Assembly (NCBI GenBank): GCA_030612725.1
Contig: JAUWNJ010000001.1
Span: 1-64,000 of the forward strand
Length of the DNA: 64,000 bases
Origin: Planctomycetales bacterium
GTDB taxonomy: Bacteria; Planctomycetota; Phycisphaerae; SM23-33
Direction: 5' to 3'
Shown: positions 1 through 64,000 of the stretch, one piece after another
How the letters are laid out: the number at the start of each line of letters is the position of its first letter
How positions within the stretch are numbered: position 1 is the first letter of the stretch
Program-made: the position numbers and the translations under genes
The notes under the pieces: generated by a model
What the model saw: the letters and a program-made list of their open reading frames with translations, nothing else
What the model was told of the DNA's origin: nothing
The model's database searches: none

Positions 1-195
1 TCATAGTCTGCTGTGTAAGGTATAAAAACCACGTGTATATCATCCGCCGTACTGTGTGTTTTAACAAAAACTCTGATCTGATGAGCCGCTCTGGGCTGCT
101 CCATAACAACGCTTATCTCATCTGGCGTGCTGGGCGGGTCCACAACAACGATCACCTCATCCGCCGCGCTGGGCGAGTACACAAAGCCGCCCTCG
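1..195. repeat. 39-bp tandem repeat inside the partial secreted-protein gene
   Basis: Plus-strand units begin with tcat or tgat at positions 1, 40, 79, 118 and 157, exactly 39 bases apart. Core similarity is strongest in the segment resembling tcatccgccgtgctgggcg. The period is a multiple of three and each unit adds 13 residues. The array continues beyond the left edge. Confidence 0.85.
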
Positions 196-686
196 CCGCC
201 GATGATCGTCGCCTGCGTGGTGTACACCGTACCTGATCCGTCGGCTACCCGACCGGTCATCGTTACTGTCTGGCCGGAAGCGACGACAATCTGCGCAAAC
301 AAAAAGTCCGTCGCCGTGATTTCAGACTTGAATCCCATCGCGCCGGCGAGGTGGTTGGCGCTTTCGTTGGGAACGATGGCCGTAAGCAGGTCGGCGTCGT
401 ACGGGAGGAAGTGCGAATCCCTTGCCCGGTCGTATTCGCTCAGATACAAGGCGTTTGTCAGCGTCGGCGTGGACAGCGCGCCGAAAGCCAGAACCTGGTT
501 CATAGGCCCGTCGAACGAGCCGTCCCAGGCGGTAGCCTTGTCGTCCTGCACGTCGGCCACGAGACGAACGCCGTAACTGTAAAGCCCATCGCCGAGGTCA
601 ACGCCGTCGTCTATCTCCACCCATAACTCCGCCTGGACGCTACCTGCAAGGGCCAACATTGAAATCAGTGGAAGCAGCAATTTCAT
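1..686 (-). CDS. PEP-CTERM-family-like secreted protein with 13-residue tandem repeats (partial, runs off window)
   Basis: Reading the minus strand from an ATG at 686-684, the frame stays open for 228 codons to the window edge, so the C-terminus is missing. It starts with a signal peptide (MKLLLPLISMLALAGSVQA). The next roughly 150 residues are nearly the same as the neighbour at 692-1579, including the motif DGSFDGPMNQVLAFGA. Similarity stops just after IIGGEGGF. From there the protein is degenerate 13-residue repeats (PSAADEVIVVVDP, PSTPDEISVVMEQ, PRAAHQIRVFVKT, HSTADDIHVVFIP), encoded by an exact 39-bp period. The alternating hydrophobic residues suggest one beta-strand per repeat. A PEP-CTERM anchor is inferred only from the paralogue. 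Function unknown; probably surface-exposed or exported. Confidence 0.75.
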   Translation of the reverse strand, partial: MKLLLPLISMLALAGSVQAELWVEIDDGVDLGDGLYSYGVRLVADVQDDKATAWDGSFDGPMNQVLAFGALSTPTLTNALYLSEYDRARDSHFLPYDADLLTAIVPNESANHLAGAMGFKSEITATDFLFAQIVVASGQTVTMTGRVADGSGTVYTTQATIIGGEGGFVYSPSAADEVIVVVDPPSTPDEISVVMEQPRAAHQIRVFVKTHSTADDIHVVFIPYTADY

Positions 687-691
687 CTTGA

Positions 692-1579
692 TCATTCCTT
701 TCTCCTACCGGCGGAGCGCCGGAGCAGAAGCAATGCTCCGGCTCCGAGCAGCGCCATGCAAGCCGGTTCGGGCGTGACATTGAACTGCATCAGTTCAGTT
801 GTGGGCATTGGACCTTCACCGCAAACCAGTTGTACCTTCTGCACGACGTACGTTCCAGGCAGGTCAGGGATGACGAAATCGAAGTCGGGGTCCCTTGAAC
901 GGAATACAATTGCCGCTCCCGGGCCTGCTTCGCCGCCGATGTACATGGTGTAGTGCCTGACGACCCAGTACTCCCAACTCGGATCGAGTCGGACGCCTTG
1001 GAACGATATGTCCTGCCCCGGATCCAGATCGAAGACCCCGTCCCCGTCGGGGTCATCACCTCCGTGGCTGCATGCGAATCCACCCTCGCCGCCGATGATC
1101 GTCGCCTGCGTGGTGTACTTGGTTCCGCTCTCGTCGGAAGCCTGCCCCGCCATCGTAACCGTCTGCCCCGATGCGACGACAATCTGGGCCAGCGAAAAGT
1201 CCATCGCCGTGATTTCAGGCTTGAATCCCATCGCGCCGGCGAGGTGATTGTCGCTTTCGTTGGGGGCGACGGCTGTAAGCAGGTCGGCGTCGTACTGGAG
1301 AAAGTGCGAATCCCTTGCCCGGTCGTATTCGCTCAGGTACGAGGCGTTTGTCAGCGTCGGCGTGGACAGCGCGCCGAAAGCCAGAACCTGGTTCATAGGC
1401 CCGTCGAACGAGCCGTCCCAGGCAGATGCCTTGTTGTCCTGCACGTCGGCCATCAGATGAACGGTATAACTGTAAAGCCCCTCGCCAAGGTCAACGCCGT
1501 CGTCTATCTCCACCCATAACTCCGCCTGGACGCTACCCGCGAGGCAGAGAAATCCGACTACCACCAGCAATTTTCTCAT
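692..1579 (-). CDS. PEP-CTERM sorting domain-containing secreted protein
   Basis: About 295 residues. I prefer the ATG at 1579 over an upstream in-frame GTG at 1588, because the ATG is followed at once by a signal peptide (MRKLLVVVGFLCLAGSVQA). The C-terminus has the PEP-CTERM layout: the motif TPEPA, a hydrophobic stretch (ALLGAGALLLL), then a basic tail (RRSAGRRKE). In this family the tail is the target of an exosortase; none is in this window. The middle holds a short Asp-rich DPDGDGVFDLD segment. The N-terminal half is a close tandem duplicate of the gene ending at 686. Ligand or function unknown; probably an extracellular or surface protein. Confidence 0.85.
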   Translation of the reverse strand: MRKLLVVVGFLCLAGSVQAELWVEIDDGVDLGEGLYSYTVHLMADVQDNKASAWDGSFDGPMNQVLAFGALSTPTLTNASYLSEYDRARDSHFLQYDADLLTAVAPNESDNHLAGAMGFKPEITAMDFSLAQIVVASGQTVTMAGQASDESGTKYTTQATIIGGEGGFACSHGGDDPDGDGVFDLDPGQDISFQGVRLDPSWEYWVVRHYTMYIGGEAGPGAAIVFRSRDPDFDFVIPDLPGTYVVQKVQLVCGEGPMPTTELMQFNVTPEPACMALLGAGALLLLRRSAGRRKE

Positions 1580-1714
1580 GGCCTGCACCTACCTTTCCGC
1601 TTATACTACCCCCTCGGTGGTGGGACAACCTTTTCTCTAGCCAGAGTTCCCCACCAGGTATATGACTATTATACTAAATTGCTCCCCATTATCCCAGACA
1701 AAAATCGTGGATAT

Positions 1715-4039
1715 TTATTCCATCTTTATCGCATCGGTTGGGCAAACTCTCATGCACGTTCCGCAGCGGATGCACTTTTCGGCGTCGATTTCGTGTTTCT
1801 CGTGCGGCTTCGGTTCGATGGCGTCGGCTGGACAGTGCTGGGCGCAGAGCGTACATCCGATGCAATCGTCGGTTATCACGTATTTTATCAGGTCTTTGCA
1901 CACCCCGGCGGGGCAGGAGCCGGCAAGGTGGGCTTCGTACTCGTCGCGGAAGTATCGCAGCGTCGAGAGGACCGGATTCGGCGCGCTTTTTCCAAGCCCG
2001 CAGAGGCTGGACTTGCCGACTGCATCGGCAAGGTGCTCCAATCTCTCCAGGTCGTCAGGCTGGCCTATGCCCGAGCAGATGCGGTCGAGTATATCGAGCA
2101 TTCGGCGTGTTCCGATTCGGCAGAAGGTGCACTTTCCGCATGACTGGTCCTGTGTGAACGCCAGGAAATATCGCGCGATATCGACCATGCAATCGGTCTC
2201 ATCCAGCACGACCAGCCCGCCCGACCCCATAAACGCCCCGCGGCTTCTGAGTGATTCGTAATCAATGGGCGTATCGGCCAATGACGCCGGGATACATCCG
2301 CCCGACGGTCCGCCTATCTGAACGGCTTTGAACTGCTTACCGTCGAGTATCCCGCCACCGATTTGCTCGACTATCTGGCGGATGGTGATCCCCATCGGCA
2401 CCTCGACGAGTCCGCCCCGGACGACCTTACCAGCCAGTGCGAATACCTTTGTACCCTTGCTGAGGTCCGTTCCCATAGCCGAAAAAGCCCCGGCTCCGTT
2501 ACGGATAATCCAGGGAACCATTGAGAATGTTTCAGTGTTGTTGACGAGGGTGGGTTTTGAGTTCAGCCCGCTTTGGGCTGGATACGGTGGTCGCGGGCGA
2601 GGCATCCCCCGCCGACCCTCGATGGACGCGATAAGGGCGGTCTCTTCGCCGCAGACGAACGCACCGGCCCCCGAAACAATCCGCAGATGCAGTTTCGGGC
2701 CAAGCAAATCCCGCCGCCGGCACTGTTCGATTGCGTCTGTCATTCGTTTTATCGCCAAGGGGTATTCGGCGCGGATATAGAAGATTCCCTCGTCTGCGCC
2801 GACGGCGTAAGCGGCGATGGTTACGCCCTCGATTATCCGATAAGGCTGGGATTCCAGCAGCAGGCGGTCCATGAACGCGCCGGGGTCGCCTTCGTCGCCG
2901 TTGCAGATGATGTATTTCTTCTCGCCGTGGGCCTGGCGGACATGGCGCCATTTCAGACCTGTTACAAAGCCCGCTCCGCCTCGACCTCGAAGCCCGCTGC
3001 GCGTAACCTCGTCAATAACCTGCTCGGGCGATAATTCGTCGGTGCATTTCCGCAAGGCCTCGAACCCGCCGCCGGAGATGTATTCGTCCAGGTCGGCCGG
3101 GTCGGCATAACTGGAATGCTCGGTGGCTATCCGCTTCTGCGGGCCGACAAACTCGGAAATAATCGCCTCGCGGACGTCTGTCGAATATCGCGTAACAGGC
3201 TCCCATGCGTCGTCGGTGAGAATGTTTTCGAGGATGTGCGATGCCGCCGTTTTGATTTTTCGCACGACCCCCCTCGGCCTGAAGTGTCGCAGGACGATTG
3301 CCTCGGCGTCTTCGGGTTTTACGCCCGCGTACAGGGCCGGCGGCTGTCCCGGCAGGGCGACCTCCACCAACGGCGTTATGTAACTCATGCCCGTGCATCC
3401 GACCCGCTTGACCATCGCGCGCGAGCCGGTTCTCGCCACAGCCTCACGCAACGCCTCATACACCGCGCCGCAACCGCGAGCGAGGCAGCAGGTATCGAGA
3501 CTGATGCGAATCTCCCCGTATTCGGCGCCGGCCTCGACGGGGCGGACCTTGCGACGAACCCGACGGGACTGAAGGTTCAGAAAATCCCGCACCGCATCCG
3601 CCGCAGTGTCACCAGCCAGGTGGCCATAGGTTACGTCGCCTATCTGAACCACCGGCGCGAGCGAGCAGCAGCCGAGGCAGGCGACCTTCTCGACGGTGAA
3701 AATTCCGGCATCGTCCGTATCGGCGTCTCCGGTAATGTCGAGATGTCGGCGGAATCCGTCGTGAACCGCGCCGGCGCCCTGTACGTGGCAGGCGGTTCCC
3801 ACGCAAACCCGGATTGTGTGCTTCCCCGCCGGTCGGTGGCGAAACTGCGTATAAAACGTCGAGACGCCCTCAATCCGGGCCGGCGTAATCTCACTAATCT
3901 CGCAGACCCGCTCCAGGGCCTCAGCCGGCAGGTAACGATAATGCTCCTGAATCGCCTGGAGGATCGGGATCACCGCGTCGGGTTCCCGCCCGATTCGCTC
4001 AATGAGAGAATCCACAAATGTCAAATCCGCCTGGTTCAT
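1715..4039 (-). CDS. HydC-HydB (NuoE-NuoF) fusion flavo-iron-sulfur protein, NAD(P)H-linked
   Basis: 774 residues. Residues 1-155 are NuoE/HydC-like with a thioredoxin-fold [2Fe-2S] set (C79, C84, C121, C125). Residues 175-255 are a second [2Fe-2S] thioredoxin-like domain (C184/185, C190, C215). Residues 290-700 are NuoF/HydB-like with the FMN/NADH motifs GRGGAGF (352-358) and NGDEGDPGAFMDR (380-392), then an N3-type [4Fe-4S] set C634, C637, C640, C680. The tail carries two ferredoxin motifs (C726/729/732/736 and C756/759/762/766). This is the cofactor layout of HydB plus HydC from bifurcating NADH-dependent hydrogenases, in one chain. No hydrogenase HydA or NuoG is nearby. Its ATG overlaps the stop of the upstream propeller gene by 4 nt. 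Expected cytoplasmic; partner unknown. Confidence 0.9.
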   Translation of the reverse strand: MNQADLTFVDSLIERIGREPDAVIPILQAIQEHYRYLPAEALERVCEISEITPARIEGVSTFYTQFRHRPAGKHTIRVCVGTACHVQGAGAVHDGFRRHLDITGDADTDDAGIFTVEKVACLGCCSLAPVVQIGDVTYGHLAGDTAADAVRDFLNLQSRRVRRKVRPVEAGAEYGEIRISLDTCCLARGCGAVYEALREAVARTGSRAMVKRVGCTGMSYITPLVEVALPGQPPALYAGVKPEDAEAIVLRHFRPRGVVRKIKTAASHILENILTDDAWEPVTRYSTDVREAIISEFVGPQKRIATEHSSYADPADLDEYISGGGFEALRKCTDELSPEQVIDEVTRSGLRGRGGAGFVTGLKWRHVRQAHGEKKYIICNGDEGDPGAFMDRLLLESQPYRIIEGVTIAAYAVGADEGIFYIRAEYPLAIKRMTDAIEQCRRRDLLGPKLHLRIVSGAGAFVCGEETALIASIEGRRGMPRPRPPYPAQSGLNSKPTLVNNTETFSMVPWIIRNGAGAFSAMGTDLSKGTKVFALAGKVVRGGLVEVPMGITIRQIVEQIGGGILDGKQFKAVQIGGPSGGCIPASLADTPIDYESLRSRGAFMGSGGLVVLDETDCMVDIARYFLAFTQDQSCGKCTFCRIGTRRMLDILDRICSGIGQPDDLERLEHLADAVGKSSLCGLGKSAPNPVLSTLRYFRDEYEAHLAGSCPAGVCKDLIKYVITDDCIGCTLCAQHCPADAIEPKPHEKHEIDAEKCIRCGTCMRVCPTDAIKME

Positions 4040-5769
4040 CGTTTCGCGTCGCTTATGCAGAACAGGTTCTTCTCGCTTCGTATGTAAATCCGCCCGTCCA
4101 TAAAGGCCGGAGTCGCGTAAACCTTTTCGCCCAAATCGGTCCGGGCGATTTCCTTATACTCCCTGGCCGCTTCAATGATGATCGTTACCCCGTCGATGCC
4201 GGTGAGGTAAATCTGCTCGCCTACCAGTACCGGCGAGGCGTTGAATTCCATATCCAGGTCCTTTTCCCAGACCGTCTTACCGGTTTGGGCGTCGTAGCAG
4301 GTCAGCGTTCCGTAGGTCTCCATCAGCCAGAGGAGTTTCCCGTCGCTGACGGGGCTGCAAATATCGGGAAGTCCGTCGATGGCCGTCCATGCGATGTGGG
4401 TTTTTGTAACGTCGCCGACTCCGTCGGGTTTGATAGCGGCCAGTACCGCGACGGTATTGACGGCGAAGACCATTCCGCCGGCGAAAATCGGGCACGGCGC
4501 GACGTCGCCGTCGAGACACTTCGCACGCCACAGTTCCGCCCCGTCGGCGGGGTTATAGGAAATCACCCACGGATTGCCGCAGGTGATTATCTGTGCGCGT
4601 CCGCCGGCGTTGATGACAATCGGCGAAGACCAGGATTCCGGCACGGGGCGGGGCTTCGACCAGACCTCCCGTCCCGTCAGACCGTCCAGGGCGATAATTT
4701 CTGATTTACCCTCTCCTTCCCCGCCCTGGTCGAATTTCACCAGCAGCAGGTTCCGCCACATCGCCAGCGACGTGGAGTGGCCATACATATTGACCGGCAG
4801 GCCGAGGTTCATCGCCCAGAGGCGCTCGCCGGCGAAATCGAAACATATCAAGTCGCCATTGGCGAATATCGCATATGCCCGCTGCCCGTCCGCGACCACA
4901 GTCGGCGCTGCGTATCCCGTATCTTCCATAACCACCGGCGGTTTTGCGACGCTGCCGGGAACGTTGGTTACATCCCGCTGCCACAGCAATTCGCCCGAAT
5001 CGGCGTCGAAGCAATACACCTGGCGTTTGTCCTTCGTCGCGCCGGTCAGGAAGATGCGATTACCCCAGACGACCGGAGAGTTTTTCCCCGGCAGCGGAAC
5101 CGGCGTTTTCCAGAGGATTCCCTCGCCGGTTTTTCCGTTCCAATTCGCCGGTACGTTTGTATATGCCGAAATTCCCAACCCGCCGGGTCCGCGAAATCGA
5201 GGCCAGTTCCTGCCGATTTCCTCATCCGATGGGAAATGAACAACCAACGAAGGCGGTTTTTCGACATGCTTGATAGCAGTGGGAAAACCCTCTGTCGGCG
5301 TGATAAAGGTCAGGGCCGTCGCGCCGCCGAGAATCACCAGCCCCATTGCCGCTACCGACCAACGGGCAAACGTGCCTGCGCGAACCTCCGCTAGTTCCTG
5401 ATCGCCCGCCGGCGCGGGGGCCGAAATTGTCTTGCGACAACCGACAGCCGCCCCAACCGACACCAGCAGAACCACAATACCGCCAAGCAACAGCCATCCG
5501 CCACGAACTCCGAACGCCTGGGAGCGGAAATACTCCCGCCTCAACTCCAAATCCATCCGCCGGACTTCGCTCTTGAGTTGCTCATCGTCGGGATAGGCCT
5601 GCAATTTGGCTTTGAGCGCCACGAACTGCTCGGAGTCCAGCGGGTCGGAGACGTCGCTGTGAAAATAGTTTTGGATAAGCCCAGCGCAGACAATCACGCA
5701 AAAGGCGCCCGCAACGACAGCGCACGCCACGCTCGCGCGATACCGGATGTCCGTGCCGGATGCGTTCAT
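4036..5769 (-). CDS. Membrane-anchored PQQ-like (BamB-type) beta-propeller protein
   Basis: 577 residues. Three hydrophobic segments lie at about 12-32, 90-110 and 137-157, with a charged region between the first two. A C-terminal propeller follows, starting at the WPRFRGP motif (189-195) that opens many planctomycete PQQ-like proteins. The blades show repeated patterns such as GELLWQRDV, GREVWSKPR and GKTVWEKDL. No PQQ-dehydrogenase active-site set was recognised, so a scaffold or sensor role is as likely as an enzyme. The gene overlaps the polyferredoxin upstream and the HydC-HydB fusion downstream by 4 nt each, implying translational coupling. The propeller probably faces the periplasm (inference). 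Confidence 0.85.
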   Translation of the reverse strand: MNASGTDIRYRASVACAVVAGAFCVIVCAGLIQNYFHSDVSDPLDSEQFVALKAKLQAYPDDEQLKSEVRRMDLELRREYFRSQAFGVRGGWLLLGGIVVLLVSVGAAVGCRKTISAPAPAGDQELAEVRAGTFARWSVAAMGLVILGGATALTFITPTEGFPTAIKHVEKPPSLVVHFPSDEEIGRNWPRFRGPGGLGISAYTNVPANWNGKTGEGILWKTPVPLPGKNSPVVWGNRIFLTGATKDKRQVYCFDADSGELLWQRDVTNVPGSVAKPPVVMEDTGYAAPTVVADGQRAYAIFANGDLICFDFAGERLWAMNLGLPVNMYGHSTSLAMWRNLLLVKFDQGGEGEGKSEIIALDGLTGREVWSKPRPVPESWSSPIVINAGGRAQIITCGNPWVISYNPADGAELWRAKCLDGDVAPCPIFAGGMVFAVNTVAVLAAIKPDGVGDVTKTHIAWTAIDGLPDICSPVSDGKLLWLMETYGTLTCYDAQTGKTVWEKDLDMEFNASPVLVGEQIYLTGIDGVTIIIEAAREYKEIARTDLGEKVYATPAFMDGRIYIRSEKNLFCISDAKR

Positions 5770-7094
5770 TTACCCTCCCTGATCCGTTTCAATCGCGCCT
5801 GTTCGCGTGGGCAGTGGGCGAAGCATCGCCCGCATGCCAGACAGTCGGCACGGTCGGCCTCGTAATCGTCCCGCCTTCGCCGAATGGAAAATCGAATCAT
5901 CTTCAACATCACCACAAGCGCGATGAACGCGCCCAGCAATCGGCCTCCGAGGAGAAACTCCCGGCGGATACCCGAAGCCTCTTCGTATAGTTCAACCACA
6001 GGCCTGCGACTTTCACGAAAGACTTCCGCCGCGTCGGTGGTCCCTTTGACTTTTCCGGCATCTTCGTCCCGGATGCGCTGGGCGAGGCGGATTGTCGGAT
6101 TCCTGCCGGACAGGGCGGGCGAGACCCGCCCGCCCAACCAGCCGCCGACCGCGACCATCACCGGCAGCAGGAGTATCAGCGCCGCCAGCCGGCCTTTGCC
6201 TTCGCTCCGACTGACGTTTTTTCGACGGGTTGGTTTGTTTATGGCTCCGAACGGGCAGGCGTCCTCGCACAAGCGGCACTGGATGCACTCATCCGGCGTG
6301 ATGCTCACCCGCCAGCGCGAAAACCGGCTCATGATTCGCAACAACGCTCCGTAAGGGCAGACGAACCGGCAATAAACCCTGCCGATAAACGCGCTTACCA
6401 GCAGGACGCACGCGCCCAGCGCCAAGAGGTTGAAACGTCCGCCCAAATCCCACCCCGGCCAGGAACCATCCTGAATAATCGCCTGTCCCCATTTACCAAG
6501 CGGAACCAGGCGGAAGAATCCGACGAACGGGTCGAGTCGGCAAATGATAAACGCGCTACCGGTGGCCGCCATCAGAACCGCCAGACCGAGATAGACATAT
6601 GGCCCCAGCCCCAGCGCGTGGGCCAACCAGGTTGGGACTTTGAGTGGTTTGACGAGTACAACGTCCTGGATCGCCCCAAGCGGGCAGACGGCTGCACAAA
6701 AAACCCGCCCGAAAAACAACGTGAATAGCAGCGGAAGGGCGAAGAAAGCAATTACCGTTGCCGGAACGACGTACCCGCTGTCGAACAGGCCCAGCGTAAC
6801 GTTTTGTATCGACCCGACCGGACAGACGCACCCGCCTCGCCAGAATCCGAAATACAGCAGCGAAAAAATCGTCAGAGCCAGCAGGCCTCTGCGCGAACGC
6901 CTCTTCAACGCCAGGTACGCCGCCAGCGCCATTGCCGCAGCCAGGACCGCTACGTCGATATATTCGAAAATATCGCTCTGTGGAGCCGGCGTGGTCGTTT
7001 CGGGCAGGTTGTACCATGTCGGTAGTTTCGCCGCAGCGAAGGCGACGCTTGCCGAAACAGTAAGCACAATCAGAAACTGAATCAATCGTCTCAA
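5766..7094 (-). CDS. NosR/NapH-like membrane polyferredoxin
   Basis: 442 residues with about six transmembrane helices. Cys-Pro motifs typical of the NosR/NapH/CcoG group sit at CVCP (89-92), CAAVCP (133-138) and CRFVCP (242-247). Two [4Fe-4S] ferredoxin motifs follow: C270/273/276/280 and C418/421/424/428. The region between them has one more helix and a soluble stretch. Known members pass electrons between the quinone pool or cytoplasm and periplasmic partners. The N-terminal periplasmic FMN domain of true NosR is absent. Its gene overlaps the next propeller gene by 4 nt and follows the Tat ferredoxin after 23 nt, an arrangement like napGH. I infer it is the membrane electron conduit of this operon. 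Confidence 0.87.
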   Translation of the reverse strand: MRRLIQFLIVLTVSASVAFAAAKLPTWYNLPETTTPAPQSDIFEYIDVAVLAAAMALAAYLALKRRSRRGLLALTIFSLLYFGFWRGGCVCPVGSIQNVTLGLFDSGYVVPATVIAFFALPLLFTLFFGRVFCAAVCPLGAIQDVVLVKPLKVPTWLAHALGLGPYVYLGLAVLMAATGSAFIICRLDPFVGFFRLVPLGKWGQAIIQDGSWPGWDLGGRFNLLALGACVLLVSAFIGRVYCRFVCPYGALLRIMSRFSRWRVSITPDECIQCRLCEDACPFGAINKPTRRKNVSRSEGKGRLAALILLLPVMVAVGGWLGGRVSPALSGRNPTIRLAQRIRDEDAGKVKGTTDAAEVFRESRRPVVELYEEASGIRREFLLGGRLLGAFIALVVMLKMIRFSIRRRRDDYEADRADCLACGRCFAHCPREQARLKRIREGK

Positions 7095-7117
7095 ATCTCG
7101 CTACCCTTTATCCGTCA

Positions 7118-7684
7118 TTACTGTTTTTTCTTCAGCAGGTAAGGCTTGTCCGCCGGAACGCGCCGGAACGCATCGGCTGGACATGCTGCCGCGATGGCGC
7201 ATTCGTTACAATTGATACACAGGTCGTGGCGGACCTGGAGGAACAGCGCGCCCATACCGAACTGCCCGCACCCTGCTACGCATTTTCCACACCCGATGCA
7301 CAACTGCTCGTCAATTTTGTATTCGTACTGCGGCTCGCGGACCAGCCTTCGCTTAATCGCACCGGTTGGGCAGAGTTGGTTCTCTGCGCCGGTCTCGACA
7401 TCCGGGGCATCGAGGTCGAAATACCCGAAACATTTCTCGCAGTACTCGCAAAGCCCGAATGCGTGTACGCACTTCACAGCCGATGGTTTAAGGACGCAGT
7501 ACGTCGCGCAATTTCCGCATGCGATGCACTTTTCCGGGTCAATCTGCCAGACGGTATCGCCGGATCGGCTACGTGCGAGAAGCCCGCCGGTCGCAGCACC
7601 CACACCCGCCAACAGCGCGCCGCGAACACCGCTGCGAATAAAATCGCGCCTGGTCAGGTCGGGTTGTTCTTTCTGCTCGCTCAT
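7118..7684 (-). CDS. Tat-signal multi-cluster ferredoxin (NapG/NrfC-like)
   Basis: 188 residues. A twin-arginine signal (TRRDFI, residues 11-16) and a hydrophobic stretch open the protein, so it should be exported folded. Four cysteine groups fit four [4Fe-4S] clusters: C53/56/59/63, a second group around C79/82/85 with C105, C129/132/135/139, and C156/159/162/168. It resembles NapG- and NrfC-type electron carriers. Its ATG overlaps the stop of the preceding 75-residue gene in an ATGA arrangement. Its gene partner immediately downstream is the membrane polyferredoxin, so the pair looks like a NapGH-type unit without the usual nitrate reductase. Confidence 0.88.
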   Translation of the reverse strand: MSEQKEQPDLTRRDFIRSGVRGALLAGVGAATGGLLARSRSGDTVWQIDPEKCIACGNCATYCVLKPSAVKCVHAFGLCEYCEKCFGYFDLDAPDVETGAENQLCPTGAIKRRLVREPQYEYKIDEQLCIGCGKCVAGCGQFGMGALFLQVRHDLCINCNECAIAAACPADAFRRVPADKPYLLKKKQ

Positions 7685-7908
7685 TTTTTAGACATCCCGC
7701 GTTTAATCGTCATTGCCTGGGGCAGTTCGCATTCGTCAAATGCCCGACAGTCGCGACAGAAGCCGCGAGAAATACATCTCTGCCCAGGCCGAAACCGTCG
7801 CCTTAGCAAGACATACGAAACAGCCGCTATCGCCCCAATCGCTGCGCCGCGAACGGCCCAGCCAAGAAAATCGCGCCGACTACGGGATTTATCCTTCAAT
7901 TCGCTCAC
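7681..7908 (-). CDS. Small Tat-signal cysteine protein (75 aa), unknown family
   Basis: The frame starts at GTG (7908-7906), which shares one base with the TAG stop of the upstream NHL gene, and ends in a 4-nt ATGA overlap with the Tat ferredoxin. The product has a twin-arginine motif (SRRDFL), one hydrophobic helix (AVRGAAIGAIAAVSYVLL), a basic RRRFR step and a C-x5-C-x2-C-x5-C motif (CISRGFCRDCRAFDEC). The four cysteines could bind one iron-sulfur cluster or a zinc ion. A much longer in-frame extension exists upstream, but it overlaps the NHL gene and is probably spurious. I do not recognise the family. Its position implies a small anchored subunit of the electron-transfer complex. Confidence 0.7.
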   Translation of the reverse strand: MSELKDKSRSRRDFLGWAVRGAAIGAIAAVSYVLLRRRFRPGQRCISRGFCRDCRAFDECELPQAMTIKRGMSKK

Positions 7909-8927
7909 TAATCGTCCTTCTTCACGAACACGCGCACCGCCTTCGCCACCGGGTCGAGCACGAGCACTCGCCCGCGCGAATCGACGGTAAGGTCGAGTCC
8001 GACAGTCCCCTTTGCGAACGCCTCCGGTCCGGCCACTACGCTCCTCAAACATCCTGTCTCGTCGCATATCTTCACCCGCGGCAGACCCTTCTCGCCGGTT
8101 ATCAGCCAGCCATGGCTCGACTGAGCTTGTCGAAGTCTGGGAAGGACCGCGATGCAAGTCGGATTGCAGCAGCCACAGAAGCCCTCGATTTCCTGCGATT
8201 GCCTTCCCCAGTGGCGTTTGGGGGCCCCGTCGAACGAATAGGATTCGACGCGCCATCGTCCCGGATTGGTAACCCATAAAACCTTCCCGTTCTCCACCGC
8301 CACATCAATACAAGGCTTGCGAACGAGGAGTCCCGGAATGCCCCTTTCCTTGTCGACCTGGCCGATGCGATTGACAAGCCGACCGGCCTTGTCGTAATGC
8401 AAAACGACGCTGTTACCCGAATCGGCGACGAATACGTCGGAATCCGACAGTGCAATCGAAGTAATAATTGCATCGTCACCGACGCTTGGCCATTTGGCGA
8501 TACGTCGGCCTCCTTTTGAATAAACCTCCACGTGGTCAATCATCCCTGTGTAAATTGTTCCATCGGCTTCAACGGCCAGACATTGCGGCGGGTCGCCCAG
8601 AGCGATTTCCGCAATGCTTTTACCGTCGCGGTCAAAGGCGACGATTTTCCTGTCGCCGGCGACATAGACGGCGTCGTCAGGACCGACGGCTATACCGCGA
8701 GCGACCTTCAAACCGGTTTCAATCGGCTTGAGTTCCTTGTAGTGAATCAGGTTCGGGTCGGTTTTGCGGTATTGCTCGGAGTCATAGACGAACTGTTCTC
8801 CAAGCCCGCTACCGCCTTTGCCCGTTGGGTCGAATCGCAGAATAACGACAACCGCCGCCGCTGTCGCAACGGTTATAACCACCGCGATAATCACGCCGGT
8901 TGTCGAAATGCCACGTCGCTTTTTCAT
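7908..8927 (-). CDS. Membrane-anchored NHL-type beta-propeller protein
   Basis: About 339 residues from the ATG at 8927. An in-frame start 14 codons upstream would overlap the previous gene and put 14 extra residues before the hydrophobic helix. The N-terminal helix (TGVIIAVVITVATAAAVVVIL) anchors a propeller with repeated patterns such as GIAVGPDDAVYVAG, CLAVEADGTIYTG and SIALSDSDVFVADSGN. The motif ADSGNSVVLHYDKAGRLVNRIG is typical of NHL blades. A Cys-rich stretch (GFCGCCNP) sits in the fourth or fifth blade and might bind metal or form disulfides. NHL propellers are usually interaction platforms. It lies between a PQQ-like propeller gene and the small Tat protein, with a 17-nt gap upstream. 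Confidence 0.82.
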   Translation of the reverse strand: MKKRRGISTTGVIIAVVITVATAAAVVVILRFDPTGKGGSGLGEQFVYDSEQYRKTDPNLIHYKELKPIETGLKVARGIAVGPDDAVYVAGDRKIVAFDRDGKSIAEIALGDPPQCLAVEADGTIYTGMIDHVEVYSKGGRRIAKWPSVGDDAIITSIALSDSDVFVADSGNSVVLHYDKAGRLVNRIGQVDKERGIPGLLVRKPCIDVAVENGKVLWVTNPGRWRVESYSFDGAPKRHWGRQSQEIEGFCGCCNPTCIAVLPRLRQAQSSHGWLITGEKGLPRVKICDETGCLRSVVAGPEAFAKGTVGLDLTVDSRGRVLVLDPVAKAVRVFVKKDD

Positions 8928-8944
8928 TAGAAGCCCACGCCTGT

Positions 8945-10360
8945 TTATTTTCCCCGGACGTCCAGACATTTCATTGTCTTCGAATCCCGAACGATAAGCC
9001 TTCCGCCGGCGATGACCATCGGCGCCCAGGAATCAACGCCGGTAAGCACCTTCGCCCGCGCCAGTTGCCTGTAAGCCGTCGGCGTCGCCTCAAGCAGCGT
9101 CAGCACGCCGTGATCGTCCATAACGAAAATCATCTTGTCGGCGATAATATAAGGCCCGCCGAAGGGTCCGAAACGATTGTCCTGCCCGCTGGTCCAGACC
9201 TGCCGGCCTTGAAGGTCCAGGCAAACCATCTGTTCTTTTAACTCCCCTGCGTCCTTGGTCGTTACGCCGAAAATATGGTCTCGATAGAAGATGGGCGTCT
9301 GCATCTCCGAGCCGAAAACTTTCTGCTTCAGGTCGAAGAGTTTTTTCGGGACGATTTTACCGTCCCGCTCGGTCAGTCGGATCATCATGCTTCCGGCGCG
9401 GTATCCGCCGGTCAGGAATATCCGCCCGTCGGGAATGATTACCGGCGCCGGCGCGTTGGAGGTGGGGACCCGCCAGCCGGGGTACTCCCAGAGGATTTTC
9501 CCGTCGTCCGCCGACACCCCAACCACTCCGCCGCTTGCACAATAGACGTACATTCGCTTACCGCCCCACAGCATCGGCACAATGGACGAATGTGTCATTT
9601 TCCATGAGTGCGGATTGGGCGTCTTCCAGAGAACCTCGCCCGTGGCGCAATCGACGGCTATCATCATACTGGCCCCAGCCGGGGCTATAATGGCCTTTCC
9701 GTCGTCAATCAGCGGACATTGGGAAGTGTACCACAGCGGGACTTTTGTGCCGTATTCGTGCACCAGGTCGATCCCCCAGAGGAATTTTCCCGTCTGCGCG
9801 TCGGCGCACATGACGTGGCAGGCCGGCCCGATGGTTACGACGAATTTTTCGGTAACCGCCGGGACGCTCCGGCTGATTCCGTGCTGACTGGCAAGGCCGA
9901 CCCGATACCCAAGCCGCCATATCTCTTTCCCGTCGGCCAGCGACAGGCATCGCAGCGTGTCAGCCTGTTTGTCTTCGTCGTAATCGAGGACATAGACCTT
10001 CCCGCCGAGTATTGCCGGGCCTGCATATCCTTCGCCCATTTTGACCGACCATAGCGCCGGCGGCCCGGTCTTCTCCCATGCCCTTACCAGCGGGACGGTC
10101 TCGGTGCTTATGGCGTCGAAGTTGCTCCCTCGGAATCTCGGCCAAGCGCCGGGCAGGTTCGCCGGTTTTGCGGTCCCTGCGACAAAGACGGGCGGGAAAA
10201 CCGGAACGTACTTGACTGGATCGTGCTGCACGACAACCGGCAGTCTCTGGTCGAGGTCCATTCCCGGCCCGCCACGGAGCCACAGGTTTAACAGGACCGC
10301 CCCGGCAGCAGCGACCGAAGCCGGTATCAATATCCCGATAATGACGGAAACGATTTTCAT
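8945..10360 (-). CDS. Membrane-anchored PQQ-like beta-propeller protein
   Basis: 471 residues. A short N-terminal helix (VSVIIGILIPASVAAAGAVLL) is followed by a WPRFRGSNF motif and blades such as DTLRCLSLADGKEIWRLGY, GKFLWGIDL and GEVLWKTPN. It resembles the second propeller of this operon in its WPRFRG entry motif and size, but has one instead of three anchor segments. PQQ-type catalytic residues could not be confirmed. It starts 7 nt after the ABC permease stop and ends 17 nt before the NHL gene. Probable role: periplasmic scaffold or redox-substrate sensor of the membrane module. Confidence 0.83.
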   Translation of the reverse strand: MKIVSVIIGILIPASVAAAGAVLLNLWLRGGPGMDLDQRLPVVVQHDPVKYVPVFPPVFVAGTAKPANLPGAWPRFRGSNFDAISTETVPLVRAWEKTGPPALWSVKMGEGYAGPAILGGKVYVLDYDEDKQADTLRCLSLADGKEIWRLGYRVGLASQHGISRSVPAVTEKFVVTIGPACHVMCADAQTGKFLWGIDLVHEYGTKVPLWYTSQCPLIDDGKAIIAPAGASMMIAVDCATGEVLWKTPNPHSWKMTHSSIVPMLWGGKRMYVYCASGGVVGVSADDGKILWEYPGWRVPTSNAPAPVIIPDGRIFLTGGYRAGSMMIRLTERDGKIVPKKLFDLKQKVFGSEMQTPIFYRDHIFGVTTKDAGELKEQMVCLDLQGRQVWTSGQDNRFGPFGGPYIIADKMIFVMDDHGVLTLLEATPTAYRQLARAKVLTGVDSWAPMVIAGGRLIVRDSKTMKCLDVRGK

Positions 10361-10367
10361 AATTGCT

Positions 10368-13300
10368 TTATTCGCCTCTCAGCGCCGATAACATCGGCCC
10401 TCGCAATGCTGATGCGGTCGCCAGATATATCCACAATATCCCGCCGCAGGCCAACGCTGCAAGTGTCAGCAGCAGCGAAGGATAGGGTACCGCGCCGCCG
10501 GATGAACGCAGCGCCGGTATCACCGCCACAAAACCGGCCAACGAACCGCACAATAATCCCGCCGCCAGTAAGACCCAATGCTCGTAAAGCACCAGCAGAG
10601 CGACCTTTCGGCGAGTGAATCCCACCGCCCGCAGCAGCGCAAGTTCGCCCCGACGCTCCAACACATTCCGCAACACCACCACGCCGAGGGCTACGCTGCC
10701 AAGCAGCAGCCCCAAACCGCCCAATACCTGAAATATCGAAAGATAGGTATTGTGAACGGCGTAGAAGGCCGCCAATCTCTCGGAAGTCGGCGTCAATTCC
10801 AGGCCTGCGTCGGCGAGGCTGCGATTGGCGGTAAGCGTTCGCGTCAGGCTTTCGACCTCGCTGGGCGGGGCGTCTATCAGGAACGCGCGGTATCCGCTCT
10901 CGGAACCGAAACGTCCGGTGAAATTCCGCTCGGAAATTATCAACCCGCCCTGAAGAATCGACCCAGCCAGCGAGCCGACCAGACGAATCTGAAAGGTTTT
11001 TCCCTGCTCGTCGGTGTAATCAAGCGTGTCGCCGACGGATTTGCCCAATGCCCAGACGATAGTGGCCTGATCGGCGACGGCGGGGATCGCGCCGTTGCTT
11101 ATGCGGTGTTCCAGCAGCCGCCATGGTTCGTCGGTTTTCCCGATAGTCTTTGCGAAGGTGAACCGCCCACGCAGTTGTTCGGGTTCGACGCCCATAATCC
11201 TCGGTCTTTGCGGGCGGTTGAGGTTGAGGCAACTGGCGTCGTCGCCGTCGTGGATGCGGAACCGGACGCATTCGGCCTCGTCGAGATCGCCCGGAACCGG
11301 TAGCGCACTCTCGCCGTACAGCGCGAACCCGCCGGTCGGCGAGGTTCTGCCGGCTTCTTCGCGGTGAACCTTCCGATTAGCGCCTACGGCGACGATAAGA
11401 AAAACTCCACATGCCAACAACGCCACCGTCGCAAGCGACCGCCCCGACCGACGGGAGATATTACGTATGGCCAGGCCGGCTAGTGTCATTTCCGCCGAAC
11501 GCGACAATCTTGATATCCACGCACGGACAAATGCCAAGCCTCCAATGAGCAAAACAGCGCCGGATGCGAAGAATACCGTCGGTGCATATTTACCGTCCCA
11601 CCCGCCAATCGTCGGTATCGCAACCGCTGCGCCCACCGCAACCGGGCCGAACCATAAACCGATTTTTCTTCCCGAAGGCGGCGTTGATGCGGCCGGGGTG
11701 GTCTCGCCGGTGAGCAACTGTCTCGCTGATAATGTCATCTGGCTTCGAAGCGTTATCCACATTGCCGCAAGCGCAATCAGCACGCCGGAGATACCCCCGA
11801 TGACGAGTGTCATCGGCCTGACGTCGAAGCGGATTGTCGATGTCCCCGCCGCTACGCCGGTCCAGACCGTTCCCAGGCCAAGGATAATCGCCTTCGTGTA
11901 CATCAGCCCGCCAAACGTACCGATAACGCCGCCGATTATCGCCAGAATTCCACCTTCAGCCAGCATCAGCCGGCGCACCTGCCGGGGCCTGAAACCCATC
12001 GCCAGAAGCGTACCGACCTGCTCGGACCGCTGCTGGACGCCGAAGACAAACAGCAACCCCACCAGCAGGGCCGCCGATACCATAAGGAAAAAACTCATCC
12101 CCAGGAACAGCGAACCGAAGTTCAGCGATTTTTCACCGGCGGCCACGGCTTCGGCACGCACGGGGCGGAAGAACAGACCCACCGATGCAGGATCAATCTC
12201 CGCTCGAAGCATGTCGGCCCGTACCTGGCTCGATACGCCGTACAGCGGGAAACGAATCGCCGTCAGGCCACCGAAGCGATTGGACCACATTTTCTTACCG
12301 GCCCGAAGTGAAACGAAGGCTTTGGGCGTGCCGCGATAACGGTCCCAGTAATCTTCGTCTTTGTCTCTGACCTTGCGCGGGTCGAAGTATTTTCCCGGCT
12401 TCCAGTCTTTGCAGTTTTTGACGCCGGTGATACCGGGTAATTTCGGCATCAATTCCCTATCGGCGGCGAATCCTTCCATCGGCACGACGCGGCGAACGCG
12501 AAATTTACTCGTGCGGGTCTGAAGTTTCCGCGACGGAGAGATAACGAAATACTCAAGTTCTACTTCATCGCCGACCTTCGTTTGCAGGTCGTCGGCGAGC
12601 CACTTGTTGATAACAATCTCGTCGTCCTTCATATCATCCGGCAAAGCCCGCGGACTGCGCTCCGTGGGGTCGAGCGGACCGATTGCGCTTACCATCGAAT
12701 ACGGCGTGCTGTGTTTTCGGCATCTAATTTCGGTAACGAAATATGTCAGGACGCCGACGGCATCGTGAAAGATTTTCTTCGCTGCCTGTTCGACGGGATG
12801 CTCAATGAACACGCGGCCAGTGCGAAACTCGCCGTAACCGTCGGGCAATTCGCGCTGTTCCATTTCGGCGTCGGCGAGTTTCCAGTGCTTTCGCATCGCA
12901 GCGCCGGCAGAGTCGGGATTTATTTTCGCGCCCTTGCCGAGGAGGAGCATATTCGCCTTGCCGGGGCGGTCTATCGCTGCCTGCAATATCTCCAGCGGGA
13001 CGAAAGCGGTCATCGGCGCGACCTGCTCCGCCCGGAGGCTGAAGCGCCCGAATTGCGTCTCGGAAGCGACGGCTTTTACGGTCAGGCGCATTGCCGCGAC
13101 GGCTTCAGCCTCACCTGACATCGGTGCATCGTCCGGCAGCAGGCCCGGTTTGCGGATACGCAGAACGATACTGTCGCCGGGGCGAACGTCGAGCCTTCTG
13201 GCGAGCGGTTCGTTCAGGACAACCTCGCGGCTGGGCTTACCGTCCAGCAGAACGTTGGCGTTCCCCAGACGCCAGAACCGCTTATCGACTCCGAGGACGC

Positions 13301-13619
13301 CAATACGATTGGCCCGGTTTTGGGTTTCGGGATTGACGGCTGTGGCGTTCAGGTTGATTACCGCTGCGGCGGCGGCGTCCAGTTCGCCGGCGATCTTGTC
13401 GGCCAGTTCGGCGCGGAAGAACCTTTCCGGCGTATCGACGGCGAGTGTTACCTCTCCCAGGCGTCGTTCGGCGACGGCATCGAGACTGGAGCCTACCGAA
13501 TCGCCCACCGCCAGCGCGCCGACCAGAACAGCCGTTCCGACCGCAACGCCCGCGACGACGCCCAAGTGCCCGCGCAGGTAAAATCGCAGGCTGCGAAATA
13601 TCAACCTCCAGGTCGTCAT
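10368..13619 (-). CDS. ABC transporter permease, large FtsX/YbbP-type
   Basis: 1083 residues. One helix near the N-terminus (residues about 17-40) precedes a large MacB-like extracytoplasmic region. FtsX-type helices follow at about 510-660 (for example FFLMVSAALLVGLLFVFGV). Additional helices lie around 690-770, then a second extracytoplasmic domain and C-terminal FtsX helices at about 970-1070. This two-FtsX layout matches YbbP-like permeases rather than LolCE. Such transporters usually move lipids or drive periplasmic mechanics. The start codon overlaps the stop of the ATPase gene by 4 nt. Co-transcription with electron-transfer genes suggests assembly, lipoprotein release or cofactor delivery for that complex (inference). 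Confidence 0.88.
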   Translation of the reverse strand: MTTWRLIFRSLRFYLRGHLGVVAGVAVGTAVLVGALAVGDSVGSSLDAVAERRLGEVTLAVDTPERFFRAELADKIAGELDAAAAAVINLNATAVNPETQNRANRIGVLGVDKRFWRLGNANVLLDGKPSREVVLNEPLARRLDVRPGDSIVLRIRKPGLLPDDAPMSGEAEAVAAMRLTVKAVASETQFGRFSLRAEQVAPMTAFVPLEILQAAIDRPGKANMLLLGKGAKINPDSAGAAMRKHWKLADAEMEQRELPDGYGEFRTGRVFIEHPVEQAAKKIFHDAVGVLTYFVTEIRCRKHSTPYSMVSAIGPLDPTERSPRALPDDMKDDEIVINKWLADDLQTKVGDEVELEYFVISPSRKLQTRTSKFRVRRVVPMEGFAADRELMPKLPGITGVKNCKDWKPGKYFDPRKVRDKDEDYWDRYRGTPKAFVSLRAGKKMWSNRFGGLTAIRFPLYGVSSQVRADMLRAEIDPASVGLFFRPVRAEAVAAGEKSLNFGSLFLGMSFFLMVSAALLVGLLFVFGVQQRSEQVGTLLAMGFRPRQVRRLMLAEGGILAIIGGVIGTFGGLMYTKAIILGLGTVWTGVAAGTSTIRFDVRPMTLVIGGISGVLIALAAMWITLRSQMTLSARQLLTGETTPAASTPPSGRKIGLWFGPVAVGAAVAIPTIGGWDGKYAPTVFFASGAVLLIGGLAFVRAWISRLSRSAEMTLAGLAIRNISRRSGRSLATVALLACGVFLIVAVGANRKVHREEAGRTSPTGGFALYGESALPVPGDLDEAECVRFRIHDGDDASCLNLNRPQRPRIMGVEPEQLRGRFTFAKTIGKTDEPWRLLEHRISNGAIPAVADQATIVWALGKSVGDTLDYTDEQGKTFQIRLVGSLAGSILQGGLIISERNFTGRFGSESGYRAFLIDAPPSEVESLTRTLTANRSLADAGLELTPTSERLAAFYAVHNTYLSIFQVLGGLGLLLGSVALGVVVLRNVLERRGELALLRAVGFTRRKVALLVLYEHWVLLAAGLLCGSLAGFVAVIPALRSSGGAVPYPSLLLTLAALACGGILWIYLATASALRGPMLSALRGE

Positions 13620-14311
13620 TTCCGGCTATCTTTCTCGACGAGCGAACCGTCGGTCAGTTCGAGCATTCGATCCATCCGGCCGGCAAGCTCTGTCGAGTGT
13701 GTTACCACGATCAGTGCAGTGCCTTCTTCGCGGTTCAGTTCGACCATTAGTTCGGCGAGGTTGTCCGAGGCGGCCTGGTCCAGCGATCCTGTCGGTTCAT
13801 CGGCGAGCAGCAATTTCGGTGCGTTGATAAGCGCGCGGACGACTGCGACTCGCTGGCGTTCGCCGCCGGAGAGTTGCCCGGGACGATACAAAAGACGCCC
13901 GGAAAGCCCAACCCGCTCCAGCAGCCTATCGGCCCGCTCGGCAGCGCCGTCCCTGCCGGCCACAAGCGTCGGTACGAGGACGTTTTCCAGAACAGTACAT
14001 TGCGGCAGGAGATGGTGGAGTTGGAAGACGAAGCCTATTTGCCGGCTTCGGATGGCAGCGAGGGATTTTTCATCCTGTTGCGAGATGTCCTGACCGTTCA
14101 GCAGCACCCGCCCGGAGGTGGGCTTATCCAGCGAACCGATGATATTCAGCAGCGTGCTTTTTCCGGAGCCGGAAGGGCCGACAATCGCCACCGACTCGGC
14201 GGCATCAACCTGAAGCGACAGACCCTTGAGGACTTCCGTCGCAGCGCCGCCGGGAGATTCGTAACGCTTGTATATGTCCGTCAGTTGCAGAAGCGTCGGC
14301 GTTTGCGTCAT
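13616..14311 (-). CDS. ABC transporter ATP-binding protein (LolD/YbbA/MacB-type)
   Basis: 231 residues, normal for this family. Walker A is GPSGSGKST (45-53), the signature is LSGGERQRV, and Walker B is LLLADEPTGSLD. The Q-loop and switch histidine (VTHS) are present. It pairs with the large FtsX-type permease that follows with a 4-nt overlap. It is the first gene of the nine-gene minus-strand operon; a strong hairpin repeat (14335-14412) separates it from the next gene upstream, so a promoter should lie in 14312-14418. Substrate unknown. Confidence 0.93.
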   Translation of the reverse strand: MTQTPTLLQLTDIYKRYESPGGAATEVLKGLSLQVDAAESVAIVGPSGSGKSTLLNIIGSLDKPTSGRVLLNGQDISQQDEKSLAAIRSRQIGFVFQLHHLLPQCTVLENVLVPTLVAGRDGAAERADRLLERVGLSGRLLYRPGQLSGGERQRVAVVRALINAPKLLLADEPTGSLDQAASDNLAELMVELNREEGTALIVVTHSTELAGRMDRMLELTDGSLVEKDSRK

Positions 14312-14334
14312 GGTTTCGCCTCGTCTATGTTTGG

Positions 14335-14412
14335 GTAGGTTGGGCCAAAGCGGAGCGAAGGCCCACCTTCATCCTAAAAAAGGTGGGCCTCGCTTCGCTC
14401 GACCCAGCCTAC
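14335..14412. repeat. Hairpin repeat between two minus-strand genes
   Basis: Inverted arms of about 33-35 bases (14335-14369 and 14380-14412), beginning gtaggttgggcc and ending gacccagcctac, with a short A-rich loop. It may act as a terminator for the propeller gene ending at 14419, but the sequence type (aggtgggcctcgcttcgctc) looks like a dispersed palindromic repeat. Confidence 0.8.
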
Positions 14413-14418
14413 ATTTTA

Positions 14419-15669
14419 TTATTTCGGTCCGAAGGCATATACCGTTCCGTCCTCGCTTCCGACGATAATCGCCGAACCCGCCACAGCAGGCGAAGCCGTT
14501 ATCGGCTGTCCTATTTCATAAGACCATAATTCGGCTCCATCCGAAAGTCTCAGCAGGTACAGCCTGCCGTCGTCCGAGCCGAAAACGACCTTGTCGCCGC
14601 AGACGACGGGGGAACTATCGACATTACCGCCGGTTTTGAAGACCCAAACCCGCTTTCCGGTTTTACGGTCGATGCAATGGACCCGCTCGTCCTGCGAGCC
14701 GAACACGACGTAATCGTCCGTTACCGCCGGCGAGGAAAAGACCGGGCCGTCCATCTCATCGTACCGCCAGATGATTTTTCCGTCCGACAGATCCACGCAG
14801 ACGACCTCGTTTTCGTAGTGCCCGACATACGCCCGCGGCTCGACTGAGCTCGCCGAAGTCCGACCCACTACCGCCGGCGAAGAGACGATGGGGGCATCAA
14901 TCTTGATCTTGCGAGCCAATGTGCCGTCGGCAATGTTGACGACATAGACAATTCCCTCGCAGTTTCCGAAGAAGGCTTTACCGTCGGCTATGGCGGGCGC
15001 GCCGTTTATGAAGTTTTTCGTCTCGTATGCCCAGACGCCTTTACCGTCGGCTGCGTCCACGCAGTGCAATTTTTTATCGTAACTACCGAAAATAATCCGC
15101 ATTTTACCGGCTACGGTGCGTACCCGGTTGGCCGAACCGAGAATTTGCCCGTCGGTTTTGTATTTCCATTTTTCCCCGCCATTTTGGGCGTCGATGGCGT
15201 AGAGAGTCGAATCGCTCGAACCGAGAATAACCATCCCATCGGTCAGGATTGGGGGCGCGTCGATTTCCCCACCGGTCGGGAACGTCCAGAGTCTTTTCCC
15301 GTCGAGCAGGTTGAGGGCATAGACGTTTGAATCTACCGAGGCGACGAATACCTTCCCGCCGCCGACGGCGACCGAAGATTTAATAGGCCCGTCGGTGTGG
15401 AATACCCAGATAAGTTTGAACGAATTACCGAGGTTGCCTTTGGCTACGCCTCGCAAGGCCTGATCACCGCGAAATATCGGCCAGTCCGCGCCGGCGACGT
15501 CGGACTGTGCGAAACTCCCGCCGCCCGGAATGTCTCGAACGGGTTGACCGGCGACCGGAGCAGTCGTCGCTTCGGCGTCCGGGCCGGCGGAATCGCTCAA
15601 CACCACTATCGCCCACGCCGCAACGCCGACAACGACTGCAAGGATTATTTCTATCGAAACGGACTTCAT
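14419..15669 (-). CDS. Membrane-anchored PQQ-like beta-propeller protein
   Basis: About 416 residues from the ATG at 15669 (an in-frame GTG lies three codons upstream). The N-terminal helix (IEIILAVVVGVAAWAIVVL) is followed by a WPIFRGDQAL motif. The blades are very regular, with alternating patterns such as GGKVFVASVDSNVYALNLLDGKRLWTF, DGMVILGSSDSTLYAIDAQ and GKRVWVFKTGGNVDSSP. This regularity is typical of BamB-like eight-bladed propellers. It is separated from both neighbours by palindromic repeats, so it may be its own transcription unit. Extracytoplasmic; ligand unknown. Confidence 0.83.
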   Translation of the reverse strand: MKSVSIEIILAVVVGVAAWAIVVLSDSAGPDAEATTAPVAGQPVRDIPGGGSFAQSDVAGADWPIFRGDQALRGVAKGNLGNSFKLIWVFHTDGPIKSSVAVGGGKVFVASVDSNVYALNLLDGKRLWTFPTGGEIDAPPILTDGMVILGSSDSTLYAIDAQNGGEKWKYKTDGQILGSANRVRTVAGKMRIIFGSYDKKLHCVDAADGKGVWAYETKNFINGAPAIADGKAFFGNCEGIVYVVNIADGTLARKIKIDAPIVSSPAVVGRTSASSVEPRAYVGHYENEVVCVDLSDGKIIWRYDEMDGPVFSSPAVTDDYVVFGSQDERVHCIDRKTGKRVWVFKTGGNVDSSPVVCGDKVVFGSDDGRLYLLRLSDGAELWSYEIGQPITASPAVAGSAIIVGSEDGTVYAFGPK

Positions 15670-15679
15670 AACTAACACC

Positions 15680-15758
15680 AGTAGTCGGTAGCCGCTAGCC
15701 GGTAGCCTGTAGAAAAAGAGTTTGCTTTTACTGGCTACCGACTACTGGCTACCGGATA
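15680..15758. repeat. Imperfect palindromic repeat (gtagccggtag type)
   Basis: Left arm 15680-15712 and right arm 15731-15758 form an imperfect hairpin built from gtagtcggtagcc and ggctaccgactac words. A second copy of this repeat class lies at 37974-38053. Confidence 0.75.
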
Positions 15759-15763
15759 CCCAA

Positions 15764-16522
15764 TTACGGATTGAGTGAATCGGCGTATTCGAAGATTTCG
15801 TCTATTCTTGTAAAGAGTTGCGGTTCGTCGCCGCTTCGCATCGTCATGGCGTCATTCGTGTTCGGGAAAATACCTGCATGACCGGCTGCGAAACCTACGG
15901 AGACCTTCCTGGCCTTGTGGTTGACGCGGGTGTACCACGGCATATACGGAATCTGCATCCTGCTGTTCATGTCGATAATCAGTGCGGTAACGCGATTGCC
16001 CCCGGCATTGACGCCGAGGTCGTCGATGCAGCGTCCGGAGTCTTCGGTTCCCGGTTCTCTCGCGTCGAGTTGACGATAGAGGTAGGAACAATGGGCCGGT
16101 TCACTGGACCGCTCCTGAATCTTCAGAAGGTCTTTTTTCGGTTTGTCCGAGTTGTCGCCGGGGCAGAAGAGCATCTGCGGCTGGGAAAGATGGTTTTTCA
16201 GCAGCGCGCCGTGTGCGTCGTAAGTTTTTCGGGTATCGCCGATCCAAATTCTGTGCGTTGCGACGTCGCAGATACGCGGACGGTATCCCGGCGGCGCGAG
16301 CATCAGTTCCGACTCGGGCCCGGTGGGAATCTTACCGTTCTCTTCGATGGCGTACATGACAATCGCCTTCAATTGCCCGCCGACGTTGGTTACGCAGATC
16401 GTCTGACGGGCAAGTTCCTTAGCCTTACTGAGCGTCGGTAAAAGAATCGACACAAGCAGCGCGATAATCGCCACAACAACCAATAATTCCACAAGCGTGA
16501 AACCGCGACGAGAAATCAACAT
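15764..16522 (-). CDS. Type II secretion/type IV pilin-like pseudopilin with prepilin leader
   Basis: 252 residues. The class III leader MLISRRG ends before [20 protein letters not shown], with the conserved glutamate at residue 12. This is the substrate form for prepilin peptidase. The rest is a soluble domain of the kind found in large planctomycete pseudopilin families. It has no recognised ligand site, and a tail ending [11 protein letters not shown]. It starts 5 nt after the stop of the propeller gene at 16528, so the two are probably co-transcribed. Planctomycetes carry many such proteins with unknown roles; export-machinery assembly is possible. Confidence 0.85.
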
Positions 16523-16527
16523 CCGTT

Positions 16528-17892
16528 TTACTCCTTCCCTATGCAGTAAAGATTTTTGTAGCCTCGAATGTAAAGGCGTTTGCCCTTAAATACGGGCGAG
16601 GAGCGGAACAGTTCCAGTTTGTTCCTGGACACTTCCTCGTATTCCCGTCCGGGCTTCAGGACGAAGGTCGTCCCGTTGTCGATGCTGACATACAGATAAT
16701 CCCCGGCCAGTGTGATGCTGGGATATACGGTCCCGCCGCCGAGGCTGAGTTTCCTCGTATAGACGAGCGCCCCGTCTTTTGCGTCGATTACACTCAAAAC
16801 GTTTTTTTGCGTAATTGCGTAAATAAGCCCGTTGTGCAGCAACGGCGAGGCGTAGTAGCGGTCTTTCTTGAGTTTGCCCCGCCAGAAAGGTCGGTGATTG
16901 ATTTTTTCGCCTGCGTCTTTGGGTAGTTTCACCGCAACGGCCTGCGGCTGGATAAAATATGCCACGCCGTTATCGACAATCAGACTGTTATATTGCAGGA
17001 AGGGCAGGCGATCGGTCAGAACCTCCCCGTCGGAGATGCGTACGGCATAACCGCTGGAGGTAATCACCACGTCGGCGCCGCCGACTTTGGCCTGAACCAG
17101 CGAACCCCAGCACTGTTTTGACTTGGCCCGCCAGCGGACCTCGCCGGTTTTCGTGTTGATGGCGAAAACATCGACAACGTGAACGAGTAATTTATCACCC
17201 ACCAGCAGCGGCGATGCGCTGTGCCCGTAGCCGTGGGTTGGCTTTTCTATCAACTTTATCCACTTGCGGTTTCCGACAAGGTCGTAACATGCCGCCACGC
17301 CCGTACCGAAGAGCACATAGACGTGCTTACCGTCGCTGACGGGCGTACTCGATGAGTATCCGTTGGTTTTGTCGGTCTTGGGCATACGGTATTTCGCAAA
17401 CGGTTTCATCTGGTCTTTGAGCGCCCGAATCTGTCTGTTCAGATTCCGGATTTTTTCTTTCAGGTCCGCGTCATTGGGCGACTTTCTCGATTGTCGCCTC
17501 GCCTTGCGGTGTTCGTGTTCGAGCGGGGCGATTTTTCGGGAAATGGCTTCTGCCTTTGTGTTGTCGCTTTTGGCTTTGGCGGCTCCGGCGGCATCCAGCA
17601 TGTCGAAATAGGTGTTCGTTCTGGTCCAGAGGATTTTCCCGTCGGCGAGGTTGGCGCAGACAAGCGTGGTCGGTTCGGAGCAGACGAAGAGTTTGTCGCC
17701 GACGATTATCGGCGTGGCGTTGCTCCACGACGGCATGGGCGTCTTCCATGCTACATTGGCGTTGGCCGACCATTTCGTCGGCGGTTTGGCGGCGGGATAC
17801 TTACCCGCCCCGTCCGTCCGCCAACCGACCGCTCCGATTGCCGAGGTGAACGCGACGAGTGAACATACAAAAAGCAGCAGCATCGTTCTCAA
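16528..17892 (-). CDS. Secreted PQQ-like beta-propeller protein with inserted coiled segment
   Basis: About 454 residues. The start is probably a TTG at 17892, with GGGAG five bases upstream; the ATG at 17883 is the alternative, and both precede the signal peptide ([18 protein letters not shown]). Propeller blades include [22 protein letters not shown] and [11 protein letters not shown]. After the first blade there is an unusual charged helical insertion of about 70 residues (rich in Lys, Arg and Asp, with [10 protein letters not shown]) absent from the neighbouring propellers. It starts 10 nt after the previous propeller gene stops and is followed after 5 nt by the pseudopilin gene. Confidence 0.83.
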
Positions 17893-17902
17893 AGTTTCTC
17901 CC

Positions 17903-19357
17903 TTACTTGATTGATTCGAGCAGTTTCGTTGCATCGCGTGCATATCGGGAATCTTTGTGGTTCTCGATAATGTCCGTCAGCAGGGTCTTTGCTTTTTCCT
18001 TCAGACCGGCGGCCAGGTATGACTTCGCCAGACCCAGTTTTGCTTCGGCAGGGTCCGACCGCTCCGGCGGGGTCTTCTTCACGACCGGATTGACTTTGGG
18101 TTTTACCCTCGGCGGTTTGGGGGCGACTTTCAGGCAGATGAGTTTTCCCTGGTGGCTCCGGCCGAATATCCGCCCGCCGGAAAGGACCGGAACGGTCCAG
18201 CACGTGCCCGAAAGAACCTTCCTTCGCGCCAGTTCTTTGTAGCCGTTCGGGGACGCCTCAGCGATGACCAGCGTTCCACGCTGCTCCATTATGATCATTT
18301 TCCCGTCGGCGATCATGAGTGAACTTTGCCGGCCGAAACCGCGCTGCGACCACTTGACGTCGCCGGTGGCGAAGTCCAGGCACTTGAAACCCGACTTGTC
18401 GAAGCCGTAAAGGTTCCCCTTCCACAGGACGCAACTGTTGAAGTGGTTCCGCATTTCCTTGTTCCGCCGGATGACGGAAAGTTTTCCGCCGCTGAATTGC
18501 AGCAGGGCGCATCCGACGCCGTAGTTGGAGGAGATAAAAATCTTGTCGCCGGAGATAATCGGGTCTGCTGCATTGACGTCATGTTTGGTTTTCCAGGGAT
18601 ACCGGGCAAGTTCCTTGCCGTTTGTGGCGTTCAGCACCGCCAGCGACGTTCCGTTGAATATGGCTGCATATTTTCGCCTGCCCAACTCGAACGGTACGGC
18701 TGTGGCGTAACCGGCCAGACCGCCGCCGGTTTTCCAGACGATTTTTCCGCTGGCTTTATCCAGCGCCACGCCGGCGGAACCGATGTTCAATATCACCAAT
18801 TTACCCGTTACCCGCGGCGAGCCGGCAAAGCCCCACTGCGGGATGACGGCGCGCAATTCCTTCTGCACGTTTTTCTTCCAGACCACTTCGCCTGATTCGG
18901 CATTGAGGCAGAACACCTGCCCGATATGGCTCACGGTGAAGACGTACTTTCCGTCCACTGTCGGCGTCGCACGCGGACCTGGGTATCCGCCCTTCGTCGC
19001 CTTCGGGCAGGAGTACGATTTCTTCCATATCTCCTCGCCCGTATCGGCGTTCAGGCACCAGATGGTATCGCTCCGGCCGTCGTTTCCCATCGTATAAACG
19101 CGGTCATCGACGACTGCGACCGAAGAGTAGCCCACGCCGACCGATTTTTCCCAGAGTACTTCAGGCTCTTTCTTCAACCATGCTTCCATCCAGCCTTTTT
19201 CGTCGGAGATACCGTTATGGTTCGGTCCGCGCCAGTTAGGCCAATCGGCTGCACCGGCCCGGCCTGCGGTCAGAAGTGGAAATGTAACCGTCGCTGCGGC
19301 AATCGCTACGGATGCCAAAAGACGTCTGCATATAGTAGTAGATGTGAAGAAATCCAT
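17903..19357 (-). CDS. Secreted PQQ-like beta-propeller protein with TPR-like tail
   Basis: 484 residues. A signal peptide ends near TAGRAGA, followed by the family entry motif ADWPNWRGPNHNGIS. Blades include DTIWCLNADTGEEIWKKSY and VFCLNAESGEVVWKKN. After the propeller, a linker with KPPRVKPKVNP leads to a C-terminal helical hairpin (EAKLGLAKSYLAAGLKEKAKTLL) that looks like a single TPR. It is the first gene of a propeller-propeller-pseudopilin unit. Probably periplasmic; function unknown. Confidence 0.85.
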   Translation of the reverse strand: MDFFTSTTICRRLLASVAIAAATVTFPLLTAGRAGAADWPNWRGPNHNGISDEKGWMEAWLKKEPEVLWEKSVGVGYSSVAVVDDRVYTMGNDGRSDTIWCLNADTGEEIWKKSYSCPKATKGGYPGPRATPTVDGKYVFTVSHIGQVFCLNAESGEVVWKKNVQKELRAVIPQWGFAGSPRVTGKLVILNIGSAGVALDKASGKIVWKTGGGLAGYATAVPFELGRRKYAAIFNGTSLAVLNATNGKELARYPWKTKHDVNAADPIISGDKIFISSNYGVGCALLQFSGGKLSVIRRNKEMRNHFNSCVLWKGNLYGFDKSGFKCLDFATGDVKWSQRGFGRQSSLMIADGKMIIMEQRGTLVIAEASPNGYKELARRKVLSGTCWTVPVLSGGRIFGRSHQGKLICLKVAPKPPRVKPKVNPVVKKTPPERSDPAEAKLGLAKSYLAAGLKEKAKTLLTDIIENHKDSRYARDATKLLESIK

Positions 19358-19470
19358 TATCGGAGTTCCTCCGGTATAAAACGCCTGGAACTTGCCCCAA
19401 ACTACCGATTCGTCGGTTCAACATATATAACCCACCCATTACGACGAAGGTGCGGTTTTTTTGTATTTTC

Positions 19471-19500
19471 AAAGCCGACGGATAGCTATCCGTCGGCTTT
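19471..19500. terminator. Perfect 30-nt palindrome, probable terminator of the DUF502 gene
   Basis: The stem aaagccgacggatag/ctatccgtcggcttt is perfectly self-complementary and lies just after the stop at 19517 on the minus strand. On that strand the stem is followed by gaaaatacaaaaaaac rather than a clean T-run. Related words recur at 63125-63224, so it also belongs to a repeat class. Confidence 0.7.
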
Positions 19501-19516
19501 AGGCGTTCGGCGCGGG

Positions 19517-20122
19517 TTACTTTTTGTTGTTGGTCTTACTGGTCGATGCGCCGGCGATAGCGGCTACCTTCATCGCCTCCTCGACGCTCATATCGACCGG
19601 TTCGAGCGAATCCGGGGACACATAAACCGTAGGCCCGCCGATCATGTAACTCATCGGAAGATAGACAGCCACCTTGTCGGTGTCGGAACCTTCGGTTGCG
19701 ACGGGGTTTGTGGAGGTTCGGATTCCCAGTAAATCTATTTCCGTTCCGGGGACGCGATAACGAACGGCTTGGCCCGTCTTGCTCGCGTCGCCGCCGAAGA
19801 GGTTCAATATGTCCCGCACCGATTCGTAGATGCTCTTGATGCCCGGAAGGCGCGAGAATATCCGATCGATAAGCCCCAGCATCCAGCGAAACCCCCACAG
19901 GCGTGTCAGGAGACCGATGAGATATATGCCCACAATGGCTAATATCACCCCGAGTCCGCGGAACCACCAGTCTTCGACGCCTGATTCGGGAGACACCATC
20001 TTGACGCCGCTTTTGACCATTCCGTCTATTGTGGAACCCGCCCACAAAACAATCCAGACCGTAACGATTAACGGAGCAACGACCATTACACCGGCAAGGA
20101 ATATCCCAAGTTGCTTTTTCAT
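19517..20122 (-). CDS. DUF502 family membrane protein
   Basis: 201 residues. Two transmembrane segments (about 7-30 and 55-75) are followed by the family core, with motifs IPGIKSIYESVRDI and FGG. A soluble tail carries PTTP-like processing of PMSYMIGGPTVYVSPDSLEPVDMSVEEAMK. DUF502 proteins are widespread inner-membrane proteins of unknown function, about 200 residues long, so the length is normal. It lies 26 nt downstream of the STAS gene and is followed by a perfect hairpin. A minus-strand STAS-DUF502 unit is likely. Confidence 0.88.
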   Translation of the reverse strand: MKKQLGIFLAGVMVVAPLIVTVWIVLWAGSTIDGMVKSGVKMVSPESGVEDWWFRGLGVILAIVGIYLIGLLTRLWGFRWMLGLIDRIFSRLPGIKSIYESVRDILNLFGGDASKTGQAVRYRVPGTEIDLLGIRTSTNPVATEGSDTDKVAVYLPMSYMIGGPTVYVSPDSLEPVDMSVEEAMKVAAIAGASTSKTNNKK

Positions 20123-20148
20123 CGTAATACTCCTGTGCCACCAACCCT

Positions 20149-20514
20149 CTACGTCGTATGGACCCCGAAACTCTTCAGGGCGTCTTCTTCGTTGTCGTGG
20201 AACGCGAACAACTTATCCAGATGGGTAATCTTGAAGGGTTTGTGCAGGTCGGCCCGCAGGCTGCAAATAGCGACCTGGCCCTTGATGGTCTGCGATTTCT
20301 TCTGGAGACTGATTAGCACACCCAGCAACGACGACGAGAGGAACCTGACATGCGAGAAATCCAGTAGTATTTTCCTCTGCGCCTGCTTATCAACAAGTTC
20401 GTAGAGTTGTTCGCCGATCACTTCGATGGCCTGAGCGTCCAGGATTGACGCGCCGCTGAAACTGGCGACAACCACGCCACCGATGTTCTGCACGATAAGT
20501 TGCGCCTCTGCCAT
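20149..20514 (-). CDS. STAS-domain protein (anti-sigma factor antagonist-like)
   Basis: 121 residues from the ATG at 20514, which has GGGAGA seven bases upstream; an upstream in-frame start would add 18 unconserved residues. The fold order fits a STAS domain: strands VVVASFSGASILD, a helix with IEVIGEQLYELV, then KILLDFSHVRFLSSSLLGVLISL. The serine run SSS occupies the place of the usual phosphorylated serine in SpoIIAA-like antagonists. No partner anti-sigma kinase is in the window. It probably acts in a partner-switching circuit. Confidence 0.85.
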   Translation of the reverse strand: MAEAQLIVQNIGGVVVASFSGASILDAQAIEVIGEQLYELVDKQAQRKILLDFSHVRFLSSSLLGVLISLQKKSQTIKGQVAICSLRADLHKPFKITHLDKLFAFHDNEEDALKSFGVHTT

Positions 20515-20757
20515 ATCTGATTCTCCCGTATATTCGTCGCCGAGTGGTTCTTCGTTTGAAATCACCACGCCAAAGATCCGCTGCTGTTATTATGCTCCGT
20601 TCAGGCAAGCCTGACAAGGCCAAATGGAAATCTAAAAAAAAACACTCCACGCTTTTTGTCCCGCTCTGATGTAAATCGTAGTGTTACGTTAGAACCAGCA
20701 CGGGTCCGTTACCGTGATATTCTGAGGGCGGACCTGAAATGCTGCGGAGGGTTTGCC

Positions 20758-20946
20758 ATGCGATACCGAGTACATTATTGCCTCGAAAACGACCGTCTGA
20801 CGACGGAGGTCGAAGCCGCTTCACCCCATGAAGCCGTTGTCAAGTTCCGCCACACTCGCCCTGACAGCGAGGTCCGTGGCCGGCGTCGCTCGGAAGTCCT
20901 CAGCATCATGCCGGTTGAAACGCACAACCCGACCAGCTACGCCTGA
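20758..20946 (+). CDS. Small conserved-looking hypothetical protein (62 aa)
   Basis: Starts at ATG 20758 with a clear GGAGG seven bases upstream. The frame is open further upstream but that part lacks a ribosome site. The product begins MRYRVHYCLEN and is rich in basic and charged residues, with a small alpha/beta pattern (ASPHEAVVKFRHT) reminiscent of short RNA- or DNA-contact proteins. No motif identifies it. It is transcribed divergently from the STAS gene and convergently with the GH57 gene. Confidence 0.6.
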   Translation: MRYRVHYCLENDRLTTEVEAASPHEAVVKFRHTRPDSEVRGRRRSEVLSIMPVETHNPTSYA

Positions 20947-21023
20947 TTGAATTTACTTACCCGGCCAGACAAGGCCGGCGGATAACCAGCCCGCCGGTAG
21001 ATACGGTTAATGAAAAATGCGGC

Positions 21024-22196
21024 TTAAGGCAGCCTCGAGCGGATTGAGTCGAGGATGTTCATGTAATTAATGTACGAATCGTACGGTGACTGGTAGGGAT
21101 TGAAGTACTTATGCACGTCGCCGTCGGCGAAATACTTCGTGCACATGTAATAGAAATGGTCGGAGGTCTGCAATTTCCGCCAGTCTTCCAGCAGGGTCTC
21201 GTCGCCGCTGGAGCGGACCTCATCGGTAATGGCGTAAGTCTCGTACAGGGCGTTGGCCTGCATGGAATTACCCAACCAGGCGGAAATATCCCGCTCGGTG
21301 TCGGCCCAGGAGATCATGTGCGGGATGTCCAGTTCGCCCTCGGCGGGATAACGGTCGGCAGCCTCCGATACTGTCAGGAAATCGTTCTTTTGGGTTCCTA
21401 TGATACTTGCGGGCAGTGCGCGTAGGAAATCGAAGATTCCGGTGTCGTCCCACTGGTGTTCGCCGAAAGTCTCGTAATCCATGAACAGGTTGCAGACGTA
21501 CCCGGTACCGTTGATGCGGTCCACCCATCCGGTGAATTTTTCCACCGTCAAGGGCCACTCCGTCCACGCCCGGTCGCCGAAGCGGAAGGCGATGTCGTCG
21601 CTGAGGCGATAATTCTTCAGCATCATTTTCAGGTGCTCGCAGTTGGGCGGGCGATAGAGGAAATTCGGGCTACGGTGTCCGAGGATATGGTCGGCCCCTT
21701 CGGTCAGGACAATGTCGAAGCCCATTTCCTCGACGACCTCGGCTACGTCGTTGTTATAGGTCAGTTCGGTGTTGCGGAATGTTCGCGGGGTTTGTCCGAA
21801 CAGGTCGGTAATAATCTGCCGGTGTTTTTCTACTTGGTCGATGAACTCATCTCGCCGGTACAGGAATGCCAGCGTGTGGTAATAGGTTTCGGCGATGAAC
21901 TCGACGCATCCGGTTTTGGCCAATTCGACGAAACTCTCCAGCACTTCCGGGCAATACTGCTTGAATTGCTCGATTGCCATTCCCGTAACGGAGTAGTTGA
22001 CGCGAAAGCGTCCCTCGTTGGCGCGGATTAACTCGGTAATCAGCGCGTTGGCGGGCAGATAGCATTTCGAGGCGACTTTCCGGCAGATTTCGCCGTTGGC
22101 CTGATCGTCGAAATAGTTCGTACCGCTATCGAAGATGCTGTAAGGCCGAAGCCGGTACGGTTGATGAACCTGAAAGTAAAATACTACTGAAGCCAT
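21024..22196 (-). CDS. Glycoside hydrolase family 57 protein (alpha-amylase/glucanotransferase-like)
   Basis: 390 residues, the short GH57 type. Family motifs are HQPYRLRP near the start, AETYYHTLAFL, and FRNTELTYNN, whose E144 fits the catalytic nucleophile. D240 in the motif LFMDYETFGEHQ fits the acid/base. There is no signal peptide, so it should act in the cytoplasm on alpha-1,4-glucans. The start ATG has AAGGG eight bases upstream. It follows a glycogen-synthase-like glycosyltransferase after 39 nt on the same strand, a pair often involved in glycogen turnover. Exact specificity (amylase, branching or transferase) cannot be told. Confidence 0.9.
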   Translation of the reverse strand: MASVVFYFQVHQPYRLRPYSIFDSGTNYFDDQANGEICRKVASKCYLPANALITELIRANEGRFRVNYSVTGMAIEQFKQYCPEVLESFVELAKTGCVEFIAETYYHTLAFLYRRDEFIDQVEKHRQIITDLFGQTPRTFRNTELTYNNDVAEVVEEMGFDIVLTEGADHILGHRSPNFLYRPPNCEHLKMMLKNYRLSDDIAFRFGDRAWTEWPLTVEKFTGWVDRINGTGYVCNLFMDYETFGEHQWDDTGIFDFLRALPASIIGTQKNDFLTVSEAADRYPAEGELDIPHMISWADTERDISAWLGNSMQANALYETYAITDEVRSSGDETLLEDWRKLQTSDHFYYMCTKYFADGDVHKYFNPYQSPYDSYINYMNILDSIRSRLP

Positions 22197-22235
22197 GGTA
22201 TGCCCTTGCGAACCCGTTAATTCGTGAACAGGATA

Positions 22236-23564
22236 TTATTTCCGCCGTTTGTGGATCTTTTGTTTTTTTGCCCTGACAAGTTCTGTGTATATTTTTTTGC
22301 ACTTTTTGGCCGAATCTTTCCAGGAGAGTTTTCGCAACTCTATCTGTCCGTGCTGCTGGAGGACTCTTCGCAGCGGCGGGTGTCGGAGGACCGCGACGAT
22401 CTTGTTGGCCATTTCGTCGATGTCCCAGAAATCGACTTTTAGTGCATGCGTGAGGACTTCCGATACGCCGGACTGCTTGGAGATAATCACGGGGACGTTG
22501 TGGCTCATCGCCTCCAATGGCGCGATTCCGAACGGTTCGGAAACTGACGGCATGACGTACAGGTCGGCCATGTTGAATATCCGCCCAACGTCGTCTCCAC
22601 GAAGAAAACCCGTAAAGGCGACGTGCTTTCCGATACCCAGTTCGGCTGCCAGCGAGACTGACTGACTGATGAGGTCTCCGCTTCCGGCGATAACGAAGCG
22701 TACCTTGTCGAATTTACTCAGCACTTTTTTAGCGGCCTGGAGGAAATACTCAGGCCCCTTCTGCATTGTAATGCGTCCGAGGAACAGGACGATTTTTTCG
22801 TCTCGTTTGATCGGGTCGGTATGGATTTTTTTCACTTCCAGGTCCACGGCGTTATAGACCACTTCGATTTTTTCGGGGTTCACGCCGTATCGCTTCACCG
22901 CGATTCCGCGAGTGAGGTAACTGACGCAGATGACCCTGTCGGCTCCGTGCAATCCCGCCCGTTCGATGTCGTACACTTGCTGATTGATGTTTTCGCCGGA
23001 GCGGTCGAACTCAGTCGAATGGAGATGGACCACCAGCGGTTTGCCCGAGTAGGCGGCGACCGCCAGGCCGGCAGGATAAGTCATCCAGTCGTGGGCATGG
23101 ATCACGTCGAAGGTTTCGTCCTGTGAGTGTTTCACTGCCAGCGAGGCATACCGTCGAACCTGTTCCATCAGGTCTCCGCCGTAACCGACCGCTTCGCCAC
23201 CGGGCAGGATGTCTCCAACCGGAAGGTAGTCGTTTTCGTCTGCCGGCTGCAGCTGCTTCATCATCTCGACAACCTGGTCATATTGCTCAGGACCGGCGTA
23301 GGGTTGGAGAAAGGCGGGTAAAACGTGCATCGTTACACCACGCAGCAGCGATTTGTTCTTACCCTTGACGACGGTATCATCAGAAATGTTCGAAGGAGTC
23401 TTGAAGGTAACGTGGCTATGGAAGTCCTGGGGAATGGACACCGGAAGGACAAAGCCCACCTTCACGCCGACCGAATCCAGCCCGCGCGTCAGACCATAAC
23501 AGGCCGTTCCCAACCCGCCGCTGATATAAGGCGGAAATTCCCAACCTAGCATAAGAACTTTCAT
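22236..23564 (-). CDS. Glycosyltransferase family 4/5, glycogen-synthase-like
   Basis: 442 residues of a GT-B fold. The N-terminal domain starts MKVLMLGWEFPPYISGGLG, with the glycine-rich acceptor loop seen in starch and glycogen synthases, then IHAHDWMTYPAG. The C-terminal domain has LFLGRITMQKGPEYFL and SEPFGIAPLEAM, the nucleotide-sugar site with its conserved glutamates. The neighbouring GH57 gene supports a role in alpha-glucan synthesis. The last residues are strongly basic (RAKKQKIHKRRK). An alternative is a general GT4 mannosyl- or glucosyltransferase. Confidence 0.88.
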   Translation of the reverse strand: MKVLMLGWEFPPYISGGLGTACYGLTRGLDSVGVKVGFVLPVSIPQDFHSHVTFKTPSNISDDTVVKGKNKSLLRGVTMHVLPAFLQPYAGPEQYDQVVEMMKQLQPADENDYLPVGDILPGGEAVGYGGDLMEQVRRYASLAVKHSQDETFDVIHAHDWMTYPAGLAVAAYSGKPLVVHLHSTEFDRSGENINQQVYDIERAGLHGADRVICVSYLTRGIAVKRYGVNPEKIEVVYNAVDLEVKKIHTDPIKRDEKIVLFLGRITMQKGPEYFLQAAKKVLSKFDKVRFVIAGSGDLISQSVSLAAELGIGKHVAFTGFLRGDDVGRIFNMADLYVMPSVSEPFGIAPLEAMSHNVPVIISKQSGVSEVLTHALKVDFWDIDEMANKIVAVLRHPPLRRVLQQHGQIELRKLSWKDSAKKCKKIYTELVRAKKQKIHKRRK

Positions 23565-23672
23565 GGTTTGCCGTTCTTCCCGGAATACCGGAATACTTGT
23601 TAAGTAACCCCTGCCGAGGAGTTAACTCGCTTTATCGGCAAAAGTCAATATGAATTGTAGCAATTATGATAA

Positions 23673-24023
23673 TTATCCAAACGAGTCCAACCATCCGAAA
23701 ATTTCCAGAAGGGAAATAATCGACGCGATTGCTGCTACCGCTATCCAGAAAAACCAGTTCAGTAGAAGCGTTTTTGTTACATACAGCCCGCCGCGAACGT
23801 ACCACTTCTTGCTGCTGCGCCAGTCCTGCAAGTCCAGAAAAATCCATTCCTTGCAATGCGGGCACTGCTGGGTCTGGTCGTGAACGAGTTCGCCGCAAGC
23901 CGGGCAATGCCGAAGCATCAGCGGCGAGTCTTCATCACCTTCTATGAGGTCGGCTTCGGCGGGGAATTCCTTCTCTTCCAGCGGTTTGTCGCTTTGGCGG
24001 AACACCCCATTATCATATTGCAA
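23673..24023 (-). CDS. Zinc-ribbon membrane protein, hypothetical
   Basis: 116 residues. The start is probably TTG at 24023, since GGGAG lies five bases upstream and no in-frame ATG occurs before residue 36. A zinc ribbon is formed by C40/C43 and C54/C57 (CPACGELV and CPHCKEW). After it comes one long or two short transmembrane segments (LLLNWFFWIAVAAIASIISLL). No enzymatic motif is visible. Proteins of this form are common small accessory membrane proteins of unknown role. It sits between two glycosyltransferase genes on the same strand. Confidence 0.72.
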   Translation of the reverse strand: MQYDNGVFRQSDKPLEEKEFPAEADLIEGDEDSPLMLRHCPACGELVHDQTQQCPHCKEWIFLDLQDWRSSKKWYVRGGLYVTKTLLLNWFFWIAVAAIASIISLLEIFGWLDSFG

Positions 24024-24097
24024 ATCGCTCCCGAAAGCGACTGGGAAAAGATAGAATCAAAGGTGGGACTCCGAGTCGCTCCGTCCCGGCCTACCGG

Positions 24098-24865
24098 TTA
24101 GTCATACAGTCCGCGACGGGCGTTTCGTCTAATCGTCAGCAGTTCGACCACCATTCGTAAAGAATCGCGAAACAGCCTGACGCGAGAATCCGGATCGAAG
24201 TTCCACGTAATCGGAACCTCCAGAATACGATACCCCATGCCCCTGGCGATACGGAGCACTTCAACGTCGAACGCCATTGAATCAAGCCGCTGGCGCCTGA
24301 AAACGTCCTCGGCCACGCCTGCACTGAAGCACTTGAATCCGCACTGCGTATCCTTAAGCCCCGGAAGCGCAAGAATACGCACAATCGCGTTAAAAACCCG
24401 TCCGATGCGCCGGCGAGAGGCCGGCTGGGTAACGACCGAACCGGGCGCTTCGCGCGAGCCGATTGCGATATCGAAATCCTCCAATTGCGGCGGGAGGAAC
24501 CGATTGACCTCGGCGATTGGCATGGACAAGTCCGCATCACAGAGGAAGCGGTACTGCCCCCTCGCTGCCAGCATTCCGCGACGGACAGCCAGACCTTTTC
24601 CCCGCATCTCCTCCCGCAGCACGCGCAGGGAAGGATGGTTGGGTACAAATGACTGGGCGATTTCGAATGTCCGGTCCTCGCTGCCGTTCTCGACTACCAG
24701 GACCTCTGCCGGATACGCCTGGGCGTTCAGGAAGGCGAAAATTTCCTCCAGCGTCCCCGGCAAACGGGCTTCTTCGTTGTGGGCCGGTATTATAATCGAC
24801 AGCAAAGGCGAGTCCGCCGCGCCGTCGGAAGGTGATTCGTTCGGTTGTCGGTCCTGTTCAGGCAT
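24098..24865 (-). CDS. Glycosyltransferase family 2 (dolichyl-phosphate sugar synthase-like)
   Basis: About 255 residues from ATG 24865; earlier starts are possible but add no conserved sequence. The GT-A fold is shown by LSIIIPAHNEEARL, VLVVENGSEDRT and the metal-binding LCDADLSMP motif. The pattern GLKDTQCGFKCF plus RVRLFRDSLRM at the end is typical of dolichyl- or polyprenyl-phosphate glucosyl/mannosyltransferases. There are no C-terminal membrane helices. It probably makes a lipid-linked sugar for cell-envelope glycosylation, facing the cytoplasm. Confidence 0.88.
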   Translation of the reverse strand: MPEQDRQPNESPSDGAADSPLLSIIIPAHNEEARLPGTLEEIFAFLNAQAYPAEVLVVENGSEDRTFEIAQSFVPNHPSLRVLREEMRGKGLAVRRGMLAARGQYRFLCDADLSMPIAEVNRFLPPQLEDFDIAIGSREAPGSVVTQPASRRRIGRVFNAIVRILALPGLKDTQCGFKCFSAGVAEDVFRRQRLDSMAFDVEVLRIARGMGYRILEVPITWNFDPDSRVRLFRDSLRMVVELLTIRRNARRGLYD

Positions 24866-25015
24866 ATTGAAATCTTTCTGAACCGAAAGCATACACAACT
24901 AAGGCGTAAGCATGTAGTGATATTTACAATGATGCCTCAAGAGGAAGATTGACCGCACGTTAGATCTTTCCTAGAATTACAGGTATAAGTCTTTCCCTTT
25001 AAGCAGGGTCGTGTT

Positions 25016-27826
25016 TTGATGTCCGCGGAATCACAAAACGTTTCGTCTTTGCCCGTACCGGTCGCTGACGGGGTTCTCGGTCGCCTTGCGGTGGGGGCCT
25101 TGCTGGTTCTCGCTGCGTGCATGCTCGTTACCCTCGTGTTCACGACGCTGATGGTAACGGGAACCGCTCAGACGGACACGAGCGCAGCCGCCGAGCAAAT
25201 AGACCGACTCTTCCCCTACATAATGGCGTCAGGCGCTCTGGCCGGTGTGCTGGCGGGCGTATGTTCTTTCGCGCTGGCGGTACGGCAGCGAGGCAGGTCG
25301 CAGGCTGGGTGGACCGTGATGCTTGTAGTGGCGGGCGTCTCGGCCATTGCCGCAGCGAGCACGATGATACTGGGAACCGTTACCGCCGCCGGGGTAATGC
25401 AGTTACCCGTAGCCGGTGAAACCGGAATGAACTGGTGGGGTCAGGGTTCATCCGTTGCATTGTTGATCGCATGTGCTTTGTGGGCGATGCGATGCTGGCA
25501 GGGTCAGCGGACGCGAATCGTCCGCGGCGATTTCAATGACGCCGAGGCGAAAATCGCCGCCTGCCTGAAGCAGGTTACCGGCGGAAAACTTCTGGGGCAT
25601 CTACGGGGAGTATTGCTTTCGGCGGGACTGGTGGGGCTGGCGATATGCATTCCTGTGGATTTCTTCGCGATTGGACGCGCGGACGCCGGCGCCGGCGGGT
25701 TGGCTGGGGCGATGGTGCTGAGCGAGTCGGGAGTGGTTCTGTTTTGTCTTCTCCAGTGCTTGCTGCTCACAGCGGCGATGGCGGCGCTGATCGGAATGTT
25801 CCGCATCGGCTTAATTGGCGATGAGGCCAGTGGGATGGTGGGATTTACCGCCGGCGTATTCGCGTTTTTGTTCAGCGCGTGCGGCCTCTATCTATCCTTC
25901 GGCGATCAGATTCGCGTTCTGGGTCTGGGAATGCTGGTAATGGCTGTTCTTCTGGTTTACGGATTGTTTTTCGGTGTGGCGGTGTCCCGTTATGTTCTGG
26001 AACTTTGCCGTGAAAGTCGCCGTCCGCGCGACCTTGCCGACCTGATTCGCATATCGATTATTGCCGGTGCGACGTTTCCGCTCCTCGCGGTTCTCCAGCG
26101 GGCGCGTCGGCGCGTCCGTGCCAACCGTGCAATCGTCGCCGCCGGATGCGGTGTACTGGCCGTCATAATCGCACTGATGATACGGGGAATGTTCCCGAGC
26201 GTGTACGACTTCATGGACAAGATACAGTTCCTCCTGGTCATTATGACGGTACTGATGGCGGTGCTGGTCGGGCATATTATGAATCCGGCGGAAAAGAGGT
26301 GGCCTAAAGCGAGATTGGTCGCATTGGTGCTGCTGACGACGGGATGCCTGGCGGTGGTTGTCAACTCCGATAAGGCAATGGCTTCGGTGCGACCCAAAGT
26401 CTTCCAGTACACACCCCTGGGCAAGTACAGCCTGAACGTAATCGAATGGCTCGTCGCGCCGAACGAACCGATGACGCATATCGACGCAGGCTGGAAACCG
26501 CCGATCCTCAAAGCTCCGTCCATAGGCTCGAAACGCGAAATCATCAACGCCCTGAAGAAGAAAAAGCCGCTGACCATACTCATCATCTGGGACGCCGCCA
26601 GGCCTGACCGGATGAGTCTCCACGGGTACCAGCGAAGTCGACCGCCGCTCCTGGCGACTACGCCGAATCTCGATAAGTACAAGAGTGAATTTCTGCGATT
26701 TACCAATGCGTTCTCGCAGGCGACGGCGACCAGTTGTTCCATGCGGCATCTCTTTACCGGACGGTACTCCTCGCGATGGATGCTCAAGACCGAGGGGATA
26801 GCACCCTTCTGGACGAACGAATTAATCCGCGCCGGTTATCACGACTTCTTTATGAACATCATCGGAAGCGATTACAACGGACTGAGCCTGGAGGCCTTTT
26901 ATCGCGATATGCCGGCGTCCCAGAGGTCTCGACTGGAACTGCTCGATTGCGCGCTGTGCCCTAAAGAAAACCTCAAAAAGGGACAGAAACACGAGCGAAA
27001 AGCGACACCGGAACTGCTGCGAAAACTCGCTAACAAACCCAAGTTCATCGAGTGCAACCGTCAGAACGAACAAAAAGCGGTGCATGACCTGCTGGCGTTC
27101 CTGGAAACGCAAACCGACACGCACGGCAGCGGAGTCTTCGCGTATATCCACATGGACGCCACGCATACGCCATGGTCGAGGTTCAAGGAGGTCGAAGACT
27201 TCGGCGACAGTAAACAGAACAGATACGACCAGACCATGCGATACAGCGACATGATCGTCGGGGAACTGATCGAAGGGCTGAAAAAACTCGCAATGTGGGA
27301 CGATACGATCCTGATAGTTACTGCCGACCACGGAACGGGCCTGAACGATCATGACAAGTACGGCGGGTTCCACCCGTGGTTCGAGCAGATACACATCCCG
27401 CTCGTGGTGAAGATTCCCGGCGTTCCGGGAAGGGAAATCGACACAATGGTCGGACTGTTCGACCTTGGGCCGACGCTGATGGATGTGTTCTACCCCGACA
27501 CGCTCGATAATTACGAGGGGCGAAGCCTCTTCCCCGTGATTCTCGATAACCAGAAGTGGCCCAAGCGGGTCATGTTCGGCCTGAATGCCTTTGCGAATTG
27601 TTACTATGTTATCGCTGCCGACGGGTTCCACTATATCCGCCAGCGGACCGACCGATACGAGCAGTTGTATAACTGGCGCCAAGACCAGGCCGAGAAGAAA
27701 GACCTGATGGGCATCGACTTTGACGCAGTTCGTCTCAATCGCACGCGGATGAACTGGTTCCTGAACGTCCACGGCAAGGGGCGCGGATATACTAATCCCT
27801 ACCACTGGTGCAAGCCGCCGGAGTAA
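25016..27826 (+). CDS. Polytopic membrane protein with alkaline-phosphatase-superfamily (sulfatase/phosphotransferase) domain
   Basis: 936 residues. The first about 480 form a membrane domain of roughly ten or more helices; the last about 420 form a sulfatase-fold domain. Metal-site motifs are visible: WDAARPDR with D526, and TADHGTG with D771 and H772. The usual formylglycine motif (C/S-x-P-x-R) is missing; the segment is ATATSCSMRHLFTG, with T570/T572 where phosphoethanolamine and LTA-type transferases have a threonine nucleophile. So it may be a phosphotransferase or hydrolase rather than a sulfatase. The start follows an AAGCAGG region; an alternative start within the first residues is possible. 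Confidence 0.85.
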   Translation: MMSAESQNVSSLPVPVADGVLGRLAVGALLVLAACMLVTLVFTTLMVTGTAQTDTSAAAEQIDRLFPYIMASGALAGVLAGVCSFALAVRQRGRSQAGWTVMLVVAGVSAIAAASTMILGTVTAAGVMQLPVAGETGMNWWGQGSSVALLIACALWAMRCWQGQRTRIVRGDFNDAEAKIAACLKQVTGGKLLGHLRGVLLSAGLVGLAICIPVDFFAIGRADAGAGGLAGAMVLSESGVVLFCLLQCLLLTAAMAALIGMFRIGLIGDEASGMVGFTAGVFAFLFSACGLYLSFGDQIRVLGLGMLVMAVLLVYGLFFGVAVSRYVLELCRESRRPRDLADLIRISIIAGATFPLLAVLQRARRRVRANRAIVAAGCGVLAVIIALMIRGMFPSVYDFMDKIQFLLVIMTVLMAVLVGHIMNPAEKRWPKARLVALVLLTTGCLAVVVNSDKAMASVRPKVFQYTPLGKYSLNVIEWLVAPNEPMTHIDAGWKPPILKAPSIGSKREIINALKKKKPLTILIIWDAARPDRMSLHGYQRSRPPLLATTPNLDKYKSEFLRFTNAFSQATATSCSMRHLFTGRYSSRWMLKTEGIAPFWTNELIRAGYHDFFMNIIGSDYNGLSLEAFYRDMPASQRSRLELLDCALCPKENLKKGQKHERKATPELLRKLANKPKFIECNRQNEQKAVHDLLAFLETQTDTHGSGVFAYIHMDATHTPWSRFKEVEDFGDSKQNRYDQTMRYSDMIVGELIEGLKKLAMWDDTILIVTADHGTGLNDHDKYGGFHPWFEQIHIPLVVKIPGVPGREIDTMVGLFDLGPTLMDVFYPDTLDNYEGRSLFPVILDNQKWPKRVMFGLNAFANCYYVIAADGFHYIRQRTDRYEQLYNWRQDQAEKKDLMGIDFDAVRLNRTRMNWFLNVHGKGRGYTNPYHWCKPPE

Positions 27827-27860
27827 ATGTCGCCGAACGGGAGGCTTTCGGAGGTAAAAA

Positions 27861-27980
27861 AATGAATATTGAATAATGAACAGAGAATGTTGAAGTTTGA
27901 AGTAAAAGAAACAGGTCGCATCAGAGTCTTTTTTCACTTCGTAATTCAAAATTCCTTGTTCATTATTCAATATTCTCTTT
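27861..27980. repeat. MITE-like palindromic repeat, left copy
   Basis: About 120 bases with terminal inverted repeats (aatattgaataatgaaca at one end, tgttcattattcaatatt at the other). By eye its reverse complement differs from the right copy at 28506-28625 in only about five positions. No coding capacity. Confidence 0.85.
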
Positions 27981-28004
27981 AAGCACGTTACAGGGTTCAA
28001 TGAT

Positions 28005-28499
28005 ATGAAGATAGGTATCGTTTCTGATTCGCACGGAAAGGTTTCCGTGCTTCGCCGCGCGTTGGCGTTGCTTGTCGAGCGAGGCGCAGAGGCAATCGTA
28101 CACTGCGGGGATATCGGAAGCGGCGAATGTATAACCGCCCTGTCCGAAACAAACTTACCCGCATACGCCGTAGCCGGGAATATGGATCGCCACGCCCGGA
28201 GGCTGCAAAGCCAGGCAGACGCCGATAACGTCCGCTTCAGCATGGACACCATCCTGATTCCGCTGGGCGACGATAAATACCTCGCAGCCACCCACGGTAA
28301 CAACCCGCGAATAATGGCTGAACTGATTGCCGACGAACGGTTTGACTACCTTTGCCACGGACACACGCACCAGCCTCGCGACGAGAAGATCGGCTCGACG
28401 CGAGTGATTAATCCCGGTGCGCTGCGTCACGCGCACCCGCCCTCGGCGGCAATTCTCGATACCGAAACCGACACCGTCGAACATTTCCCGGTGCGGTAG
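28005..28499 (+). CDS. YfcE/MJ0936-type metallophosphoesterase
   Basis: 164 residues, normal for this compact family. The five metal motifs are in order: SDSHG (D8, H10), HCGDIG (D36), AGNMD (N59), ATHGNN and HGHTHQP. The active site binds two metal ions and hydrolyses phosphodiesters or phosphomonoesters; the cellular substrate is usually unknown. The protein is cytoplasmic. The gene lies alone, 178 nt downstream of the membrane sulfatase-like gene, and is enclosed by inverted 120-bp repeats. Confidence 0.93.
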   Translation: MKIGIVSDSHGKVSVLRRALALLVERGAEAIVHCGDIGSGECITALSETNLPAYAVAGNMDRHARRLQSQADADNVRFSMDTILIPLGDDKYLAATHGNNPRIMAELIADERFDYLCHGHTHQPRDEKIGSTRVINPGALRHAHPPSAAILDTETDTVEHFPVR

Positions 28500-28505
28500 A
28501 TGAAA

Positions 28506-28625
28506 AAGAGAATATTGAATAATGAACAAAGAATTTTGAATTACGAAGTGAAAAAAGACCCTAAGGCGGCCTGTTTCTTTTACTTCAAACTTCAACATTC
28601 TCTGTTCATTATTCAATATTCATTT
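28506..28625. repeat. MITE-like palindromic repeat, right copy
   Basis: Inverted copy of 27861-27980, beginning about six bases after the phosphoesterase stop codon. It can fold into a long hairpin, and could also act as its terminator. Confidence 0.85.
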
Positions 28626-28749
28626 TTTTACCTATGCCCTACGCCCTGCGCCCTACACCCTTTCATAATAAAATTGAAACAAAACGCCCCTTTGTGCGTC
28701 TAACGTCCAGGGTGTATAATCTACTCCGACATAACTCATCGAAAGGACA

Positions 28750-30690
28750 ATGATGTTTAAGCATATGATGTTGCGTTTATTGTGTGGGCTGGCGGTATTG
28801 GCGTGTATGTCGGTGCAGGCAATGGGGCAGACCAAAAAAATCCCCAACGGGCTGCACATACCCCAGGGTAATCAAAGACACTTCAACGTCACACTGCGCG
28901 ACGGTACAGGAAAGCAATGGCAGTTCCAGCGCTACCTCAACGTTTATAGCGGGTTAAACTACGTCTATAGCGGCGGGCTTTATTGCCAGGTCAGCGGGTC
29001 CAACGTCCGGTCCAGCAACAACATGGTATGGATGAACAATGCCGGCGACGAGATAGAGATCGGCCCGTACACACGCAACAACTGCCAGATTTACCGACGG
29101 GCCAAGGTTTATCGTGACCGGGGTCTGACGCGATGGATGGACATCTTCGTCAACACGACTTCTTCCAAGCAGGTCGTTCCGGTACGGATTTACACAAGTC
29201 TCCGTCGCGGCGTCTCGCGCGTGATTACCTCATCGGGGGCAAGCACTTTCGGTAAAAAAGACTGGGCGTTCATTACCGAGCATCAGGGCGTAAGTCTGCT
29301 CCACGTCGTTTGTCGCAAAGGCGGGAAAGTGCGTCCGACAGTCAGCGCCGCCGGCAGCACAATAAACGTGAATTACTCCATTACCGTTCCGCCCAAGGGC
29401 GTGGCGGTGTTGTGCTATTTTGAGGCCCAGGCCTCCAGTACAAGCGAACTCCAAAAGACATTATCGAAGTTTAACGCCTCCCATCTGTTGAGTGATCTTC
29501 CCTCCGCCGTTCGCATGCTCATCGTCAATTTCCGAAGCGGCGGCGGAATTGAGGACATCACGCTGGATCGCAGCGGGACCGCCGACGTGGTAATCCGGAA
29601 AAACGGGGACGTGATCTCCGGTAAAATCACCAATAAAGAATTCGTCATCGAACCGTTTTTCGGCGAACTGACTCTACCGGCCGATAAGGTCATCGGATTT
29701 GTCGCTGTGAGCGGACAGGAATCAACCGTGCACGCGGTGGTCGAAGGCGGGCAGGTTATTACCGGAAAACTCAAGAACGCCGTCATTACACTGACCATTC
29801 CTACCGGTGGGGAACTGAAGATACCTTTTACTCATATCAAGGAGTGTTCCTACCGTATCAGCAAGGCGAAAAGCGACGATGTCCTCAACTCCGGTTCGTT
29901 AATCGTCCTTCGGACGGGTGATCGTCTGGCGTTCGATCCTTCCGACTTGAAATGCACGTTCAGGACCCGTCACGGACCGATCAAACTTCTCGGGAAAGAC
30001 CTTCGGGGAATTTCGCTGGACCACCAAAACAGAGGCGTCCATCGCGCTCTATTCGTCAACGGCTCAATGCTGGCGGGGATACTGGAACCCGAAAAAATCG
30101 TCCTGCCACTGAAACTCGGACCTGAACTGAACGTCTCACGCAATATGATCCTGGCAATTTACTTCGCCGAAAAAGAGGAAGACGATTCGGCGAAAACGCA
30201 CGTGATTCTCAATAATGAAGACGAACTTTTCGGGCGACTCGTCGATAAGGCGTTTGAAGTGATTACCGATTTCGGAACGATCAGCGTCAAACCGGAAAAC
30301 GTCACGGAAATATCTTTCAGCGTCCAGGACCCGGGTCAGGCCACTATAAAAATGTGGGACGGTTCCACCCTTCGGGGAAAACTTCGCACCAAAACGCTTC
30401 GCTTCGCCGTCAAGCCAGGACCCGAACTGGACCTGCACGTCGGGCATATCGTAGAGATCGTCAGGCCTGACGCGCTTCCTCCGGATAAAACCGTCAAACT
30501 CGTCGAAAAATATATCGCAATGCTGTCGGCTGCTAATTACAAGGACAGGCAGGAGGCGCAGGAGGAGTTAATCCACATGGGTCCGACAATCGCCCCGCTC
30601 CTGCTCGAACACGTCAAAGACCCCGACCTGGAAGTCCGGCAGCGAATCCGCAACATACTCGACAAACTGGGCGTAAAAGCGCCCGGATAA
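28750..30690 (+). CDS. Secreted repeat protein of unknown function (paralogue 1)
   Basis: 646 residues. A signal peptide (LRLLCGLAVLACMSVQAMG) leads to a beta-rich domain (about 35-250) with motifs MVWMNNAGDEIEIGP and TRWMDIFVNTT. Then six copies of a roughly 35-residue unit follow. The pattern is an NG- or DG-type turn, then xLxGxL, then an FGxL-type strand and a final I/V-rich strand; examples are NGDVISGKITNKEF and DGSTLRGKLRTKT. The C-terminus (about 590-646) is a HEAT-like helical pair (APLLLEHVKDPDLEVRQRI). The repeat is probably Sm-like or beta-barrel-like (inference). The next gene is a paralogue. Confidence 0.8.
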   Translation: MMFKHMMLRLLCGLAVLACMSVQAMGQTKKIPNGLHIPQGNQRHFNVTLRDGTGKQWQFQRYLNVYSGLNYVYSGGLYCQVSGSNVRSSNNMVWMNNAGDEIEIGPYTRNNCQIYRRAKVYRDRGLTRWMDIFVNTTSSKQVVPVRIYTSLRRGVSRVITSSGASTFGKKDWAFITEHQGVSLLHVVCRKGGKVRPTVSAAGSTINVNYSITVPPKGVAVLCYFEAQASSTSELQKTLSKFNASHLLSDLPSAVRMLIVNFRSGGGIEDITLDRSGTADVVIRKNGDVISGKITNKEFVIEPFFGELTLPADKVIGFVAVSGQESTVHAVVEGGQVITGKLKNAVITLTIPTGGELKIPFTHIKECSYRISKAKSDDVLNSGSLIVLRTGDRLAFDPSDLKCTFRTRHGPIKLLGKDLRGISLDHQNRGVHRALFVNGSMLAGILEPEKIVLPLKLGPELNVSRNMILAIYFAEKEEDDSAKTHVILNNEDELFGRLVDKAFEVITDFGTISVKPENVTEISFSVQDPGQATIKMWDGSTLRGKLRTKTLRFAVKPGPELDLHVGHIVEIVRPDALPPDKTVKLVEKYIAMLSAANYKDRQEAQEELIHMGPTIAPLLLEHVKDPDLEVRQRIRNILDKLGVKAPG

Positions 30691-30726
30691 AATGACTAAT
30701 GACCAATGAAAGAGCGAGCGAAGACA

Positions 30727-32934
30727 ATGAGATATACAATTAGTCTAGGCGTTGTATTGTTCCTGATTACCGGTAGCGCGGCGGTTTCGCTTGCGCAGGT
30801 TGCGCAGATAAGACTCGAAGTCAGAAGCAAAAAAAGAATCTCGCCCCCGCCAACCACACCGGTCACATCGGCCAAGGGGGGTATTCACCTTCCCGGCGGG
30901 CGAAGCTCCGGTCTTCCGTGGGTTACGACGGATTCGTCAGGCTACCGATGGGACATCGCAGGCAATGGGACGGTCGCCGACGGAAGTAATGACGCTTACG
31001 ACGGAGGGATGCAGTTGCAGGTCAGCGGAGCGGCTTTTTCTTCTCGATCTACCGCAAAATTGAGCGCCGACGGTAAGGAAATCGAATTGGGCCCATGGCG
31101 GCAGGGAAACCTCAACGTCTCCCGTCGGATATTCATCAACAAAAAGTCCGGCTACTGTCGATGGATCGACATCTTCGAAAACACCACCTCTGTGAAGGTG
31201 GATGTTTCCCTTCGCTACTATTTCAACATGGGAGAAACGACGAACCGGACTCGCACAACCTCAGGCGTCGCCACTCCGACGGCTGGGGACTGGGGAATTG
31301 TAACGGCTGGGGCGGCGAACTCTTCTCGCCCGGCCATTGTACACGTCTTCGCGACACCCGACGCAAAATTCAGACCGACTTTCTCGTTTTCACAAAGCAA
31401 CGACAGCCTGTACTACAACGCCACAATCAAGGTTCCTGCCAATAAGGCCGTCGCTCTGTGCTTTTTCGAGGCTCAACGGCGTCCTTACGACAAGGCGGTA
31501 GGATTCCTTAAAGACTTCGACCCCGCCGCCGAGATGCTGCTGGTTCCTCTGCCGTTGCGAAAAATAATTCTGAACATGACCGACGGCGGTACGTTGACCC
31601 TCGGCAGCCTCAAACTCAAGCGCGACAAGAAGGTCGATCTTCTCATTCTCGGTAACGGTAATGAACTTCGCGGCAGGATAATCAATAAAGAGTATGTGCT
31701 GCGAACTGATTTCGGCCTGTTGAAGATACCGGCCGATGCGGTTATCGGTCTGTCGGGTCGGTCGCGCGTGCACAATCGCGTACACCTGGCGATGACCGGA
31801 GGGCAGATAATCGCCGGCGAACTGACCAGCGGACCTGTGGCGATCAAACTTTCCGACGGAACCGAACTGAAAATCGAGGCGAAGGGTTTGGCCCTTGCGA
31901 CCTACCGCATATCGCCGGAAAAACCCCCAAAACTCACCACCACCAATTCGATGGCTGTATTTCGAACCGGGGCAAGGCTCGCTTTTGAGGGTACCACCGC
32001 TCCGCTGACGTTCCTTACGCCGTACGGTACGATTGACCTTTCAGCCGAAGGATTGCGGTCAGTCGAGATGGACACACCCGCCGGCGGGCTGCACCGGGCG
32101 ATATTCCGCAACGGATCGACGCTCGCGGGCCTGCTGAAGAACGATCAAATCGGACTGAAACTCCAACTCGCCCCAGCCACGCTCGCCGAAGGAAAATCGA
32201 CCGTAGAGGTCTCGCGCCGTCAACTCAAGCAATTCTTCTTTACGGGCAAACCGATCAAAACCCAAGTCCAAGCCAGTCTTACCTTCCGGAACACCGATAA
32301 AATCTTCGGCGACTTCGCCGATAAGAAACTGACCATTCGCGGTAATCTCGGAGATATCTCGGTGGATTCTTACAAGGTCGCCCAAGCCGAATTCAGCGCC
32401 GCCGCTCCGGGGCAGGTCAAACTGACCTTGCGGAGCGGAACCGTACTGAACGGGAAACTCGCCGACGATTACATAAAATTCAAAATCGAACCAGGCCCTG
32501 TCCTCAAAATCTTCACCGGGCATATCAAATCAATCACCGGCGCTACCAAGCCGGCAACTACGAACGAAATCCCTAAATCCGCCACGCCAACAACACGCAC
32601 CGGCAGGATTTCATCTGCCGAAGCAGCAAAAAAAGAGGCCGAGATTAAACAACTGAAACTGGCCATGGCGGACATGAGAGCCAACCGGGCAAAGATTGAA
32701 GCGGTAACGACAGCTCTCCATGCAAAACTGGCCAAGGGTGCCAATAATCCGGAGACGCAGGCGCAACTACAGAAACTCCAGAATCGTCACGATCAAATGC
32801 TCGACAAAATGAAGAGCAAAGAGGAAGAACTTGCCAAAAGGATCACCGAGGTCGAGGCCTCGCTGAAAAAAATCCGGTCAGGAAAGTGGGTTTATAATGG
32901 CAGCAAGTGGGTAAAAATCACCAAGAAACCGTAG
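30727..32934 (+). CDS. Secreted repeat protein of unknown function (paralogue 2) with coiled-coil tail
   Basis: About 735 residues. The start is taken at ATG 30727, next to the signal peptide (MRYTISLGVVLFLITGSAAVSLA); an ATG 21 bases upstream is possible. The domain order copies the previous gene: beta-rich domain (RWIDIFENTT, AVALCFFEAQ) and six copies of the same repeat (NGNELRGRIINKEY, NGSTLAGLLKN, SGTVLNGKLADD). The C-terminus differs: in place of HEAT helices there is a charged coiled coil (about 625-720) and a short KWVYNGSKWVKITKKP tail. The 36-nt spacing and same strand suggest an operon. No recognised enzyme motif. Confidence 0.8.
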   Translation: MRYTISLGVVLFLITGSAAVSLAQVAQIRLEVRSKKRISPPPTTPVTSAKGGIHLPGGRSSGLPWVTTDSSGYRWDIAGNGTVADGSNDAYDGGMQLQVSGAAFSSRSTAKLSADGKEIELGPWRQGNLNVSRRIFINKKSGYCRWIDIFENTTSVKVDVSLRYYFNMGETTNRTRTTSGVATPTAGDWGIVTAGAANSSRPAIVHVFATPDAKFRPTFSFSQSNDSLYYNATIKVPANKAVALCFFEAQRRPYDKAVGFLKDFDPAAEMLLVPLPLRKIILNMTDGGTLTLGSLKLKRDKKVDLLILGNGNELRGRIINKEYVLRTDFGLLKIPADAVIGLSGRSRVHNRVHLAMTGGQIIAGELTSGPVAIKLSDGTELKIEAKGLALATYRISPEKPPKLTTTNSMAVFRTGARLAFEGTTAPLTFLTPYGTIDLSAEGLRSVEMDTPAGGLHRAIFRNGSTLAGLLKNDQIGLKLQLAPATLAEGKSTVEVSRRQLKQFFFTGKPIKTQVQASLTFRNTDKIFGDFADKKLTIRGNLGDISVDSYKVAQAEFSAAAPGQVKLTLRSGTVLNGKLADDYIKFKIEPGPVLKIFTGHIKSITGATKPATTNEIPKSATPTTRTGRISSAEAAKKEAEIKQLKLAMADMRANRAKIEAVTTALHAKLAKGANNPETQAQLQKLQNRHDQMLDKMKSKEEELAKRITEVEASLKKIRSGKWVYNGSKWVKITKKP

Positions 32935-32948
32935 CAATCTGTTATACC

Positions 32949-33096
32949 GCGCACGAAAAGTTACTGCGTTCAGTATGAGGAGCACCTTACGAGCCGCGAG
33001 AAGTAAAGGAGCGGTCATCAAAACTCTCACATCGGTCTGACCGCTCCCTCACGGTCGCGGCTCATTTATCTCGACATCGCATTAACTTTTCATGCG
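32949..33096. repeat. MITE-like element with terminal inverted repeats
   Basis: Ends are cgcacgaaaagtta and taacttttcatgcg (14 nt, one mismatch). Inside, ggagcggtc and gaccgctcc form a second inverted pair. The stretch ccttacgagccgcga and tttatctcg recur at 63891-64000. Non-coding; may end transcription after 32934. Confidence 0.8.
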
Positions 33097-33168
33097 AGGT
33101 ATTGCATGTCATTTGATTTCCCCAACGTATGATTGACATCCGCGTCTTTACGGGCGACCTTATCTGTT

Positions 33169-34392
33169 ATGGGATTATCGGCAACCAAGGCGACAGCGGT
33201 TGGGGTTGTCCGTCGGCTTCGGGCGGCGGGGTACGAGGCGCTGCTGGCAGGGGGGTGCGTGCGCGATATGCTGATGGGGCATCGTGCCAGCGATTATGAC
33301 GTCGCCACCAGCGCAACGCCGCGACAGGTAAAGCAAATCTTCGGCCACGTGCTGATGATCGGGGCGAAGTTCGGCGTGGCAATGGTAATCATCAACCGCC
33401 GGACGATAGAAGTAACAACCTTCCGAAGCGACCTTTCCTATTCCGACGGCCGACGCCCCGACGGCGTGAAATTCGTTACCCCCAAGCGGGACGCCCAGCG
33501 GCGGGATTTCACAATCAACGGAATGTTCTACGACCCGATTTCCAGGCGTGTGATTGATTACGTCGGTGGGAAGAAAGACCTCCAAGCCGGCGTTATCCGC
33601 GCCATCGGCGATCCGGAGCGGCGATTCGCCGAGGATTACCTGCGGATGCTTCGGGCAGTGCGATTTGCCGGGCGCTTCGGCTTCCGCATCGAACGCGCCA
33701 CCGCCAGGGCAATCAAGCGCCGAGCCGGGCGAATAACGAAAATCAGCGGCGAACGTATCCGCGAAGAACTCGAAAAAATGTTCGCACGAAAACCGGCCCT
33801 GGCGACGCTGAAACAACTTCACAAACTCCAACTTATCAAAGCGATTCTTCCGGAACTGTTCGCTGATACTAACCATTGGTCGAAGGCGTCGAGGCGTGCC
33901 GGCGCCGTGTCCGAGCGGGGCGACGCACTTTTGACTATCGCTTCGCTGCTGTGCGACTTACCGGCCTCTGACATCCGCAGGATTGTCCGACGATGGGGCG
34001 GCTCGAACGAGATGCGAAAGTCGCTTCTCTGGATGAGCGAACATCTCGACGACTGGCGAACCGCTCATGAAATGTCCCTGGCCCAATTTAAGCGAATCCT
34101 CGCGCACAGGGATTTCCGGCGTCTCGAAATGCTTTGGCGTTTCGAGGAGCGTTTCGCCGACGGTGGGAAAAGCCGCAGCCTCGCCATCCGCCGACGAATC
34201 AAAGCAATCGACCCGAAACAGATCGACCCGCAGCCGCTGCTTACCGGAGCGGACCTCAAAGAGATAGGTCTCAAGGAAGGGGCGATTCTGGGACGAGTTC
34301 TTCGGAAACTTTACGACGCTCAATTGAACGAGCAGATTACCAACAGGCGAGATGCGCTGCGAATGGCAAGGAGCCTAATTACTGACCGCTGA
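33169..34392 (+). CDS. CCA-adding enzyme / poly(A) polymerase-type class II nucleotidyltransferase
   Basis: 407 residues from ATG 33169 (an upstream TTG is possible). The head domain has GGCVRD (28-33) and the metal-binding DYD (D42, D44). Motifs RRDFTINGMFYD and EDYLRMLRAVRFAGRFGF follow, as in bacterial tRNA CCA-adding enzymes and PcnB poly(A) polymerases. The enzyme adds CCA (or A) to tRNA 3' ends in the cytoplasm. Which of the two activities it has cannot be judged from sequence alone. It faces the fabF gene tail to tail, with only 22 nt between. Confidence 0.9.
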   Translation: MGLSATKATAVGVVRRLRAAGYEALLAGGCVRDMLMGHRASDYDVATSATPRQVKQIFGHVLMIGAKFGVAMVIINRRTIEVTTFRSDLSYSDGRRPDGVKFVTPKRDAQRRDFTINGMFYDPISRRVIDYVGGKKDLQAGVIRAIGDPERRFAEDYLRMLRAVRFAGRFGFRIERATARAIKRRAGRITKISGERIREELEKMFARKPALATLKQLHKLQLIKAILPELFADTNHWSKASRRAGAVSERGDALLTIASLLCDLPASDIRRIVRRWGGSNEMRKSLLWMSEHLDDWRTAHEMSLAQFKRILAHRDFRRLEMLWRFEERFADGGKSRSLAIRRRIKAIDPKQIDPQPLLTGADLKEIGLKEGAILGRVLRKLYDAQLNEQITNRRDALRMARSLITDR

Positions 34393-34414
34393 CTGCTGAA
34401 GGCTGAATGCTTTT

Positions 34415-35668
34415 TTATCCCTGAAACTTCCGCACCGCCAGGACGACGTTGTGTCCGCCGAAGCCAAAGGAACTCGACAGCGCGACGTTCACCTCTTTGG
34501 CGCGTTTTACCAGCGGGCAGTAGTCCAGGTCGCATTCGTCGTCGGGGTTTTCGAGGTTGAGCGTCGGCGGGATCCATCCGGTCTGGATGGCCTTGACTGT
34601 GGCGATCATCTCCACCCCGCCGCTTGCGCCCAGAAGGTGTCCTGTGGCGCTCTTTGTAGATGAGACGACCAGCCCGTCGTAAGCGTGCTGGCCGAAGACT
34701 TCCTTTATCGCGCGGGTTTCCATAATGTCGTTGAGTTGCGTGCTCGTACCGTGGGCGTTGATGTAATCGACCTGTTGCGGCTGAATGTCCGCGTCGGTCA
34801 GTGCGTTTCGCATGGCGTCGGCAGCGCCTTTTCCGGCGGGGTCCGGCGCGGTGATATGAGAGGCGTCGCAGGTGGTTCCGTATCCGGTCAGTTCGGCGAG
34901 GATGTCGGCCCCTCGCGCCAAGGCGTGCTGAAGTTCCTCAATCACGATGACGCCTGCGCCTTCGGCCAGAAGAAAGCCGTCCCGGTCCCTGTCGAACGGT
35001 CTGGAAGCGTGTAGAGGGTCGTCGTTTCGCGTGGAGAGTGCTCTGAGCGCGCAGAAACTCGACAGTCCTATCTCGATCAGCGCCGCTTCGGATCCGCCGG
35101 TGATCATCACGTCGGTCTGGTCGCGCTGGATAAGGCGGATCGCGTCGCCGATAGCGTTACCGCCCGAAGCACAGGCAGTGGCGACGGCGCTGTTCGGACC
35201 TCGCAATCCCCACAGGATTGCTACGTTCCCGCTGGCGGCATTGACCATCAGTCTGGGGATAGTGAAGGGACTCAGCCGCCCGGGGCCTTTGTCCAGCAGT
35301 ATCCTGTGCTGGATTTGGAGCGTTTCCAGTCCGCCGATACCGCTTCCTATCAGCACGCCGCAACGGTCTTTGTCGGTGGCGTCGAAGTCGATTTTGCTGT
35401 TTTCGACGGCTTCGACGGCGGCGGCGATGGCGAACTGGGCGAAGCGGTCCAGACGTTTCAGCTCGCGCTTTGCGACGTACTCCGTCGGGACTCCGGCCCA
35501 ATCGACCACTTCCCCGCCTATTCGCGAGGCATATCCCTCGGTGTCGAACCGCGCAATGCGTCTGATACCGCTGCGCCCTTCGAGCAAAGCGGTCCAGAAA
35601 TTCTCCACGTCATGGGCGAGCGGATTGACCGTGCCCAGACCGGTAATGACTACCCGGCGTTTCGTCAT
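34415..35668 (-). CDS. fabF: Beta-ketoacyl-ACP synthase II
   Basis: 417 residues from ATG 35668, giving the classic start MTKRRVVITGLG; an in-frame start upstream is unlikely. The catalytic triad is visible: C166 in ATACASGG, H306 in NAHGTST, and H344 in TGHLLGASG. It elongates acyl-ACP with malonyl-ACP in type II fatty-acid synthesis. It ends the cluster rpmF-plsX-fabH-fabD-fabG-acpP-fabF, all on the minus strand, directly downstream of acpP. Confidence 0.96.
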   Translation of the reverse strand: MTKRRVVITGLGTVNPLAHDVENFWTALLEGRSGIRRIARFDTEGYASRIGGEVVDWAGVPTEYVAKRELKRLDRFAQFAIAAAVEAVENSKIDFDATDKDRCGVLIGSGIGGLETLQIQHRILLDKGPGRLSPFTIPRLMVNAASGNVAILWGLRGPNSAVATACASGGNAIGDAIRLIQRDQTDVMITGGSEAALIEIGLSSFCALRALSTRNDDPLHASRPFDRDRDGFLLAEGAGVIVIEELQHALARGADILAELTGYGTTCDASHITAPDPAGKGAADAMRNALTDADIQPQQVDYINAHGTSTQLNDIMETRAIKEVFGQHAYDGLVVSSTKSATGHLLGASGGVEMIATVKAIQTGWIPPTLNLENPDDECDLDYCPLVKRAKEVNVALSSSFGFGGHNVVLAVRKFQG

Positions 35669-35756
35669 TGTGCAGCGCCTCGCGTGCGGTCTGAAAACCA
35701 ACTACTTACGGAACGTACTTGTTGCAGGCTTTGAACCATCCGCGCCGTAATCGGCG

Positions 35757-36008
35757 TCAGTCGGAACCTTTCTTACCGTGTTCCTTGATGTAGTCAATTG
35801 CATGACCTACGGTCTGGATTTTTTCGGCCTCTTCGTCGGGGATGCTCATTTCGAACTCATCCTCGAATTCCATGACCAGTTCGACCGTGTCCAGCGAGTC
35901 GGCGTTCAGGTCGTTGACGAAAGACGTTTCGCGAGTAATCTCGCTTTTGTCAACACCCATCTGCTCACTGACGATTTCTATGACCTTGCCTTCAATTTCT
36001 TCGGCCAC
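35757..36008 (-). CDS. acpP: Acyl carrier protein
   Basis: 83 residues, starting at a GTG with GAGGAG six bases upstream. The phosphopantetheine attachment serine is S38 in [18 protein letters not shown]. The acidic helical profile is typical. It carries growing acyl chains for the neighbouring Fab enzymes. A 241-nt gap with a palindrome at 36121-36194 separates it from fabG, so acpP may have its own promoter as well. Confidence 0.97.
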
Positions 36009-36120
36009 TGTTTTCTCCTCAATATAGATACAGTTTTACGTTCAAATCCTTTTTCGCCGCCCACGCGGGAGGCTTTTCGTAACGTCGCGGTACTATAGCG
36101 ACAACATTGCCCTGACAAAA

Positions 36121-36194
36121 GTAATTTCCGATTTCCAATTGATTAAATGAGCACCGGATGTTCTTTCAATTGGAAATTTAAAATCGGTAATTGC
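36121..36194. repeat. Inverted repeat between fabG and acpP
   Basis: Arms taatttccgatttccaattga and tcaattggaaatttaaaatc with a central loop. AT-rich palindrome of the same general style as the MITE-like repeats elsewhere in the window. Confidence 0.7.
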
Positions 36195-36249
36195 AAAAAA
36201 TCCTCTGTGTTCTCTTGTATCTTTTTGGCCCCTTTTTAGTCCGGGGTTT

Positions 36250-36990
36250 TTACATGTGCATCCCGCCATCCACACTGAGCACCTGTCCGGTGATGTAGTT
36301 TGCATTATCGGACGCCAGGAACGCCACCGCCGCCGCTACATCCTCAGGCCTGCCCATCTTTTTGAGCGGGATCAGCGACAAGGCTATATCCTTTGCCTGT
36401 TGCGGCAGGGCTTCGGTCATTTCCGTGGCGATGAATCCCGGCGCGATGGCGTTGGCACGGACGTTCTTGGCAGACAGTTCCTTTGCGGTGGTCTTGGTCA
36501 GCCCGATAAGCCCGGCTTTGGACGACGAATAATTCGCCTGTCCCCGGTTTCCCTCGATACCGCTGAAGGACGCCATATTGATAATTGCGCCTTCGCGTCG
36601 TCGAATCATGTGCCTGGCGACGGCGCGGGTTCCGATGAACGCGCTGGTCAGATTGACCTTCAGGACAAGTTCCCAGTCATCGTCGCTCATTCGCATCAGC
36701 AGCCCGTCGCGGGTTATGCCGGCATTGTTGACCAGCACGTCGATTCGCCCGTATTTTTCGGCCACTGCGTCGATTACGTCGCTGAATCCCTTGCTGTCGG
36801 TAACGTCCTGAGCGCGGGTATCGAGTTTTTCGCCTGCATCCGGTAGCGAGGCGGGCATCTCTACCAGCAGGTCTTCACGAATATCCACCGCCACAACGGT
36901 CATTCCCATATCCAGAAGTTGGCGGGTGATTTCCAGTCCGATTCCCCGGCTGGCGCCTGTTACAATTGCGACTTTTTCATTTTCAGCCAT
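36250..36990 (-). CDS. fabG: 3-oxoacyl-ACP reductase
   Basis: 246 residues, the usual length. The Rossmann motif TGASRGIG (11-18), NNAG (88-91) and the catalytic S141, Y154 and K158 (YSSSK) are present, as is a C-terminal GQVLSVDGG. It reduces 3-oxoacyl-ACP with NADPH in fatty-acid elongation. It is placed between fabD and acpP, supporting a fatty-acid role over a general SDR role. Confidence 0.96.
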   Translation of the reverse strand: MAENEKVAIVTGASRGIGLEITRQLLDMGMTVVAVDIREDLLVEMPASLPDAGEKLDTRAQDVTDSKGFSDVIDAVAEKYGRIDVLVNNAGITRDGLLMRMSDDDWELVLKVNLTSAFIGTRAVARHMIRRREGAIINMASFSGIEGNRGQANYSSSKAGLIGLTKTTAKELSAKNVRANAIAPGFIATEMTEALPQQAKDIALSLIPLKKMGRPEDVAAAVAFLASDNANYITGQVLSVDGGMHM

Positions 36991-37027
36991 AATTATCGTT
37001 CCTGTGTTCCGCCCATAATATCATTTT

Positions 37028-37972
37028 CTATTGTGCCATTTCGCCGGCGAGTTTTGCCAATGCGTCGGCGGAGTTGATGCTGACGACTTCGGCCCGGCGT
37101 TCAATCCGCCTCATTAATCCGGCAAGCACTCGCCCCGGGCCTATCTCGTAAAACCGCTCAATTCCGTCATCCAGCATCCGGCGGACAGATTGCTCCCAGC
37201 GTACCGGTGAAATTACCTGGCGGACGAGTTTTTCCTTTATTGATTCGGTTCCATCATGCGGTTCGGCATCGACATTTGAAATTACCGGTATTTCCGGTGT
37301 GCATATTTCGACGTCGGCGAGCGTCTCGGCGAGTTTTTCCGCAGCCGGCGCCATAAATTCGCTGTGAAAAGCGCCGGCGACTTTCAGGGGCATAGCCCCT
37401 TTAGCGCCGAATTCCTTTGCCAGTTCCGCCGCCCGTCCGCACGCATCGAGGTCGCCGGAGACAACTATCTGCCCGGGGCTGTTGAAATTCGCCGGCGACA
37501 GTACCGCCCCTTCGGCGGCAGCGGCGCAGAGTTCGACGACTCTCTGCTCGTCCAGACCGATAATGCTGACCATACCGGACGGTTGAGCCTGGGCGGAAGC
37601 CTGCATAAACCGCCCACGCCTGGACACCAAATCAAGCGCCGAGCAGAAGTCTATCGCACCGGCTTCATACAGGGCAGTATATTCTCCCAGGCTCAATCCC
37701 GCCATTACTGATGCTACGGGAACGGCCTCGCCCAGCGTCTCTTTCATCGCGGCGGCGGCGGCGACTGAACAGACGAACATCGCCGGCTGGGCAATATCCG
37801 TGGCGTCGAGGCGTTCGGACGGACCCTTGAAGCATAATTCGCTCAGCGCATATCCCAGCTGCTCATCGGCTTCGGCGAAGACGCTCCTCGCCGCAGGCGA
37901 AGCCTCCGCCAGGTCGGACATCATCCCGACCTGCTGAGCGCCCTGCCCCGGAAATATAAACGCGACATTCAT
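37028..37972 (-). CDS. fabD: Malonyl-CoA:ACP transacylase
   Basis: 314 residues from ATG 37972 (MNVAFIFPGQGAQ); the longer frame begins inside a palindromic repeat. The catalytic S94 sits in GLSLGE and H203 in GAFHSEFM. It loads malonyl groups on ACP, the committed step before FabH and FabF. The gap to fabH upstream contains the palindromic repeat at 37974-38053, so the cluster may be split or attenuated there. Confidence 0.96.
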   Translation of the reverse strand: MNVAFIFPGQGAQQVGMMSDLAEASPAARSVFAEADEQLGYALSELCFKGPSERLDATDIAQPAMFVCSVAAAAAMKETLGEAVPVASVMAGLSLGEYTALYEAGAIDFCSALDLVSRRGRFMQASAQAQPSGMVSIIGLDEQRVVELCAAAAEGAVLSPANFNSPGQIVVSGDLDACGRAAELAKEFGAKGAMPLKVAGAFHSEFMAPAAEKLAETLADVEICTPEIPVISNVDAEPHDGTESIKEKLVRQVISPVRWEQSVRRMLDDGIERFYEIGPGRVLAGLMRRIERRAEVVSINSADALAKLAGEMAQ

Positions 37973-37973
37973 C

Positions 37974-38053
37974 GTAGTAGTCAGTAGCCGGTAGCCGGTA
38001 GTCGGGAACAACAATCAGTTTTTACTGACTACTGACTACCGGTTACTGGCTAC
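37974..38053. repeat. Imperfect palindrome (gtagccggtag type) between fabH and fabD
   Basis: Words gtagtcagtagccggtagcc and gactaccggttactggctac form a hairpin in the 89-nt gap between fabH and fabD. Same repeat class as 15680-15758. Confidence 0.8.
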
Positions 38054-38061
38054 TTTTTTCT

Positions 38062-39054
38062 TTACAGTTTTACCACCGCTCCGGCCCAGGTTAGTCCGGC
38101 TCCGAAGGCTATCAGCAGCACTGTCGAACCGGGTCCGACTCGGCCTGTTCGTACCGCCTCGTCCAATGCTATGGGAATAGAGGCTGCCGAGGTGTTACCG
38201 AACCGGTCTATATTGACATAGACCTTATCCATCGGGAAGCCCAATTTCTCCGTAGCGGATTTGAGAATCCTGATATTTACCTGGTGCGGAACGACAAGGT
38301 CCACGTCGTCGGGCGTGAGGTTACATGCCTTCATGCAATCTTCCAGTAGCCATTGCATTTTTTCGATGGCGAATTTATAGACGTCCCTACCCCGCATTTT
38401 CAGATAATGTAATCGGTCCGTTACAGTCTGCTGTGATGTGGGCATTTTCGACCCGCCGGCGGGAAGCCAGATGAAGTCCCACCCGTTTCCGTCGGCGTGC
38501 ATGACGGTGTACTGGACGCCTTTTGCGTCTTGGTCGGTCGGTTTGAGCACGACCGCTCCTGCGCCGTCGCCGAAGAGGATGCAGCTACCACGGTCTTCGT
38601 AATCGGTGAACCGGCTTAAGGTTTCAGCGCCGATGACGAGGCAGTTTTTGAACTGACCGGCCTCGATGAACCGACTCGCAATAGCGAGAGAATAGACGAA
38701 TCCGCTGCAAGCGGCCGATAAGTCGAACACCGCCGCTTTGGCCGCTCCCAGGTCGCGCTGGATGTAGCATGCGCTGGAGGGGCAGAGTGTTTCGGGGGTG
38801 ATGGTCGCGCAGGCGATCATGTCCAGTTCGCCCGGTTCGATACCGGCGTTTTCGCAGGCTCGTCGGGACGCTTCGACGGCCATGGATGCTGTTGAATCAC
38901 CGTCGCCGGCGATGTGCCGCTCCTTGACGCCTGTGCGCTTGGTTATCCATTCGTCGGACGTGTCGATCATCCGTTCTAAATCTGCATTGGTGAGTATTTT
39001 GTCGGGGACATAGGCTCCGACCCCGGCGATTGCCGCTCGTAAAGAATTATTCAT
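38062..39054 (-). CDS. fabH: Beta-ketoacyl-ACP synthase III
   Basis: 330 residues from ATG 39054, which overlaps the plsX stop in an ATGA. Catalytic residues are C116 (DLSAACSGF), H257 (VVPHQVN) and N287 (RFGNTSAAS). The enzyme condenses an acyl-CoA (often acetyl-CoA) with malonyl-ACP to start chains. The order plsX-fabH-fabD is the standard bacterial one. Confidence 0.96.
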   Translation of the reverse strand: MNNSLRAAIAGVGAYVPDKILTNADLERMIDTSDEWITKRTGVKERHIAGDGDSTASMAVEASRRACENAGIEPGELDMIACATITPETLCPSSACYIQRDLGAAKAAVFDLSAACSGFVYSLAIASRFIEAGQFKNCLVIGAETLSRFTDYEDRGSCILFGDGAGAVVLKPTDQDAKGVQYTVMHADGNGWDFIWLPAGGSKMPTSQQTVTDRLHYLKMRGRDVYKFAIEKMQWLLEDCMKACNLTPDDVDLVVPHQVNIRILKSATEKLGFPMDKVYVNIDRFGNTSAASIPIALDEAVRTGRVGPGSTVLLIAFGAGLTWAGAVVKL

Positions 39055-40064
39055 AAATTGTCCCCGCCTGGTTCGCGCCGAGCCAGACATTCCGTAATGC
39101 GGTCGTTTATGTGTGTCTTGGTAAAATTCAGCGTTACGCCGATGGCCTTGGTAATACCCCTGGGTTTGCTGGCGCCGTGGCAGATAATGCAGATTCCGTT
39201 GACTCCCAGAAGCGGCGCGCCGCCGTATTCGTTAAAATCGTACTTATCCTTAATCGTGGTAATGGCCTTCTCAAACTGACCGGCGAGGTCCGGGTTGGAC
39301 CGCGTCAACTCAAGGTAAGTGGATTTGAACAACCCTTCAGCCAGACCTTCCATCAGTTTCAAGGCTACGTTACCGACGAAACCCTCGGTAACCACCACGT
39401 CGCAAGCGCCGTGGAACATTTCCCTTCCCTCGACGTTACCGACGAATTTGATTTCCGGGTCGTTCCTGAACAGTTCCCGTGTTTCCTTGACGAGTTGGTT
39501 TCCTTTGGCGTCTTCTTCGCCGATGCTCAGCAAGGCTACGCGGGGTTCGTCGATACCACAGATACATTGGGCGTATTCCACGGACATCAGACCATACTGG
39601 TAAAGGTGTTGAGGGCGACAGTTGACGTTTGCTCCGACGTCGCACATGACCACGGGTCCGGCGTATGTCGGCATGACGATTGCGATTCCGGGGCGGTGTA
39701 CGCCCTGAAGGCGGCGCAGACGCATTTGGGCGGCGGCGACGCACGCGCCGGTATTACCTGCCGATATCATCGCATCCAACCGACCCTTGGCGGCAAGGGA
39801 CGCCATCTTCGCGATCGAACTGTCGGGCTTCTGTCGCAGCGCCTCGACGGGCGATTCATCCATCCCGATGACCTCGCTGGTGTGCTCGATTCGGATGAAC
39901 TTATCCCATCCGTCGGCTTCGGCGAGGTGTTCGCGAATGGTCGGCTCGTCGCCGATCAGCACGATCTTATCGTCGTCGCCGAGCAGACCCCGGGCTTCCA
40001 GGGCGCCTTTGACGACCCCGACCGGCGCGAAATCTCCACCCATGGCATCAACGCCGATTTGCAT
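39051..40064 (-). CDS. plsX: Phosphate acyltransferase PlsX
   Basis: 337 residues, beginning MQIGVDAMGGDFAP, the family's hallmark start. Motifs EALRQKPDSSI, SAGNTGAC and the C-terminal GAPLLGVNGICIICHG are visible. It makes acyl-phosphate from acyl-ACP for PlsY, linking fatty-acid synthesis to phospholipid synthesis. It follows rpmF after 4 nt and overlaps fabH by 4 nt, a tight coupled group. Confidence 0.96.
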   Translation of the reverse strand: MQIGVDAMGGDFAPVGVVKGALEARGLLGDDDKIVLIGDEPTIREHLAEADGWDKFIRIEHTSEVIGMDESPVEALRQKPDSSIAKMASLAAKGRLDAMISAGNTGACVAAAQMRLRRLQGVHRPGIAIVMPTYAGPVVMCDVGANVNCRPQHLYQYGLMSVEYAQCICGIDEPRVALLSIGEEDAKGNQLVKETRELFRNDPEIKFVGNVEGREMFHGACDVVVTEGFVGNVALKLMEGLAEGLFKSTYLELTRSNPDLAGQFEKAITTIKDKYDFNEYGGAPLLGVNGICIICHGASKPRGITKAIGVTLNFTKTHINDRITECLARREPGGDNL

Positions 40065-40068
40065 CGGT

Positions 40069-40251
40069 TCAGCCCTCTTTCTCGATCTTCAGGCTTAGTC
40101 CCGGCCGGACATAGCCGCAGTTGGCGCATGCGGCGTGGGGTAGTTTCGGCTTGTTGCAACGGGGGCAATCGGCCAGGTTCACACCGCTCATCGCGTGGTG
40201 GCTTCGACGCTGACGGGTACGGGAACGACTTAATTTTTGTGCTGGTAGCAT
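40069..40251 (-). CDS. rpmF: 50S ribosomal protein L32
   Basis: 60 residues from ATG 40251 (MLPAQKLSRSRTRQRRSHHA), the expected size. The basic N-terminus is followed by a zinc ribbon (CPRCNKPKLPHAACANCGY). The frame is open further upstream, but that section is not L32-like. rpmF before plsX is a conserved bacterial arrangement, so it leads this fatty-acid cluster. Confidence 0.95.
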   Translation of the reverse strand: MLPAQKLSRSRTRQRRSHHAMSGVNLADCPRCNKPKLPHAACANCGYVRPGLSLKIEKEG

Positions 40252-40363
40252 TTCAATCCTTCGTAAAAAATCCACTAAACGTCGGGGGAATCTATAGGCA
40301 GGAGGCGGAATTGTCAATGAAAAAACATCTATCACAACAAACAGGCGCTGTTGATTGTTACGA

Positions 40364-43048
40364 TTACTTGACTTTCTTCCGCAACCAGTCCGCGCCGACC
40401 TTCAATGCTTCGGGAAGTTTTTCGGCGTCTTTTCCGCCTGCCTGCGCCATTGTCGGTTTCCCGCCGCCTTTTCCACCGACAACAGCAGCCGCTGCATTAA
40501 CCCAATCGCCGGCCTTGATCGAGGCGGATTTTACCAGCGATTCGCTGACCATCGCCACAAGCATAACCTTGCCCTCATCGGTACCGCCGAGCAGAACCGC
40601 CGCTGCGCCTCTCTGTCGCTGCATATCGCAGATTTTCCGCATCGCCGACGAGTCAATAAAACCAACCTCGCCTATCATGGCATCTCCCTCCGGTGTCGGA
40701 ACCACAAAGTCGGGACCGAAGTCCTCGACACCGGCCTGCGCCACCCGCTGCTTGCGGAGTTGCTTTATCTCTGCCTGCATTGCGGTTATCCGCTCGGAAA
40801 TCTGCTCAATCGGAACGCGAAGGACCGATACCGACGACGAAACCGCTTCGTCAAGCCGTTGGATGTGGCAAACGGCCTGGTGGCCCGTAACGGCAGTGAT
40901 TCGGCGGACGCCCTTGGCGACCGATTCTTCCGAGAGAATCTTAAAAAATCCCGCCTGGGAAGTCCGCTTCAGGTGCGTCCCGCCGCAGAATTCCACAAGC
41001 GTGTTTTCGTCGGCATCGTGAACCGTATCGTCCACACCGACGCTGACTACGCGGACGGGGTCGGGATATTTCTCGCCGAAGACCGCACGGACGCCCGGAA
41101 TCTTCCGGGCCTGGGCGAGTGGGACGTTATTTATGAAAATCGCTTCATCTGCGAGGATTCGCCCATTAACAAGCCGCTCGACCTCAGCGAGTTGTTCTGT
41201 CGTTACTGCCTTTCCGTATGTAAAGTCGAATCGCAGGCGGTCCGGTGAAACGACGCTACCGGCCTGGTCGATCTGGCCGTCCAGAACCCGCCGCAGCGCC
41301 CAGTTGAGCAGGTGCGTGGCTGTGTGGTTGCGCATCGTATCGGCGCGGGCGGCGTCCACCTGGGTCTTTACGTCCTGTCCGACCGACAAAGCCCCCTTTT
41401 CCACGACGCCAAAATGCAGGACGCAGTGTCCGGAAAGTTTCGTGTCGCGGACGGCGAATGTCCCGTCGGGACCGACCAGCGTGCCGACATCGCCGACCTG
41501 TCCGCCGGACTCACCGTAAAAGTTGGTTTTATCCAGTACGACCGCGGCTTCTGCGTTCTCGGACAGAACCCCTTCGGAGATAAAATCTTCCCCGACGACC
41601 CATCCGAGGATTTTCGCGGCGATGGGCTTATCGTCATACTTGGCCGAATCGTCCGTTTCCGGCAGGCCCGTAATCGCAGCGACCTGGAACGACCCATCGC
41701 CGGCGGCGGAAATTTCACGGTGTCGGGCCATCTTGGCTTCGTAGCCTTCCATATCCACCGTCAATCCCCGTTCAGCCGCCATTAGTTGCGTCAGGTCCAC
41801 CGGGAAGCCAAAGGTCGCATATAGTTCAAAGGCTACATCGCCGGTGATTTGCTTTTTCCCGTCGGCGACCTTCTCCGCTGCGCGGTTGAAGAGGTCAAGA
41901 CCTCTATCGAGCGTGCGATTGAAAGATGCTTCTTCTTCCAGGATTGTTTCGGCTACCTGCTTTTGTCGCTCGGCGACTTCGGGGAAGAAATCACCTACCT
42001 GCTCGGCGATGACGCCGGCGAGGTTGTGGATGAACGGTTCGTGCTGGTTGAGATTTCGTCCGAACCTTGCCGCCCGGCGGAGGATGCGACGGAGGACGTA
42101 TCCCCTGCCCTCGTTGCTCGGCAGGATTCCGTCGGCGATGGCGAAGGTGCACGCGCGGGCATGGTCGGCGATAACACGCAGGGCTACGTCGGTTTCGCCG
42201 CCCTGACCATAACGCACGCCGGTCTTGTGCCCAAGCCAATCCATCAGCGGGCTGAAGACGTCGGTGGCGTAGTTGTCGGTCTTGCCCTGGAGGACTGCCG
42301 AGATTCTCGCCAGTCCCAGGCCTGTATCGACGTGCTTTGCCGGCAGGGGTTCAAGATGCCCGGTTGCGTCGCGGTTGTACTGGATGAATACCAGGTTCCA
42401 CAGTTCGATGAACCGTCGGCATCCTTCGACGCTGACATCGCAGGGAATTCCCGGATGCGGCGAGCCGTCGCAGACGCTCTCGCCAAGGTCGATGTGTATC
42501 TCCGTGCAAGGTCCGCAAGGTCCGGTCTCGCCCATCTCCCAGAAATTATTCTTCATCGAGCCGCCAAGAACTCGCTCGGGCGGGATGCCGGTAACTTTAG
42601 GCCAGAGTTCGATCGCTTCATCGTCAGGCCCCAGCCCGGTGGCATCGTCGCCGCCGAAGACGCCCGCCCAGAGTTTGTCCTCAGGCAGACCCCAGACGTC
42701 CGTGAGAAGTTCCCACGCCCATCCGATGGCTTCGGCCTTGAAATAGTCCCCGAACGACCAGTTGCCCAGCATCTCGAAGAAGGTATGGTGAAAGGTATCG
42801 TGCCCGACGTCTTCGAGGTCGTTGTGCTTTCCGCCGGCGCGGATGCACTTCTGGGAGTTGACAGCCCGGCTGTAGGGCCTGGAGCCGGTGCCGAGGAACA
42901 TGTCCTTGAACTGGTTCATCCCCGCGTTTGTGAACAGCAGCGTCGGGTCGTCGGCCGGTAAAAGCGAAGCCGACGGCACGAACGTATGTCCCTTGCCCTC
43001 AAAGAACTGAATGAACTCACGACGAATTTGTTTGGATGTTTTACTCAT
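40364..43048 (-). CDS. alaS: Alanyl-tRNA synthetase
   Basis: 894 residues, full length for a bacterial AlaRS. The class II catalytic domain opens with FIQFFEGKGHTFVPSASL and has the LGTGSRPYSRAVNSQKCIR region. The editing domain has the zinc motif HTATHLLNWAL and CGGTHL. The C-terminal domain (about 740-890) includes the Gly-rich GGKGGGKP segment. It charges tRNA-Ala. recA lies upstream on the same strand across a hairpin-rich gap. Confidence 0.97.
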   Translation of the reverse strand: MSKTSKQIRREFIQFFEGKGHTFVPSASLLPADDPTLLFTNAGMNQFKDMFLGTGSRPYSRAVNSQKCIRAGGKHNDLEDVGHDTFHHTFFEMLGNWSFGDYFKAEAIGWAWELLTDVWGLPEDKLWAGVFGGDDATGLGPDDEAIELWPKVTGIPPERVLGGSMKNNFWEMGETGPCGPCTEIHIDLGESVCDGSPHPGIPCDVSVEGCRRFIELWNLVFIQYNRDATGHLEPLPAKHVDTGLGLARISAVLQGKTDNYATDVFSPLMDWLGHKTGVRYGQGGETDVALRVIADHARACTFAIADGILPSNEGRGYVLRRILRRAARFGRNLNQHEPFIHNLAGVIAEQVGDFFPEVAERQKQVAETILEEEASFNRTLDRGLDLFNRAAEKVADGKKQITGDVAFELYATFGFPVDLTQLMAAERGLTVDMEGYEAKMARHREISAAGDGSFQVAAITGLPETDDSAKYDDKPIAAKILGWVVGEDFISEGVLSENAEAAVVLDKTNFYGESGGQVGDVGTLVGPDGTFAVRDTKLSGHCVLHFGVVEKGALSVGQDVKTQVDAARADTMRNHTATHLLNWALRRVLDGQIDQAGSVVSPDRLRFDFTYGKAVTTEQLAEVERLVNGRILADEAIFINNVPLAQARKIPGVRAVFGEKYPDPVRVVSVGVDDTVHDADENTLVEFCGGTHLKRTSQAGFFKILSEESVAKGVRRITAVTGHQAVCHIQRLDEAVSSSVSVLRVPIEQISERITAMQAEIKQLRKQRVAQAGVEDFGPDFVVPTPEGDAMIGEVGFIDSSAMRKICDMQRQRGAAAVLLGGTDEGKVMLVAMVSESLVKSASIKAGDWVNAAAAVVGGKGGGKPTMAQAGGKDAEKLPEALKVGADWLRKKVK

Positions 43049-43073
43049 ATCGCCTCAACTTATATAAAAAAAC

Positions 43074-43200
43074 GCGGAACGACAAGCCCCTTGCACTGCA
43101 AGGGGATGTCCGGCATCTGTCCGGCATCATCCCCTTGCAGTGCAAGGGGCTTGTCTGTCCGGCATCATCTCCTTGCAGTGCAAGGGGCTTGTCGTTCCGC
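43074..43200. repeat. Three-unit palindromic repeat between recA and alaS
   Basis: The palindrome ccccttgcactgcaagggg at about 43087-43104 recurs as ccttgcagtgcaagggg near 43131 and 43170, joined by tgtccggcatc words. The whole block is also an inverted repeat with ends gcggaacgacaagcc and ggcttgtcgttccgc. Confidence 0.85.
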
Positions 43201-43228
43201 GCAGAAACGCATTTCGCGTACAATCCGC

Positions 43229-44269
43229 TTACGTCTTCTCCGTGTGCGAAGAGAGTTTCTCGACCACCGCGGCGCGGATTTCTTCGTAGAGGTCGGCATT
43301 GTCCTTGAGGAAGGCAATGGCTGCGGGTTTTCCCTGTCCGAGACGGACGTCGCCGAAACTGTACCACGAACCGCTCTTGGTAACGATGTCGTTTTCGGCT
43401 CCGAGGTCGAGCACGTCGCCGACGACGCTGATTCCGCTGTCGAACATGATATCGAACTCTGCCGTTCTAAACGGCGGTGCGATCTTGTTCTTTACGACGC
43501 GGACGCGGACGTGGTTTCCGACGGCGCGGTCGCCTTCCTTGAGCGTAGCGACCCGACGAATATCGAGGCGTACAGATGAATAAAACTTCAACGCCCGCCC
43601 GCCCGGAGTCGTCTCCGGATTGCCGAACATCACGCCGATCTTCATGCGTATCTGGTTGATGAAGATTACGCAGGTGCGGCTCTTGGAGATTGCGCCGGTG
43701 AGTTTCCGCATCGCCTGGCTCATCAGTCGCGCCTGCAGGCCCATGTGCGTAGCGCCCATCTCGCCTTCTATCTCAGCACGGGGGATAAGGGCGGCCACCG
43801 AATCGATTACTATCACATTGACAGCGTTTGAGCGGACGAGCATCTCGCATATTTCCAAAGCCTGTTCGCCCGTGTCAGGCTGGGATATGAGCAGGCTGTC
43901 GAGTTTCACGCCGAGTTTTCTCGCCCAGGTCGGGTCGAGCGCGTGTTCGGCGTCGATGAATGCAGCCACTCCGTCGTTGGCCTGGGCGTTTGCGATCACG
44001 TGCAACGCCAGCGTTGTCTTTCCGCCGCCCTCCGGGCCATACAATTCGCAAATGCGTCCGCAAGGCATCCCCTGCCCGCCCAGCGCCAAATCCAGACTCA
44101 AAGGACCCGTCGATATTCCGTCTATCGGAACGATCTGATCGTCGCTGAGCCTCATAATGCTGCCCTTACCGTAGTTCTTCTCAATCTGCTGCAATGCCAT
44201 CTCGAGCGCCTTATCGCGTCGTTGATCCGCAACGGCTTCTGACTTGTTACTGCTGGGCGATTTCGCCAT
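43229..44269 (-). CDS. recA: Recombinase RecA
   Basis: 346 residues, standard length. The P-loop is GPEGGGKTT (78-86), where most RecA proteins have GPESSGKTT. Other motifs are [21 protein letters not shown] and the DNA-binding loop region. AAGGAG lies upstream of the ATG. It catalyses strand exchange and co-protease activation in the SOS response. I saw no clear LexA box in the 113-nt upstream gap. Confidence 0.97.
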
Positions 44270-44382
44270 CTGGTGTTCTCCTTACCTTTAATCAATCCCG
44301 TCATACCGGAAGGACTGTAAGGTGTCTGTTCGGGTATCGCAAGTGTGATTCTTTAGAAAATCTACCTATCTTTGACGAAATG

Positions 44383-44952
44383 TCAACCGCTCCCCAACTT
44401 TACCGTCACCATCGGTGAATAAATTGGACCGGCGGGCGTCAGTTTCGATGAGAAAACGATCATCTCATTTATTGATGCAATACCGAATTCGGTATCTGCA
44501 ATTTCGGAAACATCTTCGCGGAGTTGGCGAACGTTCTGCCCGCTCTTGACCCGTCCCAAAGTCAGGTGCGGACGAAACGAACGGCTCTCCTTGCCGAACC
44601 CCATCGCCGCGTAAGATTTTTCCAGGAGTTCGTAAAGTCTGTTTAATTTTCCCGTTTGCTCGTCAATGCCGACCCAAACCATCCGCATCGCCCCGACGGG
44701 AGGAACGGAAGTAACGCGCGCGACGGAAAACTCGAACGGTTCAATCTGCGAAGCCACCTCCCCAGCCACTCGGCAAACATCGCCCAATTGATCATCTGTT
44801 ACGTCGCCGAGGAATTTTATCGTCAGGTGAAGATTTTTCCCGTCCACCCAACGCACCCGCGCACCCGCCGACGAGAGAGACCGCTGAACTTCAACAAGAC
44901 GCTCAACGATTACCTCATCCAACGGCAACGCAAGAAATGTGCGAAGGGACAT
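44383..44952 (-). CDS. thpR: RNA 2',3'-cyclic phosphodiesterase (ThpR/LigT)
   Basis: 189 residues. The two catalytic motifs of the 2H phosphoesterase family are HLTI (42-45) and HLTL (129-132). The N-terminus MSLRTFLALPLDE is typical. It hydrolyses 2',3'-cyclic phosphodiesters to 2'-phosphomonoesters; its physiological role in bacteria is uncertain. It lies just downstream of recA on the same strand in reverse order; a palindromic repeat separates it from the PfkB gene. Confidence 0.92.
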   Translation of the reverse strand: MSLRTFLALPLDEVIVERLVEVQRSLSSAGARVRWVDGKNLHLTIKFLGDVTDDQLGDVCRVAGEVASQIEPFEFSVARVTSVPPVGAMRMVWVGIDEQTGKLNRLYELLEKSYAAMGFGKESRSFRPHLTLGRVKSGQNVRQLREDVSEIADTEFGIASINEMIVFSSKLTPAGPIYSPMVTVKLGSG

Positions 44953-44965
44953 ATGTAACTACCTC

Positions 44966-45118
44966 AAATACGAAATACGAATATCGAAATCCGAAACAAA
45001 TACGAAATACGAAATTCAAATGTTCAAAACCTTCTCCGTGCTGCACTTGGTTTGTTTTTGTCATTCGAATTTAGGATTTTGAATTTGTTTCGGATTTCGA
45101 TATTCGATATTCGTGTTT
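44966..45118. repeat. Palindromic repeat between the PfkB kinase gene and thpR
   Basis: Arms aatacgaatatcgaaatccg and cggatttcgatattcgatat in mirrored orientation, with a central non-repeated part. Same general style as the 120-bp MITE-like pair but a different sequence. Confidence 0.8.
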
Positions 45119-45125
45119 ATCTGCA

Positions 45126-46031
45126 TCAAAATCTCGTCAATTCTTCGAACTGCTTCAGGCGGTTTTCGATGTCGGCCTGACTGATTTGGAAAAAACGATT
45201 CAGCGAGAAATCTTCGAGGTTGAAACTGGCAGTTACCGTTCCGCAGGCGATTGCCCGGCGGAGGGTTTGGGTGTCCGTGCTGTCCCGGGCGGTCAGAAAA
45301 CCCATCATCGCACCGGCGAAACTGTCGCCCGCTCCGGTCGGATCGACCACGCCGACAGCAGGCCAGGCCGGGAATGTGAACACGCCTCCGTCGGCGAACA
45401 GCAAACTTCCGTGCTCGCCCTTCTTGACGACGACGAAGCGACGGACCATCTTCGCTATTTCCATACCGGCTTGGACGACGTTCGGCTCGCCGGTCAGTAA
45501 TTTGGCTTCCGAGTCGTTCAGCACCAGGCCGTCAATTCGCCCCAGCAAGGCCATCAGGCTTTCACGTTCGGCGTTAATCCACAGGTCCATCGTGTCGGCT
45601 ACGACCAGTTCCGGGCCGGTGAGTTGACCGAGCAGTTCAGCCTGGAGGGCGGGATGCGTGTTGGCGAGAAAAACGTATTTGCTGTCGCGGAAGGCTTCGG
45701 GAATCACAGGCCCAGCCTCAGCCAGGACGTTCAAATCCACCGCCACCGTGTCGCGCTCGTTGACATCCTCGTGATATTTACCATGCCAGCGGAATGTCTT
45801 GGAGCCTTTGCGGATTTCCAGGCCTGCCATGTCGATATTGGGATTATCGTGCAGGGGTTTGAGAAAATTGGCCGGGCAGTCCTCGCCGACCACGCCGACA
45901 AAACGCACAGGCCCGAAAAACCCCGCAGCGTATGAAAAATAAACGCTCGACCCGCCAAGCGCGTCGGCGACCTTACCCGAAGGGGCCTCAACCGTGTCAA
46001 TTCCGATACTACCTGTTACAAGTAATGACAT
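45126..46031 (-). CDS. PfkB-family sugar kinase
   Basis: 301 residues from ATG 46031 (MSLLVTGSIGIDTVEAPSG). The family signature DPTGAGDSFAGAM carries the catalytic aspartate (D236). N-terminal substrate motif GGSSVYFSYAAGFFG and a lid region are visible. The family phosphorylates sugars or nucleosides (fructose, ribose, adenosine); the exact substrate cannot be inferred here. It follows the small HicB-like gene by 25 nt. Cytoplasmic. Confidence 0.9.
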   Translation of the reverse strand: MSLLVTGSIGIDTVEAPSGKVADALGGSSVYFSYAAGFFGPVRFVGVVGEDCPANFLKPLHDNPNIDMAGLEIRKGSKTFRWHGKYHEDVNERDTVAVDLNVLAEAGPVIPEAFRDSKYVFLANTHPALQAELLGQLTGPELVVADTMDLWINAERESLMALLGRIDGLVLNDSEAKLLTGEPNVVQAGMEIAKMVRRFVVVKKGEHGSLLFADGGVFTFPAWPAVGVVDPTGAGDSFAGAMMGFLTARDSTDTQTLRRAIACGTVTASFNLEDFSLNRFFQISQADIENRLKQFEELTRF

Positions 46032-46056
46032 TTTTGACTTTCCGTTTATGACGTTT

Positions 46057-46218
46057 TCAATCATTCACTTCCAAGCACAGCAGAATCGCTTCTCGTATTC
46101 GCTCCATCAGTTTATCCAACGACTTTGCCTGTGTATGGCAGCCCGCGAGTTCCGGTACCGATCCGACGAAGTGCCCTTCGCTGTCGCGCTCAATTATCAC
46201 GTTGAATTGTCGCGTCAT
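46057..46218 (-). CDS. HicB-like short antitoxin-type protein (orphan)
   Basis: About 53 residues from ATG 46218 (MTRQFNVIIERD); a second possible start is five codons upstream. The sequence DSEGHFVGSVPELAGCHTQAKSLDKLMERIREAI matches the HicB partial-RNase-H-like fold. HicB usually neutralises HicA, an mRNA interferase encoded next to it. No HicA-like gene is nearby, so this may be a solitary or reduced antitoxin. The start overlaps the preceding membrane gene by 29 nt. Confidence 0.75.
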   Translation of the reverse strand: MTRQFNVIIERDSEGHFVGSVPELAGCHTQAKSLDKLMERIREAILLCLEVND

Positions 46219-46630
46219 AATTGGCCTTTTCATCTTCCCACTTACTGCGAAGTATCTTTGCAATGAGCAGGTCTCTGGTTCCTTTGTTCCAATCCGTGGC
46301 CGTCTTGATTAACAGCAATATCCCCCCGCTTATTTGAAGCAAGCCAGTACCATATAACATAATGCGCAACCACAAAAAGGATATCTGTATCCCGACGTAG
46401 CGCTCTACATCCGATCCCACGATTTGCCCTTCTGGCAACAAGCCCTGATAATAAGTGGATAGAGGCCCGGAAACACGATGCGCCATGCAAAGAGCATAGA
46501 CTCCTGTTCCAAGGAGGAACAATGGTATCGCAAGAGATACCCACCGAGACCACCTGGACGTTCTGGCGCGCTTCTCGAAACCCGACAGGAGTTTTTCTAT
46601 TGTCGCTATTTCTTCTTCTGTCAGTTTCAT
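46190..46630 (-). CDS. Hypothetical membrane protein (146 aa)
   Basis: Two transmembrane segments (about 29-49 and 85-107) with a soluble loop between, and a charged N-terminus (MKLTEEEIATIEKLLSG). No known family. The basic sequence and lower G+C third positions suggest a less typical gene than its neighbours. It lies between gltX and the HicB-like gene and overlaps the latter. Confidence 0.6.
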   Translation of the reverse strand: MKLTEEEIATIEKLLSGFEKRARTSRWSRWVSLAIPLFLLGTGVYALCMAHRVSGPLSTYYQGLLPEGQIVGSDVERYVGIQISFLWLRIMLYGTGLLQISGGILLLIKTATDWNKGTRDLLIAKILRSKWEDEKANYDATIQRDN

Positions 46631-46668
46631 TACTATTCATCCATTACATGTCAGGAACCGCAGGTATT

Positions 46669-48120
46669 CTATCGCATTAACAAACAGCGATCAATCCGCG
46701 CCAAGGTCTTTTCACGCCCCAGGATCATCAGCGTATCGTAAATCGCCGGGCTTACGGTGGTGCCGGTAACTGCTACCCGGATTGGCTGGGCGACTTTTCC
46801 CATTCCGACGGATTTTTCCGCGCAGACGCCTTCAACCAAGGCCTGGATCGCGTCTTCGGTCCATTCGCAATCGGCGAGTTTGGCCTTGAGATGCTCCAGC
46901 ATTGCATAGCCGGACCCGTCGCCCTTGGCGAGGACCTTTTTGACGGCCTTTTCGTCGTAATCGTATGCGTCGTCGGCTGCGAACAGCACGCCGCACTTGG
47001 CTGGTATATCGGCGAAGGTGCGAAAACCCTTATTGATCCGCAGCAGGTGCAATAGTAACGAATCGTCGTCGCCGGGGATTGGCGTTTCGTTCAACGAGAG
47101 GTAATCCCTGAACCCGGCCAGCAGGCGGTTTTCGTCGGCGGCTGCGGCTGCGTCTGTGTTGAAGGCGAGGAGTTTTTCACGGTCGAATTTCGCGTTGGCC
47201 TTACCGATGCGATCAACGCTGAACATATCCCTCAAACCATCCATTGTGAGTTGCTCGATATTCCCGCCGGGGTTCCAACCCAATAGCGCGATGAAGTTGA
47301 CCAGCACCTCCGGCAGATAGCCGGCTGTGCGGAATGCGTGGACTTCGACGGCTCCGTCGCGTTTGGAGAGTTTTCGCCCAGCCATGTCCATAATCAGCGG
47401 CAGGTGGGCGTATTTTGGCTCGGCGAATCCGAACGCCTCTCGCAGCAGGACGTGCCGCCAGGTCTGGGAAAGGAACTCCTGGCCTCGGCAGACGAAATTG
47501 ACGCCCATCAGCGCGTCATCGACGACATTGGCGAGGTGATACGTCGGCCAACCGTCGTCCTTGGCGATGATGAAGTCGTCCTGCTCGGCGGCGGCTACGG
47601 TTACCTCGCCGAAGACCTCGTCGCGGATGGTTACGTCGCGTTTGGGGATTTTGAATCGCACGACGACGGGTTTGTCTTCGGCGCGGGCTTTATCGGCATC
47701 GGCAGCAGTCGGCAGCGGGTCGGGACGCGGGTAGCGGAAATTTCGCTTCTCGGCGCGGGCGGCCGTTCGCATTGCGTCGAGTTCTTCGGGCGTCTCAAAG
47801 GCGTAATACGCCAAGCCTGCATCGAGCAAACGCCCGATATGCTCGGTATAAATCTCCAGCCGCTCGGATTGTCGATAAGGCCCATTATCGCCGCCGACTT
47901 CGACGCCCTCATCCCATTCGATTCCCAGCCAGCGGAGGTCTTCGATAATTTTTTCGACGGCTGATTCATCATGTCGCGCCCGATCGGTATCCTCGATGCG
48001 CAGCAGGAAAGTTCCGCCAGTAAGTTTCGCCAGCAGGTAATTGAACAATGCAGTCCTCGCCCCGCCGACGTGAAGCCAGCCCGTCGGCGACGGTGCAAAT
48101 CGTGTCTTGATAGTATCCAT
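46669..48120 (-). CDS. gltX: Glutamyl-tRNA synthetase
   Basis: 483 residues. Class I motifs: HVGG (17-20) in [16 protein letters not shown], and KLSKRDG as KMSKS equivalent. The anticodon-binding helical domain fills the last 150 residues. It charges tRNA-Glu. The start lies 101 nt from the divergent glnS start, so both probably share a promoter region. Confidence 0.96.
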
Positions 48121-48221
48121 TTGTGAAAAAAGTCTCCTCTGTGTCGGCGTTTATTGCTAACCTAGTGCCAAAGCGGGTTTTTTGCAATATCTCCCAGCCC
48201 TATTCATTCAGGATTTTAGAA

Positions 48222-49925
48222 ATGATCGAAAACCAAAATTCCAATAAAAACGATTCCGCCAGCCAATCCGATTTTGTCCGCGACATTGTCGCTGAAGATT
48301 TGGAGACCGGTAAATGGGACGGGCGCGTTGTTACGCGCTTTCCGCCGGAGCCTAACGGGTATCTGCACATCGGCCATGCGAAATCCATCTGCCTGAACTT
48401 CGGTATCGCGGCTGAAAACGCCGACGGCATCTGCCACCTGCGATTCGACGACACAAACCCGACCAAAGAAGAGGCAGAATATGTCGATTCAATTACCGAA
48501 GATATCCGCTGGCTCGGATTCGACTGGGGCGAACATATCTACTACGCTTCGGACTACTTCGGGCAGATGTACGACTATGCGGTGCAGTTAATCAAGGCCG
48601 GCAATGCCTACGTCTGCGACCTGTCGGCTGACCAGATGCGCGAATATCGCGGCTCGCTGACCTCGCCGGGCGCCGACAGTCCGCACCGCGACAGGCCTGT
48701 CGAAGAGAATCTCGACCTGTTCGAGCGAATGAAGGCCGGCGAGTTTCCCGACGGCAGCAGAGTCCTCCGCGCGAAAATCGACATGGCATCGCCAAACGTC
48801 AACCTCCGCGACCCGATTATGTACCGCATCCTCCACGCCGACCATCACCGCACGGCTTCCGAATGGTGCATCTATCCGACATACGACTGGGCGCACGGCC
48901 TGGAGGATTCGGCCGAACGCATCACGCACTCAATCTGCACGCTGGAGTTCGAGAATCACCGCCCGCTCTACGACTGGTTCCTCGATGCGCTGGACGTCTA
49001 TCATCCGCAGCAGATAGAATTCGCCCGCCTGGAACTTACCCGCACCGTTATGAGCAAGCGGAAACTGCTGGAGCTGGTCGAAGCCGGGTTGGTTCACGGC
49101 TGGGACGACCCGCGAATGCCGACGCTCAGTGGCCTGCGCCGACGCGGATACACGCCCGAAGCCATACGCGAATTCTGCCGGCGAATCGGCGTCAACAAGC
49201 ACAACAGCACCGTCGATATCGCACTTCTGGAGCACTGCCTCCGCGAAGACCTCAACAAGCGCAGCCCGCGCGTGATGGGCGTCCTGAACCCGCTGAAAGT
49301 CGTCATCGACAATTATCCCGAAGGCCAGGCAGAGGAACTCGAAGCCATTAATAATCCCGAAGACCCCTCCGCCGGGACGCGCAAAGTGCCGTTCTCGAAG
49401 GTCTTATACATTGAGCGGGAAGATTTTATGGAAGAGCCGCCGAAGAAATTCTTCCGGCTCGCCCCGGGCCGGGAGGTCCGCCTGCGGTATGCGTACTTCA
49501 TCACGTGCACCGACGTGGTCAAGGACGCCGACGGCGAAATCGTCGAACTGCACTGCACCTACGACCCAGCCACCCGCGGCGGCGACTCGCCCGACGGCAG
49601 AAAAGTCAAAGCCACACTGCACTGGGTCTCAGCAGAACATTCCGTCCCCGCCGAGGTGCGTCTTTATGATTACCTGTTAACCGAAGAGGCCCCCGCCGAC
49701 GCCGACGACTGGAAATCCAATCTGAACCCCGACTCGCTGAAAGTGTTGACCGACTGCCAAGTCGAACCATCCCTCGCCAATGCCGCGCCGGGAAGTCGAT
49801 ACCAATTCGAAAGACTAGGCTACTTCTGCACCGACCCCGATTCGACCGAAGACAAATTGGTATTCAACCGAACAGTCACCCTCCGCGACACCTGGGCGAA
49901 GATACAAAAGAAGCAGAAGAAATAG
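48222..49925 (+). CDS. glnS: Glutaminyl-tRNA synthetase
   Basis: 567 residues from ATG 48222; the frame is open further upstream into the intergenic region. HIGH is at 49-52 ([14 protein letters not shown]) and the KMSKS-like motif is VMSKRKL. The C-terminal anticodon-binding beta-barrel domains are present, with [16 protein letters not shown]. It charges tRNA-Gln directly, so this lineage need not rely only on the GatCAB route. A 42-nt perfect palindrome follows the stop codon. Confidence 0.96.
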
Positions 49926-49933
49926 TCCACGCT

Positions 49934-49975
49934 TGCTCGCCTTTGTCCCGATGTACATCGGGACAAAGGCGAGCA
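49934..49975. terminator. Perfect 42-nt palindrome after glnS
   Basis: Arms tgctcgcctttgtcccgatg and catcgggacaaaggcgagca are exactly complementary. It is well placed to end glnS transcription, though it lacks a T-run and has the look of a dispersed repeat. Confidence 0.75.
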
Positions 49976-50085
49976 TTACACGAAGACACAGAACTGGATG
50001 CGTCGATACGCACCTTGCAATTACCCTACGAATTGTGCAAGCATATCTATGCATCACAGAATTGCGGGATGAAGGTAGGTCGGAA

Positions 50086-50877
50086 ATGAGCAGGGAAAAG
50101 TTACGTTTACATAATACCGATCTCTCATATCTCGTGAGCTCGTTGAGAGCTGAAATATGGGAGATTGTGGGAAGTCTCTTAACCTGGCGGGATTTTGTCA
50201 TTGAACTGAACGGTTACTTCAACAAGGGTCCTATACAGATACCTCCTTACAAATTAGCGAAAATCCATGAATGTTTGCAAAACGACGTAGTATCCCGTCT
50301 TTCAGAATTGGCGACGAAAAGCCTATCCAAAGTATGTTTCCACTTCTGCAATGAGAAACTTATTAGTTGCAAGATCGCTGATTTTTCGGACGACCTAAAG
50401 ACCTATCGAAGAATAACTAGAAAGTTTCACGACAAACGCAACTTTGCAATAAGCCATAAAGAATTGCCAGAGAGTCCAAGTGGACCGAGAAAAGACCCCA
50501 TTATAAAATACCGGGAAACCATGAAGGTTCTCACGGTCGCGATTCGCATAATGAAGAAGATTGATAGAATATACCTCGGTCTAAAAGCAAACTTTTTATG
50601 GCATGAAGTAGAGAAAAAAAGAAGAAAAGGTGATCTGTTTTTTCAGGCGGGCAGGTTGCTTCCATTCATGCGGCTCAACCCTACCCAAAGGGCTGCTATT
50701 GTACAGGACGAGGCAGAAAGAGGTGTGTTGAAAATAGAGCAAATGGTGACTTGCATTAATGGTCAAGAGGCACTCATAAGTGTTAACAAGGAGTGGGGAG
50801 CAATATTCACTTCTCCAACGACCGTCCTTTTCTTGCTGCAGTATCCGTTGATAGAATTGAAAAGCGTTGAGTTTTAG
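50086..50877 (+). CDS. HEPN-domain protein, AbiU2-like
   Basis: About 263 residues from ATG 50086; the open frame upstream runs through a palindrome and is not credible. It begins with a helical region (DLSYLVSSLRAEIWEIVGSL). It contains a KRNFAISH motif in which R and H are six residues apart, matching the R-x4-6-H catalytic motif of HEPN ribonucleases, here in the manner of AbiU2. Codon use is AT-rich compared with neighbours, suggesting transfer. HEPN proteins often act in abortive infection or toxin systems by cutting RNA. No partner gene was recognised. Confidence 0.6.
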   Translation: MSREKLRLHNTDLSYLVSSLRAEIWEIVGSLLTWRDFVIELNGYFNKGPIQIPPYKLAKIHECLQNDVVSRLSELATKSLSKVCFHFCNEKLISCKIADFSDDLKTYRRITRKFHDKRNFAISHKELPESPSGPRKDPIIKYRETMKVLTVAIRIMKKIDRIYLGLKANFLWHEVEKKRRKGDLFFQAGRLLPFMRLNPTQRAAIVQDEAERGVLKIEQMVTCINGQEALISVNKEWGAIFTSPTTVLFLLQYPLIELKSVEF

Positions 50878-50878
50878 T

Positions 50879-50951
50879 CGTAGGGCGGGCAAACCGGCCC
50901 GCGGGATTTATGGAATCCTATAATGGTGGGCAAGTTTGCCCGCCCTACACG
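50879..50951. repeat. Inverted repeat downstream of the HEPN gene
   Basis: Arms cgtagggcgggcaaac and gtttgcccgccctacacg flank about 40 bases. The words resemble the hairpin at 14335-14412. It sits between the HEPN gene and the DUF4268 gene ends, so could terminate both. Confidence 0.8.
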
Positions 50952-51011
50952 ATTAGAAGATAGCTCGAATGTCAGTCAAGAGAAAGTGTGCCTGACGGTC
51001 TAACCCACAGA

Positions 51012-52112
51012 TTATTTGAGTTTTGAAATGTGTGGCGAAAACGCCTTTTCCAGACGGATCATCGCTTCGATCATGCTTTCCTGAATCTCAGGCCAATCCG
51101 CTTTATCGTTCCGATAACCTCCAAGAGAGAGGCTGTGGCGAATGTAGGATTTCTTCAGATTATCGCACCGTTCCCACTCTAGGGGAGCGCCGAAAAAGGA
51201 TTCGATCTCTGCCCGATGTTCTTCCAGATGATCGTAATTAGCCTTGTTCTTTTCCCTTTCTCCCTCAAGGACCAATTCAACGACAGAATCGTGTTTCCTA
51301 ATCGCGTAACTGTAGTGAACTCCCGATACACCAGATCCTGCGCAAATCCAACTAGCTTTAGAGGGCGAAACATTCGCGTATAGGGAAGTCTTCACCCTAG
51401 CCTGCTCCAATAAGCCGCTCCAGAATTCATGCCACAGGTTGAGTCGCCCCTCTCGCCCCGCACGGTCAACCCGTTCCTTGCCGGCCTTTTCCCGGATGCT
51501 CACTATGTAATCTGTTGCCTCCGGCAGAGGGATTACCTGCTGCACATCTACCAATACTCGACCATTGTCATCATAGGGCTTGATCCGGACGCATCGGATG
51601 TCCAGTCCCTGCTCGTTAAGCCACATAACCGATGTCGTGAGTTCCTTTGAAAAGTCCGCCGAGACCAGCAACACCCGTACGTCCTGGGCGAAATTGTCTT
51701 CGTCCGGTTCTTCCCACCCGAGAAAGTCGAGTATCGATTTGCGAGCATCCACGCCGCTATCGATTTTCGTTAGGTAGGTGCCGTAGACCTCCACGGCCTT
51801 GTCGAACGTCATAGTTGAAACCATGGCAGCGTACCGAATGGCCTGCAACTCCATGTACCCACCGTCGTCGCTTCGCTTTAACTCGATCACGACAAGGTTG
51901 GCATCCTTGTCCAACCCCAGCAGGTCGATCCGGCGCCGTGATTCCTCCCACTCGGCGAACTCCTCGGCGATCACCAGCGTATCCGCCGAGATCACGTTTA
52001 TCTGGTTCCGAAGTAGCCGCTGGAGGTCGTATCGCTCGCGAAGTCCGGCTTGAGAAAACGATGTTTTACCGATTTCATCTATGCTGTTTGCCTTTATCTC
52101 GTATATCGCCAT
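51012..52112 (-). CDS. NucS-like nuclease with DUF4268 domain
   Basis: 366 residues. The first about 190 hold a RecB/NucS-like core: RRIDLLGLDKDANLVVIELKR provides the D...ExK type metal site. The C-terminal half resembles DUF4268, with EFWSGLLEQARVKTSLYANVSPSK and a charged helix near the end. Such proteins are found in defence neighbourhoods and with restriction genes; their role is not established. It lies convergent with the HEPN gene and is close to a VapBC pair. Cytoplasmic. Confidence 0.8.
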   Translation of the reverse strand: MAIYEIKANSIDEIGKTSFSQAGLRERYDLQRLLRNQINVISADTLVIAEEFAEWEESRRRIDLLGLDKDANLVVIELKRSDDGGYMELQAIRYAAMVSTMTFDKAVEVYGTYLTKIDSGVDARKSILDFLGWEEPDEDNFAQDVRVLLVSADFSKELTTSVMWLNEQGLDIRCVRIKPYDDNGRVLVDVQQVIPLPEATDYIVSIREKAGKERVDRAGREGRLNLWHEFWSGLLEQARVKTSLYANVSPSKASWICAGSGVSGVHYSYAIRKHDSVVELVLEGEREKNKANYDHLEEHRAEIESFFGAPLEWERCDNLKKSYIRHSLSLGGYRNDKADWPEIQESMIEAMIRLEKAFSPHISKLK

Positions 52113-52235
52113 ATCGCAACAAATCCTCAGATTTCTGACCCACTGGCTTAATCAAGGAACAATTCGCCCCTTCTGATTTCATTATCCCGCTGGATAACCC
52201 AACATGCAAGCCCGACGCCGCGGGCGCGTCTCGCT

Positions 52236-52649
52236 TTATGATTCCGGCGCGATAATTTTCAGTGTCGGGAAGTAGGTGCGGTATCGGGCGATGTCGCGCG
52301 TTATGAGGGGCATTTTTTCGACGGCGGCATGTGCGCCGATGAAGAAATCCGGCAAAGTTGAACGTTTCGCTCCACCACGCCGACGGTATTTCACGAAGCA
52401 TTTGCCGGCCAGGAACGCCGCCTCCGGTGGGATCGGTCTGCGAAGGAACTTATCGGCAGGCAAGGCTGCGTCCAGGTCCTCGATCCGGTCGAATCCGATA
52501 GACACTTCCGCGTAAATAATCGGATTTATCACGAGCGAATGGTCTTCGGCGTATTCTTCGATAATCCCAGCCGAGAAGGCAAACCATTCGGCATCTTCGG
52601 TGAGGACGTCCAGCAGGATGTTCGAGTCGATTATGACTTCGGCCATCAT
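52236..52649 (-). CDS. PIN-domain toxin, VapC-like
   Basis: 137 residues. The acidic active site is visible: IIDSNILLDVL near residue 9, IYAEVS for the glutamate, and LPDFFIGAHA for the third position. PIN toxins cut RNA, typically tRNA or rRNA. The antitoxin gene overlaps by four bases (ATGA), so the two are translated together. An upstream second methionine codon makes the exact start uncertain by one residue. Confidence 0.88.
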   Translation of the reverse strand: MMAEVIIDSNILLDVLTEDAEWFAFSAGIIEEYAEDHSLVINPIIYAEVSIGFDRIEDLDAALPADKFLRRPIPPEAAFLAGKCFVKYRRRGGAKRSTLPDFFIGAHAAVEKMPLITRDIARYRTYFPTLKIIAPES

Positions 52650-52873
52650 TTACCTCGCGTCAGCGCCATGATCTGGTCGGTGGACATTTTTTTCGTAGCC
52701 CGTCCTCGCATGGTCGAAACCACCCTGCTTCCCCGCCTGCGGCGGCCTGGAGACTTCCGGAGAACCACCTGCTTGCCGGAAATGGCAAAATCCACTTCCG
52801 TATCGGGCAGCAGTTTCATCTTCCGGCGGATGTCAACAGGGATCGTTACCTGACCCTTGGCTGTTATCTTCAT
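52646..52873 (-). CDS. AbrB/SpoVT-type antitoxin, VapB-like
   Basis: 75 residues. The start MKITAKGQVTIPVDIRRK is the swapped-hairpin AbrB DNA-binding motif, followed by DTEVDFAISGKQVVLRK and a basic C-terminal tail. It neutralises the PIN toxin and represses the pair's promoter, presumably in the AT-rich region 52874-53000. Clear toxin-antitoxin operon. Confidence 0.9.
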   Translation of the reverse strand: MKITAKGQVTIPVDIRRKMKLLPDTEVDFAISGKQVVLRKSPGRRRRGSRVVSTMRGRATKKMSTDQIMALTRGK

Positions 52874-53057
52874 GGCGATTCTCCTGACTCATAAGACATT
52901 ATATAATTCCCATTCGCCCTATTCTTACATTTATAAGTAAGAATTTCAAGTAATATATTTTACGAAATTCACCTGCTTTTATTTGACTTATACCCGCTAA
53001 AAACGTATGAGTTACGTCCTTGCGCCGGAAATTATAAAGAGTAACAGGAGAAGCCCC

Positions 53058-53972
53058 GTGGCTGACAAGACGCTTGTAAGTTTCTTTCTGGACGATGTAG
53101 GACCTTACGCCACCGGAGTTCCGGGGCGTGAGAAGGAACTGGTCCCCGTCGATGCGGCTGCGCTTACGGAGTTTATGGAGTTTCTCAAGGATCGAGGCCT
53201 GGCCGGGGCCGTCTCGGTGATTCCCGGATGGGCCGACTCGCTGCTGACCAGGCCAAAGAACGACCACGAGCGGAAGTTCGCCGAAGCCCTGGCTACGATA
53301 AAGGATTATCCCATCGACCCGCACATGGAAATTATGACGCACGGGACGCTGTTCGATTTTTCCAAAATGGCCCCGGCCGATGACGACCGAAACGAGATGG
53401 ACTGGCTTGACGATCATTCCGTTTCGCTCGACGAATGCCGGGATTATTTCCTCGGCACGATAAAGGTCGGGCGCGAACTGGGCGTCTGCTACACCGGCAT
53501 GACCACGCCGGGAACGCATCCGCAAATGAATCCGAATGTCTGGGAATCGCTGCTTGATCTGGCCGAGGCCGGCGAGTTTCCGTCCGAGGCGGTCCCCGCA
53601 TTCGTAACCATCGAGGAAGGCCCGAACACCTTCGAGCCGCGAGCAAAGGTTACGCGCGACCAATTCGCCGTCTATGACATGCCTTCGGGTGTCTGGGACC
53701 ACATCGCCTCATGGCGCAACAGCCCCGACTGGAACAGTTCCGACCACTACCTTGATGCCGACGGTAACGGACACCTCGCTGCGATAATCAAAGCCGAATC
53801 GCCCGTAGCCATCTTCCACATGCACTGGCAGGGACTTAACCCCCAGACAGGACTTGGCTGGAAAACCTTCGTCGAAATGATCGACAGGCTAATGAGCATC
53901 TACGGCGACCGGATCATCTGGGCCAAACCGAGCGAAATCGCAGCCAATTTCAACCGAAAACGGGTAGGGTGA
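53058..53972 (+). CDS. Polysaccharide deacetylase-like (NodB-fold) protein
   Basis: 304 residues from a GTG at 53058 with GGAG upstream (gtaacaggagaagccccgtg); an ATG 17 codons upstream gives no conserved residues. Motifs TLVSFFLDDVGPY at the start and IDPHMEIMTHGTLFDF resemble the metal-binding NodB fold. Later GMTTPGTHPQMN and IFHMHWQGLN complete the domain. No signal peptide is seen. It precedes the GH20 gene by about 86 nt on the same strand, suggesting action on amino sugars. A carbohydrate esterase call is likely but not certain. Confidence 0.7.
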   Translation: MADKTLVSFFLDDVGPYATGVPGREKELVPVDAAALTEFMEFLKDRGLAGAVSVIPGWADSLLTRPKNDHERKFAEALATIKDYPIDPHMEIMTHGTLFDFSKMAPADDDRNEMDWLDDHSVSLDECRDYFLGTIKVGRELGVCYTGMTTPGTHPQMNPNVWESLLDLAEAGEFPSEAVPAFVTIEEGPNTFEPRAKVTRDQFAVYDMPSGVWDHIASWRNSPDWNSSDHYLDADGNGHLAAIIKAESPVAIFHMHWQGLNPQTGLGWKTFVEMIDRLMSIYGDRIIWAKPSEIAANFNRKRVG

Positions 53973-54058
53973 CGCAGACGCCGTCCACCAAAACCATCGC
54001 GAAAAAACCCCGTTATCGGACACGGAATCGCAACCCATTTTGATCAAGGAGATTACTG

Positions 54059-56737
54059 ATGAGCCTGGGATGTTTGACGGGAAACGGTAAGGCAGGACAA
54101 ATTGACGGTTCATATTCCTACAGGCAGCGAGGATATGGCGAAACCTTTCCTCCGGACCTTGCCGCCGACAAATCCGGCGCTGACGGAGCGATTGGATTCT
54201 CGGCAGGCAGCCTCACCGACGGCGATGCAAACACACAAATCGGATGGGTCGGAAACACCGTCGGCGAAATGGGCGCTGACATCGTTATCGACCTGAAAGG
54301 TACGTATTTCGTTGACCGCGTCGTCCTTCACCAGGCTGGACGGGAGGTCGAAGAAAAACCGACCGCCGTGAAATACGGTAACGTTACTATCGGCGAAGTG
54401 CCGGACTACGTCGAACCCGCAGGCGTCAACTGCGTGGAGGTCTATGCACGCGAGGGTAACGGTGAACTTATCCTCGCAGGCCGACTCGGACAAAGGCGGC
54501 AGGGTAAGCCGCTGGACGACGAGTCCCTTTCGGTCAACGTCGGCATCGAGGCGACCGAATTGATCGTCCGAATGGACTCGTTCAACCGCGACATCCTCCT
54601 GGCAGGACTGGAAGTCTGGGGCGCAAGCACCGACGAACCGAAAGTCTATCCCATCCCGCAAAAAATGACATTCGACGGTAAAGGCGTATTCAAACTGTCC
54701 GATTTACCGAAAATCGTCGTCGGTAAAGACGCCTCCGACGATACGCTCTTCGCTGCCACGCTGCTGGTCGAGAAGATTAACGAAAACCTTGGCATCCAGG
54801 CCGAGGTCGTCCGCGACGGTCGAAGATCCGCCGGGGCGGGCGACGGGTCTATCGTGCTCGGGAAACCCGGCGAGTGTGAATCGCCGGATAAAGCCGACCC
54901 GACCAAGGCAAAACCCGACGGGTACACGCTGAAAGTCGAAACCGACGGAGTATCGCTCGTCGCCTGCGACCGCAGAGGATTAATCTACGGCGTCGAGACG
55001 CTGCTGCAACTGCTCGGTAACGAAGAACCATCGACCCCCGCCTGCGGCATCGAAGATTACCCGAAGATGGAATTCCGAGGCGTGCATTTTTTCATGCCGC
55101 ATCGCAGGGACATCCCGTTCATCAAGCGACTCATTCGATATGTATGGACGCCGATGAAGATGAACACAATCTTCCTCCAGGTAACTTCCGGTATGAAATT
55201 CGACCGTCGTCCGGAAATCAACGAGACGTGGGAGAAATTCAACACCGAGGCCGACGATGGAAAAAGACCGCCCGTTCCGCACGGACGACTCGGCGGCGGC
55301 TCGTACCTGTCAAAGGACGAGGTCCGCGACCTGGTAAATTACGCCAAATCCTACGGCTTCGAGGTCATTCCCGAAATCCAGTCGCTCAGCCACGTCGAAT
55401 ACCTCACGATGACCTATCCTGCTATAGCCGAGAAACCGGGCGTGTACCCGGACGCCTACTGCCCGCTGCACCCGGACAGCCACAAGATTATCTTCGATAT
55501 GATCGACGAAGTAATCGAAGTTTTCGAGCCTGAACGGTACATTGAGATGGGGCACGACGAGGTCTATACACTCGGCGTCTGCGACCGTTGCAAGGACAGG
55601 AACCGCGCCGAACTCTACGCCCTGGACGTCAACAAAATTTACGATTACCTCAAGAGCAAGGGTCTGGGAATGATGATCTGGTCCGACATGATCCAGGACT
55701 TCCGTCCTTACGCCGTTCCGGACGCTATCGACATGATTCCCAAGGATATCGTGATGATGGATTTCGTCTGGTATTTCGCAACTGACCGGGACATCGAAAC
55801 CCGCCTGCTGGACGCGGGTTTTAAGGTTATCATGGGTAATTTTTATTCCTCACACTATCCGCGATTCGCCCAACGAAGCGCACGCGAAGGACTCGTCGGC
55901 GCGGAAGTCTCAACCTGGAGCAACGCGAACGAGGAAGACTTCGGAAGAAAAGGTAAACTCTACGACTTCATATACTCTGCCAACATGATGTGGTCGGAAC
56001 ACTACCGCGACGAACTGCGCTGGGTGATGGACCGGAAAATTGCGGAGATAATGCCGAGAATTCGCTCGCGGATCAGCGATGAGCGCCTACCGGCGCCGCC
56101 GAGCGAAGCCAAATCATTCAATCCGATTGACCTGACCGATAAAATCACCGCGCCGATGCGCGATGCGACCGGCGGAAAAGGAGGATATGACCTGACAGGA
56201 CTACCCGAAGGTGAAGTTGCCCTTAAGGGAATTCCGTTCCGTTTCGCCGAAGGCGTGATATTCCTCGAACCACAAAACGCTCCCCGGAAGTGCTGTCCGT
56301 CACAAACCGAAGTCCCCGTCGGCGCTAAAGCCGACAGCCTGGTCTTTCTGCACGCCTGTTCGAGCGACACAAAACCACATATACCGGACACCGACACCCG
56401 GGCAGAGACGCCGGTGGGCGCGTATGAACTGCTCTATACCGACGGTTCGACCGCCAGGGTGGGAATCGAATATGGTTGGCAGGTGGCGGAATGGAACCGC
56501 CGGTTCGCCGCTCCGCTCGCTCATATATCCCATCGTCACGGCGGGTATATCGGAACGTATCCCTCCGTTGCCGCCTGGCAGGGTAAAACATCCACCGGCG
56601 AAGACGTTACGCTATATGGATTCGAGTGGGCAAACCCCAACCCGGACAAAGAGATAAAAACTCTGAAAATCCAGGCCGACGAGTCCGCCACCGACGCAGC
56701 GCTGATAATTGCAGCCGTTACGGGAATAACCTACTAA
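54059..56737 (+). CDS. Glycoside hydrolase family 20 (beta-N-acetylhexosaminidase-like) with discoidin-like N-terminus
   Basis: 892 residues; AAGGAG lies a few bases before the ATG. There is no signal peptide at the chosen start. Residues about 40-200 look like a discoidin (F5/8 type C) domain (GADIVIDLKGTYFVDRVVLHQ). Residues 215-330 match the GH20 N-terminal alpha/beta domain and 330-700 the barrel. The catalytic pair is D500-E501 in EMGHDEVYTLG. The enzyme removes terminal N-acetylhexosamine. It lies in a carbohydrate cluster with a deacetylase-like and two heparinase-like genes. The missing export signal suggests intracellular action after uptake. Confidence 0.88.
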   Translation: MSLGCLTGNGKAGQIDGSYSYRQRGYGETFPPDLAADKSGADGAIGFSAGSLTDGDANTQIGWVGNTVGEMGADIVIDLKGTYFVDRVVLHQAGREVEEKPTAVKYGNVTIGEVPDYVEPAGVNCVEVYAREGNGELILAGRLGQRRQGKPLDDESLSVNVGIEATELIVRMDSFNRDILLAGLEVWGASTDEPKVYPIPQKMTFDGKGVFKLSDLPKIVVGKDASDDTLFAATLLVEKINENLGIQAEVVRDGRRSAGAGDGSIVLGKPGECESPDKADPTKAKPDGYTLKVETDGVSLVACDRRGLIYGVETLLQLLGNEEPSTPACGIEDYPKMEFRGVHFFMPHRRDIPFIKRLIRYVWTPMKMNTIFLQVTSGMKFDRRPEINETWEKFNTEADDGKRPPVPHGRLGGGSYLSKDEVRDLVNYAKSYGFEVIPEIQSLSHVEYLTMTYPAIAEKPGVYPDAYCPLHPDSHKIIFDMIDEVIEVFEPERYIEMGHDEVYTLGVCDRCKDRNRAELYALDVNKIYDYLKSKGLGMMIWSDMIQDFRPYAVPDAIDMIPKDIVMMDFVWYFATDRDIETRLLDAGFKVIMGNFYSSHYPRFAQRSAREGLVGAEVSTWSNANEEDFGRKGKLYDFIYSANMMWSEHYRDELRWVMDRKIAEIMPRIRSRISDERLPAPPSEAKSFNPIDLTDKITAPMRDATGGKGGYDLTGLPEGEVALKGIPFRFAEGVIFLEPQNAPRKCCPSQTEVPVGAKADSLVFLHACSSDTKPHIPDTDTRAETPVGAYELLYTDGSTARVGIEYGWQVAEWNRRFAAPLAHISHRHGGYIGTYPSVAAWQGKTSTGEDVTLYGFEWANPNPDKEIKTLKIQADESATDAALIIAAVTGITY

Positions 56738-56752
56738 AAGGAACGAATAACC

Positions 56753-56860
56753 ATGAAACGCATCGCCCCCTGTGAGCGAAATCCGCACTACTTCGAGTAC
56801 GGCGGGGAAATGGATAAGCGACGAGGCAGTCAGCCCAGAATAAACATCCGGCGCTGGTAA
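56753..56860 (+). pseudogene. Short 35-aa frame, probably remnant of a glycoside-hydrolase-type gene
   Basis: ATG at 56753 with AAGGA about ten bases upstream. The product starts MKRIAPCERNPHYFEYGGE, similar in style to the opening of planctomycete DUF4038/cellulase-like glycosyl hydrolases, which read NPHYF...GKP. After EMDKRRGSQP the reading ends. This suggests a gene cut down by deletion; a real small gene is the alternative. Confidence 0.4.
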
Positions 56861-56943
56861 AAGCCTTTCGATTATACTACAAACAACAAGTGATACCGGT
56901 ACGGCTGCTTACGTGGAAACAGTTAAGTGAAATGAGGTGCGAA

Positions 56944-58809
56944 ATGTCCGGAAAGATACTAATTGGAGTATTAATCATGTGCATGAACGTTCAACTCGTC
57001 GCCGCCGACAATCCAGTCAAACCGCCGACGGCCCAAACCGCGCTGAAGACACTCAACAAGGCCCACCCGCGTCTGATATTGACCGACAAACGCCTGGCCG
57101 AGTTGAAGGAGTTGATGAAGCGCGACGACCTGCTGAAGAAGTGTTACAAGGACGTGCTGAAGCAGGCAGACAAGGATTGCACTAAAAAGCCGCTGGTGCA
57201 TCGCATACCGGACGGTATTCGCCTGCTGTCGGTCAGCCGGGAGTGCGTCAGCCGCGTCTATGCCCTCGGCCTGGCGTGGCGACTTACCGGTAAGGAAAAA
57301 TACGCCGCCAAGGCCAAGGAAAATCTCCTGGCCGTCTGCGCGTTCAAGGACTGGAACCCGTCGCATTTCCTCGATACTGCCGAGATGTCCCACGCCGTCG
57401 GCGTCGGGTATGACTGGTTGTTCGATTATCTTGACGCCGAGTCGCGTGAGAAGATCCGGGCAGGGCTTATTAAAAACGGCCTGGAGCCGGGGCTTGCCTG
57501 CTACGCCCGCAAGAGTAACTGGTGGTGGACAAAGTCGCATCACAACTGGAACCAGGTCTGCAACGGCGGGATGATAGTGGGCGCTCTGGCGATTGCCGAG
57601 ACCGATCCGAAATACGCCAGTGGGATTATCCCGAAGGCGGTGGCGTCTTTACCGCTGGCCCTGGGAACGTATGCCCCCGACGGCGCCTGGCCTGAAGGGC
57701 CTGGGTATTGGGGATACGCCACCCGCTATACGGTCTATGGTCTGGCGGCGCTTGATACGGCATTGGGCAAAGACTTCGGACTCTCGAAGATGAAGGGGCT
57801 GCCCGAGGCCGGGCTGTTCCCGATCTATGCGTGCGGGCCTACGAAACTGTATTTCAACTTCGCCGACGTCGGAAGCAACAGCAGGAGGCGAAAGATTCCG
57901 TCCCTGTTCTGGCTGGCGAGCAGATACGACAAGCCCTTCCTCGCCGACGCCCAGCGCGAAATGCTGTCGAAATACAGCGCAAGCCCGCAGGATTTCATCT
58001 GGTACGTGCCCGCGGGCAAGAAAGCGCCCACGCCGACGCTCGATAAGTATTTCCGCGGGCCTGTCGAAGTAGCAGTCTTCCGCAGCGCGTGGAACGACAC
58101 CGACGCCCTCTTCGTAGCCGTAAAGGCCGGTTACAACCAGGTCAATCACGGACACCTTGACCTGGGCAGTTTTGAGATTGACGCACTCGGCACTCGCTGG
58201 GCGCGCGATCTGGGAAAGGAAAACTACAACCTGCCGGGGTACTGGACCGGCGGAAAAGACGCCAAACGATGGACCTATTACCGCCTCAGTTCCTTTGCCC
58301 ACAATGTCCCGGTCCTCGGCGGGAAGAACCAGGATGTGTTCGCAAAGACGAAGATTACGAAATTCAAGACTGCTCCGTCGAAGGGCTTCGCCGTTATAGA
58401 CCTGACATCGGCCTACAAGGATTTCGCCAAGAAGGTAACCCGCGGCGTGGCGATTATCGGGAATCGCAAGGCCGTTCTGGTTCAGGATGAGTTCGACATC
58501 AAAAAGCCCTGCGAAGTGGCATGGGGCATGACGACGGATGCAAAAATTGTCGTCGAGAAAGGCCTGGCAATTCTCACCCGCGGCAGGAAGAAGATGACGG
58601 TGCAGATACTTTCGCCCGCCGGAGCGGTCTTTACCGTCGAGTCGGCAGAGCAGAAGCCGCCGCTGAAATCCAACAAGGGCGTCAAACGGCTGATGATCCG
58701 CCTGAAGAAGCAAAAAGGAAATGTGCGGGTCGCGGTATTCTTCGCGCCGGACTGGCCGGCCGGTAAATCGGTCAAGCCGCCGACAATAAAACCTTTAAAG
58801 CAATGGTAA
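56944..58809 (+). CDS. Heparinase II/III-family lyase (paralogue 1), secreted
   Basis: 621 residues from ATG 56944, which has GAGGTG just upstream; longer in-frame starts put residues before the signal peptide (ILIGVLIMCMNVQLVAA). The N-terminal part is an alpha/alpha toroid (HPRLILTDKRLAELKELMK, HNWNQVCNGGM) and the C-terminal part a beta-sandwich (DKYFRGPVEVAVFRSAWND, NHGHLDLGSFEIDALG), the heparinase II/III layout. It cleaves uronic-acid polysaccharides by beta-elimination. Next gene but one is a paralogue. Substrate unknown; heparin-like or alginate-like chains are possible. Confidence 0.85.
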   Translation: MSGKILIGVLIMCMNVQLVAADNPVKPPTAQTALKTLNKAHPRLILTDKRLAELKELMKRDDLLKKCYKDVLKQADKDCTKKPLVHRIPDGIRLLSVSRECVSRVYALGLAWRLTGKEKYAAKAKENLLAVCAFKDWNPSHFLDTAEMSHAVGVGYDWLFDYLDAESREKIRAGLIKNGLEPGLACYARKSNWWWTKSHHNWNQVCNGGMIVGALAIAETDPKYASGIIPKAVASLPLALGTYAPDGAWPEGPGYWGYATRYTVYGLAALDTALGKDFGLSKMKGLPEAGLFPIYACGPTKLYFNFADVGSNSRRRKIPSLFWLASRYDKPFLADAQREMLSKYSASPQDFIWYVPAGKKAPTPTLDKYFRGPVEVAVFRSAWNDTDALFVAVKAGYNQVNHGHLDLGSFEIDALGTRWARDLGKENYNLPGYWTGGKDAKRWTYYRLSSFAHNVPVLGGKNQDVFAKTKITKFKTAPSKGFAVIDLTSAYKDFAKKVTRGVAIIGNRKAVLVQDEFDIKKPCEVAWGMTTDAKIVVEKGLAILTRGRKKMTVQILSPAGAVFTVESAEQKPPLKSNKGVKRLMIRLKKQKGNVRVAVFFAPDWPAGKSVKPPTIKPLKQW

Positions 58810-58958
58810 CGACCGTACAATCAAGGTGTCGCGGCTTCGTTTTAATTCTGTCGGCTGTCGGTTGCCAAGACCCCGCCGTTTTAGAAGGCATTGAGCGATT
58901 GATCGCCAGTGGCGCATCCGCACACGTGGAAACATCCGATAAAAGGGACAGGTTATGA
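58803..58958 (+). CDS. Possible small lipoprotein (51 aa) coupled to both heparinase genes
   Basis: The ATG at 58803 lies in the sequence caatggtaac, so its start overlaps the stop of the first heparinase gene (58807-58809). Its stop (58956-58958) overlaps the start of the second paralogue. The product has a hydrophobic stretch and a lipobox-like LSAVGC, then a short charged region. It could be a genuine tiny lipoprotein or merely a coding-like linker. No known family. Confidence 0.4.
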   Translation: MVTTVQSRCRGFVLILSAVGCQDPAVLEGIERLIASGASAHVETSDKRDRL

Positions 58959-60799
58959 TCGTAAAGATATTGGTAATGGTGTCCGCTGTGTTACTGAACA
59001 CTTATCTCGTCGCAGCCGACAGTCCCGTCAAACCTCCGACAGCCCAGACCGTGCTGAAAACACTCAACAAGGCCCACCCGCGGTTGATACTGACCGACAA
59101 ACGTCTGGCCGAGTTGAAAGAGTTGATGAAGCACGACGACCTGCTGAAGAAATGTTACAAAGACGTTCTGAAGCAGGCCGACGATTATTGCACCAGGCCC
59201 CCGGTGAAGTACAAGAAGATCGGACCGCGCCTGCTGTCGGTCAGCCGGGAGTGCGTCAATCGCGTCTATGCCCTCGGTCTGGCGTGGCGCCTGACGGGAA
59301 AGGAGAAATACGCCGCCAAGGCCAAGGAAAATCTTCTGGCAGTCTGCGCGTTCAAGGACTGGAACCCCCCGCATTTTCTCGACACCGCCGAGATGTCCCA
59401 CGCCGTCGGCGTCGGGTATGACTGGCTGTTCGATTATCTTGACGCCGAATCGCGCGGGAAGATTCGTACCGGGCTTATCAACAACGGTCTGAAGCCGGGA
59501 CTGGTGCTGTACAAAGGCGGCGGAACGTGGGAGGTAAAGTCGTTCTACAACTGGAACCAGGTCTGCAACGGCGGGCTGATAATAGGCGCCTTGGCCATCG
59601 CCGAGACCGACCCGGAATACGCCAGGCGGATCGTACCCTCGGCCGTGAAACTCCTGCCCCGCGCCTTGGCGACCTACGCGCCTGACGGCGCTTGGCCTGA
59701 AGGACCGGGTTACTGGGGATACGCCACAATGTACACAGCCTATGTCTTGGCGGCGTTGAATACGGCATTGGGCGACGACTTCGGACTTTCGCAAATAAAA
59801 GGGTTGTCCGAGACCGGTCTGTTCCCGATCTATACTGCAGGTCCGACAGGCCTGTTCTTCAACTTCGCCGACGCCCCTGAAAACCGGCGTCTGAGCAGCA
59901 ATCCGTCCCTGTTCTGGCTGGCGCGAAGATTCGACAAGCCCATGTTCGCCGAAGTCCAGCGCGAAATGCTGTCGAAATACAGGGCAAGCCCGCGGGATTT
60001 CATCTGGTACGTGTCCAAGGGCAAGAAGTCGCCCGCACCGACGCTCGACAAGTATTTCCGCGGACCCGTTGAAGTGGCAGTCTTTCGGAGCGCCTGGAAC
60101 GATCCCAACGCGCTGTTCGTAGCCGTCAAGGCAGGATACAGCAAGGTCAACCACTCTCACCTCGACATAGGAAACTTCGTGATTGACGCGCTCGGCGTCC
60201 GCTGGGCGCGCGACCTGGGTATGGAAGACTACAACATGCCAGGATACTCGAACAGCCCCATCTACCGCATCAGGTCGATTAGTCACAACGTTCCGGTCCT
60301 TGCCGGCAAAGACCAGCGAAGTGACGGAAAGGCAAGGATCACCACGTTCAAAACAGGTCGTTCGGACGGTCTGGCCGTGCTGGACCTTTCGTCTGCCTAC
60401 AAAGACCACGCCCGGAATGTGACACGCGGCGTTGCCACCGTCGGTGGTCGCCGGGGCGTGCTGATTCAGGACGAGTTCGAGATTACAAAGCCCTGCGAGG
60501 TGGCATGGGGCATGACGACGGATGCGAAAATCGCCGTGGATAAGGCAGGACGGGCTGTCCTGACCCTTGGCGGAAAAAAGATGACGGCGCAGATACTTTC
60601 ACCGGAAGGGGCGGTCTTCACGGTCGAATCGGCGGAGCAGAAACCTCCGCAAAAGACCAACAAGGGCGTCAAGCGTCTGATGATCCGCCTGAAGAAGCAG
60701 AAAGGCGACGTTCGTATTACGGTAATTTTCTCGCCTCAATGGCCAAAGGGCAAACAACCGATTAGTCCGTCGCCGCTGAAACCTCTATCGGAGTGGTAA
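58955..60799 (+). CDS. Heparinase II/III-family lyase (paralogue 2), secreted
   Basis: 614 residues, starting at ATG 58955 with a GGGACAGG ribosome site upstream. The signal peptide is ILVMVSAVLLNTYLVAA. The domain order and most sequence are shared with the first copy (HPRLILTDKRLAELKELMKHD, DKYFRGPVEVAVFRSAWND). One visible difference is at the NWNQVCNGG motif, where paralogue 1 has HH before NW and this one has FY. The C-terminus KGVKRLMIRLKKQKGD is conserved. The next gene starts at 60800, directly after the stop. Likely a tandem duplication with substrate divergence. Confidence 0.85.
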   Translation: MIVKILVMVSAVLLNTYLVAADSPVKPPTAQTVLKTLNKAHPRLILTDKRLAELKELMKHDDLLKKCYKDVLKQADDYCTRPPVKYKKIGPRLLSVSRECVNRVYALGLAWRLTGKEKYAAKAKENLLAVCAFKDWNPPHFLDTAEMSHAVGVGYDWLFDYLDAESRGKIRTGLINNGLKPGLVLYKGGGTWEVKSFYNWNQVCNGGLIIGALAIAETDPEYARRIVPSAVKLLPRALATYAPDGAWPEGPGYWGYATMYTAYVLAALNTALGDDFGLSQIKGLSETGLFPIYTAGPTGLFFNFADAPENRRLSSNPSLFWLARRFDKPMFAEVQREMLSKYRASPRDFIWYVSKGKKSPAPTLDKYFRGPVEVAVFRSAWNDPNALFVAVKAGYSKVNHSHLDIGNFVIDALGVRWARDLGMEDYNMPGYSNSPIYRIRSISHNVPVLAGKDQRSDGKARITTFKTGRSDGLAVLDLSSAYKDHARNVTRGVATVGGRRGVLIQDEFEITKPCEVAWGMTTDAKIAVDKAGRAVLTLGGKKMTAQILSPEGAVFTVESAEQKPPQKTNKGVKRLMIRLKKQKGDVRITVIFSPQWPKGKQPISPSPLKPLSEW

Positions 60800-63124
60800 A
60801 TGAGAATTATTCGCGGATACTCTCTGGTGCTTTTAGTTTCGGCGGTGCTGCTTTGGGCTTCGCCGGCAACGGCGCAGCGGCATCGGAAAGCAAGGGGAAG
60901 AGAGCCGATTCCGTTTTCCGACAAAGCCGTTGATAAGGCCATTGAAAACGCGAAAAAATACCTCTGGTCTCAATATCAGGACAAAGAGGGGCGTTGGCGC
61001 TCATCGGGTGGTTATCCCGGCGGGTACACCGCCCTGGCGGCGTATGCGCTACTGTCGGCCGGTGAGAGTCCTCAAAAAGCCGAAATGAAGCGGGCACTCG
61101 AATGGTTGGAAAAGGCAAAGATGGTCAAGACCTACAGCCTGGGTTTGCGGGCGCAGGTATGGGCGTTGCTTCCCACGGCACAAGGCAGAAAATTGCTGGC
61201 AAAGGACGCCCGACAGCTGTGTAACAGTGTCTGCCGGAAAAAGGACAAAGACAAAGACAAAAAAGTGAGGGGTCCGCTCTCCTGGTATGGTACCCACGGA
61301 TACTACAGTAACGGTAAAGCGGGGCCCGGCGGGGACAACAGTAACACACAATACGGTATCCTCGGCGTATGGGCGGCGGCGAGGCAAAACGTCGAAATAC
61401 CAAACTCGCGCGAGTACTGGGAACTGGTCTATAAGCACTGGTGCAAAACACAAAACGCCGATGGAGGATGGGGTTATAACCTACACAACGCTTCTAAGGC
61501 GACGATGACAGCCGCCGGCTTGGCGAGTATGTTCGTGGCGTTCGACAACATCCACGCAGTTCCGGGCGTCAACACCGAAAACGACACCCTCGAAAAGGCC
61601 ATGGCGTGGTTCGAGAAAAATTTCGATAAGGCCATCCAACCGGCGCATAATTACTACGGATACTACCTTTACGGCGTCGAACGCGTCGGACTGGCATGCG
61701 GGTACAAGCATTTCGGGAACAAGGATTGGTACAAACTCGGCGCGACCAGTCTGCTTAACGACCAGCAAGCCGACGGTGCGTGGAAGCAGAATCTTGTCGA
61801 TACCAGTTTCGCACTGCTGTTCCTGGCGCGAGGACGCAATCCGGTGCTGTTCAACCGCCTCAAATACGACGGCGACTGGAACAACCGCTCGCGGGCGCTG
61901 GCGAACCTGACCAGATGGATATCGCGGAAATTCGAACGTAAAGTCAACTGGCAGATAATCAACCTGAAAGTACCGGTCGCAGAGTGGCACGACGCTCCGA
62001 TTCTTCTAATCACAGGCTCGAAAAAACCGAATTTCTCCGATGAGGCGCTCGGGAAACTCCGCAAATTCACCTACCAGGGCGGGATGATCCTTTCAGTGGC
62101 GGAGTATTCAGACAAAAATTCCGCCTTCGACGAAGGAATGAGGGAGTATTATTCGAAAATCTTCCCCCGTTACAAAATGGTGAAACTACCGCCGGACCAC
62201 CCCATCCACAACGCCCATTTCAAACCCAAACAGAAGGTGGAACTGGAAGGCATCTCAAACGGCGTCCGCCTCCTGGCGGTGCACACTACCGAAGACCTGC
62301 ACCTTCCATGGCAGAAGAACGAATACGCCGATGAAAATAAAATATACGCATTCCAGGCCGCTGCAAATCTATTCTTCTTCGCCACCGACCACGGCTCGCT
62401 GCGCAATCGCGGAACAACCCATTGGCCTAAAGAAACCCCCTTCAAATCAATGCGGACAATCAACGTCGCGCGAATTAAATACAACGGGAACTGGGACCCC
62501 GAACCATTGGCATGGGAGCGGTTCAGGCTACTGATGGGCGGAAAATGGCACATGAAACTTACAGTCAGGACCGTAACGCCCGAACAACTCCAGGCCTCTG
62601 AATATCCGGTCGCCGTTATGACCGGTACGACGGAGATAATGTTCACCGATGTTCAGAAGCGGGCGTTGAAGGCGTACATTGCCGCCGGCGGGACGGTGAT
62701 TATGGATGCTGCGGGCGGGTCGAAAATCTTTGCCGGAAGCGCCACCGACCTGGCCTCCGAACTGACCGGCGAATTATCCGGCGGAGACGGAAGGCTCTGT
62801 CGTCTGCCGATGTTCTCTCCGGTGTATCAGATAAAAGGACTGAAGATAACGTCTGTGCGTTACCGACGGGCAGCCAAATCGAGAATTTCCTCACTCACAC
62901 ATCCCCGCATCCAGGTGGCAATCATAAAGGGTAGGCCTGCGGTATTCGTCAGCGCCGACGATCTGACAGCAGGACTCGTGGGCGTTCCGTGCTTCACGTG
63001 CATTGGATATACGCCGAGGACATCGGTGGAACTGATGCGAAACATGGTCCTCTACGCCGCCGGTCTAAGGAAATACCCCGCGCCGGCCCCAATTTCCCGA
63101 CCAACAACGCAACCAGCGTCGTAA
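60800..63124 (+). CDS. DUF4159 protein with N-terminal terpenoid-cyclase/prenyltransferase-like toroid, secreted
   Basis: 774 residues, abutting the preceding gene. A signal peptide (VSAVLLWASPATA) precedes an alpha/alpha toroid with repeats like NADGGWGYN and QQADGAWKQN, as in squalene-hopene-cyclase and prenyltransferase folds, but without a DxDD catalytic motif that I can see. The C-terminal about 350 residues match DUF4159 (HDAPILLITGSK, GGTVIMDAAGGSK). DUF4159 is typical of planctomycetes; function unknown. Position suggests use together with the lyases. Confidence 0.8.
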   Translation: MRIIRGYSLVLLVSAVLLWASPATAQRHRKARGREPIPFSDKAVDKAIENAKKYLWSQYQDKEGRWRSSGGYPGGYTALAAYALLSAGESPQKAEMKRALEWLEKAKMVKTYSLGLRAQVWALLPTAQGRKLLAKDARQLCNSVCRKKDKDKDKKVRGPLSWYGTHGYYSNGKAGPGGDNSNTQYGILGVWAAARQNVEIPNSREYWELVYKHWCKTQNADGGWGYNLHNASKATMTAAGLASMFVAFDNIHAVPGVNTENDTLEKAMAWFEKNFDKAIQPAHNYYGYYLYGVERVGLACGYKHFGNKDWYKLGATSLLNDQQADGAWKQNLVDTSFALLFLARGRNPVLFNRLKYDGDWNNRSRALANLTRWISRKFERKVNWQIINLKVPVAEWHDAPILLITGSKKPNFSDEALGKLRKFTYQGGMILSVAEYSDKNSAFDEGMREYYSKIFPRYKMVKLPPDHPIHNAHFKPKQKVELEGISNGVRLLAVHTTEDLHLPWQKNEYADENKIYAFQAAANLFFFATDHGSLRNRGTTHWPKETPFKSMRTINVARIKYNGNWDPEPLAWERFRLLMGGKWHMKLTVRTVTPEQLQASEYPVAVMTGTTEIMFTDVQKRALKAYIAAGGTVIMDAAGGSKIFAGSATDLASELTGELSGGDGRLCRLPMFSPVYQIKGLKITSVRYRRAAKSRISSLTHPRIQVAIIKGRPAVFVSADDLTAGLVGVPCFTCIGYTPRTSVELMRNMVLYAAGLRKYPAPAPISRPTTQPAS

Positions 63125-63224
63125 CCAAAGCCGACGGATAGCAATCCGTCGGTATATTTCCCCATATTTCCAGAAACCGACGGATAGCTACCTGCCTGCC
63201 GGTAGGCAAGTCCGTCGGCTTTGG
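63125..63224. terminator. Hairpin cluster after the DUF4159 gene
   Basis: Outer arms ccaaagccgacgga and tccgtcggctttgg surround smaller stems (ccgacggatagcaatccgtcgg and ccgacggatagctacc). Position directly after the stop fits a terminator; related to the hairpin at 19471-19500. Confidence 0.7.
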
Positions 63225-63238
63225 ATTATGCCTTGATC

Positions 63239-63492
63239 GCGCTGTGTTCGCATCTGCGCGCGCAAAGACGAACGTAAAAATCAGGGGAACGAAAAATTCC
63301 AAAAAAACTTTTCCCAAGGCCGCCAAGGACTTATGGAGTCGCTATCCGTTTTGTGTTCGCGTTTGCGCGCGCAAACACGAACGCAAAAGTTAATACGGAG
63401 AGAATAGAGACCAGGGACTAGGGACTAGGGACTTGGGACTAGGGAAAAAGAAACAGATGAACCAATCAACCAGTCAACCAGTCAACGGATTA
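63239..63492. repeat. Short repeats in the terminal non-coding region
   Basis: Two palindromic copies of tgttcgcatctgcgcgcgca-type sequence lie near 63244-63275 and 63352-63385. They are followed by about five heptamers ctaggga (63409-63444) and an accagtca repeat (63457-63492). No gene is credible here. Confidence 0.7.
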
Positions 63493-63661
63493 ACCGAAAG
63501 ACCGGAATACCGAGGAATCCGCAATCCACAATTCTCAATCCGCAATGGTGCTCTGGGCCGTTTAGGCAAGATAGGCAATGGTGGATTTTTTAAAATGAGC
63601 GAAAAAACGACTCCGAAAATCGTAACTGCCTGCACGCCAAGGATTTGTGAATTTTGGAAAC

Positions 63662-63770
63662 TTTCCCAATTGTTCCCAATCGTTCCCAATCGTTCCCAAT
63701 TGTTCCCAATCGTTCCCAATCGTTCCCAATCGTTCCGAATTGTTCCGAATTGTTCCGTTTCGTTCCCCAG
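63662..63770. repeat. Decamer tandem repeat (ttcccaatcg)
   Basis: About ten copies of a 10-bp unit close to ttcccaatcg, with t/c variation in the eighth and ninth bases, in strict register. On the minus strand this gives a 10-residue repeat in an otherwise doubtful frame. Confidence 0.85.
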
Positions 63771-63890
63771 GGAGGTCTTACGGGCCACTTCGGGCTCCCG
63801 AGGTATATCGGGATTCGTAGGGTGGTCGTCAGAATTCCATCGGAAGGACAACGGGCTTCTTTATCTTGACTGCCGGGTTGGCGCCTTACG

Positions 63891-64000
63891 AGCTGCGACC
63901 GTAAGGGAGCGGTCGGACCAATGCGAAAATCTTAATGACCGCTCCCCCCCACGGGGCAGGTTTGCAGTCGTGGCCCGTTTATCTCGCACTGGTGCATTAA
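63891..64000. repeat. Second copy of the terminal-inverted-repeat element (partial at window edge)
   Basis: Shares ccttacgagc, ggagcggtc, gaccgctcc and tttatctcg blocks in order with 32949-33096, ending at tgcattaa where the window stops. The outer repeat is lost at the right edge. Confidence 0.75.

Follow-up and report, generated by a model that had tools for sequence, protein, structure and literature searches.

PEP-CTERM proteins have been described as exopolysaccharide associated and probably extracellular, and the PEP-CTERM/exosortase sorting system is known in Planctomycetes (PMC1569441). Our survey of the literature on PEP-CTERM proteins with tandem repeats or cohesin yielded nothing directly on point. 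In some bacterial surface proteins, tandem repeats that lie within the gene and preserve its reading frame form VNTR stalks. We analyzed a 64,000-nucleotide stretch of DNA from a Planctomycetales bacterium (hereafter the window), for which an earlier note had described two tandem PEP-CTERM–type paralogues, one with its C-terminal half exchanged for 39-bp repeats. The repeat-bearing gene is very probably an ordinary gene for a repeat-spaced PEP-CTERM surface protein that sits beside a diverged duplicate and has been split by the assembly.

The two genes, designated A and B, form a tandem pair on the minus strand and overlap by ATGA. Gene A (positions 3–695) is open at the window edge, and its 5' portion encodes a putative signal peptide (MKLLLPLISMLALAGSVQA, recognized by eye from the sequence), an N-terminal domain (N-domain), and the start of a repeat array. 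Its start codon is located either at 695, in the ATGA overlap with the stop codon of gene B, or at 686. Gene B (692–1588, minus strand) encodes a 298-residue paralogue with the same N-domain, an unrelated tail, and a PEP-CTERM–like end that scored 14.9 bits, below the Pfam cut-off of 20.7. The N-domain blocks of gene A (184–651) and gene B (1077–1544), both on the minus strand, are 468 bp in length, share 89% DNA identity, and end at IIGGEGGF, in agreement with the description of two tandem paralogues that are alike up to this motif. The upstream neighbour of gene B is a NuoE/NuoF-like gene (1715–4039, minus strand) with the Pfam domains Complex1_51K and 2Fe-2S_thioredx.

Base 1 of the window is also base 1 of its contig (C31 of the genome G000), and gene A runs off this contig partway through the 39-bp array. 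Further array units stand at the end of C20, a second contig of G000, where they lead into a tail and then a PEP-CTERM anchor (28.6 bits versus a cut-off of 20.7), with a nuoG-like gene beyond. Read on the minus strand, the array at this end proceeds as ...VDPPSGADEASVV VDPPSTADEVIVV VDPPSAVDEISVV and then gives way to the tail and anchor. We infer the join between C31 and C20, which is bridged by neither a read nor a contig. An intact gene was found in a single relative, Planctomycetales bacterium CSMAG_1454 (G001), which belongs to the same genus as the window's genome, and a search of genome contigs with this intact gene returned G001's own record as the sole match. On contig C19 of G001, a nuoF-like gene, a single gene for a protein of 319 amino acids, and a nuoG-like gene follow one another. 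The 319-residue protein consists of a signal peptide, the N-domain, four 13-residue repeats, a similar tail, and a PEP-CTERM anchor (27.0 bits versus 20.7), with its repeat-plus-tail segment being 61% identical to that at the C20 end. C19 aligns to C31 in its first part (92.8%) and to C20 past the gene (91.5–92.9%). In two further members of the genus, G002 and G003, the nuoF-like gene directly adjoins the nuoG-like gene, with the site being empty of the cassette. Given that array, tail, and anchor are present on C20 and that the gene is intact in G001, gene A is most likely a single gene split by an assembly break and, to the extent that the join of C31 and C20 holds, most likely carries a PEP-CTERM anchor. 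The odd-tailed copy is gene B, not the repeat-bearing gene A, and gene B is a tandem, diverged duplicate with another tail. Contig C19 of G001 (L030) also contains, at about 4090–4341, a MITE- or REP-like insert of ~250 bp with inverted-repeat ends of the TTAGCCCACGGC...GCCGTGGGCTAA type, which is missing at the same place in C20 of G000 and in G002.

The exact 39-bp repeats reported to follow IIGGEGGF in gene A are indeed present. TRF detected the period at 85–184, and the period continues without insertions or deletions all the way to base 1; 39 bp correspond to 13 codons, and the unit is 13 residues long. Two more reliable units, VYSPSAADEVIVV and VDPPSTPDEISVV (105–182, minus strand), are of a type also found on C20 and in G001, and they differ from the reference unit by six (unit 1) and two (unit 2) bases. 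Two other tandem repeats were observed in the window, one at 43116–43193 (38 bp, 2.1 copies, 97% matches) and one at 63663–63767 (10 bp, 10.5 copies). A comparison of copy number among relatives revealed a difference between two species, with four units in G001 and at least five to six distinct more reliable units in G000 (C31 and C20 together). Among the reliable units of G000, 24 nonsynonymous versus 5 synonymous differences were counted over six pairs (pN of 0.136, pS of 0.087), and the units of G001 differ by five nonsynonymous and no synonymous changes over three pairs. For positive selection these events are too few, and with numbers this small neutrality could not be rejected in either genome. 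We detected no RVT_1 match in the G000 genome, which is 96% complete, and the handful of nearby genes inspected included no recombinase. A diversity-generating retroelement (DGR) was rejected as the source of variation on the basis of the missing reverse transcriptase, and neither it nor the recombinase suspected nearby was borne out. In a weakened version, the proposal of recombination or diversification survives: copy number, the mostly nonsynonymous unit differences, and the mosaic structure of the G001 gene described below are in its favour, whereas replacement of the anchor and the DGR have fallen away.

Within the window alone, gene A shows no anchor, an observation consistent with the earlier reading that the gene lost its C-terminal half and anchor and acquired a diversifying repeat domain in their place. 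The gene seems to lack the usual end, however, because the window starts at a contig edge inside the array. With array, tail, and anchor located on C20, and with repeats and anchor together in the G001 gene, such a loss is extremely improbable; what appeared to be an exchanged C-terminal half is truncation by the contig edge. The apparent swap at the C-terminus is for the most part an assembly artefact, and the repeats are a predicted spacer ahead of the anchor, not its replacement. A further claim, that the unit sequences vary at many positions, draws largely on bases 1–104 (minus strand; units 3 and 4 and part of unit 5), a divergent contig-tip stretch that is probably of low quality; the more reliable units closest to the N-domain and to the tail are 2–6 bases away from the reference unit. 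In the tip stretch, the sequence departs from that unit at 40 of 104 positions (12 of 39, 13 of 39, and 15 of 26 in units 3 to 5, respectively). Real tip units would imply strong protein-level diversification inside the array, possibly through selection, a scenario that we consider quite unlikely. It is favoured by the AT-rich tip of C31 retaining its frame and 39-bp period over 104 bases without a stop, by the changes in this tip being fewest at codon position 2 (15, 7, and 18 at positions 1, 2, and 3, respectively), and by the reliable units likewise differing mostly nonsynonymously. Stops were likewise absent, however, in 41% of cases when these substitutions were placed at random, and protein similarity (BLOSUM) was not better than that for random placement (P = 0.32). 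Divergence from the reference unit also climbs towards both tips, with C20 units differing by 4, 13, and 20 bases in that direction; GC content drifts in opposite ways, down to 0.35 on one side and up to 0.85 on the other; unit 3 on the C20 side contains an in-frame TAG; and artefacts occur at further contig tips of the assembly. The units in the window thus probably owe most of their apparent divergence to contig-tip noise. That the tip units represent a real hypervariable segment between a fixed N-domain and the anchor, with paralogues recombining N-domains and tails, is very doubtful. Elsewhere in G000, poly-C/poly-G runs are present at or near the left tips of C5, C12, C17, and C20 (L077, L084, L089, and L092, respectively), suggesting that low-quality read ends were retained by the assembler. 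At the tip of C11 (L083, 12–119), a 24-bp tandem repeat decays towards the end in a pattern like that of C31 and C20.

In G001, the gene combines segments of both G000 paralogues in a mosaic, with a 5' stretch like that of gene B and a 3' stretch like that of gene A. It matches gene B in the upstream region, the signal peptide, and the first informative sites (nine of nine), and it matches gene A in the last part, the repeats, and the tail, with interleaving in between. A single switch, at its best fit, accounted for 38 of the 46 sites, with a permutation P of 0.0004. Recombination of tandem copies, by fusion or conversion, would explain this single mosaic gene. The event may have been a fusion in G001 or a gain in the window's lineage, and G002 and G003 have no gene at the site. 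It is possible, albeit not the reading that we favour, that the ancestor had a single G001-type gene and that an insertion or duplication in the window's genome added another N-domain, together with a tail and a signal peptide. Such a gain predicts the same mosaic pattern, and no outgroup with a copy at the site polarizes the change, but it requires a donor with the tail of B and the signal peptide of A, whereas fusion in G001 through one deletion between repeats is a single step. It is unlikely that the mosaic arose during assembly as a chimera of similar paralogues. The G001 genome is indeed a metagenome-assembled genome of about 460 contigs and 77% completeness, with a k141 contig name indicative of a k-mer assembler, but genes A and B of G000 are identical over at most 82 consecutive bp, less than k = 141, the switching between A-like and B-like sites is interleaved, and contig coverage is given as 68.8.

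The N-domain comprises ~150 residues and defines a small family. It showed no match in Pfam at threshold, none in NCBIfam at cut-off outside the anchor, and none in the PDB (best E = 1.4). Its sequence pattern raised a cohesin-like fold as a candidate, and an AlphaFold model obtained from three sequences was too poor for use (mean pLDDT of 31.9). Elsewhere in this genome and in related ones, the family's N-domain and anchor either lack a spacer or are accompanied by a PKD-like segment (25.6 bits, slightly below the 27-bit cut-off) or a dockerin, with the surroundings of the N-domain therefore being modular. The genome contains two exosortases (PF09721), on C63 (191.6 bits) and C23 (184.3 bits). 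Judged from its sequence, the gene A product most likely belongs to the cell surface or matrix and has a spacer of variable length. It would be exported as an exopolysaccharide-associated PEP-CTERM protein composed of the signal peptide, the N-domain, a spacer of Pro/Asp/Glu/Val-rich 13-residue repeats, a short tail, and the anchor, and would be sorted by an exosortase. Spacer length may shift by in-frame slippage or unequal recombination, and recombination between tandem copies may have given rise to the G001 gene. The assembler would have been unable to cross the 39-bp array, leaving gene A on two contigs. What remains after the contig-edge effect is ordinary. The case carries a caution: assemblies break at tandem repeats, and a gene followed as far as the end of a contig may mimic one with a replaced end. 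It also makes a small biological point: the locus is a modular surface-protein cassette within a NuoEF/NuoG-like cluster, found in two of the four congeneric genomes, and its spacers vary in length and type.

Among known systems, the likeness to diversity-generating retroelements consists in a variable C-terminal region, as the earlier note proposed, but here no reverse transcriptase was found and the variation lies between units of the array and at the ends of contigs. With VNTR-stalk surface proteins, the locus shares a period that is a multiple of three, a Pro- and acid-rich unit, and a copy number that differs between species, although the comparison here is between two species, with one genome each. 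With PEP-CTERM/exosortase (EpsH) surface proteins (PF07589, TIGR02595), it has in common the C-terminal anchor and the two exosortases of the genome, along with a putative signal peptide, and the anchors on C20 and in G001 exceed both the Pfam and NCBIfam cut-offs. It differs from them in that its N-domain belongs to no Pfam or NCBIfam family and in that 13-residue repeats are positioned ahead of the anchor.
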